From: Spirulina major PCC 6313
GTDB taxonomy: Bacteria > Cyanobacteriota > Cyanobacteriia > Cyanobacteriales > Spirulinaceae
Reading direction: 5' to 3'
Assembly: GCF_001890765.1 (NCBI RefSeq)
Contig: NZ_KV878783.1
Span: 2,192,695-2,256,694 of the forward strand
DNA length: 64,000 nt
Below the pieces are notes generated by a model. That model was not told where the DNA came from and searched no databases. It was given only the letters and a program-made list of their open reading frames with translations. Position 1 is the first letter of the stretch, and each line of letters begins with the position of its first letter. This document shows positions 1-64,000 of the stretch, piece after piece. Position numbers and translations under genes: made by a program.

Positions 1-2628
1 ACTGGGCAGTGGGAATGAGAAGCCGCGATCGCTCACGGCCCGGCGGCCGTCTTGGGTGATCCAGAGGCGATCGCCAACGTTCTGATCCCCGGCCCCTTGC
101 CAGCGTCCCCGCACCACCGGCTCCCCCTGGGAGAGATCCACCACTTGCACCTGTTTCCCCCCCCGACTCAGGGCTAAGAGGGTGCGGCCGTTGGGGTGGA
201 GGGTGAGGCTACTTTGGGCAAAACTGAGGCCGGCCGTTTCGAGGAGAGCGGCTTCGTTGGTGTTGAGGTTAATCCCCCACAGTCTGGGATTGTCGGTGCT
301 GGACACATAGGCCCAGCGATTGGCGGTGAGGACGAGATCATGAATTTGTCCGGCGACCATAATCTGGTTTTCGATTTGGTTGCGTTGGAGGTTAATGAGG
401 GTCAATTGATTGCCATTGGCCACGGCGGCCAGTTGCCCGGAGGGATCGACGACAACGAGGCGGGGGCTGTTTTGCAGGGGGATGGTTTGTAAGCGTTGGG
501 AGAGGGGGCTGTAATGGTGTAGTTGGTTGGCGTTGGTGGGGATCATGACGATGCGATCGAGGGCGGGGCTGTAGGTGGCAGCGGCGATCGCAAAATCAAA
601 GGAACGCAGTTGAGCGGGAAGCTGCGGCAGCGGTGCGTCGGACGGGTCTTCCGTATCCTGGGGAGCAGTGATCGCGGGGTCGGCAGTCGAGAGGGTGGCG
701 GTTTGGGTGATTTGCCGAATCACATGGACGGCGACGCTGTAGAACAGCACCAACGTCGCCACCACAACGGCAATCACGATCGCGATCGTCGCCGCCGGCG
801 GTACTTTTTTTTGATTCAGTTTTTGAATCGGGCGGATCACCGTTGAACGCCGCGATCCAATCCCATCGAGATCCCGCAACACCTCCGCCACCGTGGTGTA
901 ACGTTGCCGAAAGTCGTAGCGCACCATGCGATCCAAAATATCCCGCAGGGCTGGATTCATGTTTTTTTGCTGGATGCGATCGTGCCACAGCACCTCCCCG
1001 GTTTGGGGATCTTCGGGTAAATGTTCCGGCTCAACGCCCGTTAACGCCTGAATCGCAATCATGCCCAAGGCATAGAGGTCACTATTGAGCCGGGGTTTCC
1101 CTTGGGTTTGCTCACTAGGGGCATAGCCCGGCGTGCCGATCGCCACCGTCATATTCGTTTTCCCCTGACGATCCACCTGTTCGCCAATTTGCTTCACCGC
1201 CCCAAAATCAATCAGCACCAATTCCCCCGTCGTGCGTCGTCGAATATTGGCCGGTTTCAAATCTCGGTGAATCACATTCTTGCCATGGACAAACTCTAAA
1301 ATGGCTAAAACCTCCCGCAACAGGCGCGTTACCTTGACCTCGCTCCAGGTTTTGCCAGGGGGTAACTCTGCATCAATATCCTGCCCTTCGATATAGTCCT
1401 GCACCAGATAAAACTCGCTATCTTCTTCAAAATAGGCGAGCAATTGCGGGATCTGTGGATGTTGCCCCAGTTGGCTGAGGACTTCCGCTTCGCTGAAAAA
1501 GAGACGGCGGGCTAACTTCAAGGCTTGGGGTGTGGTGCGGTAGGGGTGCAGTTGTTTCACCACACATTGGGGGCGGCCGGGAAATTGCTCATCTTCGGCC
1601 AGAAAGGTTTTCCCAAACCCCCCATCACCCAGTTGCCGGATGATCCGGTAGCGTTGCCCAATCAGATCCGCTGGGGGGGAGGGGGAGGAGAGTGGGGGCG
1701 GCGGTTTAGGGGGATCAGTGGGGTTGAGGATGGCGGTTTTTTGGTGGGCGGTGGTGGCAGGGGTATGGGTGGATGCGGTTTGAGCAACGGTGGCGGCGGG
1801 GGAATCGTCGTCTTCGTCCCAGGTGGCGATGGTCATGGCGGTGCCGTTGAGCCATTGGAGGGCATCTTGGGCGGTGGGATAGGTGAATTGCAGCAGACCG
1901 TGGAGGACGGTTTGGAGGCGATCGCCCTCCTTGAACATCCCATCGAGATCCATCGCTTTGAGATCAATCGCTTCGGGATCACAGCCTCTTAAAAGCTGCA
2001 CCGCCAACACCCCCACACTGTAAAGATCGTAAGCCGGGGTGATTTTACCCTGCCATTGGGGGGGGCTATAGCCCGGTTGCCCGACCCGCTGCCGCAGCGT
2101 CACTTTACCCTGGCCATTGAGTTGTAACAGGCCCAACTGGGCCAAACCGCCAAAATCTGTTAACAACCAATGGCGATCGCGCTCACTCCAACGCCAACTT
2201 GCCGGACTCAAGTTGCGATGGGTGAGGCCCTGATCATGCACCACGGTGAGAATGGGCAACCATTGCTGTAGTAAGCGAATCACCTCACTGGCCTCTCGCT
2301 TGGGGGTGGTATCCAATTGTTCGAGGAGCGATCGCCCCGGTTGCCAATCCTGCACCAGATAAAATTCCTGCTCCTCCTCAAACGCCGCCTGAACCGTGGG
2401 GATATAGGGGCTTTGTCCCAACCGTTTCAAGCGTTTAGTTTCCTTCTGAAACAGGGTTCGCGCCGCCTGAAGTAACGTGGGATGGGTCGCGTTGAGGCGG
2501 AAATGCTGCACCCAACAGGTGGGATTGCCGGGCCGCTGCAAATCTTCGGCTAAATACTGCTGATGCAGAAAGCCGGTGGTCAAGGTGCGGGTAATTCCGT
2601 AGCGATTGTGGAGCAGGGAGGCAGCCAT
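1..2628 (-). CDS. Membrane Ser/Thr kinase with pseudokinase and kinase domains plus beta-propeller (partial, runs off left edge)
   Basis: The reading frame is open from ATG at 2628 to base 1 (876 codons, no stop), so the 3' end lies outside the window. Residues about 8-270 form a degenerate kinase fold: the catalytic HRD is HRN (136-138), the glycine loop is not recognisable and the usual VAIK lysine is absent, although DFG (157-159) remains. Residues about 325-600 form a complete Hanks-type kinase: glycine loop G334-G339, HRDLKPAN from 454, DFG at 474-476. A membrane segment follows at about 610-632, then a region reading like a beta-propeller (VDPSGQLAAV, LTLHPNGRTL). It probably phosphorylates proteins in response to a signal sensed outside the membrane. 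That the first domain is an inactive regulator of the second is inference. Confidence 0.88.
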   Translation of the reverse strand, partial: MAASLLHNRYGITRTLTTGFLHQQYLAEDLQRPGNPTCWVQHFRLNATHPTLLQAARTLFQKETKRLKRLGQSPYIPTVQAAFEEEQEFYLVQDWQPGRSLLEQLDTTPKREASEVIRLLQQWLPILTVVHDQGLTHRNLSPASWRWSERDRHWLLTDFGGLAQLGLLQLNGQGKVTLRQRVGQPGYSPPQWQGKITPAYDLYSVGVLAVQLLRGCDPEAIDLKAMDLDGMFKEGDRLQTVLHGLLQFTYPTAQDALQWLNGTAMTIATWDEDDDSPAATVAQTASTHTPATTAHQKTAILNPTDPPKPPPPLSSPSPPADLIGQRYRIIRQLGDGGFGKTFLAEDEQFPGRPQCVVKQLHPYRTTPQALKLARRLFFSEAEVLSQLGQHPQIPQLLAYFEEDSEFYLVQDYIEGQDIDAELPPGKTWSEVKVTRLLREVLAILEFVHGKNVIHRDLKPANIRRRTTGELVLIDFGAVKQIGEQVDRQGKTNMTVAIGTPGYAPSEQTQGKPRLNSDLYALGMIAIQALTGVEPEHLPEDPQTGEVLWHDRIQQKNMNPALRDILDRMVRYDFRQRYTTVAEVLRDLDGIGSRRSTVIRPIQKLNQKKVPPAATIAIVIAVVVATLVLFYSVAVHVIRQITQTATLSTADPAITAPQDTEDPSDAPLPQLPAQLRSFDFAIAAATYSPALDRIVMIPTNANQLHHYSPLSQRLQTIPLQNSPRLVVVDPSGQLAAVANGNQLTLINLQRNQIENQIMVAGQIHDLVLTANRWAYVSSTDNPRLWGINLNTNEAALLETAGLSFAQSSLTLHPNGRTLLALSRGGKQVQVVDLSQGEPVVRGRWQGAGDQNVGDRLWITQDGRRAVSDRGFSFPLPS

Positions 2629-2863
2629 AGGCACATCTTGTAAAACAGCATCAACGATCAAAACCCAATCCCGATGCTTTTTTCATTAAAACTCAATTCA
2701 CGATCCGATCTGAGGGGACAACAGGACTCAACCCGCTAGATTGCTGGGGGCTTGCCTGGTACAGGGCAGGATCAAAGGGAACGCTTGCGGCGGGGGAGCA
2801 GAGTTTGTTTTATGGTGAATGGGGGTATTGTCTCACGCCGCTGATTGCCATTGCTGTACCGAA
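2629..2863. other. Divergent intergenic region
   Basis: This gap separates the leftward kinase gene from the rightward cyclo-ligase gene and must hold both promoters. I see no clear operator or hairpin in it. Confidence 0.5.
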
Positions 2864-3475
2864 ATGTCTGATTTTCGCGCCCCCGCTCACCCGTCGAAAC
2901 AACAACTGCGCCGCACTTTTTTAAGCCAGCGGCGTGCGCTCTCTTCCACCGCTTGGCAAGCTCACAGTCAGCATCTGTGCGATCGCTTAACCCAACTCCC
3001 CCAAGTGCAACAGGCCCGCACAATTTTAGCCTACCAAAGCATCCGTCAAGAACCGGATTTAACCCCCCTATTCTCCACCCTAGCGAAGGATTGGGGTTTA
3101 CCGCGTTGCGTGGGAAAAACGCTGCAATGGCATCGGTGGCGATGGGGCCAACCGTTGGTACAGGGGCAGTACGGCATTGGGGAGCCTGACCCCACCTTAC
3201 CCAGGGTGGAGCCGTCCCAGGTGGATCTAATTCTCGTGCCCTGTGTGGCCTGCGATCGCGCCGGTTATCGACTCGGCTACGGCGGCGGCTATTACGATCG
3301 CTTCTGCGCCGATCCCCAATGGCAGGGCATTCCCGCCATCGGCTTACTGTTTGAATCAGCCTACGTTGACACCCTCCCCCATGATCCCTGGGATGTGCCC
3401 CTGTCGGGAGTCTGCACAGAATCGGGATATCATGCCGCCGCGACCCTCCCGATCCCTGAAGAGACTAGCCCCTAA
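2864..3475 (+). CDS. 5-formyltetrahydrofolate cyclo-ligase
   Basis: This 203-residue protein should convert 5-formyl-THF to 5,10-methenyl-THF with ATP hydrolysis in the cytoplasm. The family signature GYGGGYYDR is present in the C-terminal half, as is the N-terminal KQQLRRTFLSQRRAL region that contacts nucleotide. An upstream in-frame ATG at 2819 exists, but the 15 extra residues do not look like the family. The ATG at 2864 gives the usual length, so I use it. Its stop overlaps the convergent tetR stop by a few bases. Confidence 0.9.
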   Translation: MSDFRAPAHPSKQQLRRTFLSQRRALSSTAWQAHSQHLCDRLTQLPQVQQARTILAYQSIRQEPDLTPLFSTLAKDWGLPRCVGKTLQWHRWRWGQPLVQGQYGIGEPDPTLPRVEPSQVDLILVPCVACDRAGYRLGYGGGYYDRFCADPQWQGIPAIGLLFESAYVDTLPHDPWDVPLSGVCTESGYHAAATLPIPEETSP

Positions 3476-4092
3476 GCCAGCACCCCATTGAGGAAAATAT
3501 CCGCCAACCCTTCCGCCATTTCCTTCATCGCTTCAGGGGAGGCATCGGGTTCCATGATCGTTTGATCTGAAAACCCCGCCACGGCGAACATCCCCAAAAA
3601 GACCCGCGCCACCACTTTCGGATTCATGCGACGATAGATGCCTTTCTCCATGGCGGTTTCAAAAAAGGCTTCAGCCACATCGGTCATTTTGGTAATCACA
3701 TCAGATTGAATGCGATCGCGCAACTCCGGATGAAACTGCGCCTCCATAAAGCACACCCGCATCAAGTCACTACTTTCGGCCATCCGCAACATCCGCCGCC
3801 GCATCACCTGGGCCACCGCTTTATAGCTGCCCATCTCGCTCAACTCGGTTAATAAATCCGTCAGAATCTCAACCCAGCCCTTCGTCGCCACTTCGATCAG
3901 AATCGCCTTTTTATTACTAAAGTGACGAAATAATGTTCCTTCCGCTACCCCTGCCGCCGTCGCCAGGTCTTTCGTTGTTGTAGCATCGTAGCCTTTACGA
4001 GCAAACAGCTTTAAGGCTGCTTGCAGGATACGATCCCTGGTGCTGTTTTCCGAGGAAGCCAACGGGGAAGATCGCCGAGAAAAAACGCGCAT
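3472..4092 (-). CDS. TetR/AcrR family transcriptional regulator
   Basis: The 206-residue protein has a classic TetR N-terminal helix-turn-helix at about residues 18-65 (TRDRILQAALKLFARKGYDA, then GVAEGTLFRHFSNK). The C-terminal ligand-binding domain is all helical. The ligand cannot be read from sequence. A perfect 16-bp palindrome lies 34 bp upstream of its start, between it and the divergent fraC-like gene, so it probably represses itself and possibly the fraC-fraD pair. It overlaps the convergent cyclo-ligase gene by four bases. Confidence 0.92.
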   Translation of the reverse strand: MRVFSRRSSPLASSENSTRDRILQAALKLFARKGYDATTTKDLATAAGVAEGTLFRHFSNKKAILIEVATKGWVEILTDLLTELSEMGSYKAVAQVMRRRMLRMAESSDLMRVCFMEAQFHPELRDRIQSDVITKMTDVAEAFFETAMEKGIYRRMNPKVVARVFLGMFAVAGFSDQTIMEPDASPEAMKEMAEGLADIFLNGVLA

Positions 4093-4125
4093 GGCTTTGA
4101 TCGTGAACTCAAAGGATATGATTTC

Positions 4126-4141
4126 AAAGTAACGTTACTTT
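4126..4141. promoter_or_regulatory. Perfect 16-bp palindrome, probable TetR operator
   Basis: AAAGTAACGTTACTTT reads identically on both strands. It sits 34 bp upstream of the tetR start and 97 bp upstream of the fraC-like start, which is where a TetR dimer operator is expected. Binding by this regulator is inferred. Confidence 0.65.
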
Positions 4142-4237
4142 CGCCGCTGTATCGACAATTACGACTAAAGCTTCATAAAAGTTGCGATTCGTTCATTTAT
4201 CTTTGTTTCTTTGGAGACGATTCTCAAGAGCCTAACG

Positions 4238-4792
4238 ATGCCGGATATTTTTGCTTGGACTGTATTTCCCGCCCCGATCATTGTCTTTCAATTGCTTTCT
4301 CTGGTGTTTAGCATCGCCATTGAAGCCTATATTTTTTCCCGAAAATTACTGTTGACTCGTCGGGAGTGCATTCAATATTCGGTGACCATTAATCTGATGA
4401 GTGCGATCGCGCTTTGGGTTTTAGGGTTTGTGATTCAGGGACTACTACCCAAACCCCTCAAACTCCAACTGATTAGTTACATTGTGTTGGGTCAAGGCTA
4501 TGACTTTCAGAATTTGGCAATCTTAAACATTTGCATTGTTTTATTATTTATCTTAATCTTTTTTATTGTCTGTATTGTGGAATTCAAAGGATTAGATTTC
4601 ATCGAAGTGATGTTTAGTGATTGGCCAGAATCCGACCCCGATCACGAGGATTCTTCATTGGTTCAGTATCTATTGCAAGCCCTGACCTACACCGATCCCC
4701 AAAAAATATCCGCCATTTTTTGGGCTAATGCCTTCAGCAACAGCGCGATTCTCCTCGTGCTCTTGCTGGCTCTGTTGCAATATTACGGATAG
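4238..4792 (+). CDS. fraC: Probable filament integrity protein FraC
   Basis: This 184-residue integral membrane protein has about four hydrophobic segments (residues about 7-27, 48-70, 88-115, 160-183). The stretch IEAYIFSRKLLLTRRECIQY, followed by NLMSAIALWVLGF, resembles FraC as I remember it from filamentous cyanobacteria. FraC is needed for septal junctions and filament integrity. The gene is directly followed, two bases after its stop, by a FraD-like gene, the order known from Anabaena. The ATG at 4238 is preferred over 4211 because the upstream nine residues are polar and lack a hydrophobic start. Assignment rests on remembered similarity plus order. Confidence 0.6.
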   Translation: MPDIFAWTVFPAPIIVFQLLSLVFSIAIEAYIFSRKLLLTRRECIQYSVTINLMSAIALWVLGFVIQGLLPKPLKLQLISYIVLGQGYDFQNLAILNICIVLLFILIFFIVCIVEFKGLDFIEVMFSDWPESDPDHEDSSLVQYLLQALTYTDPQKISAIFWANAFSNSAILLVLLLALLQYYG

Positions 4793-4794
4793 CC

Positions 4795-5745
4795 ATGGCG
4801 AAATTTTTCGGCTTTCTCTTCAAACTGGTCAAACCCCCACAGTTTAACTCGTGGCAAACCTTCACCGCCCTCGCTGTTTTCTTTTTTATCAGTGCGATCG
4901 CCGCCAATGACTTTTTGCGAGAAGTGCTCGCTTTCACGAGTTTCATCTGTTTGGGAATTGGCGTGACCTGGGCCGGTTTAGAACAATCATGGGTGATCAC
5001 CCCTTGGTTAACCTCGGCATTTATCTGCCTCTTTTTACGGGGATTACTCAACATCAGCCCCCAGATTCTGCTGTTGGGTTGGCTGCCGGGTGCGGCCTGC
5101 TTGGCGATTATTCCCCACTGTGTCCGGTCGGATTTTTCCTGGCATCCCCCCAATCTTGCCTCACGGCGTTACCTGACGATCCTGTTTACCAGTCAGTTGT
5201 TATTGACCTGTTGGCTGGAGTTCTTTTTTGTGGTGCAGGGGTGGATTATGGCCTATCCGAGTTTGTTGGTGGATGATTTTAGTCAGAGTTTATTTGTCCG
5301 CCAGGTTCAGATGGGGACGGAGCCATTGCCGCGCAGCATCCAATTGCTCAACCTGTTACGCCCGGCCATTGAACTGGAATTGGGAAATAAAGATTGGCCC
5401 ACGATGGAGCGTTGGTTACAGCAGCTTTACACCGTGCCTCATAGCATGGATGATTTTGTCAAACCGGCCTTAGCAAGGTCAACCTGGGCAACGTTGCCGG
5501 AAAATGAGTTTTGGCAGGTGACGGCGATCGCATCACCCTCCCCCGATCGCCCCGATGGTTATCAACTTCGCTGGATCGCCCAATGGACGGGGCCGCGATC
5601 GCCCGCCGCCGAAGAAAACAACCCCTACGACAGCGATCTCCTCTGCACCCTCTACCCCGAAAACCAAGCCAGTTACGTCGAATGCAACGAAGCCCGACAG
5701 ATCAACGCACCTACGTCAGAGGATCTCACCCCCTTTTTGGAATGA
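4795..5745 (+). CDS. fraD: Probable septal junction protein FraD (DUF5357-like)
   Basis: This 316-residue protein has roughly five N-terminal membrane segments within residues 20-160 and a soluble C-terminal half (about 165-316), the layout of FraD. In Anabaena FraD is a septal junction component in the cytoplasmic membrane with a periplasmic tail. The start lies two bases after the fraC-like stop, so the two are co-transcribed. fraE, the third Anabaena gene, does not follow. An ABC-2 permease gene 4 kb away could play that part, but nothing shows it. Confidence 0.6.
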   Translation: MAKFFGFLFKLVKPPQFNSWQTFTALAVFFFISAIAANDFLREVLAFTSFICLGIGVTWAGLEQSWVITPWLTSAFICLFLRGLLNISPQILLLGWLPGAACLAIIPHCVRSDFSWHPPNLASRRYLTILFTSQLLLTCWLEFFFVVQGWIMAYPSLLVDDFSQSLFVRQVQMGTEPLPRSIQLLNLLRPAIELELGNKDWPTMERWLQQLYTVPHSMDDFVKPALARSTWATLPENEFWQVTAIASPSPDRPDGYQLRWIAQWTGPRSPAAEENNPYDSDLLCTLYPENQASYVECNEARQINAPTSEDLTPFLE

Positions 5746-5813
5746 TCCAGAGGACAAGGGCTGATTGACGGACAAAAAGGTTCTGATGTCGTGATCTGAC
5801 CCCGTAGACATCT

Positions 5814-5872
5814 GGGCTTGGTCACCAAGCCCCTACGAGGGCCGATCCGGTAGGGGTTTGGTTTCCAAACCC
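5814..5872. repeat. Pair of dispersed-type hairpins with compensating base changes
   Basis: Two 8-3-8 hairpins lie 21 bp apart. The first (5814-5832) has arms GGGCTTGG and CCAAGCCC. The second (5854-5872) has arms GGGTTTGG and CCAAACCC. They differ by one C-G to T-A pair swap plus loop changes, so the stem is preserved. They occupy the gap between two convergent genes. Confidence 0.75.
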
Positions 5873-5922
5873 TTGGGTCAGTCAATCAGGGGCAAGGGTG
5901 GTGTTTGGATCGAAAGTTGGGA

Positions 5923-6789
5923 TTAAACCAAGGCCGGTTCAGCGATCGCGCCTAACCCTTGGGGAGCCGTCGCCCTGCGGCAGAAAATTTCCGCCGAATT
6001 ATTGGGGCTTTCAATCAGTTTGACGCGATCCAACTCCACCCCCAACGCCGCGAGAGGAGCTTGCAACGTTTGGGCAACATACATCGCAATATTTTCCGCA
6101 GTGGGGACAATCTCTGCAAAGTAGGGAATATCTTTATTCAGGAACGTGTGATCCATCGGTTCGACAATTAACCGATCCACCACCTCCTGAAACGCCGTCA
6201 AATCCACAATCATCCCCGTGCGTGGGTCAATCGCCCCCGCCACACTCACCTCTAAATGGTAGTTATGACCATGGCCATGGGGCCGGGCACATTTACCGTA
6301 AATTTCCACATTTTGGTCATAGTCTAAACTCTCCAACGCCAGACGGTGAGCGGCGCTGAAGTGGGTGCTAATCGTTAGGGTTGCGTTCATATGATTGCCG
6401 GCGTAGGTGGCCCAAAGTTCAGGATGTTCAAAGAGTTGGATGTTAATCAAGGGGAGATGAGGCGCAAGACGCTGCCAAATCACCCGTGCCACATTTTCCG
6501 TGGTGGGGAGGGTCACTTCAAACTCTGGCCACACGGTATTGAGATAGGAAAAATTGAGGTCTTGGATCACAGCATTGCGGATGGCAGACTTAACCTCGGA
6601 GAGGTTTTGCACCATGCCGTATTGATCCAGTTCGCCCGCCAGGGATACATAAAGCGTATAGTTGTGGCCGTGACCGGGAAAGCGACTACAGGCCCCGAAT
6701 TTGGCTTGATTGTCCGCCTCGCTCCATTCGGGCAGCCAATAGCGGTGGCTCGCCGCGAATTGCGCTCGGCGGTGAATAATACAGTGCAT
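5923..6789 (-). CDS. queD: Tandem 6-pyruvoyl-tetrahydropterin synthase / QueD-family protein
   Basis: The 288-residue protein carries two complete PTPS/QueD domains in one chain, at residues about 1-130 and 133-280. Domain 1 has C34, H40 and H42 in CSRFPGHGHNY. Domain 2 has C167, H171 and H173 in CARPHGHGHNY. Single-domain family members are about 120-140 residues and assemble as multimers. The usual cyanobacterial role is 6-carboxy-tetrahydropterin synthesis for queuosine, or a pterin branch. Domain 2 carries the more canonical CxxxHGH zinc and catalytic motif, so it is likelier to be the main active half. Confidence 0.85.
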   Translation of the reverse strand: MHCIIHRRAQFAASHRYWLPEWSEADNQAKFGACSRFPGHGHNYTLYVSLAGELDQYGMVQNLSEVKSAIRNAVIQDLNFSYLNTVWPEFEVTLPTTENVARVIWQRLAPHLPLINIQLFEHPELWATYAGNHMNATLTISTHFSAAHRLALESLDYDQNVEIYGKCARPHGHGHNYHLEVSVAGAIDPRTGMIVDLTAFQEVVDRLIVEPMDHTFLNKDIPYFAEIVPTAENIAMYVAQTLQAPLAALGVELDRVKLIESPNNSAEIFCRRATAPQGLGAIAEPALV

Positions 6790-6870
6790 AAAATGTTGTG
6801 TCAGTGTAAAGCTTTGTAACCTGTACTGACTAGGATAAACGATCGCTGGAAGCCATGGCCGGGATTCGGC

Positions 6871-7269
6871 CTAGGATTTTGAGGAAGAGAGGGTCGGGTG
6901 AAGGACGAGGGCTAAGCCCCAACCTACGATGGGATAAATTGCCCAGGATAAGCTCCCCACAATGATCAGGTTCAAGGTTACCAAGCCCGCATTGACTAAA
7001 CAGTAGTTTAGCCAGGATTGATTGTCTGAGGTGGGGGCGGCGGGTTCGGCGGGTTCAGGGGTGGCGGTGCTGTGGGGGGGCGTGGCAAGCCAATCTTCTT
7101 CGATGATATGGAGGTGTTCGGCGGGAATCTTCAGTTCGCGGGCGAGTTGATGGAGCCGAGCGGGGGAATATTCCACTTTTTTGCGGCAAGCGAGGGCGGC
7201 TTGGACGATGTAGTCGATGCTTTCGGCGGAATATCGCGGGATATAGCGTGAAGGGGTGGGGGTCGTCAT
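6871..7269 (-). CDS. Small 2TM-domain membrane protein
   Basis: From the ATG at 7269 this gives 132 residues. The N-terminal part (residues about 10-55) is a helical motif, SAESIDYIVQAALACRKKVE then LARELKIPAEHLHIIEEDW. A proline and threonine-rich linker follows. Two C-terminal hydrophobic segments (about 85-105 and 108-125) match the 2TM layout. The ORF extends upstream to 7341, but those 24 residues are basic and unlike the rest. Function is unknown; the N-terminal motif recurs in other cyanobacterial membrane proteins. Confidence 0.65.
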   Translation of the reverse strand: MTTPTPSRYIPRYSAESIDYIVQAALACRKKVEYSPARLHQLARELKIPAEHLHIIEEDWLATPPHSTATPEPAEPAAPTSDNQSWLNYCLVNAGLVTLNLIIVGSLSWAIYPIVGWGLALVLHPTLSSSKS

Positions 7270-7620
7270 GATGGGAGCACGGGTAGTGGGGCGGTGTAGA
7301 TGCCTACAGGGTGTCAATGCTAATGGGAAAGTCGATCGCACCAGAGCAGCGATCGCTCAAACCGACAAAACTAACTGATGGAGATAAAAAAGACTGACGA
7401 CGCGCTGATGATTTAGGCGAGGAGTCGTAATGTTTTTATACAATCACGACATGAATGCAATAGGTTGCAGTTAACTCTAGTGTATATTCAGCCGATTGCC
7501 TAAGTCAAATTTGCATCAAATGTGGTATGGAAGGTGACACCTTTGGGGTGGATATTGGAGGGCGATCGCCGTAGTCTAGCCTTGATTCACTCATCGCCCC
7601 CCATTCACCGCCCGCACCCC
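7270..7620. other. Intergenic region between crtH and the 2TM gene
   Basis: Both flanking genes are leftward, so this holds the crtH 3' flank and the promoter of the 2TM gene. It has two HIP1 sites and AT-rich patches around 7430-7500. I see no terminator or conserved RNA. Confidence 0.4.
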
Positions 7621-9159
7621 TTAAACCTGCCCCAAATCCGCCGCCACCCGATGGGCACAGGCAAACCCCGAAAACGCCACCGCATTCAGCCCCTGCCCCG
7701 GAAACGTACTATCCCCCACACAATACAGCCCCGGAATTGCCGTGCGGTTAAAGGGCATTGTCAACAGCCCCGGCAACTTACGGCGGGGAATGGGCCCATA
7801 GGTGCCATCCTCCCGACCGAGAAAACGGCGATGGGTGCGGGCTGTGCCGATTTCCAGATAATCCACCTGATCGCCCAGACCGGGGAAAATCGCCTCTAAG
7901 CGGGTGATCAACCGTTGAGCCGCAGCGGTTTTTTTCGCCTCATAGTCCGACTGGCTCAGGTTCTGCCAAGCGTCGATCCAACTGGGGGTAAAGGTGTGGA
8001 TGATGTGGCGATCCGGTGGGGCGAGGCTGGGGTCAAGGAGGGTGGGGATTGAGACGAAAATTGTCCCTTCCGGGTCTTCCATCTGGGCCCAATCTTCGAG
8101 CAGGATATGGTGGCATTCTGTGCCCGGTGGCAGGGCGGCGGCCTTCACTCCTAAATGCACGGATAGAAAGCTGGGGGATTTTTGGTAACGGCTCTGCCAG
8201 CGTTGCTCACGGGCGGGGAGTTGTTCCGGGGGAAGGAGTTTCTCGAAGGTGTCCCAGCGGGTGGCGTTGGAGATGATGCGCTGGGCGCGGAGGGTTTCGC
8301 CGCTGGCGAGGGTGACCCCCACGGCGCGATCGCCCTCGATCAGGATTTTATTCACCCGTGCTTTGTAGCGAATTTCGCCGCCGTGTTGGGTGAGGCCGAT
8401 GGCGAGTTTTTGGGCAATTTGGCCCACGCCGCCCTTGGGGTAGTTGATGCCGCCGTAGTGGCGATCGCTAAACACCATCCCGGCATTAATCATCGGGGTT
8501 TGTGCTGCCGGAACCACCGACCAGCAGTAACATTCCATATCAATAAACTTCAGCAATTCCGGGTCGCTAAGATGGCGGCGGGCCACATCTCCCACATTTT
8601 GCGGCAGATATTTCACCAACCCCAAGCAAGCCCAGGGACGCTGAAAAAAGATGCGGAACAGGTAGCGGAATTCCTCTAATGACAGCAATTCCATCACATT
8701 GAGGCAGTTAAACACTGCCCAACATTCATCGTAGAATTTGCGAATCCCGGTTTTTTCCTGGGGGAAGCGATCGCACAGTTCCCCTAAAAATTGCTCATAG
8801 TCCCGGTGGACTTTAATCTCTAAATCATTGGGCAGATGGTAGTGAATTTGGCAGGGGTCGGGGATGGTTTCAATCGCCTGATCCACCGCAGCGAGGGCGC
8901 GGGTGAGGAGGTTCGTCGTCCCTTCCGTCCCAAACCCAAAAATCATCGACGCGCCCACATCAAAGCGATACCCCTCCCGCTCAAAATATCCCGCACTCCC
9001 CCCCGGAATTAAATAGCGTTCGAGCACCACAACGCTCATGCCCTTGGCGGCCAGTTGGGTCGCGGTGACGAGGCCACCAATCCCGGAGCCGATCACGATC
9101 GCATCGTAGGATGAGGGTGCTGAGGAGACTTGTTGAATATTATTTTCAGTTACTGTCAT
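7621..9159 (-). CDS. crtH: Carotenoid cis-trans isomerase CrtH (CRTISO)
   Basis: The 512-residue flavoprotein should isomerise poly-cis lycopene (prolycopene) to all-trans lycopene at the membrane, using reduced FAD. The FAD-binding GSGIGG motif lies at residues 23-28, followed by [21 protein letters not shown]. The C-terminal FAD motif is [23 protein letters not shown] and [14 protein letters not shown] are typical of the CRTISO branch rather than phytoene desaturases. Length matches the family. A second, more divergent relative lies at 14457-15980. Confidence 0.9.
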
Positions 9160-9299
9160 TTCGGTTAGGGGGTGTTGCGCCCGACGCGAAGCTTGAACTT
9201 TTGTAAATTTTCCCTAGATTAGCATTTTGTGGGGAAGCTCAGACGCGATCGCCCCCGATTCACTAAGCCTTTTCTGGGCTAACGCGAATCGTCGAATAC

Positions 9300-9335
9300 A
9301 AAAAGGTGGGACTTGACCTTGGCCAAAGTCCCACC
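9300..9335 (-). terminator. Intrinsic terminator downstream of the ABC permease gene
   Basis: A perfect 10-bp stem (GGTGGGACTT at 9305-9314 with AAGTCCCACC at 9326-9335) is followed on the minus strand by TTTTTGT. It ends transcripts coming from the leftward ABC permease gene, about 230 bp after its stop. Confidence 0.75.
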
Positions 9336-9465
9336 GGCTGAATCCATAACAGAGAGGAGAACACTGAAGACATTATGTCCTTATTGAAAATAAATGTCAA
9401 TAGATTTCTGCGGAACTTGGCAACAACGCGCTCAACTTAGCCGGGAGCATCCCACTCTGGCAGGA

Positions 9466-9482
9466 GTGAGCCAGAGGCTCAC
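9466..9482. repeat. Isolated copy of the type-A dispersed hairpin
   Basis: GTGAGCCAGAGGCTCAC is a 7-3-7 hairpin identical to the core of the A units in the array at 10553. It lies in the 3' flank of the permease gene. Confidence 0.85.
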
Positions 9483-9568
9483 ACTCCCATGGCCGTCATC
9501 CTCTGGCGTGCCAGCATCTCGCTCGCTGCTCTGCTCAGGGGATCACATGCGGGCTAGGTTAAAAGCCG

Positions 9569-10399
9569 TTAATCCCGTTGGTTGGCGAATTTGCGGGAAC
9601 CCCAGAAGGAAAGGGCGATCGCTACCGTGAGCAGAATCGGGATGGAATACCAGGGAAATTCCGACAGGGGCGCGTAGGCTGCCGCCCGTAATGCCGTGGT
9701 GGTGTAGGTGAGGGGCAAGCAATAGACCACGCCTTTTAACAGGAGGGGTAAGGTGGCGGGGTCAAAAAAGGTCGCGCCCAGGAACGACATCGGCACAATC
9801 ACGAAATTATTAAACAAGCCCACACTTTCGAGGGACTGCACCGTTAACCCAGCAATCACCCCCAAGCCAGCAAACACAGCACAGTTCAGCACCACCACCA
9901 GCAAAAAGAGCGGGTTAATGAAGCTCCACACTTTGCCCGTGAAGAGAATCGCCACCACGAGCACCGATCCGGCAGTCATTAAGCCCCGGACAATCCCCGC
10001 GAGCATTTTCCCTAAATGGAGGGCGAGGGGATGGATCGGCATCAGGAGCAGTTCTTCAAAGGTTTTGCTGTAGAGGCGATCGCCACAAATCGAAAACGTC
10101 GTACCGCCAAAACTAATCGTCATCGACGACAGGGCAATCATCCCCGGCAAAATAAATTCCAGATAGTTATCCCCCATCGGCGCATCCATGGCTTGATCTA
10201 AGGCACTGCCCAGCCCAAGACCAAAGGCAAGGATATAGATCAGGGGTGAAATTAAGCCCGTAGACGCGACCTGGAGAACCCGCACCCGCAGATCCAGCCA
10301 ATCCCCCCAGAAGATGGTCAGGGTATCGACCCACAGGGTTTGGACAGCGCGGGGTTGACGAAGCGATGGGCGGGATTGAGTGAGTTCAGCGTTCACCAT
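9569..10399 (-). CDS. ABC-2 type transporter permease
   Basis: The 276-residue protein has six predicted membrane segments and the ABC-2 permease layout of the NodJ or daunorubicin-exporter type: an amphipathic N-terminus, then LISPLIYILAFGLGLG, LEFILPGMIALSSM, and a C-terminal pair. No ATP-binding subunit gene is adjacent, so the partner ATPase is encoded elsewhere. In filamentous cyanobacteria FraE is a permease of this class, and the fraC-fraD-like pair is 4 kb away, but the two are not linked. The substrate is unknown. Confidence 0.8.
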   Translation of the reverse strand: MVNAELTQSRPSLRQPRAVQTLWVDTLTIFWGDWLDLRVRVLQVASTGLISPLIYILAFGLGLGSALDQAMDAPMGDNYLEFILPGMIALSSMTISFGGTTFSICGDRLYSKTFEELLLMPIHPLALHLGKMLAGIVRGLMTAGSVLVVAILFTGKVWSFINPLFLLVVVLNCAVFAGLGVIAGLTVQSLESVGLFNNFVIVPMSFLGATFFDPATLPLLLKGVVYCLPLTYTTTALRAAAYAPLSEFPWYSIPILLTVAIALSFWGSRKFANQRD

Positions 10400-10552
10400 G
10401 GATTCCTATACACAATTCAGAAGCGGTGATCTTACTTTACATTTCTTGGCGAATTGAATGGGGAACAGTTGTGTTGAGCGATACCCGATCCGGACTGAAT
10501 CCCCTGTATTAGAGAATGGGGGTCGAATTTGAAAGTTGAATTTGGTTTGGAA

Positions 10553-11095
10553 GCAGTGAGCCAGAGGCTCACCCTACATGAGTGCTTTGTAGTGCGAGCT
10601 TCTAGCTCGCTGCTCCGTAGTGCGAGCTTCTAGCTCGCTGCCATCAAGCCATCTAGTTAGTCAGGTAATCAGCAGTGAGCCAGAGGCTCACCCTACATGA
10701 GTGCTTTGTAGTGCGAGCTTCTAGCTCGCTGCCATCAAGCCATCTAGTTAGCCAGGTAATCAGCAGTGAGCCAGAGGCTCACCCTACATGAGTGTTCCGT
10801 AGTGCGAGCTTCTAGCTCGCTGCTTTGTAGTGCGAGCTTCTAGCTCGCTGCTCCGTAGTGCGAGCTTCTAGCTCGCTGCCATCAAGCCATCTAGTGAGTC
10901 AGGTAATCAGCAGTGAGCCAGAGGCTCACCCTACATGAGTGCTTTGTAGTGCGAGCTTCTAGCTCGCTGCTTTGTAGTGCGAGCTTCTAGCTCGCTGCCA
11001 TCAAGCCATCTAGTGAGCCAGGTAATCAGCAGTGAGCCAGAGGCTCACCCTACATGAGTGTTCCGTAGTGCGAGCTGCTAGCTCGCTGCTTTGAC
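10553..11095. repeat. Nested palindromic repeat array (five super-units, fourteen hairpins)
   Basis: Five super-units begin with the type-A hairpin (GTGAGCC AGA GGCTCAC) at 10553, 10672, 10763, 10910 and 11029. Each then has one to three 28-bp type-B units (core GCGAGCT TCT AGCTCGC), and the first four close with a linker starting CCATCAAGCCATCTAG. Start spacings are 119, 91, 147 and 119 bp, that is 91 plus a multiple of 28. The B copy numbers are 2, 1, 3, 2, 1. There is no open reading frame. It differs from CRISPR because the whole unit repeats and there are no unique spacers. Confidence 0.9.
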
Positions 11096-11281
11096 GCTGA
11101 AGAGTGACGCGGCGTGAATGAAACAAAATTTAGAGTCGTAGGGTAGATTAAGCGGCTTCAATACCTGCTATCACTGCAATTGAGTAATCCGCCGTAACCC
11201 ACCGATCAAAGCGCGTCGCGGCCCTAACCCATTACCCTGACGGGGAGAGGAGACGTTTTAACCCGTTAGGATGCCAGAAAT
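11096..11281. other. Gap between repeat array and P-ATPase gene
   Basis: This is the 3' flank of the leftward P-ATPase gene. It has scattered partial repeats (a GTAGGGTAGATTAAGCGG-type element near 11140) but no clear terminator. Confidence 0.4.
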
Positions 11282-14221
11282 TTAAGGCGTGCCCTGCTGA
11301 CGATGGCGCAACCAGCGCCACCCCTCCCCGATCCAGAGCACCACGGATGCACCCCCGATAATCTTGAGCCAATCCCCGATATTCAGGGGCACGGTGCGAA
11401 ACACATCCCCTCCGAATTGAATGATTAACACTTGACCGACAAAGATTGTTAGGGCAATCCAGACAAAGCCTTGGTTATCCAAAAGCCCCTTAAATGCGGA
11501 CTGCTGCACGCCTAAACAACGGGCATTGAACAGGTTCCAAAACTGCAAAAAGACAAACACAGCAAAAAAGACCGAGAGTTCATAGTCTGTCATGCCGCCT
11601 TGGTTGAGATACAGCAAGAAGCCCACTAAAAAGACTAAGAAGATTCCCCCGGTAATCAGGATGGTTCGGGTCATTTCTGTGGAGATGATGAAGTCTGATG
11701 GGGAGCGGGGTTTTTCTTCGAGGACGCGGCGGGAGGGGGGTTCGGTGGCGAGGGCAAGGGCGGCAAAGGTGTCCATGATCAGGTTGACCCAGAGCATTTG
11801 GGTGACGGTGAGGGGGAGGGAGATGCCGATAAAGGGGCCGAGGAGGGCAATCCCCAGGGCGACGACGTTGATCGTGAGTTGAAAGAGGATGAAACGCTGG
11901 ATGTTTTTGTAGAGCGATCGCCCCCAGACCACCGCATTGACAATACTTTTAAAGGAGTCATCCAGGAGGATGATGTCGCTGGCATCTTTGGCGATCGCTG
12001 TACCGCTGCCCATGGCAAGGCCGACTTTGGCCTGCTTTAACGCCCCAGCATCATTGGTTCCATCCCCGGTCACGCCCACCACTTCGCCCTGTGCTTGGAG
12101 CAACCGCACCAGCCGTAATTTATCCAACGGGATCGCCCGCGCCAACACCTTCAACTCTTGCACCGCCTGCCGAGCGTCATGATCACAGAGATCGCGGAAG
12201 TCTTTCCCACTCATCAAGGCGTAGGGATGTTGAATCTCGCTGTCATCGTCCCACAGCCCGATTTGGCGAGCGATTTCCTGGGCGGTTTCGGTGCAGTCGC
12301 CGGTAATGATTTTGACTTGAATACCCGCCTGCAAACAGACCCGAATCGCGTCGGGCACTTCATCCCGGAGCGGATCTGCGATCGCCACAAACCCCAGCCA
12401 ACAGAGCGAATGGGGCAGTGCCTGGTTATCCTCATCCGGCCGCATCAAATTATCCGGCAGTCGGGTATAGGCAAACCCCAGCGTCCGCATCCCGCGAGCT
12501 TGGTAGTCGTACAACATCTCCCGGATCGGATGCTTATTGCTGAGGGGAAACATCCCGTATTCCGTCATAATATGGGAGCATTTTTCCAGCAACACCTCCG
12601 GCGCTCCCTTCAGGTGCATGATCTCCTCATCCAACACCGCCGAATGTCCCAAGGTCGCCATGTATTTCGTCTGGGTGGAAAACGAAAGGCGAAACTTAAT
12701 ATCTAAGCCGCGACGCAAACTTATGTAGTCCTGCTTTTGCTGATCCAACCAGAGCAGTAAGGCCCCTTCGGTGGCATTACCGATCACCGTGGGCGCACTC
12801 CCCGGCTTTTTGTCCAGATCGGCGGTGCTATTTCCCGCCATCCCTTCCCCGATTAACCGGGTGGCGCGATCCAAATCCGCCACCTTGCGGCTATGGAGAC
12901 TGGGGAAATTCACCTCATGGATACGCATCTGGTTTTTCGTCAATGTGCCCGTTTTATCGGAGCAAATTACCGTGGCTGCGCCAATGGTTTCACAGGCGTG
13001 CATCCGCCGCACGAGGTTATTACTCTTGGCCATGCGTTTCATGCTGTAGGCCAAAGACAGGGTGACGCTCATGGGCAGGCCTTCCGGCACGGCTACCACA
13101 ATGATCGTGACGGCCACCATGAAATATTCCAGCAACAGTTGACCGACATGGGGCGGTAGCCATAGCCCGGAGGGGGGCGGCAAGGTTTGCGTCAGGGTTC
13201 CTAAACCAACGCCCAGACCCAAGACGGCGAGACCCCCCGCCAAGGCCTTTAACCAACCCTGGAGGGTTTCCACATCCAGCCAGCTTGGAACGTCTAGATC
13301 CTCATCAATCAGGCGCAGACCGTCATAGACGACGGGGAGCCAGACAGGAATGAGTGTCACTAAAATCGCCGTAATGACCACCGTTAAGAAATAGCTTTGG
13401 CTGCCGGTGAGGGCGAAATCTTGGGTGATTAAACCGCGCAAGAAGAGGGCGACGAAGATGGTCGCGGCGAAGAAGAGTCCGACGACACCGATCAATTCGC
13501 TGAGGCGTTCGAGTTGTTGGTTGAGGGGGGTTTCCTCGCCGGCTTCGACGGTGGCGATCGCGGTGGCGAGTTGGCCGATTTCGGTGCGATCGCCCACTGC
13601 CGTCACCACATACAGCCCATTGCCTTGATCCACAATCGTGGTGCGATAGACCATGTAGGGCGGATAGGTGAATTCAGCCGGGTTGTTGGGATCGAGTTCG
13701 GGGCGGCTGAGTTTGCGGACGGGTTCGGATTCGCCGGTAATTTTGGATTGATTGACCAGGAGGGACACGGCTTCGACCACTTCGCCATCCGCCGGGATTT
13801 CTTCCCCCTGTTCCACATAGATCCAATCACCCACCACCACATCTTTGCGCGGAATCGTGGTGGGGTGTCCGTCCCGGATGACGCGGACTTTGGCCTCATC
13901 AACGTAGTGATTGAGGATTTCAAAGGCTTGGTTGGCGCGATATTCATTGACAAAGGCCAAAATCGTGGCGAGGAAAATCGCCGCTAAAATACCCAGGCCT
14001 TCGATGAACTCGCCTTCGATCGCACCGACCGCGATCGCAATCACCGCCGCGATGATTAAAATCCGAATCACCGGATCTTCAAATTTACTCAGCAGCAACA
14101 CCCACCACGGTTCGCGGGGCGGTGGGGTGAGGACATTAGAGCCATGAGTTTTGCGACTCAGTTCAACTTGTGCAGTGGTTAGGCCTTGAGGCGGCGATGG
14201 TTGCGATCGTGTCTGGGTCAT
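11282..14221 (-). CDS. Calcium-type P-type ATPase (P2 family)
   Basis: From the ATG at 14221 the protein has 979 residues. It has about ten membrane segments and the phosphorylation motif DKTGTLTKNQ with D422. It also has the fourth-helix VPEGLP motif of Ca2+ and Na+/K+ pumps, TGES in the actuator domain, and TGDGTNDAGALKQAKVGLAMG at the hinge. It should export or sequester Ca2+ (or another cation) using ATP. The ORF continues upstream to 14332, but that 37-residue extension is not family-like, and the TTAxxE cation ATPase N-terminal domain starts just after MTQTRS. Confidence 0.9.
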   Translation of the reverse strand: MTQTRSQPSPPQGLTTAQVELSRKTHGSNVLTPPPREPWWVLLLSKFEDPVIRILIIAAVIAIAVGAIEGEFIEGLGILAAIFLATILAFVNEYRANQAFEILNHYVDEAKVRVIRDGHPTTIPRKDVVVGDWIYVEQGEEIPADGEVVEAVSLLVNQSKITGESEPVRKLSRPELDPNNPAEFTYPPYMVYRTTIVDQGNGLYVVTAVGDRTEIGQLATAIATVEAGEETPLNQQLERLSELIGVVGLFFAATIFVALFLRGLITQDFALTGSQSYFLTVVITAILVTLIPVWLPVVYDGLRLIDEDLDVPSWLDVETLQGWLKALAGGLAVLGLGVGLGTLTQTLPPPSGLWLPPHVGQLLLEYFMVAVTIIVVAVPEGLPMSVTLSLAYSMKRMAKSNNLVRRMHACETIGAATVICSDKTGTLTKNQMRIHEVNFPSLHSRKVADLDRATRLIGEGMAGNSTADLDKKPGSAPTVIGNATEGALLLWLDQQKQDYISLRRGLDIKFRLSFSTQTKYMATLGHSAVLDEEIMHLKGAPEVLLEKCSHIMTEYGMFPLSNKHPIREMLYDYQARGMRTLGFAYTRLPDNLMRPDEDNQALPHSLCWLGFVAIADPLRDEVPDAIRVCLQAGIQVKIITGDCTETAQEIARQIGLWDDDSEIQHPYALMSGKDFRDLCDHDARQAVQELKVLARAIPLDKLRLVRLLQAQGEVVGVTGDGTNDAGALKQAKVGLAMGSGTAIAKDASDIILLDDSFKSIVNAVVWGRSLYKNIQRFILFQLTINVVALGIALLGPFIGISLPLTVTQMLWVNLIMDTFAALALATEPPSRRVLEEKPRSPSDFIISTEMTRTILITGGIFLVFLVGFLLYLNQGGMTDYELSVFFAVFVFLQFWNLFNARCLGVQQSAFKGLLDNQGFVWIALTIFVGQVLIIQFGGDVFRTVPLNIGDWLKIIGGASVVLWIGEGWRWLRHRQQGTP

Positions 14222-14456
14222 TGGGGCTTGGGCAGACAACGGGAAAGAGTTTGTTTTATCGTAATCACTGAGCAACTGAGCAAACCAAAGTGATTTTAAT
14301 ATCTCCCATTGTAGGAATGAAACCCTTGGCACGTCGTGAATTTGTTATGAAACCTCATGTTAGTGGCGATCGCACCTCAGGCTCACCCCTGGGATCTGGA
14401 CGCAAAAATTCAATCTGATCTTTCAGTATTCACCCCATCCCTAGAGCAGTTCCCCT

Positions 14457-15980
14457 ATGAGTCAACCTGATGTGATTGTCATTGGCAGTGGTATTGGTGG
14501 CCTCTGCTGCGCCGGACTCTTAGCCTATTACGGCCGCGAGGTCTTGGTCTGTGAAAGCCACAGCCAACCGGGCGGCGCAGCCCACAGCTTCCAACGTGGG
14601 GGCTATCACTTCGACTCCGGCCCGTCCCTCCATTCGGGGCTGACCCGCTGGCCGTCGAGTAACCCCCTCCAACAGGTGCTCCATCTCCTGGGGGAATCGG
14701 TTCCCTGTGCCACCTACACCGGTTGGGATTGCCATGTACCAGAGGGGCAGTTTCGGGCCACGGTGGGAGCCGATGCGTTTTGTGATTTGTTGCTGAAGTT
14801 GCGGGGTGCGATCGCTGTCCAACAATGGCGCGAACTCCAGCGGGTGATGGCTCCCCTCGGTGCGGCAGCCACGGCGATTTCCCCCGGTGCGTGGCGCTGG
14901 GATTGGCTCGCCCCCCTCACCCTCGCCCGTTCGGGGCATCACCTCCTCGACCACCTCGGCGCTTTTCGCCAGATCACCGCCCCCTTTAGCCGCATCGTCG
15001 ATGAGGTGATCAGCGATGCTTTTTTACGCCATTGGCTCGATCTCCTCTGTTTTCTCCTCTCCGGCTTCCCCGCTAGCGGCACGAGTACGGCGGAAATGGC
15101 GTTTATGTTTGCCGATTGGTATCAGCCCGATGTGGTGCTGGACTATCCCCTCGGCGGTAGTGGGGCGTTAATTGATGCCCTCGTGCGCGGCGTGACGAAA
15201 CACGGCGGCGAAGTGCGCTGCAATGCCACCGTTGAGGAAATTTTGATCGAGTCGGGGCAAGCCGTCGGGGTGCGACTGCGGGGCGGTGAGGAAGTTCGGG
15301 CGAAACAAGCGATCGCCTCCAACGCCTCGATTTGGGACACGATCCGCCTCATCCCTGACCCCAACCTCCAAGCCAAATTCACCCCACCCCCCGCCTGTGA
15401 TAGCTTTCTGCACCTCCATCTCGGCTTCGATGGCGCAGGCTTAGACGATCTCGACTGTCACGGCATCGTCGTCGCCGATTGGGATCGCGGTGTCACCGAC
15501 CCGCAAAATGTAGTAGTGTTCTCAATGCCGTCGGTACTCGATCCCACCCTCGCCCCCCCCGGCCACCATGCCCTCCATGTCTACACCCCCGCCACAGAAC
15601 CCTTTCACCTCTGGGCAGACCTTGAACGGGGCAGCGCCGCCTATGACGCGATGAAACAGGAACGCCTCGCCCCGGTGTGGCAGGCCATGGAGCGGGTGAT
15701 TCCCGATTTGCGCGATCGCTGTGCCGTCACCCTCGAAGGCACACCCCTAACCCATCGCCACTTTTTAAGGCGCGATCGGGGTTCCTATGGCCCCGCCATC
15801 TCCGCCCAAACCGGCATTTTTCCCGGCTGCCATACCCCCATCCCCAAACTTCTCTGCTGCGGTGATTCCACCTTCCCCGGCATCGGTGTCCCCGCCGTCG
15901 CCGCCAGCGGCATGATCACCGCCAACACCCTCGTTTCTGTCTTCGACCACCTCAAACTCCTCAATGCTCTCGATCGTTAA
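14457..15980 (+). CDS. CRTISO-like FAD-dependent oxidoreductase
   Basis: This 507-residue flavoprotein has the N-terminal dinucleotide motif GSGIGG (residues 10-15), ESHSQPGGAAHSF, and the C-terminal FAD motif LLCCGDSTFPGIGVPAVAASG. It is related to CrtH at 7621-9159 but diverged: FDSGPSLHSGLT replaces the Crt[10 protein letters not shown] region. Plants and cyanobacteria have CRTISO-like paralogs whose substrates are poorly defined. A carotenoid or related polyene substrate is the best guess. It is divergent from the P-ATPase gene across a 235-bp gap. Confidence 0.85.
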   Translation: MSQPDVIVIGSGIGGLCCAGLLAYYGREVLVCESHSQPGGAAHSFQRGGYHFDSGPSLHSGLTRWPSSNPLQQVLHLLGESVPCATYTGWDCHVPEGQFRATVGADAFCDLLLKLRGAIAVQQWRELQRVMAPLGAAATAISPGAWRWDWLAPLTLARSGHHLLDHLGAFRQITAPFSRIVDEVISDAFLRHWLDLLCFLLSGFPASGTSTAEMAFMFADWYQPDVVLDYPLGGSGALIDALVRGVTKHGGEVRCNATVEEILIESGQAVGVRLRGGEEVRAKQAIASNASIWDTIRLIPDPNLQAKFTPPPACDSFLHLHLGFDGAGLDDLDCHGIVVADWDRGVTDPQNVVVFSMPSVLDPTLAPPGHHALHVYTPATEPFHLWADLERGSAAYDAMKQERLAPVWQAMERVIPDLRDRCAVTLEGTPLTHRHFLRRDRGSYGPAISAQTGIFPGCHTPIPKLLCCGDSTFPGIGVPAVAASGMITANTLVSVFDHLKLLNALDR

Positions 15981-15995
15981 ACCATTCGATTGAGT

Positions 15996-16397
15996 TCAAA
16001 TGCGGCTCTCATCAAACGGATTACACAGGGTTAATTCAGTCACTCGCTTAAAATCATCCACATTTCGAGTCATCACAGCCGCAGTACAGTGTAATGCTGT
16101 TGCTGCAATTAAAGCATCGGGTAGTTTGAGGTGATACTGCCGCCGCAATTGAATGGTGCGATCTTCAATTTCGGGCAAGAGGGAGACTCGTTCAAATTGC
16201 ATCAATAAATCAGTGATTACCGCTTCTTCTTCCTGTGATAGCTCTGAAAAACTGAGCAACTCAATTCGCACAATGCTAGAAATGATTTCTTCATTTTGGC
16301 GAAGAAATTGTTCTGAGAAGATCGGTGAAATTTTTGGCTCTCCGATCAGGTAGTCAATAAAAATATTGGTGTCGTAGAGATACTTCACCGATCCCAC
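15996..16397 (-). CDS. PIN-domain toxin (VapC-like)
   Basis: The 133-residue protein has the PIN nuclease layout. LYDTNIFIDYL supplies the first acidic residue, RIELLSFSEL the conserved glutamate, LKLPDALIAATAL the central aspartate, and VMTRNVDDFKRV the C-terminal aspartates. It should cleave RNA when freed from its antitoxin. It overlaps the upstream antitoxin gene by 13 bases, the usual sign of translational coupling. The pair sits at the left edge of a small toxin-antitoxin and STAND island. Confidence 0.85.
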   Translation of the reverse strand: MGSVKYLYDTNIFIDYLIGEPKISPIFSEQFLRQNEEIISSIVRIELLSFSELSQEEEAVITDLLMQFERVSLLPEIEDRTIQLRRQYHLKLPDALIAATALHCTAAVMTRNVDDFKRVTELTLCNPFDESRI

Positions 16398-16582
16398 TCC
16401 TGACGTATTGTTTCAGCATGAGTGAGCATTTTATCTCGTTTATCTTTTAAAAATCCCTTGGCTTTGTTGATCTTGGCATAGTCGCGTTGCCACAGTGATA
16501 TCAATGAATCAGGGACATCTACAGTGATGAATTCTTCATTTTGGCTGATTAGATACTGCTTAGGAATTTTAATGATGGGCAT
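16385..16582 (-). CDS. Antitoxin partner of the PIN toxin
   Basis: A 65-residue protein starting MPIIKIPKQYLISQNEEFITVDVPDSL, followed by a basic helical tail (NKAKGFLKDKRDKMLTHAET). Size, position immediately upstream of the toxin, and the 13-base overlap identify it as the antitoxin. The short N-terminal strand region is probably the dimerising DNA-binding part and the tail the toxin-neutralising part. No specific family is recognised. Confidence 0.7.
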   Translation of the reverse strand: MPIIKIPKQYLISQNEEFITVDVPDSLISLWQRDYAKINKAKGFLKDKRDKMLTHAETIRQEWDR

Positions 16583-16626
16583 GTTTTTTAGTTAGGGCTT
16601 GTGGATAGTTTAGCGGTTTGGGCGGT

Positions 16627-16920
16627 TTAGAGTTCTGCTAACCAGGTTTGGATGGCAGATAACAGGTTGGGTTGATCGGGGGGGAAGCCTTTTAAGGGGG
16701 CTTCTAGGGGTTGGTGGGTGAGGAGGGCGATCGCTAGGGTGTCGGTGAGTTGTTCACAGAGGGTGATGAGTTCGGGGGTTGTGGGCAGTGGGTGAGGAGG
16801 AGGGCACGGCGCAGTTGGGCGGGGGTTGTGGGTTCGGGGGGGTCTTCGCCGGGATATGGGGTGTCCCAGGATGGGGTGTGGTGGGGGGGTGCGGCTAAGT
16901 GGTGAAGTAGAATATCATTG
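16627..16920 (-). pseudogene. Decayed copy of the 3' tail of a NACHT-HEAT gene
   Basis: Read leftward, the last 51 codons (ending TWLAEL and a stop at 16627-16629) match the C-terminus of the NACHT protein at 17450 almost residue for residue. The DNA is about 93 percent identical over 145 bp by eye. Upstream of PELITLCEQL the frame shifts by one base, and the match fades before 16920. It is a remnant tail, separated from the intact gene by the RelE-type cassette. Confidence 0.85.
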
Positions 16921-16953
16921 AAGGTGATTTAGTAGCGTGAGGCTTCGTCAATG

Positions 16954-17160
16954 ATGACATTTAATGATGTAGTTGAGGGAATTAAAGGTCTTTCTACCGA
17001 TGAAAAAGAAGAAATTCAATCATTGTTGCAGCAGTATCTCCGTGAAGAACGTCGCGATAGGATTTATGAGAATTTGCAAGCAGCCCAGAAAGAACAACAA
17101 CAAGGAAACCTCAAGTTTTCTAACCAGATTGACGAATTGAGACAACTGATTGAGGAATAA
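16954..17160 (+). CDS. Antitoxin of a RelE-family toxin-antitoxin pair
   Basis: This 68-residue, charged, mostly helical protein (MTFNDVVEGIKGLSTDEKEE, then a coiled region rich in E, Q and R) lies two bases before a RelE-type toxin gene. Neighbouring ATGs at 16951 and 16954 are both possible starts. The N-terminal part resembles short regulatory domains found on cyanobacterial RelE antitoxins. Identification relies on size and pairing. Confidence 0.75.
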   Translation: MTFNDVVEGIKGLSTDEKEEIQSLLQQYLREERRDRIYENLQAAQKEQQQGNLKFSNQIDELRQLIEE

Positions 17161-17162
17161 TC

Positions 17163-17429
17163 ATGGAAGTCAGTTTCAGTTCAGCTTTTAAACGGGCTTT
17201 TAAAAAAAGGATTAAAGGGAATGAAAACTTAGAGTCAAAGTTTTGGCAAAAACTAGAAATATTTACGTCAGACCCTTACGACCCAAGATTGAGAACCCAT
17301 AAGCTATCAGGAAAACTGAAGGATTTATGGAGTTTTACGGTAGATTACGACGTGAGAGTATTATTTTATCTTACCGAAGATGACAAGGCTATTTTTGTTG
17401 ATTTCGGCAGCCATGACGAAGTTTATTAA
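17163..17429 (+). CDS. RelE/YafQ-family mRNA interferase toxin
   Basis: The 88-residue protein has the RelE fold pattern: a basic first helix (SSAFKRAFKKRIKG), PYDPRLRTHKLSGKL, the strand WSFTVDYDVRVLFYL, and the C-terminal IFVDFGSHDEVY ending in H and Y like YafQ and RelE. It would cleave mRNA at the ribosome when unbound. The gene pair is transcribed rightward against the NACHT gene, and its 3' end is only 20 bp from the NACHT stop. Confidence 0.85.
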   Translation: MEVSFSSAFKRAFKKRIKGNENLESKFWQKLEIFTSDPYDPRLRTHKLSGKLKDLWSFTVDYDVRVLFYLTEDDKAIFVDFGSHDEVY

Positions 17430-17449
17430 GGGGTTAGAAACTCGGTTTC

Positions 17450-20400
17450 TCAAATCTCCTCTAACCAGGTTTCGATGGCAGATAAGAGGTTGGGTTGATT
17501 GGGGGGGAAGCCTTTTAAGGGGGCTTCTAGGGGTTGGTGGGTGAGGAGGGCGATCGCTACGGTGTCGGTGAGTTGTTGGCAAAGGGTGATGAGTTCTGGG
17601 GTGGGTGTTTCGCAGTTGATGAGGAGGAGGGCGCGGTGGGGAAGTTGTTGGTTGAGGTGCAAGGTATCGAGATAGCGACTGAGTTGGCCGGGGGTGGAAA
17701 CGTCGGGATAAATCTCTTTAAGTTGGAGGGGTTTCCAGATGAGTTTGCACAGTTTGAGGGCGATTTCGCTTTCGCGGGTTTCGGTGGCGAGGGGTTTGGC
17801 GTTGAGGCAATAAATGGGCAGGTGTTTTAGGGATTCGCAGGTGAAGGGGGTGGCGGGGGTTGTTTGGCTGTTATGGGGGGTTTGGTCGATGATTTCGGGG
17901 TGGGGGGTGGTGGGGGGATTGTGCCAGGCTTGATAAAAGTCGGGATAGGGGAGGTTTTCGGCACAGTTCCAGATGACTTTGTAGCATTCCTTGAATTGGT
18001 CAAAGTTGCTTTCGTAAACTTCATCGCTGAGGCAGTCTTTTAATGCAGAAACAACCCCTGCATAGTGCTTGCGTGTAGTAAGAATTTTCCCTAAGCTCTC
18101 CGCTGCTAGCCCACGGGTGTCATCATCAGCCCCAGCATCCCGTAAGATTTCCACTAAGGCGGCGATCGCCTGGGGGTTCCCTGGGTTGATTTCCCCTAAA
18201 CGCTCGGCTGCTTGACCACGGATATCAAGATTAGTCCCAGCATTCCTCCAAATTTCCGCTAAGGCGATTATTGCCTGCTTGTTCCCTGGGTTGATTTTTC
18301 CTAAACTCCAGGCTACTAGCAAACGGGTGTAGGCATCAGCTCCAGCATCCCTCAAGATTTCCGCTAAGGCGATTATTGCCTGCTTGTTCCCTGGGTTGAT
18401 TTCACCTAAACTTTCGGCTGCTTGCTCACGAGTATAAATATTAGCCGAAGCATCCTGTAAGATTTCCACTAAAGTGGCGATTGCTTGCTCATTCTCTGAG
18501 TCAATTTTCCCTAAACTTTCGGCTGCTAGAAAACGGGTGTAAGTATCACCCCTGGCATCCTGTAAGATTTCCTCTAAAGTGGTGATCGCCTGCCTATTTC
18601 TTGGGACAATTTTCCCTAAACTTTCGGCTGCTAGCAAACGGGTGTAAGCATCAGCCCCAGCATTCCTCAAAATTCTCTCTAAGGTGGCGATCATCTGCTT
18701 GTTTTCTAAGACAATTGTCTCCAAGCTCTCGACTGATTGATAACGGGTATCAAGATCGGCTCCAGCATCCTGTAAAGTTTCCACTAAAGCAGTGATCACC
18801 TGCTCATTCCCTGGAGCAATTTCCCCTAAACTCCAGGCTGCTTGATTACGGATATAAGCATTAGCCCCAACATCCCTCAAGGTTTCCGTTAAAGCAGTGA
18901 TCGCCTGCTCATTATCTGGGTCGATTTTCCCTAAACTCCAGGCTGCTTGATTACGGATATAAGCATCAGCCCCAGCATCCCGTAAGATTTCCTCTAAGGC
19001 GGCGATCGCCTGCTCATTATCTGGGTCGATTTTCCCTAAACTCCAGGCTGCTTGATTACGGATATAAGCATCAGCCCCAGCATCCCGTAAGATTTCCTCT
19101 AAGGCGGCGATCGCCTGCTCGTTCCCTGGGGCGATTTCCCCTAAACTCAAGGCTGCTATCCTACGAATGTCACGATCAACCCCAGTATCTCGTAAAATTT
19201 CTGCTAAGGCGGCGATCACCTTCTGATTTCCTAATGCGATTCCCCATAAACTCTTGGCTGCTTGATACCAGGTGATGCTAAACCCAGCATCTTGTTGTAA
19301 AATTCTCACTAATGCAGTAGTTGCTTTTTCCCGAATCGTCTCACCGAGAACAGTTCTCGCACCCTCTTTAAGTGGGTCTAAAAATGTTCGCCATTCCTGT
19401 TTCTCAATATTGAAATAACCAAACCCCCATTTCACCACCTGCCGCACAATCTCAGCCGCAAGGGAACAAACTTTAAACTCATTAATTGCCGCAGCCGCTA
19501 GAAAATAGGCTTGATATTCATAAAGTCCTCTATCTACTTTGTTAAAGTTCCACTCTCTACAAGCATCATCAAACCCAACCAACACCCGAATAAACTGCTC
19601 CTTCTGCTCATTCCCAACATCCTCACGCCCCAACCACAACAAAATCACCTGCTTCCATTGCTTCTCAAAAATCCGATACCGTTTCCCCTCCACCGGACAA
19701 TCCACATGATCCTTCGGTAAAAAATAATCCCAATCCTCCACCGCCAACGCCGCAAGATACTCCTGAAACGTCGCATGATAAAACGCGAAAACCTCCGCCT
19801 CCGGATTCTCCTCCGCCACCCCCACCCGATTTAACCAGCCCAAATCCAACGCCAAACGGAACAGCCCCGCATCCGCATCCCTCCACACATCCCGCACAAA
19901 CCGCCCCGTCAACCGAAACCGAGACCCCTCCAACTCCATCGCCCGCAACGCCAAAACCCCCAACCCCTCATTTAAAGCCCGCCGCTGCGCGTCCGTTGTG
20001 GGAAATTCGTCGCCCTTCCACTCATAAAACACCTCCACAAACCGCCCATATAACCCCGCCTGCGTATCCGGAAACTTCCCCTGCCGCACCTGCCACGTCC
20101 GACAAAGCAACGCCAACCGTAACGGATTTTTCACCAAATCCTGAATCCGGCAATGCTCCGGAGCCGCCAACTCTTCTTTTAACTTCCCCGCCAGTGCAGA
20201 AATGTCCGGCGCATTAAACCAACGATCAATAAACGCCTCCACCTGCTCCGGATAACGAAACTCCAACGTCCGAAACGTATCAAACCGAAACAACGCATTG
20301 CGCTCCCCATCCCACACATTCAACCGACAAGTTAAAATCACCCGCGCCGCATCCACCCAACCCGCCAACTGCTGGGCAATCTCCCCCAAAACCGCATTTG

Positions 20401-21397
20401 AAGTTCCCGCAACCTCATCCACCCCATCCAACAACAACCAAGCCCGCCCCGCATTAAACATCTCCACACATTGCTCTCGGTGCGCCGCCGTCGTTTCAAG
20501 CACATTCAATAATTGCTTTAACCAAACTCCCCCCAAATATTCCTCCAGAGTTCGCCCCCGCAAATCGGCTAACGATACCCAGACCGGGATGAAATCCGTT
20601 TCTGCCAAAATCCATTGCTCAATGGTTTGTAATAACGTCGTTTTTCCCGCCCCCGGCTCCCCAATAATCGCCAAACGTCGCCCCTCACTCTTACTTTTCC
20701 CCGCCGCTAACACCTCCTGAAAAAACCGATCCTGCTCATAGGTTTCTGTCACCTCATAACTCTCAACCCCGTAGAGCTTTGACCCTTCCTCTGCACCCTC
20801 CACATCCGGCCGCCGCTCCCGCTGCTTCCGCTCCATTAACCCCAACGGCACATAAAGATCAGCGCGATCGCGCTGAATGCGATCGCTATAGGTCAGCGAA
20901 TTTGTACTAATTTCTTGGCGTTTCGTCGCCTGTGCTTGACAGAGTTGCCGCCAATCAATCCCCGCTGGCGGAGGTAGTGAAGGTTTACCCTTGTCTGGAC
21001 GCTTTTCCTCCCAAAGCCGTTCAAACGCAGCGAGATTTTCTTCCCGATCCTTACTCCACAGCTTTAACGTGAAATGCCATTCATCTTTCCCTTTCGTTTT
21101 GCCGCGATTGTCTTCGAGAATTTCCAAGAAATCCCCTAGATAGGTTGTCAAAGTTTGCCGAACCTGGTCAGCCCCAAGTTGGCCAGGATAGCGCGGGTCT
21201 TTAGCCGTCAAAAATTCTAAGGTGCGGCGTTGAGTCTCCACGATTAGCTTCGGGGGTTGTCCCCGTTCCTCTTGCCAACGGTGGGTAATGTCAATTTCGG
21301 CTAATTCTGCCAACTCAAAATTGACATAAGCCAACAGCGCATCTAATAACTGCTTGGCTCTGTCCTTTGGCTCCTTCCCATAACTTGCCTTTGGCAT
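17450..21397 (-). CDS. NACHT STAND NTPase with HEAT repeats, predicted defence protein
   Basis: The 1315-residue protein has an N-terminal region of unknown fold (1-215), then a NACHT domain with Walker A GEPGAGKTT (246-254) and Walker B WLLLDGVDEV (320-329). From about 720 to 1110 there are eleven tandem 35-residue HEAT-type repeats (consensus AIAALEEILRDAGADAYIRN then QAAWSLGKIDPDNE). An alpha/beta-like C-terminal domain follows (about 1180-1315). This is the layout of STAND sensors, where the repeat part recognises a ligand and the N-terminus is the effector. Two repeats are identical at the DNA level. A phage-sensing role is inferred from architecture and toxin-antitoxin neighbours. Confidence 0.9.
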   Translation of the reverse strand: MPKASYGKEPKDRAKQLLDALLAYVNFELAELAEIDITHRWQEERGQPPKLIVETQRRTLEFLTAKDPRYPGQLGADQVRQTLTTYLGDFLEILEDNRGKTKGKDEWHFTLKLWSKDREENLAAFERLWEEKRPDKGKPSLPPPAGIDWRQLCQAQATKRQEISTNSLTYSDRIQRDRADLYVPLGLMERKQRERRPDVEGAEEGSKLYGVESYEVTETYEQDRFFQEVLAAGKSKSEGRRLAIIGEPGAGKTTLLQTIEQWILAETDFIPVWVSLADLRGRTLEEYLGGVWLKQLLNVLETTAAHREQCVEMFNAGRAWLLLDGVDEVAGTSNAVLGEIAQQLAGWVDAARVILTCRLNVWDGERNALFRFDTFRTLEFRYPEQVEAFIDRWFNAPDISALAGKLKEELAAPEHCRIQDLVKNPLRLALLCRTWQVRQGKFPDTQAGLYGRFVEVFYEWKGDEFPTTDAQRRALNEGLGVLALRAMELEGSRFRLTGRFVRDVWRDADAGLFRLALDLGWLNRVGVAEENPEAEVFAFYHATFQEYLAALAVEDWDYFLPKDHVDCPVEGKRYRIFEKQWKQVILLWLGREDVGNEQKEQFIRVLVGFDDACREWNFNKVDRGLYEYQAYFLAAAAINEFKVCSLAAEIVRQVVKWGFGYFNIEKQEWRTFLDPLKEGARTVLGETIREKATTALVRILQQDAGFSITWYQAAKSLWGIALGNQKVIAALAEILRDTGVDRDIRRIAALSLGEIAPGNEQAIAALEEILRDAGADAYIRNQAAWSLGKIDPDNEQAIAALEEILRDAGADAYIRNQAAWSLGKIDPDNEQAITALTETLRDVGANAYIRNQAAWSLGEIAPGNEQVITALVETLQDAGADLDTRYQSVESLETIVLENKQMIATLERILRNAGADAYTRLLAAESLGKIVPRNRQAITTLEEILQDARGDTYTRFLAAESLGKIDSENEQAIATLVEILQDASANIYTREQAAESLGEINPGNKQAIIALAEILRDAGADAYTRLLVAWSLGKINPGNKQAIIALAEIWRNAGTNLDIRGQAAERLGEINPGNPQAIAALVEILRDAGADDDTRGLAAESLGKILTTRKHYAGVVSALKDCLSDEVYESNFDQFKECYKVIWNCAENLPYPDFYQAWHNPPTTPHPEIIDQTPHNSQTTPATPFTCESLKHLPIYCLNAKPLATETRESEIALKLCKLIWKPLQLKEIYPDVSTPGQLSRYLDTLHLNQQLPHRALLLINCETPTPELITLCQQLTDTVAIALLTHQPLEAPLKGFPPNQPNLLSAIETWLEEI
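18901..19110 (-). repeat. Exact 105-bp tandem duplication inside the HEAT-repeat region
   Basis: The 105 bp starting at 18901 recur without visible change at 19006, encoding two identical 35-residue HEAT repeats. A third start (19111) diverges after ten bases. Zero divergence implies a recent slip or conversion. Confidence 0.9.
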
Positions 21398-21570
21398 AAC
21401 AACCCCAATCGCGAGTAAAAACCTTGGGGGGTTTGGGAACTTCTCTAACTACCCCAAACCCTTCAAACCCTGATTATAACAAGGTTTTCAGCCTTGCCGC
21501 CTTCAGTTTGCTTTAGGGTAGTACCCCAAACTGACCATGCCTTCAGATGATTTATGAAGGTTAGTCAGTG
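21398..21570. promoter_or_regulatory. NACHT gene upstream region with CCCCAAAC-type repeats
   Basis: The gap between divergent genes has GGGGTTTGGG near 21428 and CCCCAAACC near 21453, in inverted arrangement, and another ACCCCAAACT near 21523. Three half-sites of one motif suggest an operator for the NACHT gene, but no regulator is known. Confidence 0.35.
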
Positions 21571-21756
21571 ATGGATGAATTAGAGCAGAAACTTAAGGAG
21601 CGGGATGCGTTGGAGGGGGCGTATGGGAGTTTTGTGGAGCCGTATGTGACGCAACAGATTGAGATTGGGGTGGATGGGGCGGGGTTTTATTGTGTGGCGG
21701 CGTGGGTGGTGTTGACGGTGCTTTACTGTGGTTGGGTGCGATCGCGCCGCCCGTAG
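21571..21756 (+). CDS. Small hypothetical membrane protein
   Basis: A 61-residue ORF with a charged helical start (MDELEQKLKERDALEGAYGS) and one C-terminal hydrophobic segment (GFYCVAAWVVLTVLYCGWV). It starts at the ATG right after an alternative GTG. It is convergent with, and one base from, the cysteine-rich gene. I do not recognise it. The protein-like composition supports it, but no homolog is known to me. Confidence 0.45.
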   Translation: MDELEQKLKERDALEGAYGSFVEPYVTQQIEIGVDGAGFYCVAAWVVLTVLYCGWVRSRRP

Positions 21757-21757
21757 G

Positions 21758-21946
21758 TCACTCGTTGAAATCGGTGTCGATTGCCACATCGAGGGTATCT
21801 TCATCGACGCGCACATAGAGGACATTGGGACGGCAACAGACTTGGCAGTCTTCGACATAGGTTTGCTGAAAGCCTTGGCTAAGATCCACAAAGGTCTGAT
21901 TGGGTTCGCCGCAGCAGGCGCAATAAAATTCGGCAGTGGTTTCCAT
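21758..21946 (-). CDS. CPXCG-motif cysteine-rich small protein
   Basis: The 62-residue acidic protein has two cysteine pairs, FYCACCGEPN (C9, C11, C12) and VEDCQVCCRPN, spaced like the CPXCG cysteine-rich family of proteobacteria and cyanobacteria. It probably binds one zinc ion. Function is unknown. The C-terminal VDEDTLDVAIDTDFNE is the usual acidic end. Confidence 0.8.
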   Translation of the reverse strand: METTAEFYCACCGEPNQTFVDLSQGFQQTYVEDCQVCCRPNVLYVRVDEDTLDVAIDTDFNE

Positions 21947-22114
21947 GGTGTCTGGGGAATTCGCACCCTCTATTCTGGCGGAGATGGTCGCTCAGGGTGT
22001 AAATCAGTCACAATAAAGCCATGATCCCCGCACTCTCTCCTGCCCGGTTTGGGAAGCGTGTTGATGGGCGATCGCACCCTCTAGAATTTTTGTTCACTAC
22101 CGCTAGACACTGTC

Positions 22115-22501
22115 ATGGCTAAAGCGAAACGCAAAAAACTGTTTCCATGCGGCCACCGGGGCCAAGGGCAAATTTGTCATCGCTGTGCCCAAGCAGCACG
22201 AGATCAAACCCAACGCCAATCGGAAAAACAACAATGGGAAGCCACCTTTGCTCACGACGTAATTGATCTAACCCAGTTTCCCAAAGCTGTGGTGCTCAAG
22301 GCTCGGCAGATTATCGCCGGTCTCCAGCGTCGGGAAAATTATCGCACCTATCGTGGCAAACGCCTGCGCCATAATCGTGTGGTGATCAGCATCCCGGTGA
22401 CGCGACATTATCGGTTGCTCTGTCGAGATCTGGGCAGTGGGATTGTGCCGGAGGCGTTGGTTTCCCATGAAGATTACAATGTGTGTAAACCCGGCGGCTA
22501 A
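22115..22501 (+). CDS. Conserved cyanobacterial hypothetical protein with zinc-ribbon-like N-terminus
   Basis: The 128-residue basic protein begins with a probable metal-binding cluster FPCGHRGQGQICHRC (C12, H14, C21, C24). Its C-terminal half (VVISIPVTRHYRLLCRDLGS) has strands loosely like RelE-type folds. It resembles a cyanobacterial family annotated as zinc-binding of unknown function. It lies just upstream of the cysteine desulfurase gene (42 bp to that ATG) and is probably co-transcribed. Confidence 0.6.
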   Translation: MAKAKRKKLFPCGHRGQGQICHRCAQAARDQTQRQSEKQQWEATFAHDVIDLTQFPKAVVLKARQIIAGLQRRENYRTYRGKRLRHNRVVISIPVTRHYRLLCRDLGSGIVPEALVSHEDYNVCKPGG

Positions 22502-22542
22502 GGGTGCGGGTGCAAACGAGTTGCTACGGCGAGGGGAAAACG

Positions 22543-23718
22543 ATGCAAATTTATTTAGACTACAGTGCGACGACTCCCCCTCATCCCGATGTGTTGGCAA
22601 CGTTGCACCACCAGGGCGCGACGCTCTGGGGCAATCCATCCAGTCTGCACCATTGGGGGGAGCGGGCGGCGATCGCCCTCGAAACCGCCCGCTGGCAAGT
22701 GGCGCAATTGCTCAACGCGCCCACCGCCGATAGTATTCATTTCACCTCTGGAGGAACGGAAGCCGATAACCTCGCCATCTTTGGAGTGGCCCACCGCTAC
22801 CCCACGCCGCAACACATCATTATTTCAGCAGTGGAACATCCTGCGATCGCCGCCCCGGCCCGTCAACTGGCGGCACGAGGTTGGCAGGTGACGGAACTCC
22901 CCGTTGATGCCACGGGCAAAATCAACCCCCTTGAACTCCTCGCCGCCCTCCAACCCAATACGGTTTTGGTTTCGATCATCTACGGTCAAAGCGAAATCGG
23001 CACAGTGCAGGCGATCGCAGAATTAGCGCAAATTGCCCGCCGCCATCGCATTCTCTTCCACACCGACGCGGTGCAAGTGGCAGGGCGGCTCCCCCTCGAT
23101 GTCCAAGCCTTAGATGTGGATTTGCTGTCCGTATCGGGTCATAAACTCTACGGCCCCCAAGGCTCAGGCGCACTCTACGTCCGGCCCGGCGTGGAACTGG
23201 TTCCCCTCTTGGCAGGAGGCGGCCAAGAACATCAATTGCGCTCCGGAACCCAAGCCGTGCCAACCTTGGCTGGGTTTGGGTTAGCGGCTCAATTGGCCCA
23301 GGAACAGTTGCCGACGGAAGCACACCGCTTACAGCAGTTGCGCGATCGCCTCATTACCCGCCTTGAAGCCTGCCCCTATTTCCAACTCACAGGCCATCGG
23401 CGCGATCGCCTCCCCCACCACGCCAGTTTTGTCCTGCGCGATTTTCCGCCGGAGATCACCGGGCGGGCGATCGTGCGCCAGATGAATCTCGCGGGCATTG
23501 CCCTCAGTGCCGGTTCCGCCTGCCACAGTGGCCAAGCCAGCCCCAGCCCGATCCTCACCGCCCTCGGCTACGGTGAAATCCAAGCCCGCCAAGGCATCCG
23601 CGTTTCCCTCGGTCGCGACACCACCCCCGAAGATATTGATTGGACGGTGATGGCCTTGCAACAAGTGCTCCACCGCTTAAACCCGTCCCCCCTGCCCTGC
23701 GTTGGTTCGTCTTGTTAG
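22543..23718 (+). CDS. Cysteine desulfurase (NifS/IscS/DndA family)
   Basis: The 391-residue PLP enzyme should release sulfur from cysteine for Fe-S clusters or thiolation. It has SGGTEADNLAIFG at the PLP phosphate site, HTDAVQVAG, the Schiff-base lysine in SVSGHKLYGPQGSGALYV, and the active cysteine in SAGSACHSG. The start is the ATG at 22543, with GAGGGG eight bases upstream. The longer GTG frame from 22504 adds non-family residues. It could be the DndA sulfur donor for the dnd genes at 56-59 kb, but it is 33 kb away and looks like a housekeeping enzyme. Confidence 0.9.
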   Translation: MQIYLDYSATTPPHPDVLATLHHQGATLWGNPSSLHHWGERAAIALETARWQVAQLLNAPTADSIHFTSGGTEADNLAIFGVAHRYPTPQHIIISAVEHPAIAAPARQLAARGWQVTELPVDATGKINPLELLAALQPNTVLVSIIYGQSEIGTVQAIAELAQIARRHRILFHTDAVQVAGRLPLDVQALDVDLLSVSGHKLYGPQGSGALYVRPGVELVPLLAGGGQEHQLRSGTQAVPTLAGFGLAAQLAQEQLPTEAHRLQQLRDRLITRLEACPYFQLTGHRRDRLPHHASFVLRDFPPEITGRAIVRQMNLAGIALSAGSACHSGQASPSPILTALGYGEIQARQGIRVSLGRDTTPEDIDWTVMALQQVLHRLNPSPLPCVGSSC

Positions 23719-24171
23719 GATGATGGGGAATGATTGTGAAGTTTCCGTGTTTTTACGGTTAAAGTCTGAGGATTTGACAGGCTCGATTATGTTTTTTCCA
23801 TGAAGTGACCGTAAAAATACGGTTAGCCATGATAGAACAGAAGCAATGTGATTAAACCCTACGCGATCGCTGCCCACCCACAACAGGGCAGCGATTTTTA
23901 TGAACGCTCCACCCTGAGAACCTACTGTTTATACACAACGTTTTAAGGTTGACCTCGCCTGCGTTTAATCCCCTCTGTAGTCAAGGCAGCGAGCTAGAAG
24001 CTCGCACTACAGAGGATTCCAGGCAGGGTAGCGTGAGCCTCTGGCTCACTCATACCCCCTCCAGATTCGTCACTTGGGTTATGTATAAGCAGTAGCCCTG
24101 AGCACGGAGGCTTAAACGCCTTAACCGATCTTCAAACGATCTTCACGGATCTTCATTCGATGCTGGAAAGA
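23719..24171. other. Intergenic region with inverted repeats and dispersed hairpins
   Basis: It holds two similar palindromes, CCGTGTTTTTACGG near 23743 and CCGTAAAAATACGG near 23810. It also has the reversed pair of dispersed hairpins at 23989-24049, and GATCTTCA-type short repeats near 24128-24160. I see no gene here. Confidence 0.5.
23989..24049. repeat. Reverse-oriented type-B and type-A hairpins
   Basis: 23989-24005 is the reverse complement of the type-B core with its GTAGT flank, and 24033-24049 is the reverse complement of the type-A core. Together they form a compact inverted version of the array at 10553, so the family is dispersed in the genome. Confidence 0.85.
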
Positions 24172-24244
<73 letters not shown>

Positions 24245-24351
24245 TGGTGCTGAATGTTTCGAGCACAATTACCACCATAACAAGATGACATAACTTTGTC
24301 AAAGTTTTCTTTGCGGCTTCAACAAGGTGCTCAAAGCTCAACTTCAGCATG

Positions 24352-24382
24352 AAAAAAGCCCACAGGGAGGACTGTGGGCTGA
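24352..24382 (-). terminator. Intrinsic terminator of the NFACT gene
   Basis: CAGCCCACAG pairs with CTGTGGGCTT around a nine-base loop and is followed on the minus strand by TTTTTTCATG. It lies about 125 bp beyond the stop of the leftward NFACT gene, just before the tRNA-Phe gene. Confidence 0.8.
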
Positions 24383-24505
24383 CATTACTTAAGTCTGTCG
24401 TTTGAATTCGCATGAAAAAATCCAAGCACACCGTCCAAGGCAATCACTTGAAATATTTCTTTACGTCAACACAGTGTAGCAGGAATGACAGACGTTTCAA
24501 CAAAA

Positions 24506-26257
24506 TTATGAGTGATTTTCTGGGTTTTGTGTGTTGAGATAGGCTTGGGCTTGTTGCGATCGCCCCCAGATCACCTGTTCGCGCTGATAAATCGCGATAC
24601 CGGGTTTTGCACCCTTTGGTTTATACACAAATTTGGGCTGTGTGTAAACCACCGGAACCTGATCACTCTGGCGAGCACGACTATAGTACGCCGCCACATT
24701 CGCCGCACATTGCAAATCACGCTCATCCGGCACAGTTCCCGGCTCTAACCGTAACAGGACATGACTCCCGGCAATTTCCTGAGCATGGAACCACAGGTCA
24801 TATTCCCCCGCCGTGCGAAACGTCAGGTGATCATTTTGGCGGTTGTTGCGGCCGACCCAGAGCTCAAACCCGGAGGGGGTGCGGTAGCGACGGGGTTGGG
24901 ATTCCGGCGCGGTATTGTTGGCGCGTTCTTTGCCGGGGTCGAGATAGCCTTGTTGAATCAGTTCGGTGCGAATTTCGAGCAGGGCAGCCAGTTCATCATC
25001 CCAGGACTGGCGATCGCACTGCTGCAATGCGGCTTCAATCTGTTCTAAATAGTCCAATTCCGCCTGAGCCGTAGCCAGTAATGGCTCCACAGCCGATCGC
25101 GCCCGCTTTAACTTTTGGTGTTGCTTATACAGAGCTTGGGCGTTTTGGACGGCGTTTTTTTCTGGGTTGAGGGGGATCGTCACCGGGTCGCCTGTGGTGA
25201 AATCGGGGAGGGCGATCGCCTGTTGTCCCGGTTGCCATTCATGGAGATAGGCCATGAGGAGATCCGCCTGATCGCGAAACTGTTGAGCATCATCTGACTG
25301 GGAGAGGCGATCGCGGAATGTCTCGCATTTTTGCCGCACCTTGGCCGCCAGGGTTTTCACCTTTTGGCTCAGTTGGTGGTGAAGTTGCTGGAATTGCTGC
25401 TGTTGCGCCTGGGTGCTGTAATACTGATCCACCAGTTCTTGCACCGTGGCAACCGCTCGCCCCGCCACACCGGGCAACACCGTATAACCCTGAGGCAATC
25501 GCGTTGGGGTAAACTCCTCAGCAGCTAAGCAATTGAGCCAGGTTTGCCACTGTTGCCACAGGTCTTGCCACTGTTGCGGGGTCAGTTGCGTTGTGACGGT
25601 TTGGGCATCTAAATTCGCCCGCTCGGTTAGCCAGGCCACCACCGCCGGACTCACGCCCCGATAGATTTTGAGTAATTGTTTTTTCAGCGTACCGGGCACG
25701 AGGCTGATCCGCTCCTGCCACTGGGCGAAGGATTCGGTGCGATCGGGGATATCGCCGAGGAGGGGGGGCGGCGGTTCGTAGGCTTGGCCGGTTTGGACGG
25801 TGCGGACGCGGGATTGTTGGGCGTTGACTTGGTGGGCGGTGGTGACAATTTGCCCGGTGCCATCGGTGAGGATGACGTTGCTATATTTGCCCATGATTTC
25901 CACATAAAGATGCCAGAGGGGGTCTTCTCCCGGTCGCCGGGCAAACTGTAAATCTACGACGCGCTCCCAGGGTTGGAGGAGGGCGATCGCAACTAATGCC
26001 AAGCCGTTGAGTTGGTGGCGGAGTTGGTCGCTGAGGGTAAAGGTGTCCGGGGTGCGGGGTGGGGCCGTGCCGATGCCGAGCCGGGCCAGTTGGGGATGCC
26101 AGCAAAGGGTGAGCCAATCGCGGCGGCTGAGGGTGCGCAGGGCAATGTCGAGAGTATGGCGATCGCGCTGATAGACCTGTTCGACGCGGGCCGGAATCCA
26201 GTCCGTTTGGAGTTCGGCACAAATGGCCACCAAGGTGGTGTAGTCAAAAGCTTGCAT
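24506..26257 (-). CDS. rqcH: NFACT-family protein RqcH (Rqc2 homolog)
   Basis: The 583-residue protein matches the NFACT/RqcH family, which binds stalled 50S subunits and adds C-terminal alanine tails to incomplete chains. It has an N-terminal NFACT-N domain (MQAFDYTTLVAICAEL with WIPARVEQVYQ; later GKYSNVIL), a long coiled coil (about 290-430), and the C-terminal NFACT-R domain (GFELWVGRNNRQNDHLTFR, then DLWFHAQEIAGSHVLLR). Length fits. The older name is fibronectin-binding protein A homolog. Confidence 0.88.
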   Translation of the reverse strand: MQAFDYTTLVAICAELQTDWIPARVEQVYQRDRHTLDIALRTLSRRDWLTLCWHPQLARLGIGTAPPRTPDTFTLSDQLRHQLNGLALVAIALLQPWERVVDLQFARRPGEDPLWHLYVEIMGKYSNVILTDGTGQIVTTAHQVNAQQSRVRTVQTGQAYEPPPPLLGDIPDRTESFAQWQERISLVPGTLKKQLLKIYRGVSPAVVAWLTERANLDAQTVTTQLTPQQWQDLWQQWQTWLNCLAAEEFTPTRLPQGYTVLPGVAGRAVATVQELVDQYYSTQAQQQQFQQLHHQLSQKVKTLAAKVRQKCETFRDRLSQSDDAQQFRDQADLLMAYLHEWQPGQQAIALPDFTTGDPVTIPLNPEKNAVQNAQALYKQHQKLKRARSAVEPLLATAQAELDYLEQIEAALQQCDRQSWDDELAALLEIRTELIQQGYLDPGKERANNTAPESQPRRYRTPSGFELWVGRNNRQNDHLTFRTAGEYDLWFHAQEIAGSHVLLRLEPGTVPDERDLQCAANVAAYYSRARQSDQVPVVYTQPKFVYKPKGAKPGIAIYQREQVIWGRSQQAQAYLNTQNPENHS

Positions 26258-26382
26258 AGGCGTGGGCGAGGTCAGGGGGAGAGCCGGATAATGGTGCGCT
26301 GAAAGATTTTCGTTACCATGGTGGGAATAGCGCTCAAAACGCCTTTAACGTCCCTTCAAGACGGCAGCGCCGCTCGGTCTTT

Positions 26383-26649
26383 ATGGATATTCAACTGATT
26401 AATATCGGCTTTGGGAATATTGTTTCGGCGAACCGGATCATTGCGATCGTCAGTCCCGAATCGGCCCCTATTAAGCGTATCATTACAGAAGCTCGCGATC
26501 GCGGTCAGCTTGTGGATGCCACCTACGGACGACGAACCCGCGCCGTGATCATTACCGATTCGAGTCATGTCATTCTCTCGGCCATTCAGCCCGAAACCGT
26601 TGCCCATCGCTTTCTGTTACACAAAGATGGCTCCGCAGCCTCGTCTTAA
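26383..26649 (+). CDS. remA: RemA-like regulator (DUF370)
   Basis: The 88-residue protein matches the RemA/YlzA family: [20 protein letters not shown], then [20 protein letters not shown] and [21 protein letters not shown]. In Bacillus RemA is a ring-forming DNA-binding activator. Here the gene lies 26 bp before gmk, the same remA-gmk order as in Firmicutes, which supports the call. The target genes in cyanobacteria are not known to me. Confidence 0.85.
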
Positions 26650-26675
26650 CCTCATTCTCTCATCCTCTCCACCCC

Positions 26676-27275
26676 ATGCAGCCTGAAACCCTTACCCCTC
26701 AAGCATGCCAGCCGTCTACATCCCTGGGTCGGCTCGTCGTCTTGACCGGGCCGAGCGGGGTGGGAAAAGGAACCCTGGTCAAAGCCTTGTTAAGCACCCA
26801 TCCGGAATTGCATCTGTCCATCTCTGCAACCACACGACAACCGCGACCGGGCGAAGTCCATGGGCAACAGTATTACTTTGTCGATCGCGCCACCTTTGAA
26901 GAGATGATCGCCACGGAACAACTTTTAGAATGGGCCGAATATGCCGGCAATCTCTACGGTACGCCCCGTGGGGCCGTGGAGGCGGAAATTGCAGCCGGGA
27001 AAACGGTGATTTTAGAAATTGAACTGGTGGGGGCGCGGGTGGTTCGGCAAACGTTCCCGGCGGCGTTTCGGGTCTTTATTTTGCCCCCGTCTTTGGATGA
27101 GTTGGAACGGCGCTTGCGCGATCGCGGCACGGATGCTGACCCGGTGATTCAGCAACGCTTAGCCCACGCCCAAACCGAACTCGCCGCCAGGGATGAATTT
27201 GATGTGCAGATCGTCAATGATGACTTTGACACGGCCTTGCGTCAGATTGAGCAGGCGGTGCTTGATGGGGCTTAG
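26676..27275 (+). CDS. gmk: Guanylate kinase
   Basis: The 199-residue enzyme phosphorylates GMP to GDP. It has the P-loop GPSGVGKGT (about 25-33), SATTRQPRPGEVHGQQYYFV for GMP binding, and LLEWAEYAGNLYGTPRGAVE. Length is normal. It follows remA and ends 138 bp before a DUF3318 gene. Confidence 0.95.
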   Translation: MQPETLTPQACQPSTSLGRLVVLTGPSGVGKGTLVKALLSTHPELHLSISATTRQPRPGEVHGQQYYFVDRATFEEMIATEQLLEWAEYAGNLYGTPRGAVEAEIAAGKTVILEIELVGARVVRQTFPAAFRVFILPPSLDELERRLRDRGTDADPVIQQRLAHAQTELAARDEFDVQIVNDDFDTALRQIEQAVLDGA

Positions 27276-27413
27276 GGGGGGATTGGCGGGACTTGTTGAC
27301 CGAGCGATCGCACCATTGAACCAAGATTCCCACGGCTTTTTCGCAGACCCTGAATCGAGAGACGATAAGATAAAGAACAGCAACGCAGAGTTACAGGACA
27401 CTGAAAAGAATCT

Positions 27414-28067
27414 ATGACATCCTATGCCGCCGCTTCTGCCCGCGCCGAAATGAGTGAGCTTCGGCGTTTAAAAACCCTTCTACCGCCTGAGCTACAAAGC
27501 TGGGTGATGGTGGAAGCAACCACCGAAGTCAATCCGCCCCTCGTGCGCTGTGAAGAATTGGGACGGGACGAAATTGAAATCCAAATCGATCTAGCCAAGT
27601 GGGATAACCTGGCGATCGATCAGCGTAACCTCTTGTTTTGGCATGAAGTGGGGCGGATTCAAAACGACACGATTCCGAAAGAAGGATGGGAAATGGCCGC
27701 CCTCGCCATTGGCCTAGGCGGGGCTGTGGGTGAACTGTGGGTGCAAGATGGTCTTTTGCTCCTCCTGGCGTTGGCCCTCTGTGGGGTTTCGGGCTTTCGC
27801 CTCTGGCAGAAAAACAATGGTGATAAACGGCTCGAAGAAGCCCTCGAAGCCGATCAACGAGCGATCGCCCTCGCCACCCGCTTCGGCTACAGCCTCCCCA
27901 ACGCCTATAAGAGCCTCGGCAGCGCCCTCAAAACCTTAGTGGAGCAAACCCCCAACCGCCGCGTCCGGAAGCGTTACGAAACCCGCCTCCAAGCCCTCCG
28001 CCGCAGTGCCAACAAGGCCAAGTCCAAAATGGAAACGAAAGTGCCGGAAAACCGCCCGATGCTCTAG
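27414..28067 (+). CDS. Cyanobacterial DUF3318 membrane protein
   Basis: This 217-residue protein has a soluble N-terminal part with LLPPELQSWVMVEAT and ALAKWDNLAI-type motifs, LLFWHEVGRIQNDTI (an HE pair that may bind metal), two central hydrophobic stretches (about 85-125), and a basic helical tail. This is the DUF3318 pattern found across cyanobacteria. Function is unknown. The HExx-like motif inside LLFWHEVGRI faintly recalls metallopeptidases, but no second zinc ligand is evident. Confidence 0.75.
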   Translation: MTSYAAASARAEMSELRRLKTLLPPELQSWVMVEATTEVNPPLVRCEELGRDEIEIQIDLAKWDNLAIDQRNLLFWHEVGRIQNDTIPKEGWEMAALAIGLGGAVGELWVQDGLLLLLALALCGVSGFRLWQKNNGDKRLEEALEADQRAIALATRFGYSLPNAYKSLGSALKTLVEQTPNRRVRKRYETRLQALRRSANKAKSKMETKVPENRPML

Positions 28068-28175
28068 GGTAATCGACGGCGTGAAAGTATTCCTCCGTTT
28101 TGCACGTTGAGCATGTCAACGGGGCGGCGATGATTGCCTGCCCCGTCTTTAACTTGATCTTCATTGTCTTCGCCC

Positions 28176-29087
28176 ATGGATCACGGCTCTTCCAAACGCT
28201 CTATTTATGCCGCCCTGGCCGCGAATCTGGCTATTGCGATCGCAAAATTCGTGGGTGCGTCTCTCAGCGGGAGTTCTGCCATGCTCTCCGAAGGGTTTCA
28301 TTCCGTGGTAGATACAGCCAATGAGCTACTCTTGCTCTACGGTTTAAAACAGAGTGCCGCCGAACCCGACGAAGACTATCCCCTCGGCCGCAGCCAAGAG
28401 CTTTATTTTTGGGCATTGATGGTGGCGGTGTTGATTTTTGCCCTCGGTGGTGGGTTTTCGATCTACGAAGGGGTGCAAAGTCTACAGCATCCGGAGCCGT
28501 CGCGCAATTTTGCGGTGAGCTACGGCGTGTTAGCGATCGCTGCCCTCTTTGAAAGTATCGCCCTCGTCATTTCCGTGGGGGAATTTAACCGCACTCGCCC
28601 CCACAGCCTCACCTTTTGGCAAGCCCTCCGCAAAAGCAAAGATCCCACCACGTTTGTCGTCATTTTTGAAGATGCCGCCGCCTTAATCGGCTTAGCCATT
28701 GCTGCGATCGGGCTTGGGGTGAGTGAATGGCAGCAGAATACCCAATACGACGGCATCGCCTCGATTTTGATCGGCCTATTGTTAATCATTGTTGCTGTGG
28801 TGCTGGTTTTTGAAACGAAAGGACTTCTCCTCGGAGAAAGTGCCCTCCCGGAAACCCGTGCCAGCATTAAGCAGATTGTCCAGAACGATCCCGCTGTCTC
28901 AGCCCTAGGGCCACCGATCACGATCCATCTCGGCCCAACAGATGTGCTGTTAGCCCTGAATATTGAATTTCAAGATGAACTCGCCGCCGATGAAATTGAA
29001 GCCGCGATCCGACGGATTGAAGCCAAGATCCGGGACGCTCACGGGGAGATTAAGCGCATTTTTATCGAAGCGGCATCCATTGTTTAG
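28176..29087 (+). CDS. Cation diffusion facilitator (CDF) transporter
   Basis: From ATG 28176 the protein has 303 residues. It has six predicted membrane segments, the CDF metal site motifs HSVVDTANELLLL (helix 2) and FVVIFEDAAALIGL (helix 5), and a C-terminal cytoplasmic domain (about 215-303). The family exchanges Zn2+, Fe2+ or Mn2+ for protons. The variant HSVVD and EDAAA motifs mark the branch near FieF-like and cyanobacterial CDFs. The metal is not predictable from sequence. Confidence 0.85.
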   Translation: MDHGSSKRSIYAALAANLAIAIAKFVGASLSGSSAMLSEGFHSVVDTANELLLLYGLKQSAAEPDEDYPLGRSQELYFWALMVAVLIFALGGGFSIYEGVQSLQHPEPSRNFAVSYGVLAIAALFESIALVISVGEFNRTRPHSLTFWQALRKSKDPTTFVVIFEDAAALIGLAIAAIGLGVSEWQQNTQYDGIASILIGLLLIIVAVVLVFETKGLLLGESALPETRASIKQIVQNDPAVSALGPPITIHLGPTDVLLALNIEFQDELAADEIEAAIRRIEAKIRDAHGEIKRIFIEAASIV

Positions 29088-29233
29088 CGATCCATTGAGG
29101 CGATCGCCCCTCGCCAGTCTCATCCCCGACAACGATAAAATGCTGACCACGACACCGTTTTAATCCTGTGAACCTGCGTTCCCGACAAACGCGGTGATCA
29201 CCCTGCCGACCGTGCTCTTAACCTCTCTCTCTC

Positions 29234-30805
29234 ATGCTCGATCTTGATCTGTTAATTCGCGCTCGCTATCCCCTGCTCTATATCGTCACACCAGAAGAAG
29301 AGCCGGCCCTACAACAGTTGGCCCAGGTGGCACAGCACCTCATTCCCCAGCGGCAACTGTTGGTATGGGATTTAGTGCGGGGCTGGCAAGATAACAGCAC
29401 CCACCGCAATTCGGTGATGGGAGCCTTGGGACGGGTGCGGACGGAAGAAGTAGAGCCGACGATCTTTGTGTTAAAGGATCTCCATTTTATTTTGCAATAT
29501 CCCCACAATCCGTCCAATGCCCCGGTGATTCGGGAGTTGAAGAATCTGGCGGCGGATCTGAAATATACCCACCACACCCTGATTTTGACCAGTTACACCC
29601 TGATCGTGCCGCCGGAACTGGCCGAAGAGGTAACGGTGATTGATTGCCCGCTCCCCGATGAAGGCGCGATCGCTCACCTCCTCACCGCCGCCGTCACCCC
29701 CGATCAACTCCGTCTCAACACCCTCGCCAAAGAACAATTTGTCAACGCCTGCCAAGGCTTGAGCCGTACCCGGATTCAGCGCGTCCTCGCCCGTGCCCTC
29801 GCCGCCAAAGGGCAAGTGAACGCCGCCGACATTGAAAGCGCCCTCGAAGAAAAAAAACAAGCCATTCGCCAAACGGGATTGCTGGAATTCTACGCCGCCC
29901 AAGCCTCCCTCAAAAGTGTGGGGGGGTTAGAAAATCTCAAGCAGTGGGTCCGGCTGCGCAAGGATGCCTTTACCGAGGAAGCCCGCCGCTATGGGATTCC
30001 CAACCCAAAAGGTGTGCTCCTCGTCGGCATTCAGGGTACGGGGAAATCCCTTTCGGCGAAAACCATCGCCCATGAATGGCGGTTGCCCCTGTTGCGGTTG
30101 GATACAGGGCGATTGTTTGGTGGGTTGGTGGGGGAAAGTGAAAGCCGGGTGCGGCGGATGATTCAGATCACAGAAGCGATCGCCCCCTGCGTCTTGTGGA
30201 TTGATGAAATTGACAAAGCCTTCGGCAACATTAGCGGCAGCGTCGATGGCGATTCTGGCACATCGCGGCGGATGTTCGGGGCGTTGATCACCTGGATGCA
30301 GGAAAAAACGGCCCCGGTTTTCATCGTTGCGACGGCAAATAATGTGCGCATCCTCCCCGCTGAACTGCTCCGCAAAGGCCGCTTTGATGAAATTTTCTTC
30401 CTCAACCTGCCCACAGAAAAAGAACGCCAAGAAATTTTTAACGTCCATCTTCAACGCCTGCGCCCCTCTCGCCTGCGGGAATTTAACCGATCGCTCCTCG
30501 CCAAACAGACCAAAGACTTTAGCGGCGCAGAAATTGAGCAGGTGATTTTCGACGCAATGCACCAAGCCTTCGCCGAAGGTCAAGATGGGCAACGGCGGGA
30601 CTTTGTGGATACGGATATTTTGCGAGCCGTAGAAGATACTGTGCCCTTGGCTGCGATCGCCCGCGACCAGATCGAAGACCTCAAACGCTGGTCTGCCGAA
30701 GTGGGCGCTCGCACCGCCTCCCAAGACACCGAACTCACCCAAGCCCTCCGCGACTACATGAAGCGGCGCGGCTTCAATGCCAATGATGGCGATCCGTCCC
30801 GCTAA
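29234..30805 (+). CDS. ycf46: Ycf46-type AAA ATPase
   Basis: The 523-residue protein has a degenerate N-terminal AAA-like region (1-200; LLYIVTPEEE, IFVLKDLHFIL) and a full AAA+ module. That module has GIQGTGKSLSAKTIA as Walker A (about 267-281), LWIDEIDKAFGN as Walker B, ATANN as sensor 1, and RKGRFDEIF with the arginine finger. This is the Ycf46 layout shared by cyanobacteria and red-algal plastids. It acts in the cytoplasm; its exact client is not established. Confidence 0.9.
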   Translation: MLDLDLLIRARYPLLYIVTPEEEPALQQLAQVAQHLIPQRQLLVWDLVRGWQDNSTHRNSVMGALGRVRTEEVEPTIFVLKDLHFILQYPHNPSNAPVIRELKNLAADLKYTHHTLILTSYTLIVPPELAEEVTVIDCPLPDEGAIAHLLTAAVTPDQLRLNTLAKEQFVNACQGLSRTRIQRVLARALAAKGQVNAADIESALEEKKQAIRQTGLLEFYAAQASLKSVGGLENLKQWVRLRKDAFTEEARRYGIPNPKGVLLVGIQGTGKSLSAKTIAHEWRLPLLRLDTGRLFGGLVGESESRVRRMIQITEAIAPCVLWIDEIDKAFGNISGSVDGDSGTSRRMFGALITWMQEKTAPVFIVATANNVRILPAELLRKGRFDEIFFLNLPTEKERQEIFNVHLQRLRPSRLREFNRSLLAKQTKDFSGAEIEQVIFDAMHQAFAEGQDGQRRDFVDTDILRAVEDTVPLAAIARDQIEDLKRWSAEVGARTASQDTELTQALRDYMKRRGFNANDGDPSR

Positions 30806-30811
30806 TCAAAA

Positions 30812-30832
30812 CCCCCGTTATTTCAACGAGGG
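30812..30832 (-). terminator. Hairpin terminator for the Rieske gene (possibly bidirectional)
   Basis: CCCTCGTT pairs with AACGGGGG around a five-base loop and is followed on the minus strand by TTTTG. It lies between the convergent ycf46 and Rieske genes. Confidence 0.55.
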
Positions 30833-30887
30833 TACTTGCATCAGATTAGTCATTGAATCGCCATGCTTTCGGGTCGTCGGTCGGATC

Positions 30888-31403
30888 TTAACTGACCTTC
30901 ACCAAGATTTGATCCCCCTCTTCGCGGCTTTCGTAAACGGGCAGCGGATCTTCGGCGGGGCCTTTGGCAACGGAACCATCCAGGTTAAATTCAGCATCAT
31001 GGCAGGGGCAAACCAAGGTGCCAGACTCTGACTTAAAGGCCACCGTACAGCCCTTATGGGTGCAGGTCGGGTTCAATGCCACCACCGCATCCGTACCCGG
31101 ATCACGCAGGATTAGCACCGGAGCCGCTGCACTGGTTTCGTCAAGGACAGCTCCAGCGGCGAGTTGATCCACCGTAGCTAAGGCCAGAAATCCATCGGCA
31201 TCCACCTCTGCGGCAGTGCCTTCGGTCGTGGTGGCATCCGGGGTGGTTTCCTCTGCGGCGGTGGTGTCATCGGGGGCGGCTTCCGGCTCCTCCGATGCAG
31301 CCGTGTCATCCGTGGCGGCGGGGCTACAGGCAGCTAGCACCACCGGGAGGGAACTGGCCAGCATGCCGACGCTGATCCAACTCAAAAATTGACGACGTTC
31401 CAT
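30888..31403 (-). CDS. Rieske [2Fe-2S] lipoprotein
   Basis: The 171-residue protein begins with a Tat-like RRQFL and hydrophobic signal ending in the lipobox LAAC (C26), so it is likely membrane-anchored outside the cytoplasm. A low-complexity D/T/E/A linker spans about 28-68. The Rieske cluster motifs are CTHKGC (C114, H116, C119) and CPCH (C132, C134, H135). It is not PetC of cytochrome b6f, which is longer in the Rieske fold and lacks this linker. It is a small auxiliary Rieske protein of unknown partner. Confidence 0.85.
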   Translation of the reverse strand: MERRQFLSWISVGMLASSLPVVLAACSPAATDDTAASEEPEAAPDDTTAAEETTPDATTTEGTAAEVDADGFLALATVDQLAAGAVLDETSAAAPVLILRDPGTDAVVALNPTCTHKGCTVAFKSESGTLVCPCHDAEFNLDGSVAKGPAEDPLPVYESREEGDQILVKVS

Positions 31404-31659
31404 AGAGTGTTCTTCATTCTGTGTAAGACTTCCTTAGTGTATCGAGATTTAAGATGATCATTAGATATTACTGAAGATCCACACAGGACAAACGCAGACT
31501 CCCAATGTCTCAACGACAGCATCAGAGGTGCAGCGATTGATCCCTTGCGTCAACCCCGTAAATTTTGCAACAAGACCAGAATTTAACCGCCTTGTTGCAA
31601 ACAATGGAGAGTATGGGTTTGTCCTGAAGACCCACATAGTCAGGAAACGTAAACGAATG

Positions 31660-31688
31660 TTGCAAGTTGCGGGCAGAACTGTTACATT
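31660..31688 (+). promoter_or_regulatory. Candidate sigma-70 promoter of a small RNA
   Basis: TTGCAA at 31660-31665 and TACATT at 31683-31688 are separated by exactly 17 bases. This predicts a start near 31695. Confidence 0.5.
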
Positions 31689-31694
31689 AATTTA

Positions 31695-31823
31695 CATAAG
31701 AGGTGAGCACTACAGCATTTATTCGACACTCGTTCGTCAATCTCTGCACATCATCTGTAACTCACATCTCCTCCCAATACAGCAAGCTCAATCTAGCAAG
31801 CCAATCCAACGGCTTGCTTTTTT
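31695..31823 (+). ncRNA. Candidate ~130-nt regulatory small RNA with C/U-rich seed
   Basis: The interval lacks a convincing ORF, starts seven bases after a good promoter, and ends in an intrinsic terminator. Just before the terminator it has an unpaired TCTCCTCCC run (near 31767), complementary to ribosome binding sites. Size and layout recall PsrR1, a roughly 130-nt photosynthesis-regulating sRNA, but I cannot confirm sequence identity. Confidence 0.45.
31795..31823 (+). terminator. Intrinsic terminator of the candidate sRNA
   Basis: AGCAAGCC pairs with GGCTTGCT around an eight-base loop and is followed by a run of six T. Confidence 0.85.
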
Positions 31824-32122
31824 CTTGTCCGACCGTTGGTCTGACTCCCGCCCTTGGGAGCCTGCGCCCACGGTCCGATTACAGATCTTGATAATGGCTA
31901 TTTTGGATTCGTATAGACGCGGCGTAAAGATAGATGTAAGTTTATGGGTAGGGTGAAGTGTTAATCTTAAAAGAAAGTTAAAATGCCCTAATAGACCGTG
32001 GTGATGACATTAAGCCCTCATCGCGCCCTGTGATTATTGCCCTAACTCGATTTTAGTTTTAGCGCATCCCATCGATTTTTTTAATGACCTTGTCCTGAAT
32101 TGCACACTGAGGGGAAAGCACC
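31824..32122. other. Upstream region of the RPV-repeat protein gene
   Basis: About 300 bp without a gene. It is AT-rich around 31900-32100 with probable promoter sequences for the 32123 gene, and GAGGGG 8-13 bases before that ATG. No hairpin or operator was recognised. Confidence 0.4.
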
Positions 32123-32506
32123 GTGACTGCTCAAAACGCTAGCGCAAACCTTGCCAACAAAGATAGTAAAGATGCACCCAAAACGGCTGAAGCACCGAAG
32201 AAGCCCGCAGACGTGGTGAAAGCCAAAGAAGGCAGCCTACAGGTGTATCAATCCGGTGGCTTTCCATTGCCCCAAAACCGTCCCATTGAACCCAGCCATC
32301 TCAATGTTGTGAGTACCTACAATGCCATGGGAATTCGTCCGGTGATTGCCAGTGGCTTGAATATCAGCAGCAGCATGGTGTTGTCGGGCCAACGTCCGAT
32401 CACGAAGAGTTCCTTGAATATCAGCGAGATCGTGATTTTGGGCAATCGGCCGGTGGCATCCAATGAGATTGAAGATATTAATACGTTGATTGGCTACCTC
32501 GATTAG
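32123..32506 (+). CDS. Conserved cyanobacterial protein with internal RPV/LNI repeats
   Basis: The 127-residue protein starts with a lysine- and alanine-rich disordered tail (1-40). Then come four short repeats built on N-R-P-I/V and S-x-L-N-I/V, for example NRPIEPSHLNVV, IRPVIASGLNIS and QRPITKSSLNIS, ending with GNRPVASNEIEDINTLIGYLD. It is probably a small beta-rich or amyloid-like structural module. I recognise it as widespread in cyanobacteria but know no function. Confidence 0.6.
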   Translation: MTAQNASANLANKDSKDAPKTAEAPKKPADVVKAKEGSLQVYQSGGFPLPQNRPIEPSHLNVVSTYNAMGIRPVIASGLNISSSMVLSGQRPITKSSLNISEIVILGNRPVASNEIEDINTLIGYLD

Positions 32507-32584
32507 GCTGCACTCGACGCGCCTGGCCCGATCGCACCTTCTAACGTCGTTTGCGATCGCCGTTTGATCCATTCCCCCTAATCC

Positions 32585-34132
32585 ATGAATCGCCAAGTTT
32601 GGATATTAGCCCTTGGCCGGCTCCTTTCGCAGATTGGAACCGGCTTCACGCTGTTTTACGCAGCGATTTTTTTTGTCAATGAAGTGGGACTATCGGCCAC
32701 TGCGGTGGGGTTGGCCTTAGGGAGTCAGTCCCTGTCCGGTGTGTTTGGGCGGTTTTTTGGCGGGATGGGGGCGGACTCGCCGCGCTGGGGACGGAAGCGG
32801 ATCGTCTTAATTTCGGCGTTGGTGTCGGCGGTGGCGGATGGGGCGTTGGCGTTGGCTGATGATTTTCCGACCTTGGTACTGGGTAACCTGTTGATGGGGT
32901 TAGGGGTGGGTCTCTATTGGCCTGCGGCCGAGGCGGCGGTGGCGGATCTGACCACGGGGGCACAACGCAACGAAGCCTTCGCCCTGACGCGGTTAGCGGA
33001 TTTGGTGGGGTTGGGGATTGGGACGGTGTTGGCGGGGCAGTGGATCGCTTGGGCGGGCAACTATCGGATGCTGTTTGTGATCGATGGTCTGTCGTTTGTG
33101 GTGTTTATGGGGTTGGTGGCGGTGTTGATTGCGGAGACGCGATCGCCCCACACCCCCGCCCCCAACCTCACACAGGGCTGGCTCTACGCCGTTCGCGATT
33201 CCACCTTGATGACCTACTGCGGGGTAAATATCCTCTTCACCGCCTACATCTCCCAAATCCAAAGCACCCTCCCCCTCTACCTCACCAATTTTCTGACGGC
33301 GGGCGGCTTTTCCCCGGCGGTGCTCAGTGGTCTGGTGACCTTTCACCTCGTCCTTGCGATGATCTGCCAAATGCCGATCGCGCGATCGCTGAATGCCGTC
33401 AGTCGGTGGCGGGCCTTGATGATCTCAATGCTCCTCTGGGGGATGGGGTTTGTGGCCGTGTGGGGCGCAGGGGTGGTGGAGTCTGGGGCGATACGGCCCG
33501 CTCTCTTAGCCTTTAGCCTCTTTGCCGTGGCGATGGTCACCTATACCCCGGCGGCTTCTGCCCTCGTGGTGGAACTTGCGCCCCCGTCCCTGCGGGGTAT
33601 TTATTTATCGCTCAATTCCCAATGTTGGGCGATGGGGTATTTAGTGGGGCCAGCGGTGGGGGGTTGGGCGATGGATCAAGCCCGGCCGATTGTGGATGGA
33701 TATTGGTTAATCGCGGCCCTGACGACGATCGCAGGCTTAGGGCTTTTAATTGCCTTAGAGCGGCACGTCCGCGGCCACCATCGCGCAACGCGAGCCTTAG
33801 TGGAGCAGGCAATGCAGACCTGTATGGCGCGGGATGCATCGGGGTTTGCGGCACTATTTACCGACGCGGCCGAACTGGTGTTAAAGCATCAGGTCATCAC
33901 GGGACGGGATGCGATCGCTCAGATCACCGCTGACTACTTCACCACCTGCACCGAGATCACCATCACCCTGACTCACTTGCTCATTCAAAGCGATCGCGCC
34001 GAACTCGATTGGCATTGGTCGGATACCAAGGGCGATCGCGCCAATCACATCACCCTTGATCTCCACAACGGCAAAATCCAACGCTGGCACGAGGCCGATC
34101 AACCGACTCCCGCGCCCGTCGCTAAGGAATGA
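32585..34132 (+). CDS. MFS transporter fused to a C-terminal SnoaL-like domain
   Basis: Residues about 1-400 form a 12-helix major facilitator with the signature FGGMGADSPRWGRKRIVLIS between helices 2 and 3. Residues about 405-510 form a soluble NTF2/SnoaL-like domain (RALVEQAMQTCMARDASGFA, then ITGRDAIAQITADYF and a C-terminal strand with WHEAD). Such a fusion could sense or modify the transported compound in the cytoplasm. The substrate is unknown. The 3' end overlaps the convergent propeller gene by 11 bases. Confidence 0.8.
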   Translation: MNRQVWILALGRLLSQIGTGFTLFYAAIFFVNEVGLSATAVGLALGSQSLSGVFGRFFGGMGADSPRWGRKRIVLISALVSAVADGALALADDFPTLVLGNLLMGLGVGLYWPAAEAAVADLTTGAQRNEAFALTRLADLVGLGIGTVLAGQWIAWAGNYRMLFVIDGLSFVVFMGLVAVLIAETRSPHTPAPNLTQGWLYAVRDSTLMTYCGVNILFTAYISQIQSTLPLYLTNFLTAGGFSPAVLSGLVTFHLVLAMICQMPIARSLNAVSRWRALMISMLLWGMGFVAVWGAGVVESGAIRPALLAFSLFAVAMVTYTPAASALVVELAPPSLRGIYLSLNSQCWAMGYLVGPAVGGWAMDQARPIVDGYWLIAALTTIAGLGLLIALERHVRGHHRATRALVEQAMQTCMARDASGFAALFTDAAELVLKHQVITGRDAIAQITADYFTTCTEITITLTHLLIQSDRAELDWHWSDTKGDRANHITLDLHNGKIQRWHEADQPTPAPVAKE

Positions 34133-35618
34133 TCACGTTAATCAAGCTCATCGCCCCGGCTTCGGGATTGGACACCACCACCTGATTTGTCGCGGCAATG
34201 AATTCAATGCCTTCGGGTTCAAACCCAGCCTCTGCATCGGCTCGGACAACCTCAGGATTGAGAATGACCGTGTCGAGCAGTTGAATATTGGCGGGGTCGG
34301 AAATGTCGTGGATCGTCATGGCATCGGATCGCTCAATGGCGACAAAGGCCAGGGTGCGATCGCCCACAACACCCACAGAAACCACCTCTGGCTCTGGCCC
34401 TTTGCTACTACAGCGTTGGGGCAATCCCAACCCAAGGATGCTCTCCTCAATCGAGTTACCACTGTCTCCGAGCAACGCTCCCGTAGTGGCATCAAACACA
34501 CTAATGCTGCGGGTTCCATGGGGACTCAGGGGAATTCCCTGATCAGACTGTTGATTAACGCTGGTCAAATTATCTTCATCTGCGGTGACAAAAAAACGTC
34601 CGTCTGGAGTGAGGGCAATCCCGTCCGGCTCACGGGCAGAGGTAAACTCTTGTCGGAGGGACAGGTCATAGCGGCTAGAACGGCATTGGCCTGTGCCCAC
34701 TTTGTCCACAATTAAGCCCAACCCGGTACGAATGCCCAGGTCAAAGTTTTGCACTGCAAATGCGGCGGCGGTCAGCGGGCTAGGGAGGGGAGACGGCAGA
34801 TCAATGCGAGCGACGGCGTTATTTTCTTGGAGCGTGGCCACGAGAAACGAGCTATCCGCTGCAATTTTAATCGTTTCGGGCTGTGGATCATGGGGGAAGA
34901 ACGGCAGGTTATCCGGCGGAATGGGGATTTCCACCTGAGTCATCTGGTCTACGCCATTGCGTAAATCAATGATCGAAATCGTGCCAGGACGGTTCTCAAG
35001 ATTAGTCAGGTCTTCTTCGTTTTCTTCATCTTCATTGGCCACGGCGGCAAATTGGCCGTTTGGCGCGATCGCTACGGAGTCCGGGCCCCGTCCGACCGTG
35101 ACCTGTCCCATCGGTTCTAGGTCAGGTAAGGCCAGGGCCACAACTTTTCCGGGCATCTCATTAAACGTGTCAGTATTAGCGTCATCCGCATCCTTGACCC
35201 CCAGCAGGGCAAACGTACCGTCGGGGCTGATGGCAACCCCCGTGAGTTCGGCGGCCGTCGAGCCTGCCGGTAAAAATTCTGCGGTCAATGTCCAAGTGCC
35301 CGCAACGGTGAGGGTCTCTGCGCCAATGGCCACCAGGGTCGCGGTCTCGTCACCAACCACGAGGGCATATTGACCATCGTTAGACACAGCTAACATCTCT
35401 GCTCCGGCGAGGTCGGTGAGGGTAAACACCACTTCTCCCCGAATCTCTGTATTTTGTGCGATATTTTGTGCGATATTTTGTGCGATCGCCGGGGAGATTT
35501 CCAGACTCAATGGGAGTAACGCCAGGGTAGACAATAAAACGGATTGAACCCCAATTTTTAGCTTGGACTGCACACCTGTTTTCGAGCAATGCTTCACACC
35601 AAAATCATTCCAGTTCAT
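34122..35618 (-). CDS. Secreted beta-propeller protein (YncE-like)
   Basis: The 498-residue protein has an N-terminal region with a hydrophobic signal and likely cleavage after SPAIA (about residue 46). It then has repeated propeller blades with SNDGQYALVV, SPDGTFALLG, APNGQFAAVA and TPDGRFFVTA motifs. It should lie in the periplasm or outside. Right after the signal is QNIAQNIAQN, encoded by three copies of a 12-bp direct repeat (35451-35486), which may vary in number. The binding partner is unknown. Confidence 0.75.
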   Translation of the reverse strand: MNWNDFGVKHCSKTGVQSKLKIGVQSVLLSTLALLPLSLEISPAIAQNIAQNIAQNTEIRGEVVFTLTDLAGAEMLAVSNDGQYALVVGDETATLVAIGAETLTVAGTWTLTAEFLPAGSTAAELTGVAISPDGTFALLGVKDADDANTDTFNEMPGKVVALALPDLEPMGQVTVGRGPDSVAIAPNGQFAAVANEDEENEEDLTNLENRPGTISIIDLRNGVDQMTQVEIPIPPDNLPFFPHDPQPETIKIAADSSFLVATLQENNAVARIDLPSPLPSPLTAAAFAVQNFDLGIRTGLGLIVDKVGTGQCRSSRYDLSLRQEFTSAREPDGIALTPDGRFFVTADEDNLTSVNQQSDQGIPLSPHGTRSISVFDATTGALLGDSGNSIEESILGLGLPQRCSSKGPEPEVVSVGVVGDRTLAFVAIERSDAMTIHDISDPANIQLLDTVILNPEVVRADAEAGFEPEGIEFIAATNQVVVSNPEAGAMSLINVIIP

Positions 35619-35755
35619 GGCTTTTACCGATCTGAGACAAGGTCACAGTCCTAACCCTACAATGTCAACAAATCGCTTGGGTTAACAAGAGAATAAATGA
35701 ACTTTAACGCTTAGATCTTGCCGCCGAATGACTCATCGCAGCGCGATCAATGCGC

Positions 35756-36007
35756 TCAATCTTGAGTCTGCTGATCTTGCTGATATTGGGCAAACAATGC
35801 CGGATAAATCACCACAAAAAACACCATCCAAGTCACCATCGGCACCGCCACCAACCCCGTCACCCAGACCCGATGGAACAGCAGCCAACTGCCGCCAATA
35901 CTGCCAAATCCTGTCAGTAAAATTGACCAGGGTTGACACCACCAGGGTTTGAGTTGCCACACCGTGACGGGAGCGGATGGGGATTTTAATTCAGAGGGTT
36001 GGGTCAT
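35756..36007 (-). CDS. Small two-helix membrane protein (DUF6737-like)
   Basis: The 83-residue protein has VWQLKPWWCQPWSILLTGFG, a motif I associate with a cyanobacterial small membrane family, and two hydrophobic segments (about 28-46 and 50-70). The tail is polar and glutamine-rich. It lies 20 bp downstream of the CIA30 gene in the same direction, so the two probably form one transcript. Function is unknown. Confidence 0.65.
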   Translation of the reverse strand: MTQPSELKSPSAPVTVWQLKPWWCQPWSILLTGFGSIGGSWLLFHRVWVTGLVAVPMVTWMVFFVVIYPALFAQYQQDQQTQD

Positions 36008-36027
36008 CGCGTTTAATCACGTTGAGG

Positions 36028-36561
36028 TTAATCGGCTTCAATCCGTTGTACCCACAGGCTAAAGTTGCCGGGGAAAAAGTGCGGGTTTAAGGCTTGGTCG
36101 TATTCAAATTTACTCAGCATCAGTTGACAGGCGATGATGTGGCGGGTGGTGAGGGGTGGCGCATCGCTGAGGGTTTTGGCGCGGAAAACGGCTTTGAACT
36201 GGTCAAAGGGGAGTTCGACGGTGAGCCATTGACCGGCGGCAGTGTCGAAGGAGGTGGCGTAAGCGATGCCGTCCCAACTGGATTGATCGCGGAGGAAAAA
36301 TTTGTAGCGTTGACCGTCGCCTTTGATGCGTAACCGGATGCCGCTGTAGGCGCTGAGGTCGCGGGGGGGGTCAAAGTCGCGCGATCGCACCGACACAAAC
36401 CCCCCGGAGCGATCCGTGGAGGTATAGCCCGTAAACAAGGCTCCGTCGGCTTGTTTTTCAATACGGCTAGCACTAACCCCTCCCATCACCCCATCATCAA
36501 TACTGCGCCATTGGTGATGCAGTTCGGTGAGGGATAGGGTTTGAAAATCAAATAAAATCAT
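36028..36561 (-). CDS. CIA30 family protein
   Basis: From ATG 36561 the protein has 177 residues and matches the CIA30 (NDUFAF1-like, galactose-binding fold) family: WRSIDDGVMGGVSASRIE, then GGFVSVRSRDFDPPRDLSAYSGIRLRIKGDGQRYKFFLR. Mitochondrial CIA30 assists complex I assembly. Bacterial members are broader, and in phototrophs related proteins may aid NDH or photosystem assembly. The upstream 15 residues to 36606 do not match, so I exclude them. Confidence 0.8.
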   Translation of the reverse strand: MILFDFQTLSLTELHHQWRSIDDGVMGGVSASRIEKQADGALFTGYTSTDRSGGFVSVRSRDFDPPRDLSAYSGIRLRIKGDGQRYKFFLRDQSSWDGIAYATSFDTAAGQWLTVELPFDQFKAVFRAKTLSDAPPLTTRHIIACQLMLSKFEYDQALNPHFFPGNFSLWVQRIEAD

Positions 36562-36630
36562 CCGAGGTTGTGAAAATGAGCGACAGGTTGAGAAGCGTTC
36601 CGGCATGATCTAGATCGCGCTGGGCAGCCC

Positions 36631-37953
36631 CTAATCAAAGGGTAGGATAATTTCAAACTCGGTGCGATCGCCCGGTGTGGAGGTAAACAAAAACTCGCCG
36701 CCATGCTTTGCGGTGATGATTTGATAACTGAGGGACAAACTGGTTTCCTTTTCTGTCCGGCGTTGGATCGTGAAGGATTCCCGCAGTTTTTCCTGTTCAT
36801 CGGCGCTCATTCCCGGCCCATTGTCCGCAATCCGAATCGACACCCAGCGGCCCGGTCGCTTCAGGTCAGGGCGATCGCGCTGGGATTGAATCGCCGTCAC
36901 AATCTCGATCGTGGGGGGAATGATGTCGGGTTCCGTACCGTCCGGTCGGGGCGATCGCACCTGATTCGTGACGGCAGGTTCTAGGAGTGAATCCACCGCC
37001 GTGATCAAAATATTCATCAACACCTGAGTCAAATGCCCCACGTAGCAGGTGATCGGCGGCAATTGACAATAGGACTTTTTGATCGCAATTTCGCTGGAAA
37101 GGCGACTTTTCAGCAGCAGCAAAATCCCATCTAACACCGTATGGAGATCCGCCGGTTTGGGGTAAACATCATCCACATGACAGAAATTCTGCAAACTCAT
37201 CGCCAAGTCCCGCAGGCGTTTCGCGCCGGTGGTGACACTCTCCACGGCTCTGGGCACATCCGCTTGGAGATAGTCCAGTTCAAGGTCTTCAATTAAGGCC
37301 TGGAGCGGAGCCGGGGGATTGGGAATATGGGTTTGGTAGGCGGCGATCAGTTGGAGCAGATCTTGGCTGTATCGGTCGATGTGGGTGAGGTTGCCCCAAA
37401 TGAAGCCGACGGGATCAAGAATTTCATGGGCAATGCCATCGACGAGGCGACCCAAGCTCGCCATCCGTTCGCTTTGGATCATCTGAGCTTGGGTGCGTTC
37501 GTAGCGCACTTGGGTTTCAATGCCCCGCAGTTGCCAAGCGGTGAGGCTGAGTTGACCAAAATCAAGCACACGATAGTCTGCCGGGGCAACACAGACGATC
37601 ACCGGCTCGCTGGCGAATTGGGGCGATCGCTTCAAGGCCCGTTGCAACGCCGTCAAGATCGGTGTCTTAGCGGAGAGCACGAGCAGGTCGTTGTGGTTGT
37701 AGCGAAAAAAGACCCGCAGTGGATTGTCCAGAAATAAATCCAACCCCTGGGGGAGGAGAAGATATTCCAAAAACTGTCGCCGGGAAATCATGCCGATAAA
37801 CGACTGATTTTCCGTGAGAATTACACCCGGCAAGAGCGGATCACTATCAAAGACATCAGCGAGTTCGACCCCAAGGCGGCTATTTTCAAAGGACAGGTCA
37901 TAGAGTTGCAGACTGTCAAGATTAGATTCGAGGTGAATATCATTGAAAAACAT
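36631..37953 (-). CDS. Sensor histidine kinase with CBS-like N-terminal domain
   Basis: The 440-residue soluble protein has an N-terminal region (about 15-135) resembling a CBS pair (PGVILTENQSFIGMISRRQFLEY). A HisKA helix follows with H176 in GRLVDGIAHEILDP, then an ATPase domain with DNGPGM and a C-terminal HGGEFLFTS. The N box (MNILITAVDSLLE) lacks one of the usual asparagines. No receiver gene is adjacent, so the partner is elsewhere. No membrane segment is present, so the signal is cytoplasmic. Confidence 0.85.
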   Translation of the reverse strand: MFFNDIHLESNLDSLQLYDLSFENSRLGVELADVFDSDPLLPGVILTENQSFIGMISRRQFLEYLLLPQGLDLFLDNPLRVFFRYNHNDLLVLSAKTPILTALQRALKRSPQFASEPVIVCVAPADYRVLDFGQLSLTAWQLRGIETQVRYERTQAQMIQSERMASLGRLVDGIAHEILDPVGFIWGNLTHIDRYSQDLLQLIAAYQTHIPNPPAPLQALIEDLELDYLQADVPRAVESVTTGAKRLRDLAMSLQNFCHVDDVYPKPADLHTVLDGILLLLKSRLSSEIAIKKSYCQLPPITCYVGHLTQVLMNILITAVDSLLEPAVTNQVRSPRPDGTEPDIIPPTIEIVTAIQSQRDRPDLKRPGRWVSIRIADNGPGMSADEQEKLRESFTIQRRTEKETSLSLSYQIITAKHGGEFLFTSTPGDRTEFEIILPFD

Positions 37954-38002
37954 CGGAACTCGATGGGAAATGAGCGGGAAAGCACATTGGGATGGGACAG
38001 GC

Positions 38003-38407
38003 TCAGAATGTGGTGGAAATGGCGATCACAGGGCAGGTGGGAATACATTGCTCGCACAGGACACAGCGCGATCGCGTGAATTGCAACTGAAAGGTTTGGG
38101 GGTGCAAACTGAGGGCCTCGGTGGGACAAACCCCGGTACAAAGACCGCAATCCACACAAATCGTCTCGTCAATCACAATTTCGCGGCTGGTGACCGATAC
38201 CGTGATGTCGTGCGATCGCATCCAATCAATCGAAGCGTCAATCTCATCAATATCCCCTAGTAACTCCACAATCAATTTACCCACCTGATTGGGAGCCACT
38301 TGGGCCCGGATAATATTGGCAGCCACGTTAAAGTCTTTCGCCAGTCGGTACGTGACAGGCATATGGACAGTGCGGCGGGGAAAGGTCAATGTGACTCGTT
38401 TTTTCAT
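38003..38407 (-). CDS. NIL-domain 4Fe-4S ferredoxin
   Basis: The 134-residue protein has an N-terminal NIL domain (1-75, as at the end of MetN transporters) followed by two 4Fe-4S motifs, CVDCGLCTGVC and CVLCEQCIPTCP. This combination is typical of cyanobacteria, and it acts as an electron carrier in the cytoplasm. It is divergent from txlA with an 87-bp gap. Confidence 0.9.
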   Translation of the reverse strand: MKKRVTLTFPRRTVHMPVTYRLAKDFNVAANIIRAQVAPNQVGKLIVELLGDIDEIDASIDWMRSHDITVSVTSREIVIDETICVDCGLCTGVCPTEALSLHPQTFQLQFTRSRCVLCEQCIPTCPVIAISTTF

Positions 38408-38494
38408 GGCGACCCCCTCGATATGATCATCAACACCCCTGCCTTGTACAGGTTACATTATGAGGAAACCGGAACAGTCTAAATCGAAACGGGT

Positions 38495-39067
38495 ATGACA
38501 GAGAATCTCACGACACCGAACCGCGTTCGTAACATTTTAATTGCTGCTGTGGCGATCCTCCTCAGCGCGGCGCTCTTCTTTTCGCTCCAACAGGAAACCA
38601 GTACCGGGAATCTTGATCAACAGGCCGAACAAGCGATCCCCCTCACGGTGGCGCTCACCAATGGCAAGCCAACGCTGATCGAGTTTTACGCCAATTGGTG
38701 TACCAGTTGCCAAGCGATGGCGGGTGACCTGGCGACGGTGAAGGCGGAGTATGGCGATCGCATCAACTTCGTCATGCTCAACGTTGATAATTCCAAATGG
38801 CTCCCGGAACTGCTGCAATACGACGTAGACGGGATTCCCCAGTTTGTCTATCTTGACGCAACGGGAGAGGCGATCGCCCAAACCATCGGCGAACAACCCC
38901 TCACCATCCTCGCAGCCGACATGAACGCCCTCGCCCTCGCCCAACCCCTCCCCTACGCCAACACCACCGGCCGCACCTCCCGCGTTGATCCCAACCTCAC
39001 CGCCCCACCTCCCCCCGCCGGGAGTGATCCCCGCAGCCACGGGGCCCAAGCCGCTCCCACGCGCTAA
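38495..39067 (+). CDS. txlA: Thylakoid-type thioredoxin TxlA (HCF164-like)
   Basis: The 190-residue protein has one N-terminal membrane anchor (about 12-32), then a thioredoxin fold with WCTSC (C69, C72) and the cis-proline region GIPQFVYLD. A proline-rich tail follows. Length and layout match cyanobacterial TxlA and plant HCF164, which face the lumen or periplasm and help cytochrome b6f assembly through disulfide exchange. Confidence 0.85.
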   Translation: MTENLTTPNRVRNILIAAVAILLSAALFFSLQQETSTGNLDQQAEQAIPLTVALTNGKPTLIEFYANWCTSCQAMAGDLATVKAEYGDRINFVMLNVDNSKWLPELLQYDVDGIPQFVYLDATGEAIAQTIGEQPLTILAADMNALALAQPLPYANTTGRTSRVDPNLTAPPPPAGSDPRSHGAQAAPTR

Positions 39068-39255
39068 CCCGCCGCCCGTCTCGATCCAGCACGGACAGTG
39101 AAGCCCGCCAGACCCCACTGTTGTCAGACCGAGAGTGCGTCTCCTATGATGGAAACCAGAAGTATCTGTCGTTGGCAGGTGCTTCACCCCTGTCAAGATT
39201 TGCAATATCTTTGCAGAAGTGGGTCTGGCCCGCTTTTTTTATTGGTGATTTTCTC
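39068..39255 (+). promoter_or_regulatory. Leader of the rimP-nusA-infB operon
   Basis: The 188-bp leader has a hairpin near 39173-39197 (GGCAGGTG / CACCCCTGTC) and an intrinsic terminator only 15 bp before the rimP ATG. No ribosome binding site is evident between terminator and start. Confidence 0.55.
39218..39241 (+). terminator. Terminator-like hairpin before rimP
   Basis: AGTGGG pairs with CCCGCT (one G-T pair) around TCTGG and is followed by eight T. It could act as an attenuator of the operon. Confidence 0.65.
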
Positions 39256-39726
39256 ATGGCTCATCCCCTGATCCCCCAACTTTTAGAATTAGCCGCTCCC
39301 ATTGCTGAGCAACTCGGCCTAGAAGTCGTCGGCGCAGTGTTTCAAACGAGTAAAAGCCCCCCGGTGCTCCGGATCGATATCCGCAACCTCACCGGGGATA
39401 CCGGCTTGAACGACTGTGAACAGATGAGTCGCTTGTTTGAAGCTCAACTCGATGCAACAGACCTGATTCCGGGGGCCTATGTCCTAGAACTGTCGAGTCC
39501 GGGGGTATCGCGCCAACTGACAACGGATCGAGAATTTACAGCGTTTCAGGGGTTTGCTGTGGTTGTTAAAACCTACGCCCCCTATGACGGAAAAAAGCAA
39601 TGGCCCGGCCGTCTCCAACGTCGAGATTCGGAGCATCTCTATCTCAGTCAAAAAGGTAAAACGATCGCCATTCCTCGGCAAGCGATCGCCACCGTCCAAC
39701 TCGATGACCACGCCGATGCGATCTAA
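39256..39726 (+). CDS. rimP: Ribosome maturation factor RimP
   Basis: From ATG 39256 the protein has 156 residues and matches RimP, needed for 30S maturation: LELAAPIAEQLGLEVVGAVF, then LRIDIRN, GLNDCEQMSRLFEAQLDATD, and YVLELSSPGVSRQL. The upstream frame to 39121 is leader sequence including a terminator hairpin, so it is not coding. It starts the rimP-nusA-ylxR-infB operon. Confidence 0.95.
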   Translation: MAHPLIPQLLELAAPIAEQLGLEVVGAVFQTSKSPPVLRIDIRNLTGDTGLNDCEQMSRLFEAQLDATDLIPGAYVLELSSPGVSRQLTTDREFTAFQGFAVVVKTYAPYDGKKQWPGRLQRRDSEHLYLSQKGKTIAIPRQAIATVQLDDHADAI

Positions 39727-39746
39727 TTGGAGCCTAAAATTCCCCT

Positions 39747-40931
39747 ATGTCCTTAGTTAATTTACCCGGTCTACGTCAGATGATCACTGAGATCAGTAAT
39801 CAGCATCGTCTGCCTGAAGATTCCGTCAAAGAAGCCCTCCGTGAAGCCCTCCTCAAAGGTTACGAACGCTATCGCCGCTCCCAATTGATGGACAAAAAAA
39901 CAGTCCAATTTGGCGAAGACTACTTTGAAAACTTTGAAGTAGAACTCGATGTGGATGAAGAAGGCTTTCGGGTGCTTTCCACCAAAATTATTGTCGAAGA
40001 CCTTGAAGACACCGACCACCATATCTCCCTTCAAGAAGTCCAAGAAGTGACCTCGGAAGCGCAGATTGGTGATTCTGTGGTTTTAGATGTCACCCCCGAA
40101 AAACAAGACTTTGGGCGGATGGCCGCCATTCAAACCAAGCAAGTCCTGCTCCAAAAACTGCGAGATCAGCAGCGCAAACTGATCCAAGATGAATTTAAAG
40201 ATATTGAAGATCAAGTCATCCCGGCCAAAGTACTGCGCTTTGAACGGCAATCCGTCATCATGGCCGTCAACAGTGAAGCAGGGGAAGTGGAGGCCGAACT
40301 CCCGAAGCGGGAACAACTCCCCAACGACACCTATCGGGTCAATGCCACCTTTAAGGTTTATTTGAAAAAAGTGCGTGAGGGGGTGCATCGGGGCCCGCAG
40401 TTGATTGTGTCACGGGCGGCGGCGGGCCTCGTGGTGGAACTGTTTGCCACGGAAGTCCCGGAAATTGAAGAAGAAATTGTGCGGATTGTGGCGGTGGCGA
40501 GGGAAGCGAATCCCCCCTCACGCTATGTGGGGCCGCGCACCAAAATTTCCGTGGATACCCTGGAGCGGGATGTGGACCCGGTGGGGGCTTGTATCGGGGC
40601 GCGGGGATCGCGGATTCAAGCGGTGGTGAATGAGTTGCGGGGGGAAAAAATCGACGCGATTCGCTGGTCGCCTGATCCGGCCACTTATATTGCCAATGCC
40701 CTCAGCCCGGCTAAAGTTGATGAAGTCTTGCTTGTGGATGCCGAAGAGCGGCAGGCGTTGGTGTTGGTGCCGGAAAATCAGCTTAGTTTAGCGATCGGGA
40801 AAGAGGGGCAAAATGTCCGTTTAGCCGCTCGCCTGACGGGGTGGAAAATTGACATCAAGGATACGGCTCGCTATCGTGCGGAGTTTGAGCATCGGGCCGG
40901 TGCTGGGGTGGGTGTTGGCGAAGAGGAATAG
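39747..40931 (+). CDS. nusA: Transcription factor NusA
   Basis: The 394-residue protein has the NusA N-terminal domain (1-130), S1 domain (about 135-200), and KH1 and KH2 (about 205-350; DPVGACIGARGSRIQAVVNELRGEKID and SLAIGKEGQNVRLAARLTGWKID). It lacks the acidic repeats of E. coli NusA, as usual in cyanobacteria. It binds RNA polymerase and modulates pausing, termination and antitermination. It starts 20 bp after rimP. Confidence 0.97.
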   Translation: MSLVNLPGLRQMITEISNQHRLPEDSVKEALREALLKGYERYRRSQLMDKKTVQFGEDYFENFEVELDVDEEGFRVLSTKIIVEDLEDTDHHISLQEVQEVTSEAQIGDSVVLDVTPEKQDFGRMAAIQTKQVLLQKLRDQQRKLIQDEFKDIEDQVIPAKVLRFERQSVIMAVNSEAGEVEAELPKREQLPNDTYRVNATFKVYLKKVREGVHRGPQLIVSRAAAGLVVELFATEVPEIEEEIVRIVAVAREANPPSRYVGPRTKISVDTLERDVDPVGACIGARGSRIQAVVNELRGEKIDAIRWSPDPATYIANALSPAKVDEVLLVDAEERQALVLVPENQLSLAIGKEGQNVRLAARLTGWKIDIKDTARYRAEFEHRAGAGVGVGEEE

Positions 40932-41014
40932 GGGCGCGATCGCGTCGTCTGTCGGTCGCGGTGAGGGTCTCTACCCACGGATCGGTTGAGTTCAGAGTTG
41001 AGGAGGAAAACGGT

Positions 41015-41308
41015 TTGCATCAAAATTATCGACGGTGTTTAGCCTGCCGCACCTGTGGGCCGAAAGTGATTTTTTGGCGAATTGTCCGCCTCCATCCCAC
41101 TCGGACGGTACAATTAGACGAAGGGATGGGGCGTTCTGCGTACCTCTGTCCGACGGCGGATTGCTTGCAAGGTGCTCAAAAAAAGAATCGCTTGGGGCGA
41201 TCGCTTAAAACCAATATTCCCGACGCTATCTATGATGCGCTTTGGGAGCGACTGAATCAGTCGTCCTCATTGGCGGACTGTCCGACTGTCAAGAATCCAC
41301 AGAACTGA
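41015..41308 (+). CDS. ylxR: YlxR/RnpM-family RNA-binding protein
   Basis: The YlxR fold protein has YRRCLACRT, VIFWRIVR, GRSAYLCPTADCL and KKNRLGRSLK. The frame is open from a GTG at 40961, but TTG at 41015 has AGGAGG eight bases upstream (41001-41006) and gives 97 residues, the family size, so I choose it. In Firmicutes YlxR modulates RNase P. It sits between nusA and infB as in most bacteria. Confidence 0.88.
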   Translation: MHQNYRRCLACRTCGPKVIFWRIVRLHPTRTVQLDEGMGRSAYLCPTADCLQGAQKKNRLGRSLKTNIPDAIYDALWERLNQSSSLADCPTVKNPQN

Positions 41309-41455
41309 CTAGGATAGAACTAAGACTTTCATTGCACTGTAGGAATGCAGACAGTGAGACCAGACAAACCTCCAACCCGAACCACAGCAGACCATTCAAT
41401 CACCAAACACCAGCACAATACTCACCTTTTTGAAAACACACACGGGGCATAGTGG

Positions 41456-44400
41456 ATGAACAACGGAAAAACGAGAATTTACGAACTATCCAAAGAGTTA
41501 AATTTGGAAAACAAAGACATCATCACCATTTGTGAAACTCTGAAGATTGCGGTCAAAAGCCACAGCAGCACAATCACCGAAGAAGAGGTGACTCAGATTC
41601 GGGCGGCGGCCCAGAGCTATCAACCCAACCCTCAAGACCAAGGGGCGATCGCAACCCCAGCCATCAAAAAAGCTGAACGCGGCCCCCGCAAACCACAAAT
41701 TCGGGGCATTGTCCGTCATCAATCTGAGTCTGGCACCCTCAACAAACCCAAGACTCCCCCCGAAGCCACCCCAGATGACTCCGAAGCCGGGAGTGATGCT
41801 CGACTCATTTCGCCACCCAGCCGTCCCAGCAAACCGGCCAGTGGCAAAACCGCGCCCTCTCCCCGACGACCCGATAGAGGCGACAAAGGCGACAGTCCTA
41901 GCCCCTCCGGCGGCAAACCCAAAAACCCCGCCCCACCCCCGGAACGTCCATCAGAACGCATGGCCAGTCGGGACAACGCCCCTAGTAACGATGACGACAG
42001 TTCCCTCGAACTGCTCTCACCCCCGGCGCGGCCCAGGAAGCAGAAAGCAGCGCGAACCACAGGCAATGAACTCCCAAGCGCCAGTTCTCCAGCCAAACCG
42101 GTCAAACCCAAATTACCCCAACGGGATCGGCGCAGTTCCCCGGCTGCCTCAGAAACAGCCCCCGCTGCTGCCGCGCCGCGTCCGAAAAAACCCGATGTGG
42201 TGCAACTGGTTAAGCCCAAGGCGAAGCCGGAGTCCGTCGATCTAGACGATCAGGATGATGACACCATCACCCCCGACGATGCACCGCAGAAAACGCTCCT
42301 CGCGCCGCCCGAACGCCCCCAACCCAAACCCAAGCGGCCTAGCACCCGCAAAGGCAAAGATTGGGACGAAGAGGACGATGATGCCGATAAAGCGAAACTT
42401 GGTAAGGCCGCGAAGACCAAAACCGGCACCAAAGGGAAGCGGAAACCCCTCCTGATCGAGGATGACGATGATGAATTTGATCTCGATCAACAGGGTGAAG
42501 ACGATACCTCAACGGCGGTGAGTATCTCCATTGCCCGGCCACCGAAGCCCAACCAGTCCAAATCCAACACGCCGCAAATTATGCCCAAGGGGCGTAAACC
42601 CAGCCGGCCGACGAAGGATCGCTCTGAATCCAACAATCGCAATGCTGCCCGCGAGCAACAAAAAGCGGCGGCGAAGCCACCGGAAGTGGTGACCCTGACC
42701 GGCAGCATGAGCATGCGGGAACTGTCTGAACTGATCAAGATTCCAGAAACGGAAATCATTCGGGATCTCTTTACGAAAGGAATTGCGATTAACATCACCC
42801 AAACCCTGGATCTAGAAACCTCCACCAAGGTGATCCAAGAGTTGGGGATTGAAGTGGAAACCCCTGAGGCGAAATCGGCAGCCACCAAGAGCGAAATGCT
42901 CGATCTCGATGATCTCGAAAACCTGCAAACTCGTCCTCCGGTGGTGACGATCATGGGTCACGTTGACCATGGGAAAACGACACTCCTCGACTCGATCCGC
43001 AAAACAAAAGTGGCTCAAGGCGAGGCCGGTGGCATCACCCAGCATATTGGTGCGTATCACGTTGATGTGGAGCACAATGGCAAGGTGCAGCAGGTGGTGT
43101 TCCTCGATACACCGGGTCACGAAGCCTTTACGGCGATGCGGGCCCGGGGAACGAAAGTCACCGATATCGCGATTTTGGTGGTGGCGGCCGATGATGGCGT
43201 GCAACCCCAAACCCGTGAGGCGATTAGCCATGCGAAGGCGGCGGGTGTGCCGTTGATCGTGGCGATTAACAAGGTGGATAAGCCGGATTCAGAACCCGAT
43301 CGCATTAAACAGGAACTGACCGAACAGGGGTTAGTGCCGGAAGAGTGGGGCGGTGAAACGATTATGGTTCCCGTCAGTGCGATCAAGGGGGATAACCTCG
43401 ATACCCTGCTGGAGATGATCCTGCTGGTGTCGGAAATGGAAGAACTGTCGGCGAATCCGGATCGACCGGCTCGCGGTACGGTGATCGAAGCGCACCTCGA
43501 TAAGTCGCGGGGGCCGGTGGCGACGCTACTGATTCAGAATGGGACGCTGCGCGTTGGCGATAGTGTGGTGGCAGGGGCAACCCTGGGTAAAATCCGCGCT
43601 ATGGTGGACGATCGCGGCGATCGCGTCGAATCGGCCACGCCATCCTTTGCGGTGGAAGTTCTGGGGATGAACGATGTGCCCTCAGCCGGGGATGAGTTCA
43701 GCATCTTCGCCAGTGAAAAAGAAGCGCGGGCGGTGGCCGATGAACGGGCCGCCGAACGACGGGAAAATCGTCTCCAGCAGGCGATGTCCCGCCGCGTGAC
43801 CTTGAGCAGCTTGTCTGCTCAGGCCCAAGAGGGTGAGTTGAAAGAACTCAACCTGATTCTGAAAGCGGATGTCCAAGGGTCGGTGGAGGCGATCGCGGCC
43901 TCCCTCGAAAAACTGCCCCAAGGTGAAGTCCAAATCCGGATGCTCTTAGCGGCTCCGGGTGAGATTAGCGAGACGGATGTGGATCTCGCGGCGGCCTCTG
44001 GCGCGGTGATCATCGGGTTTAATACTGACCTGGCATCGGGCGCGGCCAGTGCTGCGGATCGTGAAGGGGTGGATATTCGTGAGTACACGATTATCTACAA
44101 CCTCTTGGATGATGTGCAAGCGGCGATGGAAGGTCTCCTCGAACCGGAAGAAGTGGAAGAATACCTCGGTACGGTGGAAGTTCGTGCGGTCTTCCCGGTG
44201 GGTAAAGGATCAGTGGCGGGGTGCTATGTGCTCTCCGGTAAGGTGATTCGGAACCGTCGGATGCGGGTGATGCGGGGTGACCAAGTCATCCACGATGGCA
44301 TCATGGATTCGCTGAAACGGATCAAAGAGGATGTGCGTGAGGTGAATGCAGGTTACGAATGCGGGATCGGCTCGGATAAGTTTAACGACTGGCAAGAGGG

Positions 44401-44458
44401 CGATCGCATCGAAGCGTACCAAATGATCATGAAACGCCGTACCCTCTCCATGGTCTAA
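41456..44458 (+). CDS. infB: Translation initiation factor IF-2
   Basis: The 1000-residue GTPase has an IF2-N domain (1-50), a long disordered P/K/D/S-rich linker (about 70-410), a second IF2-N segment (about 425-470), and the G domain. The G domain has [17 protein letters not shown] and NKVDKPD. Domains II-IV end at residue 1000 and bind fMet-tRNA. The long linker is normal in cyanobacteria. It ends the rimP operon; a HIP1-built hairpin follows. Confidence 0.97.
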
Positions 44459-44466
44459 TGCCCATT

Positions 44467-44505
44467 GCGATCGCGTTCTTGTCGGAGCGCGATCGCTCAT
44501 TTTTT
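44467..44505 (+). terminator. Intrinsic terminator built from HIP1 palindromes
   Basis: GCGATCGCG pairs with CGCGATCGC around a 12-base loop, followed by TCATTTTTT. It lies directly after infB and before the next ATG at 44516. Confidence 0.7.
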
Positions 44506-44515
44506 AGATTGCACC

Positions 44516-45415
44516 ATGACTTCTTTTCGTTCCGACCCGTACCTGTGGCTCCACCTCTCGGGCCTTGCGGCTGTGCCCCTCTGGCTCTTCGTCGCTTGGT
44601 TAGGCATTGCCGCCGGCTACCCCATTGCCCCGACGCTGCTCGAAATGATTCTGCTCGTCAGTGTGGGCATCGTGCCGATTCTCGTGATGCAATGGAAACG
44701 CCCCTTTTCCCCCTTTGGCCTGTTGTTGTTGTCCCTGCAACCGAGTCAACTCAGCCTGGAGCAGCGCAAAATGTTGCAGCGCCTCCAGAGCAATCGCACC
44801 CACATTTTGACCGGCTTGGGCGTGATTCCGATGATTTGGGTGATCGGTCAACTCTATGCCCTCGCTCCCTTGGCCCAAAGTGCGACCCCGATTCCCAACC
44901 ATGTTTTAGGGCTGGGCGTTGCAGCGATCGCCCTCCTCGCCGCTAATCTGTTCTGGCAAGTACCCCTCAGTGTGGTGGGGGTCCTACTCACTCGCCCGTC
45001 CCAATTTGACGCGACCGAACCCTATCCCGTCGCCGCAATTTCTGCCGCCTTCACCAGCCCAGGTTTTCCCGTCCAAAAGATCTTACCGGTCGTCTCGTCG
45101 GCCAGTCCTGCCGTTGCTCCCCCTCCTGCCCCCGTCTCGACAGCACCAGAGCCTGAGGAATCAGAGACTGATGCGATCGCTATCCCAACCCCTGACGATT
45201 CACCAGACCCGTCAGAACCACCCTTAGCATCCGTCAAGACCGCCGTTGAAGCCTCGGCATCTGTTGAACCAGCCGCTGCCGTTGCGGAAACAGCAGAGCT
45301 TCCCGCCGAAGCAGAACCCACCACCGCAGAGGAAGCATCGGTAACAGACGCAGAGTCAGCAACTGCCGCAACCACCCCCACCGCAGACGAATCCGCAACG
45401 GATGAGATGACATGA
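44516..45415 (+). CDS. Low-complexity-tail membrane protein
   Basis: The 299-residue protein has a hydrophobic N-terminal half with four membrane segments (about 14-34, 41-58, 96-116, 126-146) and a low-complexity tail rich in A, E, P, S and T (about 185-299). This matches the cyanobacterial low-complexity tail membrane protein family, often downstream of infB. Function is unknown. I use the ATG at 44516; the frame upstream overlaps the terminator. Confidence 0.75.
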   Translation: MTSFRSDPYLWLHLSGLAAVPLWLFVAWLGIAAGYPIAPTLLEMILLVSVGIVPILVMQWKRPFSPFGLLLLSLQPSQLSLEQRKMLQRLQSNRTHILTGLGVIPMIWVIGQLYALAPLAQSATPIPNHVLGLGVAAIALLAANLFWQVPLSVVGVLLTRPSQFDATEPYPVAAISAAFTSPGFPVQKILPVVSSASPAVAPPPAPVSTAPEPEESETDAIAIPTPDDSPDPSEPPLASVKTAVEASASVEPAAAVAETAELPAEAEPTTAEEASVTDAESATAATTPTADESATDEMT

Positions 45416-45531
45416 CGGGATCACCCGATTGTGATCATGATCCGTTTTGTGTTCCTTGCATCATAATGAAGCTCTAGACTACAGTATGGTTGATGAGAAA
45501 GTGTAAACCTTTGTAACCTTCGGAGGTGCAA

Positions 45532-45732
45532 ATGTCGAGTTCTACGGTTCCATCTGCCGCCTGGGCTAGTGACCAAGATGTCTGGCCTAGCCTCAAACAA
45601 GCGATCGCCAACAGTTCAGGTTTTGGCCGGTGGCAAAGCTTAAAACAAGCCAGCGATACCCCCCTCTCGGATAATTTGGACGAGCAAGTCCGTCGCTATT
45701 TGCGGGAAACCTTAGCGACCTTAGCCTACTAG
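45532..45732 (+). CDS. Small conserved-looking protein upstream of dnaE-C
   Basis: A 66-residue ORF with GGAGG six bases before ATG 45532, the clearest ribosome site in this stretch. It is polar with a helical C-terminus (LDEQVRRYLRETLATLAY). A separate GTG start two codons earlier is less likely. I do not recognise a family. It ends 99 bp before the DnaE C-half and could share its transcript. Confidence 0.65.
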   Translation: MSSSTVPSAAWASDQDVWPSLKQAIANSSGFGRWQSLKQASDTPLSDNLDEQVRRYLRETLATLAY

Positions 45733-45831
45733 TTGATTCATCCTCCTTGATCGGGATCGGGTTCGGGATTTGGTGTGAGGATCGACCCCGATATAGCAAC
45801 AACCCAGCATCCTGATTGAGTCCTACACATC

Positions 45832-47187
45832 ATGGTAAAAATCATTCACCGTCGCGCCCTACCCCCTCAGTCGGTTTACGACATTGGTGTAGAGCGCGAC
45901 CATAATTTTCTACTGCCATCGGGGTGGGTCGCGTCCAACTGCTTCAATAAATCCCACTCCACCGCCTACGCCTACGTCACCTATCAAACGGCGTACCTGA
46001 AAGCTAACTACCCGATCGAGTACATGGCAGCGTTGTTGACGAGCAACAGCGGCAATAAAGATAAGGTGGAAAGCTACATCAACACCTGTAAGCGGATGGG
46101 AATTAACGTCGAGCCGCCGGATATTAACCGCTCCGATGTGGACTTTACCCCTTGTGAAGCGTCGATTCTGTTTGGATTCTCCGCTGTGCCGAGCTTGGGG
46201 GATGGCGCGATCGAAAATATTCTCAATGCCCGGTCGGCCGCGGGGGGCGCGTTCCAATCCTTCGCGGACTTTTGTAGTCGGATTGACTCGCGCACCGTGA
46301 ACCGTCGCACCATTGAAACCCTGATTAAATGTGGCGCATTCCAAGGGTTGAATGACAATCGCAATCAGTTGATCGAAGCGATCGATACGATGCTGGCCTG
46401 GGCGCAACAGCAGGCCAAGGATCGCGATAGTGGTCAGATGAGTCTGTTTGGCAGTTTAGACGCGACGACGGCGGCCAGTAATGGCTTTAATGCCGCGCCG
46501 ACGCTGCCCAATGTGCCCGATTTCCCGTCGGCGGAAAAACTGAAGCTCGAAAAAGAATTACTGGGGTTCTACGTGTCTGAACATCCTCTCGATGCCCTGC
46601 GTCCGGCGTTAACGGTGATGGCTCCGATTAACCTGGTGGATTTGGGGAATTATGGCAAACGTCACCGCCTCAGCACGATCGCAGTGGTGAATACAATCCG
46701 GGTGATCAACACGAAAAAGGGCGATCGCATGGCCTTCCTTGGCCTTGAAGATCAATCCGGGGAAGCCGAAGGGGTAATTTTCCCCCGTACCTTTGAAACC
46801 CTAGAACCGTTGCTCCAAGAGGATGTCCCCTTTATCCTGTGGGGCAAGGCGGATCGGCGCGATGATAAAGTGGCGCAACTGTTGATCGACGATGCCGAAC
46901 CCGTCGAAGTGGCCCAAATGATCCTCGTGGAATTGACCCCCCAACAAGCCACCGATCCCAAAGCCCAAACCACCCTCCGCAGTATTCTCAATTCCCATAG
47001 CGGCGAACAGCAAAAACAACACGCCAAAGTCCCCGTGATTGCGGCGATTGGCGATGGGAGCGATCGCAAATTTGTCCGCCTCCCGCAACAACTTTGGTCC
47101 CAAAACTATAACAGCGTCGTCGCCGACCTCCAAAAGAACCACTACAGCGCCCAAGCTCAACCCCTAATGCCGCACCGCTCACCCTAA
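45832..47187 (+). CDS. dnaE: DnaE C-terminal half with split-intein C-fragment
   Basis: The 451-residue product begins with a 36-residue DnaE C-intein, with MVKIIHRRALPPQSVYDIGV at its N-end and GVERDHNF then GWVASN at the end. Its last residue N36 (codon 45937-45939) precedes C37, the first extein residue, in CFNKSHS. The extein (415 residues) is the C-terminal part of replicative DNA polymerase III alpha: finger-domain end, helix-hairpin-helix and an OB fold (LSTIAVVNTIR). The other half, DnaE-N with the N-intein, is elsewhere. The two proteins join by trans-splicing. Confidence 0.97.
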   Translation: MVKIIHRRALPPQSVYDIGVERDHNFLLPSGWVASNCFNKSHSTAYAYVTYQTAYLKANYPIEYMAALLTSNSGNKDKVESYINTCKRMGINVEPPDINRSDVDFTPCEASILFGFSAVPSLGDGAIENILNARSAAGGAFQSFADFCSRIDSRTVNRRTIETLIKCGAFQGLNDNRNQLIEAIDTMLAWAQQQAKDRDSGQMSLFGSLDATTAASNGFNAAPTLPNVPDFPSAEKLKLEKELLGFYVSEHPLDALRPALTVMAPINLVDLGNYGKRHRLSTIAVVNTIRVINTKKGDRMAFLGLEDQSGEAEGVIFPRTFETLEPLLQEDVPFILWGKADRRDDKVAQLLIDDAEPVEVAQMILVELTPQQATDPKAQTTLRSILNSHSGEQQKQHAKVPVIAAIGDGSDRKFVRLPQQLWSQNYNSVVADLQKNHYSAQAQPLMPHRSP

Positions 47188-47200
47188 CTGGCTGAAATCT

Positions 47201-48385
47201 ATGACGTTACATCAGATTAAAGACCTTGCCCAAACCCTGGCCCCGCGTCTGATTGAAATCCGCCGCCACCTCCACGCCCATCCGGAACTCAGCGGCCAAG
47301 AATATCAAACTGCGGCCTATGTGGCGGGGGTGTTGTCCTCGTCGGGCTTGCAAGTGGAAGAAGCTGTGGGCAAAACCGGCGTGGTGGGTCACTTAACCGG
47401 CCAGAATAGCGACTCGCGGGTGTTGGCGATTCGGACGGATATGGATGCCCTGCCGATCGCCGAGCGGACAAATCTTGAGTTTGCCTCGCGCCATCCAGGG
47501 GTGATGCACGCCTGTGGCCATGATGTGCATACGACGGTGGGCCTAGGGGCTGCGATGGTGTTGGCCCAACTCCAGGACAAGCTACCGGGGACGGTGCGGT
47601 TTTTGTTTCAACCAGCGGAGGAAATCGCCCAAGGTGCAGGCTGGATGGTGCGGGATGGGGCGATGCGGGATGTGACCCATATTCTGGGGATGCATGTGTT
47701 TCCGTCGATTCCGGCGCGATCGCTCGGTGTCCGTTACGGGGCATTAACTGCTGCCGCCGATGATCTGGAAATTTTTATCCAAGGGGAATCGGGCCATGGT
47801 GCGCGTCCCCACGAAGCCAAGGATGCGATCTGGATTGCCGCTCAGGTGATCACCACCCTCCAGCAGGCGATTAGTCGCACCCAAAACCCGCTGCGTCCGA
47901 TTGTGCTCACCATCGGCCAAATTAGCGGCGGTCGCGCCCCCAATGTGATCGCCGATCAGGTGCGGATGGCGGGAACGGTGCGATCGCTCCACCCCGAAAC
48001 CCATGCCGACCTGCCCCAATGGATCGAGCATCTCGTCACGAGCATCTGTACCCAATACGGGGCTACGGGCGAGGTCAACTATCGGCGCGGTGTCCCCTCG
48101 GTGCAAAATGATCCCGCCATGACCCAATTGCTGGAACAGACCGCCGTGGATCTGTGGGGGCGCGATCGCGTTCAACTCTTGCCTGACCCCTCCCTCGGTG
48201 CGGAAGATTTTGCCCTCTACCTCGAACACGCCCCCGGCAGTATGTTTCGCCTCGGAGTCGGTCGCCCTGATCAATCTAATCCGCCCCTGCACCATCCAGA
48301 ATTTTGTGTGGATGAAGATGCGATCGTCACGGGGGTAGTCACCTTCGCCGCCGCTGCTTGGAACTATTGGCAGTTCCACGGTTAG
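47201..48385 (+). CDS. M20-family amidohydrolase
   Basis: The 394-residue zinc hydrolase has RRHLHAHPELSGQEYQTAAY, MHACGHDVHTT, QPAEEIAQGAGWMV and LGAEDFALYLE, the M20D (IAA-amino acid hydrolase, hippurate hydrolase) motifs. It removes acyl groups from amino acids; the exact substrate is unknown. It starts 14 bp after dnaE-C and may be co-transcribed. The family is normally cytoplasmic. Confidence 0.9.
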   Translation: MTLHQIKDLAQTLAPRLIEIRRHLHAHPELSGQEYQTAAYVAGVLSSSGLQVEEAVGKTGVVGHLTGQNSDSRVLAIRTDMDALPIAERTNLEFASRHPGVMHACGHDVHTTVGLGAAMVLAQLQDKLPGTVRFLFQPAEEIAQGAGWMVRDGAMRDVTHILGMHVFPSIPARSLGVRYGALTAAADDLEIFIQGESGHGARPHEAKDAIWIAAQVITTLQQAISRTQNPLRPIVLTIGQISGGRAPNVIADQVRMAGTVRSLHPETHADLPQWIEHLVTSICTQYGATGEVNYRRGVPSVQNDPAMTQLLEQTAVDLWGRDRVQLLPDPSLGAEDFALYLEHAPGSMFRLGVGRPDQSNPPLHHPEFCVDEDAIVTGVVTFAAAAWNYWQFHG

Positions 48386-48436
48386 CCCACCTCTATACAA
48401 CGTATGGAAGTATCCATGCTTATGGTTTAATGAAAA

Positions 48437-48465
48437 AATCCCAACGCGGGAGTTGGGATTTTGTT
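48437..48465. terminator. Bidirectional intrinsic terminator
   Basis: AATCCCAAC pairs with GTTGGGATT around GCGGGA. It has TTGTT on the plus side and a run of T on the minus side, so it can end both the M20 and hli transcripts. Confidence 0.8.
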
Positions 48466-48481
48466 CGGTAATGAGATGAGC

Positions 48482-48519
48482 AGAGCACTGGTTCAGATTG
48501 CACGCCGATCCAGTGCTCT
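48482..48519. repeat. Long-looped inverted repeat 3' of hli
   Basis: AGAGCACTGG at 48482-48491 pairs with CCAGTGCTCT at 48510-48519. No T tract follows. It may stabilise the hli 3' end. Confidence 0.55.
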
Positions 48520-48566
48520 CTCTTCATTCATGAAAAAATCGAGTAGATTGCTCGCTAGGGGAGAAC

Positions 48567-48719
48567 CTACATTAAGCCCCAGAAGTGCAGCAATCCTTTA
48601 CCGCTGGCGAGTTCAATGATCAGAGCAGTGGCGAAACCAATCATGGCAAGGCGGCCATTCCAGTTTTCTGCACCTTCGGTAAATCCGAACTTGAAGTTGT
48701 TGCGATCTTGGCTTTCCAT
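48567..48719 (-). CDS. High-light-inducible protein (HLIP)
   Basis: This 50-residue protein is encoded by a frame too short for most ORF callers. It has the chlorophyll-binding HLIP motif ENWNGRLAMIGFATALIIEL, with the E-x-x-N-x-R and A-M-x-G residues that bind chlorophyll, and a C-terminal membrane helix. HLIPs protect against excess light and help pigment insertion in photosystem assembly. No other LHC-fold gene is adjacent. Confidence 0.92.
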   Translation of the reverse strand: MESQDRNNFKFGFTEGAENWNGRLAMIGFATALIIELASGKGLLHFWGLM

Positions 48720-48929
48720 AGTATGACCTCTTTGGATAAGAACTTGAGTGCTTTATTTGTAAAGCATCTGTAATTAAATTTAACGAAAATCCCTAAAACC
48801 TGCAACAATGCTTCACCTTTAGGTTATGAATTGATGATGTATCGCGATCGCCACAGCGGTTCAGGCATTCGCAGCCTTAGCAAACAAGGGGCTGAAGCCG
48901 CTTTGTCTGTTTTGATGCATGGCTGGCGG
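48720..48929 (-). promoter_or_regulatory. hli upstream region with HLR1-like repeats
   Basis: On the minus strand, two TTACA motifs (48769-48773 and 48758-48762) lie 11 bases apart, near the RpaB HLR1 pattern whose usual period is 10. The rest of the gap toward mnmH is unremarkable. Confidence 0.35.
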
Positions 48930-50000
48930 CTAGACCTCTGATCGGGGGAATGTGCGATCGCACAACTGCCGCGCTGCTTCTTGCAATGCCCCCGTGGATA
49001 AATCCGTGAGGGTGATCCGGTGGGCCTGGGGGGGGAAATGTCGCGCCATCGAGGTTGCATAGGATGGGTCGTAATGGGTGATGAGGAGATCGGCAATCAG
49101 GGCGGGCCATTGAGCCGCATCAATCCACTGATTCCACTGGGTAATTTTGTCGCGTCCGTAGCGGCGTTGGAGGCGAGCGAGTTGGGTTTTGAGGAAGTCT
49201 GGCTGTTGGGTGAGGTGGGGATAGGTGGCGAGGAGAAAGTCTACCCTGGCGGTGAGGGGGGCATAGAGTTCGATGCAAGTGCCCTGCTGCATCTGATGCC
49301 AGAGGGCGGGCGGGAGGTAGACCGTGCCGATCTTGTGGCTTTCGGCTTCCACCCAAACCGGTTGAGCGGGGTCGAAGTGGCTGAGGGTGTGATGGAGAAT
49401 GCTGTCAAAACGTTTTTGGCTGGGCTGGGGCTGGTGGGGTTCGCGGCCTAGGAGAGAGCCGTGATGGTGGGCGATCGCTTCTAAATCCAGCACTTGCGCT
49501 TGGGGATTACTCTGGGCAAGGTGGTGCAGTAGTTTCGTTTTGCCGCTGCCGGTGAGGCCACAGAGAATGCGGAACTGGAACCGGGTCGGCAAGGTGGTTA
49601 ACTGGTCTCGCACATGGGCGCGATAGGTTTTATATCCGCCCTCAATTAGGGTGACTGACCAGCCGATTTGCTGCAACACGAGGGCGAAACTGTGCGATCG
49701 CATTCCCCCCCGCCAACAGTAGATCAAGGGGTGATAGTCCGCCGGTTTCGTCGCGAAATGATGGTGAAGATGGGTCGCAATATTCGCCGCCACATAGGCC
49801 GCCCCCCGTTTCCGCGCTTCAAACCCCGACACCTGTTGATGCAGCGTCCCCACTTCTGCCCGCTGTGCATCGGTCAAGACGGGTAAATTAATCGCTCCCG
49901 GTAGATGGTCGTCGGCATATTCAGAGGGCGATCGCCCATCGACCACCTCACTATAGGATTCACACCACGGCATCGCCGTCCAACGGAGCGGAGCAGGCAT
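48930..50000 (-). CDS. mnmH: tRNA 2-selenouridine/geranyl-2-thiouridine synthase MnmH
   Basis: The 356-residue protein has an N-terminal rhodanese domain (about 10-130, active C95 in YCWRGGMRS) and a C-terminal P-loop domain (Walker A CGLTGSGKTKLL, about 147-158). MnmH replaces sulfur of tRNA 2-thiouridine by selenium, or adds geranyl, at U34. Presence suggests selenophosphate or geranyl use. The gene is flanked by the hli gene and a wrecked toxin-antitoxin region and looks intact. Confidence 0.92.
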   Translation of the reverse strand: MPAPLRWTAMPWCESYSEVVDGRSPSEYADDHLPGAINLPVLTDAQRAEVGTLHQQVSGFEARKRGAAYVAANIATHLHHHFATKPADYHPLIYCWRGGMRSHSFALVLQQIGWSVTLIEGGYKTYRAHVRDQLTTLPTRFQFRILCGLTGSGKTKLLHHLAQSNPQAQVLDLEAIAHHHGSLLGREPHQPQPSQKRFDSILHHTLSHFDPAQPVWVEAESHKIGTVYLPPALWHQMQQGTCIELYAPLTARVDFLLATYPHLTQQPDFLKTQLARLQRRYGRDKITQWNQWIDAAQWPALIADLLITHYDPSYATSMARHFPPQAHRITLTDLSTGALQEAARQLCDRTFPRSEV

Positions 50001-50040
50001 TACTAATATTGACCCATAAACGCTATTTCCATGACGGGCT

Positions 50041-50359
50041 TATTACCACTAAGTTGTCCAGTCTTCTACCTTAAGAGTATCAACACGATTGAACTCGCGA
50101 GTGTTGTTAGTAAAACGAGATCTAACCTGAGCGCATGAGCTGCGATCCGCGTTGAGTATTGTTTGACGGCTTCACCGATAATTTCTAGCAGTTTGACGAT
50201 CGCGAGCAATTTCTCGCGGTTCTGCTGAAATTCCACGAACGATACGCCTTGCATGAACTGTTCAATCTCAGTGATCGCCCTGGCAATATCCTCCACAAAT
50301 GCACCGACAGAACGCGGATTTATAGGGGGATGGCCTCGGCTAGGATGCGATCGCGCCAC
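50041..50359 (-). pseudogene. hepT: Chimeric relic: HepT N-terminal part fused to VapC C-terminal part
   Basis: The first about 65 residues match HepT/DUF86 (AFVEDIARAITEIEQFMQGVSF, then KLLEIIGEAVK). From about 50150 the chain continues as IAAHALRLDLVL, which belongs to a VapC PIN toxin. A frameshift then leaves the VapC end TNNTREFNRVDTLKVEDW in another frame, stopping at 50050-50052. The HepT catalytic RxxxxH half is gone. A deletion joining two toxin genes, then frameshift, explains this. Not functional as either toxin. Confidence 0.8.
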
Positions 50360-50586
50360 TGGGGTTTTAAGCTGGGTTGCGTCACCACATCAACGGCCAA
50401 CCCCCACAGATGGCTAAGGTAGTCGCGCAGTTCAGACAGCATCCACAGGGTCGGCGCATTGCTGGTTTCGGTTTGTTCGCCCCGTGCATAGGAGCCAAAC
50501 ACGGCAATCTGAGTAATCCGAAAATGCTCTCGTAAATAGTCGCGGTGGGCTTGTATCTGGTCGCGCACCTCTTGCAGGGTTTTCAT
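50320..50586 (-). pseudogene. mntA: MNT nucleotidyltransferase antitoxin lacking its catalytic loop
   Basis: The 88-residue frame has the MNT start (RDYLREHFRITQIAVFGSYARGEQTETS), then jumps straight to APTLWMLSELRDYLSHLWG and VDVVTQPSLKPQWRDRIL. In the family, a DxD catalytic loop of about ten residues separates these blocks; here it is missing, in frame. The protein cannot perform AMP or nucleotide transfer to HepT. It overlaps the HepT relic by about 40 bases. It could still fold, but both partners look dead. Confidence 0.75.
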
Positions 50587-50614
50587 CGGTCTCGCGGTGG
50601 GTTTCTCGCCATTC

Positions 50615-50705
50615 TAACCAAGGGGGGCGGGGTTATTCTTCCTCTACGCGATCGCCGAGGTAGAGTTTAACGAAAGGTTTGGCGGTGGCGGGGTTGAGGG
50701 GTTCA
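50615..50705 (-). pseudogene. Copy of the 3' end of the XRE gene
   Basis: The minus strand reads LNPATAKPFVKLYLGDRVEE and stop (50633-50635), near-identical to the end of the XRE protein at 51370. With an 18-bp identical stretch after the stop, the direct repeat spans 50615-50705 and 51352-51440. It bounds the HicBA cassette on the left, and the hicA stop lies at its edge. Confidence 0.85.
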
Positions 50706-50930
50706 GGACAGCAATTTGATCAAGTCGTCTTTACTGAGGGCTGCATCGCGCAGGATTTTCAGGAGGAGTCCTTTACCGAGAGTTTTACCGGCATGAGTCG
50801 GAACGGTGACAACACGCCCATCGGGGTGTTTGAGGCGAACATGACTCCCTTTTTGGCGAATGAGGTCAAACCCAATTTTTTGGAGGGCTGCCATCAATTC
50901 TGTTCCAGTAATCGGGGGAAGTTTTGGCAT
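50703..50930 (-). CDS. hicA: HicA toxin
   Basis: The 75-residue protein has the HicA fold: PITGTELMAALQKIGFDLIRQKGSHVRLKHPDGRVVTVPTH, where the GSH histidine is catalytic, followed by LGKGLLLKILRDAALSKDDL. HicA degrades mRNA. The start ATG overlaps the hicB stop by one base (TGATG). The gene order hicB-hicA is the less common arrangement. Confidence 0.92.
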   Translation of the reverse strand: MPKLPPITGTELMAALQKIGFDLIRQKGSHVRLKHPDGRVVTVPTHAGKTLGKGLLLKILRDAALSKDDLIKLLS

Positions 50931-51142
50931 CACACGACGACGGTTTGCACGCCAATGAACTCGTTCACTGAATCATCGTCCATTTCTTCTAGACAGAGTT
51001 CAATCACTTCGCGGATGTTGACCATCAGTTCTTCGATGGTTTCGCCTTGGCTGTAGCAAGCTTTGAGTTGGGGGACTTCGCCTACATACAGTCCATCTTC
51101 ATCGCGTTCGATGATCACGTAAAATTCTCGATTGGCTGGCAT
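50930..51142 (-). CDS. hicB: HicB-like antitoxin (short)
   Basis: From ATG 51142 the protein has 70 residues and matches the HicB core: FYVIIERDEDGLYVGEVPQLKACYSQGETIEELMVNIREVIELCLEE. It lacks the C-terminal DNA-binding domain of longer HicB proteins. It neutralises HicA. A small ORF ends eight bases upstream. Confidence 0.9.
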   Translation of the reverse strand: MPANREFYVIIERDEDGLYVGEVPQLKACYSQGETIEELMVNIREVIELCLEEMDDDSVNEFIGVQTVVV

Positions 51143-51147
51143 GAGGA

Positions 51148-51321
51148 TCACGGTTTGGGGGGTGAGAATTTTTGTCGCATCTTTTGGGCTTGGGCGAGGA
51201 TGCGATCGGTTTTTTGCAATATGGTTTTGCGGCGTTGTTGAAATTCGGCTAATTTTTGCTGACAGTGCTGTATCTCTTGCTCTGGGCTGAGGGTCTGTTC
51301 TGTGGCTTGCTCGTGATTCAT
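51148..51321 (-). CDS. Small coiled-coil-like ORF upstream of hicB
   Basis: A 57-residue frame with ATG 51321: helical, rich in Q, K and E (NHEQATEQTLSPEQEIQHCQ, then QKLAEFQQRRKTILQKT). It ends six bases before hicB and lies inside the direct repeats, so it travels with the cassette. No family is recognised. It may be a third component or chance. Confidence 0.5.
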   Translation of the reverse strand: MNHEQATEQTLSPEQEIQHCQQKLAEFQQRRKTILQKTDRILAQAQKMRQKFSPPKP

Positions 51322-51369
51322 CGGTGGGCTGCTTTGGTGTTTTCGCTATTTTAACCAAGGGGGGCGGGG

Positions 51370-51606
51370 TTATTCTTCCTCTACGAGGTCGCCGAGGTAG
51401 AGTTTCACGAAGGTTTTGGCGGCGGCGGGGTTGAGGGTTTTGAGGGCTTCGACGATCTGCACGACGGTTTCGGAGTTGGGGTCGCGGCTATCGTTAAACC
51501 ACCGATAAACGTTCGCACGTTCAATACCCAGTGTCTTAGCGAGACGATACTGGGTGATTTCGTATTGTTCGAGAGTTTGTTTTAGTGCTTGGTTGGCTCT
51601 GCCCAT
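51370..51606 (-). CDS. XRE-type helix-turn-helix protein
   Basis: The 78-residue protein has a helix-turn-helix (EQYEITQYRLAKTLGIERAN, VYRWFNDSRDPNSETVVQIV) and a tail LNPAAAKTFVKLYLGDLVEEE. It may be an antitoxin or regulator. A second copy of its last 22 codons lies beyond the HicBA cassette. It is divergent from the HNH nuclease gene (61-bp gap), which it could regulate. Confidence 0.85.
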   Translation of the reverse strand: MGRANQALKQTLEQYEITQYRLAKTLGIERANVYRWFNDSRDPNSETVVQIVEALKTLNPAAAKTFVKLYLGDLVEEE

Positions 51607-51667
51607 AGCCGTTAATGGTGTCAGATTTTAGGATAGAGTGAGCAAATAACAGGGGCAATGTCCAGCC

Positions 51668-52645
51668 ATGCCGATCCAGGATTTAGCATTCTACTGTAAA
51701 AAATTCGCAAAGCTGCGCGTAGACCGAGCGCGAGGCATTGCCCCCCATAAGCCCATCCTGTTACTCGCAGTTATGGAACTGATCGAGCGGGGAGAAATCA
51801 CCCAAAACCGCATCTATCCAAGCCCCGGATTGATTGCCGCATTTTTAAAATACTGGAGTTATTTAGGCTCCGAGAATCATCATTCTCAGATGTATTTACC
51901 CTTTTATCATCTCAAGGGTGATAAGTTTTGGCATCTTTGCACTAAACCCGGTTTAGAAGACATTCTCTCTAGTTTTAAGCCGAAAAGTTTAGAGACCCTT
52001 AAAAAGGTGGTGGTCTATGCGTATATGGATGATGAATTATTTTTATTAATGTGCGATCAAAATTCTCGTCACACCTTGATAAACACACTCATTGATGCTT
52101 GGTTTTCAGATAAGTCTGATCAGTTGCCAAAACTGTTTAAAGTGGATGCGTTTCAAACCTGGCAAAACCGATTAAAGGAAAGCGGTGGCACAATCTACCG
52201 TGTTGAAGACCTCGAAGATGAGCAGCAAAATATTGTCAGAGATGCGGCATTTCGGCGGGTCGTGGTATCCATTTACGAGCAACGCTGTGCATTGTGTCGG
52301 CTCCAAGTCATCGCGCCCAACGGTCAAGGCATCGTAGACGGCGCACACATCCGCCCCTTCTCAGAGTTTCACGACGATCGCATTGTTAACGGTCTCTCAC
52401 TCTGCAAAAACCATCACTGGGCCTTTGATCGTGGTTGGTTCAGTATCGATCCAGATGGTTATCGTGTGGTGGTTGCATCCGGTCTTCAGGAGGATTCACC
52501 GAACGGAGCCGGGTTGAAGTCATTCCACGGGGGCGCGATCGTACTTCCCAACCGACGCGATTATTACCCCGATCCGGTTGCGTTAGCGTGGCATAGACAG
52601 ATAAGATCTAAAGTAACCAAAAATTTTAGTAACGCTAACTTCTAA
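51668..52645 (+). CDS. HNH endonuclease, restriction-like
   Basis: The 325-residue protein has an N-terminal region seen in HNH restriction-type proteins (RARGIAPHKPILLLAVMELI). The C-terminal HNH domain has CALC and GIVDGAHIRPFSEFHDDRIVNG then LSLCKNHHWAFDRGWFSI. It probably cuts DNA, perhaps modified DNA. It stands alone without a methylase gene, next to the dnd remnant. Base composition is like the host, unlike the next two genes. Confidence 0.88.
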   Translation: MPIQDLAFYCKKFAKLRVDRARGIAPHKPILLLAVMELIERGEITQNRIYPSPGLIAAFLKYWSYLGSENHHSQMYLPFYHLKGDKFWHLCTKPGLEDILSSFKPKSLETLKKVVVYAYMDDELFLLMCDQNSRHTLINTLIDAWFSDKSDQLPKLFKVDAFQTWQNRLKESGGTIYRVEDLEDEQQNIVRDAAFRRVVVSIYEQRCALCRLQVIAPNGQGIVDGAHIRPFSEFHDDRIVNGLSLCKNHHWAFDRGWFSIDPDGYRVVVASGLQEDSPNGAGLKSFHGGAIVLPNRRDYYPDPVALAWHRQIRSKVTKNFSNANF

Positions 52646-52886
52646 GTTCAAACATAATAGAATATGAAACCTTCTATCTATGACAGTACAGCAATAAGTA
52701 GACCAGGCTTGAAATAGTCAACTATAATTCTGTTGGCAAATCAAGCTCAAGCCCTTGCCAGATAAGGAATACAGTCAAATTCACATTTTACAGTCTGCAT
52801 GGGCTTTTCTACCCCGACCTACTTAGCATCTTTTTAAAGAACTAAGAAAATCATACAGATACAACGTTACCAACAAAAAAATACAC
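52646..52886. other. AT-rich leader with possible structured RNA
   Basis: Composition drops sharply in GC here. A two-tier hairpin lies at 52707-52746 (GCTTGA/TCAAGC enclosing GTCAAC/GTTGGC). AAGCCC at 52749 can pair with GGGCTT at 52801, which runs into TTTT, like a terminator or structured leader of the ATPase gene. Confidence 0.45.
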
Positions 52887-54539
52887 ATGGAATTCATTAG
52901 AGTTGAAAATCTAAGATGCTTGTCCGACACAGGTAAAATAAGAATAAAACCACTCACTATATTGTTAGGGCAAAATAGTTCGGGAAAAAGTACATTTCTT
53001 AGAGCGTTTCCTTTATTCAGACAAAGCATTGAGGTAAGAACAAAAGGCCCTATTCTTTGGACAGGAGACTTTGTCGATTTTGGTGAATATAGTGATGTAA
53101 AACAATTTCAGAATGACCAAGGAAATATCGCGTTTTCGCTTGGATTTTTACTGGAAAACACAGCAATAAATGTCAATTTAATGGAAGATGAAGAAAGATT
53201 CTTTTTTTACGCATCCAGAATGTTGAATATTATTCAGTCTGGAGGCTTACTTCTTGAAGCAAGGATTAGCTTGATTGAAGATCATAACAAGGAATCAACA
53301 AAGATTCATGCACTACAAGTACATATTGGAGATAACTCAATTCAAATAGAAACCGATAAAAGTGGTGCAGTGCGTAAATTTTTAGTAAATTCCACAGATA
53401 TGTTAAGCTCTGATATACACTATGTTTTAACTGATAGAGATACTTGGTCTATATTACCTCAAATTGAAGAAAAATCTTTAGACAAGAAAGAAAAATCAGA
53501 AATCTCTGATTCAGCAGATTCACTAAATTTATTATATATTTCCAGAATAGTATCTCGTGGATTAACAAAGACAACAGAAAAGCTTATTGAAAAGGCAAAA
53601 AGTTTGGATAATTCTCGAACTGGATTAGAGAAAATAATAGAAATGGTTGTTTCTTTTGGAATTGGTGATTCTCAAAGTATGTTAGAAGATATCAAGAAAA
53701 TAAAAAATTGCACTAAGACATGGACAAAAAACACAAGCTCTTGGAGTCTTGAAAGCCAAGATTTTCGGACATTGAGAGACTTGATTATTGCCATGAGAGT
53801 TCCACTCATTCTAGAAACATTAGACCATAAAATCAAAGACTACTTTACCCATGTTATATATATCGGGCCTGTTCGAGCAACAGCTTTAAGGTTTTATAGG
53901 ACTCAAGCTTTTGCGGTTGAAGAAATTGATCCGCAGGGACAAAATCTTGCAATGTTTCTTCGTAATTTAAAAAAAGAAGAAATGAAAAGATTCAATAAAT
54001 GGACTGAAACAAATCTTGGTTTTTCAGTACATATAAATAATAGCAAAGGATTAGTTTCAGTTGAAATAAAAAATTCAGATGGCAATCAATTTAATATTGC
54101 GGATACTGGATTTGGATTTTCTCAGCTACTGCCAATTGTCACACAGTTGTGGTATCTTATCGATCAACCTAAAAGAAACACTCGGCGTAGGCACACTTTT
54201 CTTTCAAGAGATAAAATTATAACTCTTGCAATTGAACAACCAGAACTACATCTTCACCCTCGTCTTCATAAATTACTTGCTGACGTTTTTGCTCTTGCTG
54301 TCAAAGAATCGAGAAAACAAAATAGAAGCTTAAAAATATTAATAGAAACTCATAGTGAGGTACTAATTAACCGTTTAGGGATGTTAATAGAGAAAGATCC
54401 TGAGCTATCTAAGGAAGTTAATATAGTTTTATTTGAACCTAGTGATGATCCAATGAAAACTTCTGTTAGGACTACAGGTTTTACACGAGATGGGTTTCTG
54501 GAGAGCAGTTGGCCACTCGGTTTCTTTGATATGGAGTAA
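52887..54539 (+). CDS. DUF3696-like ABC-type AAA ATPase of a putative defence pair
   Basis: The 550-residue protein has Walker A GQNSSGKST (28-36) near the start, as in AAA_15/OLD-type ATPases. A Walker B region follows with LAIEQPELHLHPRLHKLLADVF (about 450), then LIETHSEVLINRL, and an end (SSWPLGFFDME) like DUF3696 proteins. Such ATPases sense phage or regulate a nuclease partner. The gene has no HIP1 sites and is much richer in AT than neighbours. Its partner follows 55 bp later. PARIS AriA is a related idea but not the same. Confidence 0.85.
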   Translation: MEFIRVENLRCLSDTGKIRIKPLTILLGQNSSGKSTFLRAFPLFRQSIEVRTKGPILWTGDFVDFGEYSDVKQFQNDQGNIAFSLGFLLENTAINVNLMEDEERFFFYASRMLNIIQSGGLLLEARISLIEDHNKESTKIHALQVHIGDNSIQIETDKSGAVRKFLVNSTDMLSSDIHYVLTDRDTWSILPQIEEKSLDKKEKSEISDSADSLNLLYISRIVSRGLTKTTEKLIEKAKSLDNSRTGLEKIIEMVVSFGIGDSQSMLEDIKKIKNCTKTWTKNTSSWSLESQDFRTLRDLIIAMRVPLILETLDHKIKDYFTHVIYIGPVRATALRFYRTQAFAVEEIDPQGQNLAMFLRNLKKEEMKRFNKWTETNLGFSVHINNSKGLVSVEIKNSDGNQFNIADTGFGFSQLLPIVTQLWYLIDQPKRNTRRRHTFLSRDKIITLAIEQPELHLHPRLHKLLADVFALAVKESRKQNRSLKILIETHSEVLINRLGMLIEKDPELSKEVNIVLFEPSDDPMKTSVRTTGFTRDGFLESSWPLGFFDME

Positions 54540-54594
54540 AAGCATGTAAAGAATCATAGTTAAGATATCGAATTTTATATAGTCACTAAAACCG

Positions 54595-55740
54595 ATGTTG
54601 ATCAACATACACAAATCTATATTGAATAATGTCTGTAGTTCTACCGTAAATTCACTTGAACTTTTAGCATGTGCTCATCGTGAAGGTAAACATGTAATCA
54701 TGGCTTCAAATCGAGAGACATTATCTTCTATCACTCAAATTCAAGAACTATCTTCTACAGCAATTGCCACTTACAAGAGAATTCTCTATGAGCTGACTAC
54801 TATAATGGTCTACTTTTCTATAGTTAAACGATATATTGAAGTAGTTTATCCTTGTTATTCAAGTTCGGTAAAAGAAGATTCTGGTAAAACCATAATTCAA
54901 GTTTCTCCCAGCTTTTTTAGCGATTCTAGTCAAATACAAAAGACTATATTTCTTTGTGAAAATTTAGATGATTCAAGATTCTATAAGTTCATTGTAAAAT
55001 GTTTTCTGATCCATAAAAATCAATCACGTGTAAAAATTACATTCAATGAAAGGGGAGGAGGAGGACATACAATTAGTCAAGAATTCAAAAAAATACGAGA
55101 CTCTAATCCTAAACAGTTAGGCATTTGTATCGTAGATAGTGATAAATTTTTCCCAAAAAGTAAGCTAGGAAATACAGCATGTACAATCAAAAAAGAGTGG
55201 AGACCTGAACATGATTTGCATGTATATTTATGTGTTTTGAAGTCTAGAGAAATAGAAAATCTAATCCCTTGTCAAATTTTCTTTGACTATATTTCAAAGC
55301 AACAAGGAGACAAAGATAGAGAGTCTTTTTTGAAATTTCTGAAATTCGTCAAAGATCAAAATATATCTGATATCAAAATGTTTATTGATATAAAATGTGG
55401 AACTAAATTATTTGATATTTTTGAATCTAAAGAAAAGCAATGGATATCCAAGATATTAAAGCTTCAGGGTGCTTCTTTCACCGCTCTTGACGAAAATTGT
55501 TTAAGTGCTTCAAGATGTCTGAAAAATCAATCTAAAGCATGTTCTTGCCTTATATGTCCACGCTTTGGCGAGCATACTATGGCCAACATAATTAACTATA
55601 TTGACAATGAAAGTAATCACAAGATATATCAGTCATGCAAAGCAGAATTAGTCCAAGATGGTGTAATAAATGAAGAATGGGAAGATATTGGACAATTAAT
55701 CTTAGACTGGTGTATAGCAACAGAAGGAAAAATCACTTGA
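54595..55740 (+). CDS. TOPRIM-like nuclease candidate with cysteine cluster
   Basis: The 381-residue protein is not recognised as a known family. Residues 117-225 show a TOPRIM-like pattern: E122 in IFLCENLDDSRFY, DxD at D181 and D183 (ICIVDSDK), and SREIENLIP at 218-225, as in DUF4435 and related OLD-type proteins. Residues 302-321 contain five cysteines (302, 308, 316, 318, 321), a possible zinc site. The N-terminal 110 residues are helical. Pairing with an ABC-type ATPase and AT-rich composition indicate a transferred two-gene system. Function is inferred. Confidence 0.65.
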   Translation: MLINIHKSILNNVCSSTVNSLELLACAHREGKHVIMASNRETLSSITQIQELSSTAIATYKRILYELTTIMVYFSIVKRYIEVVYPCYSSSVKEDSGKTIIQVSPSFFSDSSQIQKTIFLCENLDDSRFYKFIVKCFLIHKNQSRVKITFNERGGGGHTISQEFKKIRDSNPKQLGICIVDSDKFFPKSKLGNTACTIKKEWRPEHDLHVYLCVLKSREIENLIPCQIFFDYISKQQGDKDRESFLKFLKFVKDQNISDIKMFIDIKCGTKLFDIFESKEKQWISKILKLQGASFTALDENCLSASRCLKNQSKACSCLICPRFGEHTMANIINYIDNESNHKIYQSCKAELVQDGVINEEWEDIGQLILDWCIATEGKIT

Positions 55741-55752
55741 TGTTGTGAATAA

Positions 55753-56187
55753 ATAGAATCGAAAGTCGAAGAAAAACACGAATTTGAAGACAGCTTGCCC
55801 CGGATTTATGCCGAAAGCACCGGCGAACCCTTCCCCTTTCCCGAAGGCGAAACAGCGCGGCTCTTGGGAACCGAAGAATGGTAAGTCCTCGAAGAAATTT
55901 GCACCGATGCCATGCACCTAGAACTGATGGCCAAACTCCTCGACACCGAGCGGAAATATCGCACCAAAGGCAAGCGAATCGGGATTTTCGATGACCTAGA
56001 GAAATGTTTTCACACCAGTTCCCGCACCGAAGCCGAAGCCATCCAACAGGCCCAAGATCGCTATGCCCTCAAAGGTGCGATCGCTTCCGGAGACCTCCAC
56101 ACCGTCCGCCAGCTTACCCTCAACCACGCCCCATCTAACAACAAACCCACCACCTGGGGCGACGCAAAATTCGGTAAAAAATCGTGA
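55753..56187 (+). pseudogene. dndC: Truncated dndC with internal stop
   Basis: The frame reads ESKVEEKHEFEDSLPRIYAE, then TARLLGTEEW, a TAA at 55882-55884 where a glutamate codon is expected, and continues as HLELMAKLLDTERKYRTKGK and a charged tail. This is the C-terminal part of DndC, the PAPS-reductase-like sulfurtransferase partner of DNA phosphorothioation. The N-terminal catalytic part is absent, replaced by the AT-rich module ending at 55740. Its TGA overlaps the dndD GTG start. Confidence 0.85.
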
Positions 56188-58199
56188 TTTTCCAACGCCT
56201 AACCCTGCAAAACTTTGGCCCCTATGCCGGTTGCCAAACCCTCAACCTCGCCACCGATGCCACCCAGCCGATTATCTTGATCGGCGGCATGAATGGCGGC
56301 GGCAAAACCACGATCATGGATGCCCTGCGCCTCGTGTTGTACGGTCAACGCGCCCAATGTTCTAACCGGGGCAACCTCGCCTACAGCGACTTTTTAAACC
56401 AGTGCATTCATCACCACACCCCACCCCGCGCCGAAGTTGCGATTGAACTGGTGTTTGAACACGCCCTAATCGGTGAGCCGGTGCATTATCGCCTGCGTCG
56501 GGCGTGGGAAAACCACGCCACCCCAAAAGAAACCCTCAGCGTTTTTACCACCCATCTGGAGACACAAACCGAAATTCCCGATCAAGCCTTGGCGAAAATT
56601 TGGGACGAACGCATTGAAGATTTATTACCCTTGGGAATTTCTAATTTATTCCTCTTTGATGGGGAGCAAATTAAAGAACTGGCCGAACAGGAGACCCCGC
56701 CCCCCGATGTGATTAATGCGATTCAATCCTTGCTGGGGTTGGAGTTGCCCGATCGCTTGGGGTTGGATTTGAAAATACTGCGCGATCGCAAACAAAAAGC
56801 GATCGCCCAACAGGACGAACAAGACCAACTCCACCGCCTCGAAACCGAAATCGACCAACACCAACAGGCCTATCAAAAAGCCTATCAAGACCTCGGCAAC
56901 CTCCAAAACCAAATCGACAAAGCCGCCAACGAATTAGAGATCGCCACCCAGATGTTTAACATTCGCGGCGGTGAAATTAGTGCCCAACGCGCCACCCTCG
57001 AAAGCCAACTCCAGCAACTCAACCAAGAAGCCCAACACCACCAAGATCACCTCCGCCAATGGGCCGCCCAAGTTCTCCCCTTGGGGCAGATTGCGCCCCT
57101 CTTAGAGCGAGCGCGGCAACAGGGTCATGGGGAATTGAACGCTGCCCAAGTTGCGATCGCCCACCAACAGATCAACGACCACGATCGCGCCCTCCTCGAC
57201 TTCGCCCAAACCCAAAATATTCACCCCGAATCCTTACAACAACTCCGGGACTTTATCACCCAAGAACAGACGAAACGGGAAAGCGCGATCGCCCAGATTC
57301 AGCCCTATTTAAACCTCGATGCCCAAACCCTCCAACGCCTCGATTACCTGCTTAAGCACCAGCTCCCCCACGCCCAAGCAGAGGTGAAAACCCTTTGCGA
57401 TCGCCTCGAAGTCGTCGCCATTGAAATCGACAACACCCAGCGCCAACTGGCCGCCGCTGCCACCCCAGAAGAATACGCCCAACTCGGCGCGACCCTCAGC
57501 CAAGCCGCCGCCCATCACGCCACCCTCACCGCCGCCCACCACACCCAAACCCAAACCGTCAAACACCTGCGCGACACCCTCAACACCAGCAAAGCCCAAT
57601 TGCTCAACTACAGTAATGCGATCGTCTCCCGGCAAAATGATCAGCACATTTTAAAATCTATCGATCGCGTTCAAAACACCCTAATTGAATTTCGCGATCG
57701 CCTCAAACTCCGCAAAGTCGATCAGTTAGAATCCGCCGTCACCGAATGTTTTCGCTATCTCCTCCGCAAAACCGACTTCATTAGTCGCGTCACCGTCGAT
57801 ACCGAAAAATTTACCCTCACCCTCTACAACACCACCGGCCAAACTATCCCGAAAAAACGCCTTTCCGCCGGAGAAAAACAAATCCTCGCCACTGCCTTTC
57901 TCTGGGGCCTCGCTCGCGTTTCCGGTCGCCATTTACCCGTCGCCATTGATACCCCTTTGGGCCGCCTTGATTCTTCCCATCGCCACAATTTAATTGAGCG
58001 TTATTTCCCCGTAGCCAGCCATCAAGTGATCCTCCTGTCCACGGATACGGAAATCGGCGCGATCGAAGTCGAACAACTGCGCCACAACCAAACCATCACG
58101 CGAGAATACCGCATTGACTACGATCCGATGGAACGGAAGAGCGCGATCGCGCCGGGGTATTTTCCCAATCTAGATCGCGTCACCACCCCCAAACTCTAG
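56184..58199 (+). CDS. dndD: DNA phosphorothioation ATPase DndD
   Basis: The 671-residue SMC/Rad50-like ATPase has Walker A GGMNGGGKTT (34-43), a long coiled coil (about 190-520), the signature LSAGEKQILATAFLWGLAR, and PVAIDTPLGRLDSSHRHNLIERYFP as Walker B. DndD acts with DndC and DndE in sulfur placement in DNA. GTG start overlaps the dndC stop (GTGA). It looks intact though dndC and dndB are not. Confidence 0.95.
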   Translation: MIFQRLTLQNFGPYAGCQTLNLATDATQPIILIGGMNGGGKTTIMDALRLVLYGQRAQCSNRGNLAYSDFLNQCIHHHTPPRAEVAIELVFEHALIGEPVHYRLRRAWENHATPKETLSVFTTHLETQTEIPDQALAKIWDERIEDLLPLGISNLFLFDGEQIKELAEQETPPPDVINAIQSLLGLELPDRLGLDLKILRDRKQKAIAQQDEQDQLHRLETEIDQHQQAYQKAYQDLGNLQNQIDKAANELEIATQMFNIRGGEISAQRATLESQLQQLNQEAQHHQDHLRQWAAQVLPLGQIAPLLERARQQGHGELNAAQVAIAHQQINDHDRALLDFAQTQNIHPESLQQLRDFITQEQTKRESAIAQIQPYLNLDAQTLQRLDYLLKHQLPHAQAEVKTLCDRLEVVAIEIDNTQRQLAAAATPEEYAQLGATLSQAAAHHATLTAAHHTQTQTVKHLRDTLNTSKAQLLNYSNAIVSRQNDQHILKSIDRVQNTLIEFRDRLKLRKVDQLESAVTECFRYLLRKTDFISRVTVDTEKFTLTLYNTTGQTIPKKRLSAGEKQILATAFLWGLARVSGRHLPVAIDTPLGRLDSSHRHNLIERYFPVASHQVILLSTDTEIGAIEVEQLRHNQTITREYRIDYDPMERKSAIAPGYFPNLDRVTTPKL

Positions 58200-58234
58200 T
58201 GCAGCGTCAATTCTAAGAATTAGGAGACTCGTAG

Positions 58235-58262
58235 GGTGCTGAAGCGCGAAGCGTAACGCACC
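58235..58262. repeat. Dispersed GGTGC/GCACC hairpin
   Basis: GGTGC (58235) and GCACC (58258) enclose GAAGCGCGAAGCG. It resembles the widespread cyanobacterial GTAGGGTGCGTTA-type element. It lies between dndD and the toxin-antitoxin pair. Confidence 0.5.
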
Positions 58263-58317
58263 GTCACGTTGAGCTAGGCTAAAATCAACACAATCAGCGG
58301 CGTTCAATGCGTGAGTT

Positions 58318-58650
58318 ATGAATCAAAAACTAGCGGAATCATTAGCGGGGGCAGTGGCATCCTTGTCGCCGGACGACTACAACACCTTTCAAACGTCATT
58401 CATTCGGCAAGCTATTCAAAAAACGCCGGGTGTCTGTGGGGGTCATGCCCGGATTCGGAATACACGCATTCCAGTTTGGACAATCATTTCGTTACAAAAA
58501 CAAGGGGCAGATGCACAGGAAATTCTGACAAACTTTCCCAGCCTAACACCGTTTGATATATTAATCACCCAGTCCTATTACGATCAAAATCAAACAGAAA
58601 TTGATGATTTACTTGTAGCGTATCATCATGACGATGAATCGGGTATTTGA
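58318..58650 (+). CDS. DUF433 antitoxin
   Basis: The 110-residue protein has the DUF433 helix-turn-helix core GVCGGHARIRNTRIPVWTII, then LQKQGADAQEILTNFPSLT and an acidic tail. DUF433 proteins are antitoxins of DUF5615 toxins. The 3' end overlaps the next gene by 23 bases. The pair lies inside the dnd operon. Confidence 0.88.
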   Translation: MNQKLAESLAGAVASLSPDDYNTFQTSFIRQAIQKTPGVCGGHARIRNTRIPVWTIISLQKQGADAQEILTNFPSLTPFDILITQSYYDQNQTEIDDLLVAYHHDDESGI

Positions 58651-59029
58651 ATTATATGCCAACGAAAATTTGGCTTTCGTGATGGTTGAACAATTACGCC
58701 ACTTGGGTCATGACGTGCTCACCTCTCTAGATGTAGGCAATGCCAATCGAGCGATCGCAGATGACGATGTTTTAAGGTATGCCACCACGAATCAACGAAT
58801 TGTTGTGACCTTCAATCGTGATGATTTTATTCAACTCCACAAAAGCGGCATCAGCCATGCCGGTATCATCATTCGTAAAGATGATCGCGCCTATATTGAA
58901 CAAGCGATCGCTTTGCATGAGTTTCTTTGTCAGCAGCAGAGCATGGAAAACCGTTTAGTCCGTGTTAAACAACGCAATCAACCTAAAACCCGAAACCCAA
59001 TTTTTACCATTCAAGAATATTCACGCTAA
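58628..59029 (+). CDS. DUF5615 PIN-like toxin
   Basis: The 133-residue protein has ELYANENLAFVMVEQLRHLGHDVLTS, ADDDVLRYATTNQRIVVTFNRDDF and SHAGIIIR, the DUF5615 PIN-like pattern. It probably is a nuclease toxin. The second ATG at 58634 is an alternative start. It sits between dndD and dndE and is likely a late insertion. Confidence 0.88.
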   Translation: MTMNRVFELYANENLAFVMVEQLRHLGHDVLTSLDVGNANRAIADDDVLRYATTNQRIVVTFNRDDFIQLHKSGISHAGIIIRKDDRAYIEQAIALHEFLCQQQSMENRLVRVKQRNQPKTRNPIFTIQEYSR

Positions 59030-59056
59030 TCCTTTTCCATCCTTCATTTTTCCATC

Positions 59057-59431
59057 ATGCAGCCACCGATTCACCGGATTCAACTCAGCCAAACCGCCAA
59101 AGATCATCTGATCAAACTGAAGCGGATCACGAAAATTGATCAATGGAATAGTCTCTGTCGCTGGGCCTTCTGTCGCTCCCTGGCCGAACCCCATCCGCCG
59201 TCCCCGGTGCCGATTCCCGCCGATAGTAATGTCGAGATGACCTGGGCAACCTTTGGCGGCGAGGATGCTGAGGTGCTGCTGATTGCCCTCAAGCAACGTT
59301 GTTTTGAGGATGGCTTTAGCCTTGACCCGGAGACCCTGGCGCAACAGTTTCGCCTCCATCTCCATCGCGGTATTGGCTATCTAGCAGGTGACCCGGATTT
59401 GAAAGGGATTCAGGACTGGGTGCAGCGTTAG
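59057..59431 (+). CDS. dndE: DNA phosphorothioation protein DndE
   Basis: The 124-residue protein has IQLSQTAKDHLIKLKRITKI, WNSLCRWAFCRSLAEP and a C-terminal RLHLHRGIGYLAGDPDLK. These match DndE, which is thought to bind nicked DNA in the modification complex. It is separated from dndD by the DUF433/DUF5615 pair. With dndB and dndC damaged, this is an orphan remnant unless other copies exist. Confidence 0.9.
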   Translation: MQPPIHRIQLSQTAKDHLIKLKRITKIDQWNSLCRWAFCRSLAEPHPPSPVPIPADSNVEMTWATFGGEDAEVLLIALKQRCFEDGFSLDPETLAQQFRLHLHRGIGYLAGDPDLKGIQDWVQR

Positions 59432-59727
59432 TCAGTTAGTCGGGGGCGATCGCGCAGTTCGATCAATCCGACGAAGCCGGTGAAAAAGGTATAGAGGGCG
59501 GCGGGGATGGGGTGTTGGCCGCGGGAGGGGGAGAGGGCGATCGCGATGCCGCTTTCGACCAGATGAGCCGCGATCGCGAACCGTTCCAGCCAGAAAATGG
59601 GCGTTAAACCCGCCGGAACCGCCATGCCCACGACTGCCGCGTAAAGATGCCACGCCTCCAAACCAAGGGCACTGAGGATCAAGAGGGTGGATAGGATTTT
59701 AATCAACCGCAAGATTAGGAGACGCAT
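59428..59727 (-). CDS. Small conserved membrane protein
   Basis: The 99-residue protein has about three hydrophobic segments (5-24, 27-50, 75-92). It overlaps the dndE end by four bases on the opposite strand. I do not recognise its family. The charged ends are positive at the N-terminus, fitting a cytoplasmic start. Confidence 0.6.
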   Translation of the reverse strand: MRLLILRLIKILSTLLILSALGLEAWHLYAAVVGMAVPAGLTPIFWLERFAIAAHLVESGIAIALSPSRGQHPIPAALYTFFTGFVGLIELRDRPRLTD

Positions 59728-59841
59728 GGGCCAGGTTCGCTCAACTAGAAACCAAAAAATCTGATTATGACGCTTGAATCATCCGGATCGGCACGGGTCA
59801 AACCAGAACGAAGTAATGGTAGATGCACCCTGATTTTTCAC

Positions 59842-59884
59842 CCCCTCCTTTGTCTCCCCTGAAGATTAAGGAGGGGTTTTTTTG
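59842..59884 (+). terminator. Strong plus-strand intrinsic terminator
   Basis: CCCCTCCTT pairs with AAGGAGGGG and is followed by seven or more T. No plus-strand gene ends just before it. It may end the dnd transcript, reading through the gene at 59428-59727 on the other strand, or a small RNA from 59730-59840. Confidence 0.85.
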
Positions 59885-61963
59885 TTAGGGCAACACGTCC
59901 ATCGATTGAATCAACCATTGACCGCTTTCACGAGTGACCGTATAGCGCACCCGGAGATTGTCGTCGTAGGAGGCGGCTTCGTTGGGGACACCGTTTTGAT
60001 ATTCCGTCGCCACTTCTCGCACGGCGGCTTCAATCATGGCTCGGTCGGGGTTGGTGTCGTCGGTGTTGACGGTTTCCACATTTACGGTGTGCTCGTATTC
60101 CCGATAGACGTTGCGGGCTTCAAAATCTTGGGCGAGGCGTTGCCATTGGGTGAGGATGGGTTCCGCCAAAATGAGGGAAAGTTCAGTGGTGTCGTGGTCG
60201 GGACTGAAGGCGATCGCTTTCACATTCAGCCAGGTTTGGACAATGTCTTCTCCGGTGGTGAGGTCGAGGGGGGTTTCAGCGGCGGGAATCGCGGCGGGGG
60301 TGGCCTCGGCGGGGGGCGGGGCGACGGGTTCCGGGGGGGGCATGGGAGATGTTTCCGGGGCCGGGGCTTCGATCACTGCCGCCGGACGGTTGAAGATCAG
60401 TTGCCACAGTTGATTCACCACGAAGCCGAGAAGCGCGATCGCGAGTACCCCCCCCGCACCCACGGCAATCAGGCGACCCGTGTTGAGATTGCCGCGCCGG
60501 GGCGAGCGTTGCGATCGCCGCGCCACCGGCACATCAGCAGCAGACTTCGCCGCCGGGTCACGGGGAGAGGGGGGACGCGGGGGCGGGGGGATCGGGACAG
60601 CGGGATTGGTGGCCGCTGCGGTGGCCGTGGCGTAGGCGGCCGCGGCGGAACTGGCAAAATCGGCGGCGGTGGGGGCGGCTTCGGTGGCGGTCAATTGGGC
60701 TTCCACCGCAGTCCATTGGTTTTCGGAATCAGCGGGGCTGGGTTCGCTGGGAATCGCTTCGAGATAGGCTTGGACTTGGTCGTTGGCGAAGTAATCCTTC
60801 AGGGCGACGGTGCGATCGCTCAAATCCCGAAAATGGGGAAACACTTCCGTTTGTAACCACCGTTCACCATAGAGACATAACCCCGGCAACAAATCCGGCG
60901 CAGCTTGGGACTGTTCCCGAATAAACGCCAAGGGTTCATAGTCTTGGCTCAACTCCAACGCCCGATTCGCCGCCTCAGTCTGCCCCAACAGCAGCGCACA
61001 AACCGCCTGCTCTAAGTACACATCCTGCCGCCGTCCCAACCGCGCCAGCCAGTCCTGCGCCTGGGTAATATACTGCGGCTCACCGTAGGCAAACCCCCGC
61101 GCCAACAGCGCATAGACCGCTAAATACATCGCTACCGCCGACGGGCGACGGGCTTCGGCCTCAAACAAGTCTTGCTGTTCAGCGGTGGTGAGGTAGTTGC
61201 GAATCTGCTGAATAAACCGGAGAAAATCATCCAGGCTTAACCCCGATTGATCATCACCGCTGCCGTCAATGCCGCCGCGATCGTCGAGCATTTCACCGAG
61301 TACCTTCAGGCCCCGCTGCCGTGCGTCGTGATTCTCCGGGTCTTGGGTGAGGAGTTCGAGGATGCGGTAGGGGCGAAGTTTATAAAGGTCGGCTTGGATT
61401 TCGCCGCGAATATTGGGAAAAAGGCCTTCCCGGAGGAGAATGTCTTGGCCGTAGTGGGTGGTTTGGGCGGCTTGGTCGGAGTGACCCTGTTGCCATTGTT
61501 CGCGGCCCAGTTCCAGACAGGCGAGGGCAATGGTGAGGACGATATCCGCCCGGCTGAGGCGATTGTTAACGAGTTTGGCTTGGTCGGGGGGCAGTTGGGC
61601 GTGGGGGTCAATCAGGGGTTCGGCCAGTTGCAAGACGAGTTCGTACTCGCCGAGTTCGTGGAGGAGGAGCAACGCCCCGATCAGTTGTTCGGCATCGAGG
61701 TCGAGGCTGGGGGGGCTGGCGGTTTGGTTGCCTTCGGGATAGGGGGTGTTGAGAAATCGCGCATCGTATTGCGATCGCTCCTCCTCATTGGCGAGCACCG
61801 CATAGGCTTCGTCTAAGAGTTGTTTGCGGGTATTAATCGCCAGATCGCTATATTCACGGCGCGGTAACTGTAGGGCGCGATCGTGGTAAGCCTGACTAAG
61901 TTGCTGCCCATCGGCTTGGATGGGTATCCCCAAGATTCGGTAATAATCGAGCGGAATTCGCAC
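59885..61963 (-). CDS. ftn2: Cell division protein Ftn2/ZipN (ARC6 homolog)
   Basis: From GTG 61963 the protein has 692 residues. It has an N-terminal J-like domain (VRIPLDYYRILGI; QLPRREYSDLAI), a helical TPR-like middle, and a membrane segment (LIAVGAGGVLAIALLGFVV, about 515-535). The C-terminal IMS domain (about 580-692) ends ESGQWLIQSMDVLP. It tethers FtsZ to the membrane. The GTG has AAGGAG eight bases upstream and aligns with the family start. The ATG at 62005 adds 14 non-family residues. Confidence 0.92.
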   Translation of the reverse strand: MRIPLDYYRILGIPIQADGQQLSQAYHDRALQLPRREYSDLAINTRKQLLDEAYAVLANEEERSQYDARFLNTPYPEGNQTASPPSLDLDAEQLIGALLLLHELGEYELVLQLAEPLIDPHAQLPPDQAKLVNNRLSRADIVLTIALACLELGREQWQQGHSDQAAQTTHYGQDILLREGLFPNIRGEIQADLYKLRPYRILELLTQDPENHDARQRGLKVLGEMLDDRGGIDGSGDDQSGLSLDDFLRFIQQIRNYLTTAEQQDLFEAEARRPSAVAMYLAVYALLARGFAYGEPQYITQAQDWLARLGRRQDVYLEQAVCALLLGQTEAANRALELSQDYEPLAFIREQSQAAPDLLPGLCLYGERWLQTEVFPHFRDLSDRTVALKDYFANDQVQAYLEAIPSEPSPADSENQWTAVEAQLTATEAAPTAADFASSAAAAYATATAAATNPAVPIPPPPRPPSPRDPAAKSAADVPVARRSQRSPRRGNLNTGRLIAVGAGGVLAIALLGFVVNQLWQLIFNRPAAVIEAPAPETSPMPPPEPVAPPPAEATPAAIPAAETPLDLTTGEDIVQTWLNVKAIAFSPDHDTTELSLILAEPILTQWQRLAQDFEARNVYREYEHTVNVETVNTDDTNPDRAMIEAAVREVATEYQNGVPNEAASYDDNLRVRYTVTRESGQWLIQSMDVLP

Positions 61964-62396
61964 AGTCAGCTCTCCTTGGGACGAAGTGATGAACGGAATG
62001 GCCAAACTCGCTCGCCGCTAACCACACTGGATTAACTCAATTTGGCGTTTCAGACCCTTTCTCCAAACTCTAGGGTAGAAATGGCGATCGCGAGTTTTAA
62101 CCTAGTCATCTTAACATCCAACTCTGCGTTGCGATGGGCTGAAATCCTTGGGTTTGAGCAATCCTCAAACTTGGCGATTTCGTGAAAAATGTTAACAGTG
62201 AACATTTTGACAACGCAACTTGTTATATTGGAATCAGGGGAAATTCATCGACGCACGCTCTCAATTTCCCACCTTGGCAATCCAATCCACCCCAGCGATC
62301 GCGCATTAGGTTGCGATCGGGGCTTAACTCTCGATCCTCGACGAGTTAGGCGGTGGCGTTGGGGCCGCTCACAGCAAATCGGAGGTCTCTATTCTC
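61964..62396. other. Intergenic promoter region
   Basis: About 430 bp between divergent genes. It has a hairpin at 62152-62170 (GTTTGAG CAATC CTCAAAC), two HIP1 sites and an AT-rich patch near 62180-62230. I see no gene. Confidence 0.4.
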
Positions 62397-62669
62397 ATGA
62401 AATACTCAACCGTACACCATTCAGCCCATCACTTCCATCTCGACGATCTACGCCATGAACTGGCCACCTTCGTCAAATCCAGTGCCACCACCCTGGCCAA
62501 CACCGTCACCACCTTCTTAGTCCAGCCCAGCGAACCCCACATTCAACAGCGGCGATCGCCCCAGGGCCACAACGACTGGCAAGTCTTTGATCCCCGCAGC
62601 CATGAAACCTACTATTTCGACAATGAACACGAGGTGCGGGCATGGCTTGAACGCCGTTACAACCATTGA
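62397..62669 (+). CDS. Small cyanobacterial hypothetical protein
   Basis: The 90-residue histidine-rich protein has HLDDLRHELATFVKSSATTL and a C-terminal block, NDWQVFDPRSHETYYFDNEHEVRAWLERRY, that looks like a small folded motif. GGAGG lies 12-16 bases before the ATG. I do not recognise its family. It is followed by gshB after 53 bp. Confidence 0.6.
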   Translation: MKYSTVHHSAHHFHLDDLRHELATFVKSSATTLANTVTTFLVQPSEPHIQQRRSPQGHNDWQVFDPRSHETYYFDNEHEVRAWLERRYNH

Positions 62670-62722
62670 TTCGAGTCTGTGGCACAATAACCACAGTCCC
62701 TCAATGATTTGGTAGCGTCTGC

Positions 62723-63676
62723 GTGAATATCGCCTTTATTATTGACCCAATCGCAACACTCGATCCCACCCACGACAGCAGCGTGGCAATGATGGAGGCG
62801 GCGCAGCATCGCGGCCACACCGTTTGGATCACCACCATGGGCAGCCTCACGATCAAAACCGGGTCACCCTGGGCCCAACTCACCCCGGTCACCCTTGATC
62901 CCGTGCAACTCGTAGCGGGCCATTGGCACGCCCCTGATCCTTGGTATCGCTTGGGTCAAACAGTGTTTCAATCCCTCACCACCATGGATGTGGTGATGAT
63001 GCGCCAAGATCCGCCCGTCACCATCCCCTATCTTTATGTCACCCAGATCTTAGACCTCCTCGATCCATCCCAAACCCTCGTGATTAACCGGCCTCGCGGC
63101 GTTCAGGCAGCCAACGAAAAACTCTACGCCCTGAATTTTCCCGACGCGATCCCCACCACCATTGTCACCGCAAGCAAAGCGGTGATTTTGGACTTTTTAG
63201 CCGAGCAGGGATCGGTGGTGTTAAAACCATTGGCAGGGAAAGGGGGCGAGGGGATTCTCTTTTTGCAAGAGGGCGATCGCAACACCAACTCCCTGATCGA
63301 AATCAGCACCCAATGGGGCACGATGCCGATCATGCTCCAGCAATATCTCCCCGCCGCCACCGAGGGCGATAAACGGATCATCCTGCTAGACGGAAAAGCG
63401 ATCGGTGCTGTCAACCGCATCCCCACCGGCAGCGACTTTCGCGGCAACATGGCCGTCGGGGGTCGCGTCGCCACCGTGGACATCACCCCCCGCGAGCAAG
63501 ACATTTGCGCCATGGTCGCCCCCCGCCTCCAAGCCGACGGCCTCTACTTTGTCGGCCTCGATGTGATCGGTGGCCACCTCACCGAAGTCAACGTCACCAG
63601 CCCCACTGGTATCCGAGAAATTGACCGCCTCAACGGGGTGTCCTTAGGGGACCAAGTGATTGCCGGGTTAGAATAA
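62723..63676 (+). CDS. gshB: Glutathione synthetase
   Basis: The 317-residue ATP-grasp enzyme ligates glycine to gamma-glutamylcysteine. It has IAFIIDPIATLDPTHDSSVA at the N-terminus, MRQDPPV, VLKPLAGKGGEGI for ATP, and VGLDVIGGHLTEVNVTSPTGIREI at the metal site. It uses a GTG start at 62723; length fits GshB. Confidence 0.95.
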   Translation: MNIAFIIDPIATLDPTHDSSVAMMEAAQHRGHTVWITTMGSLTIKTGSPWAQLTPVTLDPVQLVAGHWHAPDPWYRLGQTVFQSLTTMDVVMMRQDPPVTIPYLYVTQILDLLDPSQTLVINRPRGVQAANEKLYALNFPDAIPTTIVTASKAVILDFLAEQGSVVLKPLAGKGGEGILFLQEGDRNTNSLIEISTQWGTMPIMLQQYLPAATEGDKRIILLDGKAIGAVNRIPTGSDFRGNMAVGGRVATVDITPREQDICAMVAPRLQADGLYFVGLDVIGGHLTEVNVTSPTGIREIDRLNGVSLGDQVIAGLE

Positions 63677-63692
63677 AAACGGAGCTAGACCC

Positions 63693-64000
63693 ATGACCAT
63701 TTCGCCAGAAAACGAGCGCGGCTGGGCGATGTTTTGCCATCTGTCCTCCTTACTCTGGATTCCCCTCGCCGCGATCGGTCTTCCCATTCCCTTTGCCAGC
63801 CTCGTCATCCCCCTGATCGTCTGGTCAGCCCGTCGCCGCGAATCCAACTTCATCGACTACCACGGTCGCGAATCCCTCAACTTCCAAATTTCCATGCTGA
63901 TCTATGGCTTTATTTTGGTGCTGATCGGCTTAGGAATTGGAGTTTTTGTCATCTTGGTGTTCGGATTTGAACAATTTAATCCCAACGATCCCACCGCCAT
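63693..64000 (+). CDS. DUF4870 membrane protein (partial, runs off right edge)
   Basis: The frame from ATG 63693 is open to the window end. It has GWAMFCHLSSLLWIPLAAIG, then LVIPLIVWSARRRESNFIDYHGRESLNFQISMLIYGFIL, which matches the DUF4870 (Tic20-like) small membrane family. Two or three membrane segments are visible. The C-terminus is missing. It starts 16 bp after gshB. Confidence 0.85.
   Translation, partial: MTISPENERGWAMFCHLSSLLWIPLAAIGLPIPFASLVIPLIVWSARRRESNFIDYHGRESLNFQISMLIYGFILVLIGLGIGVFVILVFGFEQFNPNDPTA

Follow-up and report, generated by a model that had tools for sequence, protein, structure and literature searches.

An ATPase and TOPRIM-like gene pair of Spirulina major PCC 6313, a candidate variant of the split OLD design

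Described systems and how the pair compares with them

OLD nucleases of Class 1 and Class 2, among them P2 Old, TsOLD, BpOLD and GajA, carry an ABC ATPase domain and a TOPRIM nuclease domain; the two-metal catalytic roles of BpOLD and the definition of the TOPRIM motif are given in the relevant part of PMC6755086. The pair described here, an ATPase gene (A) followed by a partner gene (B), appears to hold the same two domains, but they are split over two genes in every locus read. Class 1 OLD, which is a single-gene type, was therefore rejected, and so was Gabija, since the two genes are separate and no GajB-type helicase lies beside the pair in the window, i.e. the whole 64 kb stretch of DNA that was analysed.

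In PARIS the OLD-ABC ATPase (AriA) and the TOPRIM nuclease (AriB) are also encoded by separate genes, in the same order. The detection rule, as worded in the portion of PMC9122126 that deals with it, combines an AriB bearing DUF4435 (PF14491) with an AAA_15 or AAA_21 ATPase. A is such an ATPase beside a TOPRIM-like gene; conversely, PF14491 was absent at E <= 1 from all 11 B proteins tested, and PARIS proper is thereby ruled out. PARIS also differs in that about 112 residues precede the TOPRIM core of B, whereas AriA-AriB chain D aligns from residue 19, and in the cysteine cluster found in cyanobacterial B.

PDC-M55, a PADLOC candidate, likewise consists of an ATPase gene and then a TOPRIM-like partner gene; in the literature searched it is named nowhere, and no description of the A-B family was found under other terms. 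The PDC-M55B model matched B of the window at 21.5 bits (E 4e-5, taken apart from PADLOC's own thresholds) over 107 residues of the TOPRIM region; among 10 further B proteins five matched at E <= 1e-3, three at 0.004-0.04 and two not at all. By comparison, the B proteins of nearer PDC-M55 members (L068-L070) reach 48-54 bits, and A of L069 reaches 231 bits. Since the PDC-M55B alignment is limited to the TOPRIM core and nearer members score higher, the window pair looks, on sequence, like a sister group of PDC-M55. Menshen is a three-gene system; its NsnB is the PADLOC model with which A scores best, whereas B matched PDC-M55B alone among these models at E <= 1. TOPRIM-linked OLD-ABC dyads are mentioned, with Krishnan et al. 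2020 as the source, in the part of PMC12839542 that concerns them; set against OLD, Gabija, PARIS, PDC-M55 and Menshen, the pair is best read as a new version of a design already described, the split ATPase-plus-TOPRIM one (OLD/PARIS). A preliminary description of the locus held that the partner matched no known pair; this was too strong, as the apparent sister of PDC-M55 repeats the OLD-ABC plus TOPRIM design of PARIS.

The ATPase gene and the broken dnd locus

All coordinates are those of the window, and the genes and motifs given with coordinates lie on the forward strand. A (52887-54539, 550 aa) and B (54595-55740, 381 aa) are both intact and are separated by 55 bp. Their GC content is 33.3% and 31.2%, respectively (32% for the pair overall), against 53.2% for the window. 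The octamer that we take to be HIP1 is absent from 50649-56076, against 127 copies across the window. If it were as frequent in 52646-55752 as elsewhere in the window, that interval would hold about 6.7 copies, a figure that is overstated because low GC by itself cuts HIP1 frequency. Adjacency in one direction, strong AT-richness and freedom from HIP1, all noted in the preliminary description, are thus borne out. The HIP1-free stretch also spans the adjoining HNH gene. A palindromic MITE-like repeat of about 130 bp (52695-52825), with inverted ends and folding, lies 61 bp upstream of A and is matched three more times elsewhere in the genome (71-74% identity); it is reported as context, its membership in the system being unsupported. 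No flanking repeats marking an element end were found around the pair, and an Rfam scan of 51500-56500 gave one chance-level match, under the gathering score.

Pfam places A among the AAA_15/ABC-type ATPases (PF13175, 99 bits, E 5e-28; PF13304, 67 bits). Of its earlier designation as a DUF3696-like ABC ATPase the second half stands, but no DUF3696 match is among those listed for A at E <= 1. The top PADLOC model is NsnB (148 bits, E 1.5e-43); PDC-M55A scores 133 bits (E 3e-39) and the AriA models reach E 3.9e-33, while the best PDB match of the A family profile is TsOLD (6p74, E 1.2e-10). The Walker A motif GxNSSGKS (residues 28-35, 52968-52991) has G28, G33, K34 and S35 in all 15 aligned A proteins, and equally invariant are I449, E450, Q451 and E453 of the Walker B region IEQPE (residues 449-453, 54231-54245) and W542, P543, G545 and F546 of a C-terminal WPxGFF motif (residues 542-547, 54510-54527). 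With Walker A, Walker B and OLD-like sequence, A is, by these sequence criteria, an ABC ATPase of the OLD family.

The gene order around the pair is HNH, A, B, dndC remnant, dndD, a DUF433/DUF5615 pair and dndE. The HNH endonuclease gene (51668-52645; PF13391, E 9e-12) is similar to the NCBIfam PT-DNA restriction endonucleases (NF045808, E 9e-33), with 113.6 bits under a cut-off of 180. Downstream of B, a C-terminal remnant of dndC (55765-56187) with one in-frame stop corresponds to residues 377-525 of 526 in tblastn with the dndC of L111 and to positions 361-446 of TIGR03183; it is followed by dndD (56184-58199, 671 aa; TIGR03185, E 2.7e-187, above cut-off) and, further on, by dndE (59057-59431; PF08870, E 4.6e-42). 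In the genome, which is rated 99.9% complete, neither another DndC nor any DndB was matched at E <= 0.001, and the dnd locus is broken. Furthermore, of 28 other records searched by tblastn at 1e-3 none has the HNH, dndC, dndD or dndE gene; 27 of them, partly overlapping, surround this pair or related ones, and one, L044, lacks a pair. The same queries recovered these genes in the window and in L111. It is thus very improbable that the pair is a restriction module working with the surrounding Dnd phosphorothioate system, as its place between a PT-restriction-like HNH gene and dnd genes might suggest, and as would suit the recruitment of diverse nucleases to Dnd neighbourhoods treated in the pertinent part of PMC10853773; this candidate was rejected on the broken locus and on the 28 records. 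The insertion into a dnd locus, as described earlier, is correct as to position, between the HNH gene and the dndC remnant and dndD, but the locus is no longer whole and the other pairs read lie without dnd nearby. With a dndC remnant carrying a stop, no match to another dndC or to any dndB in the genome and no dnd genes near the other pairs read, the dnd context of the pair looks incidental.

The predicted TOPRIM domain of the partner

No Pfam family covers B, and comparison with PDB sequences gave chance-level hits but no relative. The evidence for its nature comes from fold prediction, profile comparison and catalytic residues. An AlphaFold model from an 11-row alignment reached pLDDT 81.2 and pTM 0.73; an earlier one, from five rows, was poor (pLDDT 43.7) and was set aside. 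In VIA-align, rows 1-12 for this model are all OLD, AriA-AriB, retron Eco2 or GajA entries, including BpOLD (Z 8.8, 3.8 Å over 175 residues, against BpOLD 391-591), XccOLD (Z 7.6, 4.0 Å, 169 residues), TsOLD (Z 7.5, 3.8 Å, 135 residues) and, in the sixth row, AriA-AriB chain D, taken as AriB (Z 6.6, 4.8 Å, 161 residues). The tool itself describes Z values of 6-9 as middling. A designed Rossmann protein (Z 5.8), the first unrelated entry in the ranking, is level with rows 7-12 (Z 6.3-5.9), and the entry for Eco2 combines Z 6.3 with an rmsd of 11.7 Å. Foldseek against the PDB gave nothing at E <= 0.001 (best 0.023, XccOLD), and viral structure models offered no useful fold match. The structure prediction proposed in the preliminary description thus aligns first to OLD TOPRIM domains, and a fold devoid of TOPRIM was not seen. 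Profile comparison by hhalign relates the B family to the single-chain OLD-like TOPRIM domains (P 1.5e-5, 79%) and to PDC-M55-like partners (P 1.9e-7, 94%), against P 0.24 and 0.2% for a control with the ATPase family; PDC-M55-like partners are linked weakly to OLD-like TOPRIM domains (P 6.7e-4, 27%).

On the model, B comprises an N-terminal domain (residues 1-112, 54595-54930), delimited by its predicted order of strands and helices and giving chance-level profile hits among the solved structures of the PDB, and a predicted TOPRIM domain with C-terminal helices (residues 113-375, 54931-55719), aligned to BpOLD 391-591. The E, DxD and REIEN pattern pointed out in the preliminary description is present and kept across phyla: E122, G157 (the TOPRIM glycine after the second strand), D181 and D183 occur in 15 of 15 diverse B proteins. 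The residues for the second metal and the lysine of BpOLD have conserved counterparts in the same order, with equivalence set by motif order and conservation rather than by coordinates. E122 and D126 (54958-54972) would correspond to BpOLD E400 and E404, D181 and D183 of the D-S-D motif (55135-55143) to D455 and D457, E219 and E221 (55249-55257) to T506 and E508, and K267 (55393-55395) to the catalytic K562; each is found in all 15 rows except E219 (14/15). Compared with BpOLD, D126 stands for E404 and E219 for T506. Single-chain OLD-like TOPRIM domains carry DSE in place of the DSD of B. Because predicted fold, profile comparison and catalytic residues concur, the most fitting reading of the C-terminal two thirds of B is an OLD-type TOPRIM nuclease, with a set of putative two-metal ligands and lysine as in OLD nucleases, which are also its best fold matches.

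A divergent PARIS, with A as AriA and B as an AriB too diverged for DUF4435, would sense anti-restriction DNA mimics and cleave host tRNA. It would share gene order and division of labour with the pair, A matches the AriA models and fits the ATPase rule in the cited portion of PMC9122126, and AriB appears among the structural neighbours of B; this reading is unlikely, however, as DUF4435, there a detection criterion, is lacking from 11 of 11 B proteins, PADLOC ranks PDC-M55A and NsnB over AriA for A of the window, and BpOLD fits B better than AriB.

Another feature of B is a cluster of four cysteines, C302, C308, C316 and C318 (55498-55548), complete in the 8 cyanobacterial rows of the alignment and absent from the 7 others, which from its sequence is possibly a metal-binding finger.

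Pairing, spread and proposed role

B was found in 16 of 388 genomes of the order, after one of 17 matches was dropped: that in G576 (E 7.6e-4) is a single 222-base stretch within a frame of 683 aa, and the 20-kb stretch taken from that genome (L044) has no A or B match. In each of the 16, A immediately precedes B; two copies of A are damaged and one is truncated by a contig end. Most of A is gone from one genome, where B is still open, and in another both are broken. Conversely, A was matched at E <= 1e-50 in 15 of the 388 genomes, all with B, with up to three candidates scored per genome. Outside cyanobacteria A precedes B in seven of seven loci read, an eighth record, unread, being a Planococcus plasmid copy of B with 99.8% identity. 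The distance matrices of A and B correlate (Mantel r 0.84 over 13 pairs; none of 5000 permutations as high). Thus, A and B co-occur and co-evolve, and homologues stand together in every locus read, the reverse of the separation that the preliminary description had named as speaking against the pair. The last B row from G586 in one alignment is a cut piece.

Single-protein scans of genome and viral contigs gave no close relatives, which alignment-based searches did find; further viral scans added no records, while plasmid searches gave one record and then three with the Planococcus protein. The pair recurs in other cyanobacteria, on Bacillota plasmids, in a filamentous Pseudomonas phage, where it adjoins the repressor, and in a P2-like prophage (L061), where it sits between gpA and the portal gene, the interval identified as the P2 old/tin hotspot in the section of PMC9122126 on this site. 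A search of complete E. coli genomes found no DNA closely matching the L061 pair. Several cyanobacterial copies are flanked by housekeeping genes, as judged by eye. A survey for defence islands, also proposed earlier, covered 78 neighbouring ORFs (90 to 1300 aa long and no more than 5 kb from the pair) at nine cyanobacterial loci. One longer ORF was dropped, and L030, L032, L036 and L037, which repeat the sites of L031 and L033, were omitted along with the short contig L038; no PADLOC family had more than two matches among the 25 of 74 families listed, so a defence-island setting in cyanobacteria is unsupported.

From the P2 old/tin hotspot, the occurrence in phages and on plasmids and the kinship with known systems, we infer a defence role, and A and B are probably a two-gene anti-phage system of split OLD type. 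The candidate new defence system of the preliminary description is upheld as a two-gene split OLD design, new only as a variant, with defence deduced from location and kinship. In the proposed mechanism, A would form a complex with B and, as an ABC ATPase, hold or gate it; B would be a TOPRIM nuclease that uses two metals and has an N-terminal domain of its own. A signal of infection sensed by A would activate B, which may then cut nucleic acid. Its target could be RNA, such as host tRNA, on the model of PARIS, or DNA, on the model of OLD and Gabija; the cutting would stop phage growth, most likely through arrest of the infected cell.

A toxin-antitoxin, element-stabilising or DNA-repair pair is rather improbable. 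Addiction is conceivable for genes carried by plasmids and phages, and the available part of PMC12796447 reports a cell-cycle role, outside defence, for an OLD-like ATPase, archaeal Cran1; but the patchy presence in 16 of 388 genomes is unlike housekeeping repair, one copy occupies the P2 old/tin hotspot, and in PARIS the removal of either gene is non-toxic, according to the part of PMC9122126 on such deletions. The role of Cran1 and the decay of A and B in two genomes count against a defence reading.

The proposed split OLD system matters for its complete-looking catalytic site, its consistent pairing and its copy in the old slot of P2, and the family would reveal how a separate ATPase governs TOPRIM effectors that lack DUF4435. 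Residues named for mutagenesis are E122, D181 and D183 of B and the Walker A K34 of A. Tentatively, the pair may even found its own class within split OLD immunity, apart from PARIS and PDC-M55 proper, with the N-terminal domain, a cyanobacterial cysteine finger and its own trigger or substrate; it would be a bare two-gene cassette spreading among cyanobacteria, Bacillota plasmids and P2-like and filamentous phages, with one copy settled in a dead phosphorothioation locus. The predicted strand-helix order of the N-terminal domain of B recalls, in our reading of the model, the first half of a PIN domain.

An OLD-type ATPase and its TOPRIM-type partner

Gene A (52887-54539) and gene B (54595-55740) are both intact on the forward strand, encode proteins of 550 and 381 aa and are separated by 55 bp. 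Their GC content is 33.3% and 31.2%, versus 53.2% for the window, and no HIP1 octamer occurs in 50649-56076, in agreement with the preliminary description of two adjacent, co-directional, AT-rich and HIP1-free genes. Low GC is a family trait of the pair; AT-richness supports transfer, though it is not peculiar to the window site, since GC is below that of the flanks in all 18 pair loci measured, the difference ranging from 0.007 (L062) to 0.26. Immediately upstream of A lies a palindromic repeat of about 130 bp with inverted ends TAAGTAG...CTACTTA (52695-52825), which looks like a MITE and could supply or change a promoter; three further matches with 71-74% identity are found on contig G000:C2 of the source genome (1325249-1325382, 714668-714802 and 2332090-2332227).

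The assignment of A as an ATPase is well supported. Pfam returned AAA_15 (E 5e-28) and AAA_21, and a profile of 15 diverse A proteins, searched against solved structures, had the Thermus OLD nuclease 6p74 as best match (E 1.2e-10). All 15 share without any variation Walker A, DxGxGxSQ, the Walker B segment IEQPELHLHP, ETH and, at the C-terminus, WPxGF. The ATPase part of the proposed "DUF3696-like ABC ATPase" thus stands, while DUF3696 is not among the Pfam matches listed.

The nuclease assignment of B is also well supported, and the TOPRIM-like pattern of E, DxD and REIEN read from the sequence is confirmed, even if Pfam gave no family (sole listed match at E 0.18). Structure prediction, which had been proposed as a check, yielded a model with pLDDT 81.2 and pTM 0.73 from an 11-row alignment; in a Foldseek search against the PDB, OLD and GajA (Gabija) entries rank best, yet at E 0.02 or worse. 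In VIA-align, rows 1-12 are all OLD, AriA-AriB (PARIS), retron Eco2 or GajA entries, led by BpOLD (Z 8.8, 3.8 A, 175 residues), with XccOLD at 7.6, TsOLD at 7.5 and AriA-AriB chain D at 6.6; the next six rows (Z 6.3-5.9) are tied with the first unrelated one at 5.8. These fold matches cover residues 113-375, and no domain was assigned to the N-terminal 112 residues. Independently of structure, the PDC-M55B model of PADLOC matches B and also single-chain OLD-like proteins, in the latter towards the C-terminus, and the two sets of matches overlap along the profile; hhalign relates the B family to the TOPRIM domains of these OLD-like proteins with P 1.5e-5 (control pair 0.24), PDC-M55-like partners reaching only P 6.7e-4. 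According to PMC6755086, BpOLD uses E400, D455 and D457 for metal A and E404, T506 and E508 for metal B, and has K562 as a further catalytic residue; in the same order, the residues of B are E122, D181, D183, D126, E219, E221 and K267, six of which are conserved in 15 of 15 diverse B proteins and E219 in 14. The single-chain ATPase-TOPRIM proteins matching PDC-M55B are about 550 aa long and belong to the same cyanobacterial order (L076, L078, L080, L081, L083 and L084).

Pairing, distribution and relation to known systems

A profile search found B in 17 of 388 genomes of the order, 16 of which were kept, the G576 match being taken as spurious. Both genes are full length in 13 of the 16; in the others A is interrupted by a contig end (G649), only the end of A remains (G417) or both genes carry stops (G586). 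A was found at E <= 1e-50 in 15 of the 388, all within the B set, in a search that scored at most three candidates per genome and left remoter ATPases uncounted. The distances of A and B are correlated over 13 pairs (Mantel r 0.84, a value not reached in any of 5000 permutations). Outside cyanobacteria, A lies directly upstream of B in all 7 loci read; pairs occur on one Planococcus and one Exiguobacterium plasmid, in four IMG/VR contigs and in the Pseudomonas filamentous phage 62-2, whose record annotates B as a putative OLD family nuclease. On the Exiguobacterium plasmid (L065, 5009-8017) the annotation joins the ATPase, as C-terminal portion, to a 1,002-aa protein whose N-terminal part resembles, by eye, a replication protein; this may be a true fusion or an artefact.

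The partner had been described as matching none recognised, which no longer holds: judged by profile scores, PDC-M55 is the closest catalogued relative, its models giving 133 bits for A and 21.5 bits for B, whereas nearer members score higher (231 bits with the A model for L069, 48-54 bits with the B model). The name PDC-M55 was not found in the literature searched. PARIS as a strict label is excluded, DUF4435 being missing in 11 of 11 B proteins, and gene organisation rules out Gabija and Class 1 OLD.

In PARIS, according to PMC12839542 and PMC12409363, a phage protein is sensed by the ATPase, and tRNA is the target that the TOPRIM nuclease cleaves. By analogy, A would most likely gate B, and the two-metal site of B would most likely cut nucleic acid, stopping the infected cell. 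That A and B form a complex and protect against phage is inferred, as are a trigger and a substrate for the pair.

Genomic setting and the decayed dnd locus

In the P2-like prophage L061, the pair is flanked on one side by the replication gene A of P2 type (PF05840) and on the other by genes for portal (PF04860) and terminase (PF06056); Rousset et al. (PMC9122126) describe this same interval, in which P2 carries old and tin, as a defence hotspot. The neighbourhood survey suggested earlier did not reveal defence islands in cyanobacteria, where no PADLOC family is found in more than two of 78 neighbour proteins from 9 loci; several copies stand, by eye, among housekeeping genes. XisI (PF08869) adjoins the pair in two different cyanobacterial genomes (L035, 9104-9427; L041, 8311-8637).

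In the window the order is HNH (an endonuclease gene similar to those restricting phosphorothioated DNA), A-B, a dndC tail, dndD, DUF433/DUF5615 and dndE; in the relative L111 it is HNH, a small opposite-strand gene, a LAGLIDADG gene, dndC, dndD and dndE. The pair therefore sits in the slot upstream of dndC, and this part of the claimed insertion into a dnd locus is retained; the locus itself is decayed, and dnd genes or the window HNH are absent from all 28 other fetched records. The dndC remnant (55765-56187) is the last 28% of the gene with one stop, and the genome has no other DndC match and none for DndB, so that modification by this system has very probably been lost, with dndD and dndE intact in 56184-59431. 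Two same-genus genomes (81-82% complete) have no match for B, dndD or HNH at the thresholds used; hence the island is variable within the genus. As the LAGLIDADG endonuclease gene of L111 (PF03161, 2201-3175) and the window pair share the HNH-dndC slot, an insertion-prone spot is suggested.

The HNH restriction gene persists beside the decaying locus, and in L110 (G544) a seemingly similar dndC tail lies, by eye, beside a broken dndD. Small toxin-antitoxin-like genes surround the window island at 50069-50586, 50933-51358 and 58318-59029: HepT-like and nucleotidyltransferase genes, both short, a HicB-like antitoxin, and DUF433 with DUF5615, these last placed between dndD and dndE.
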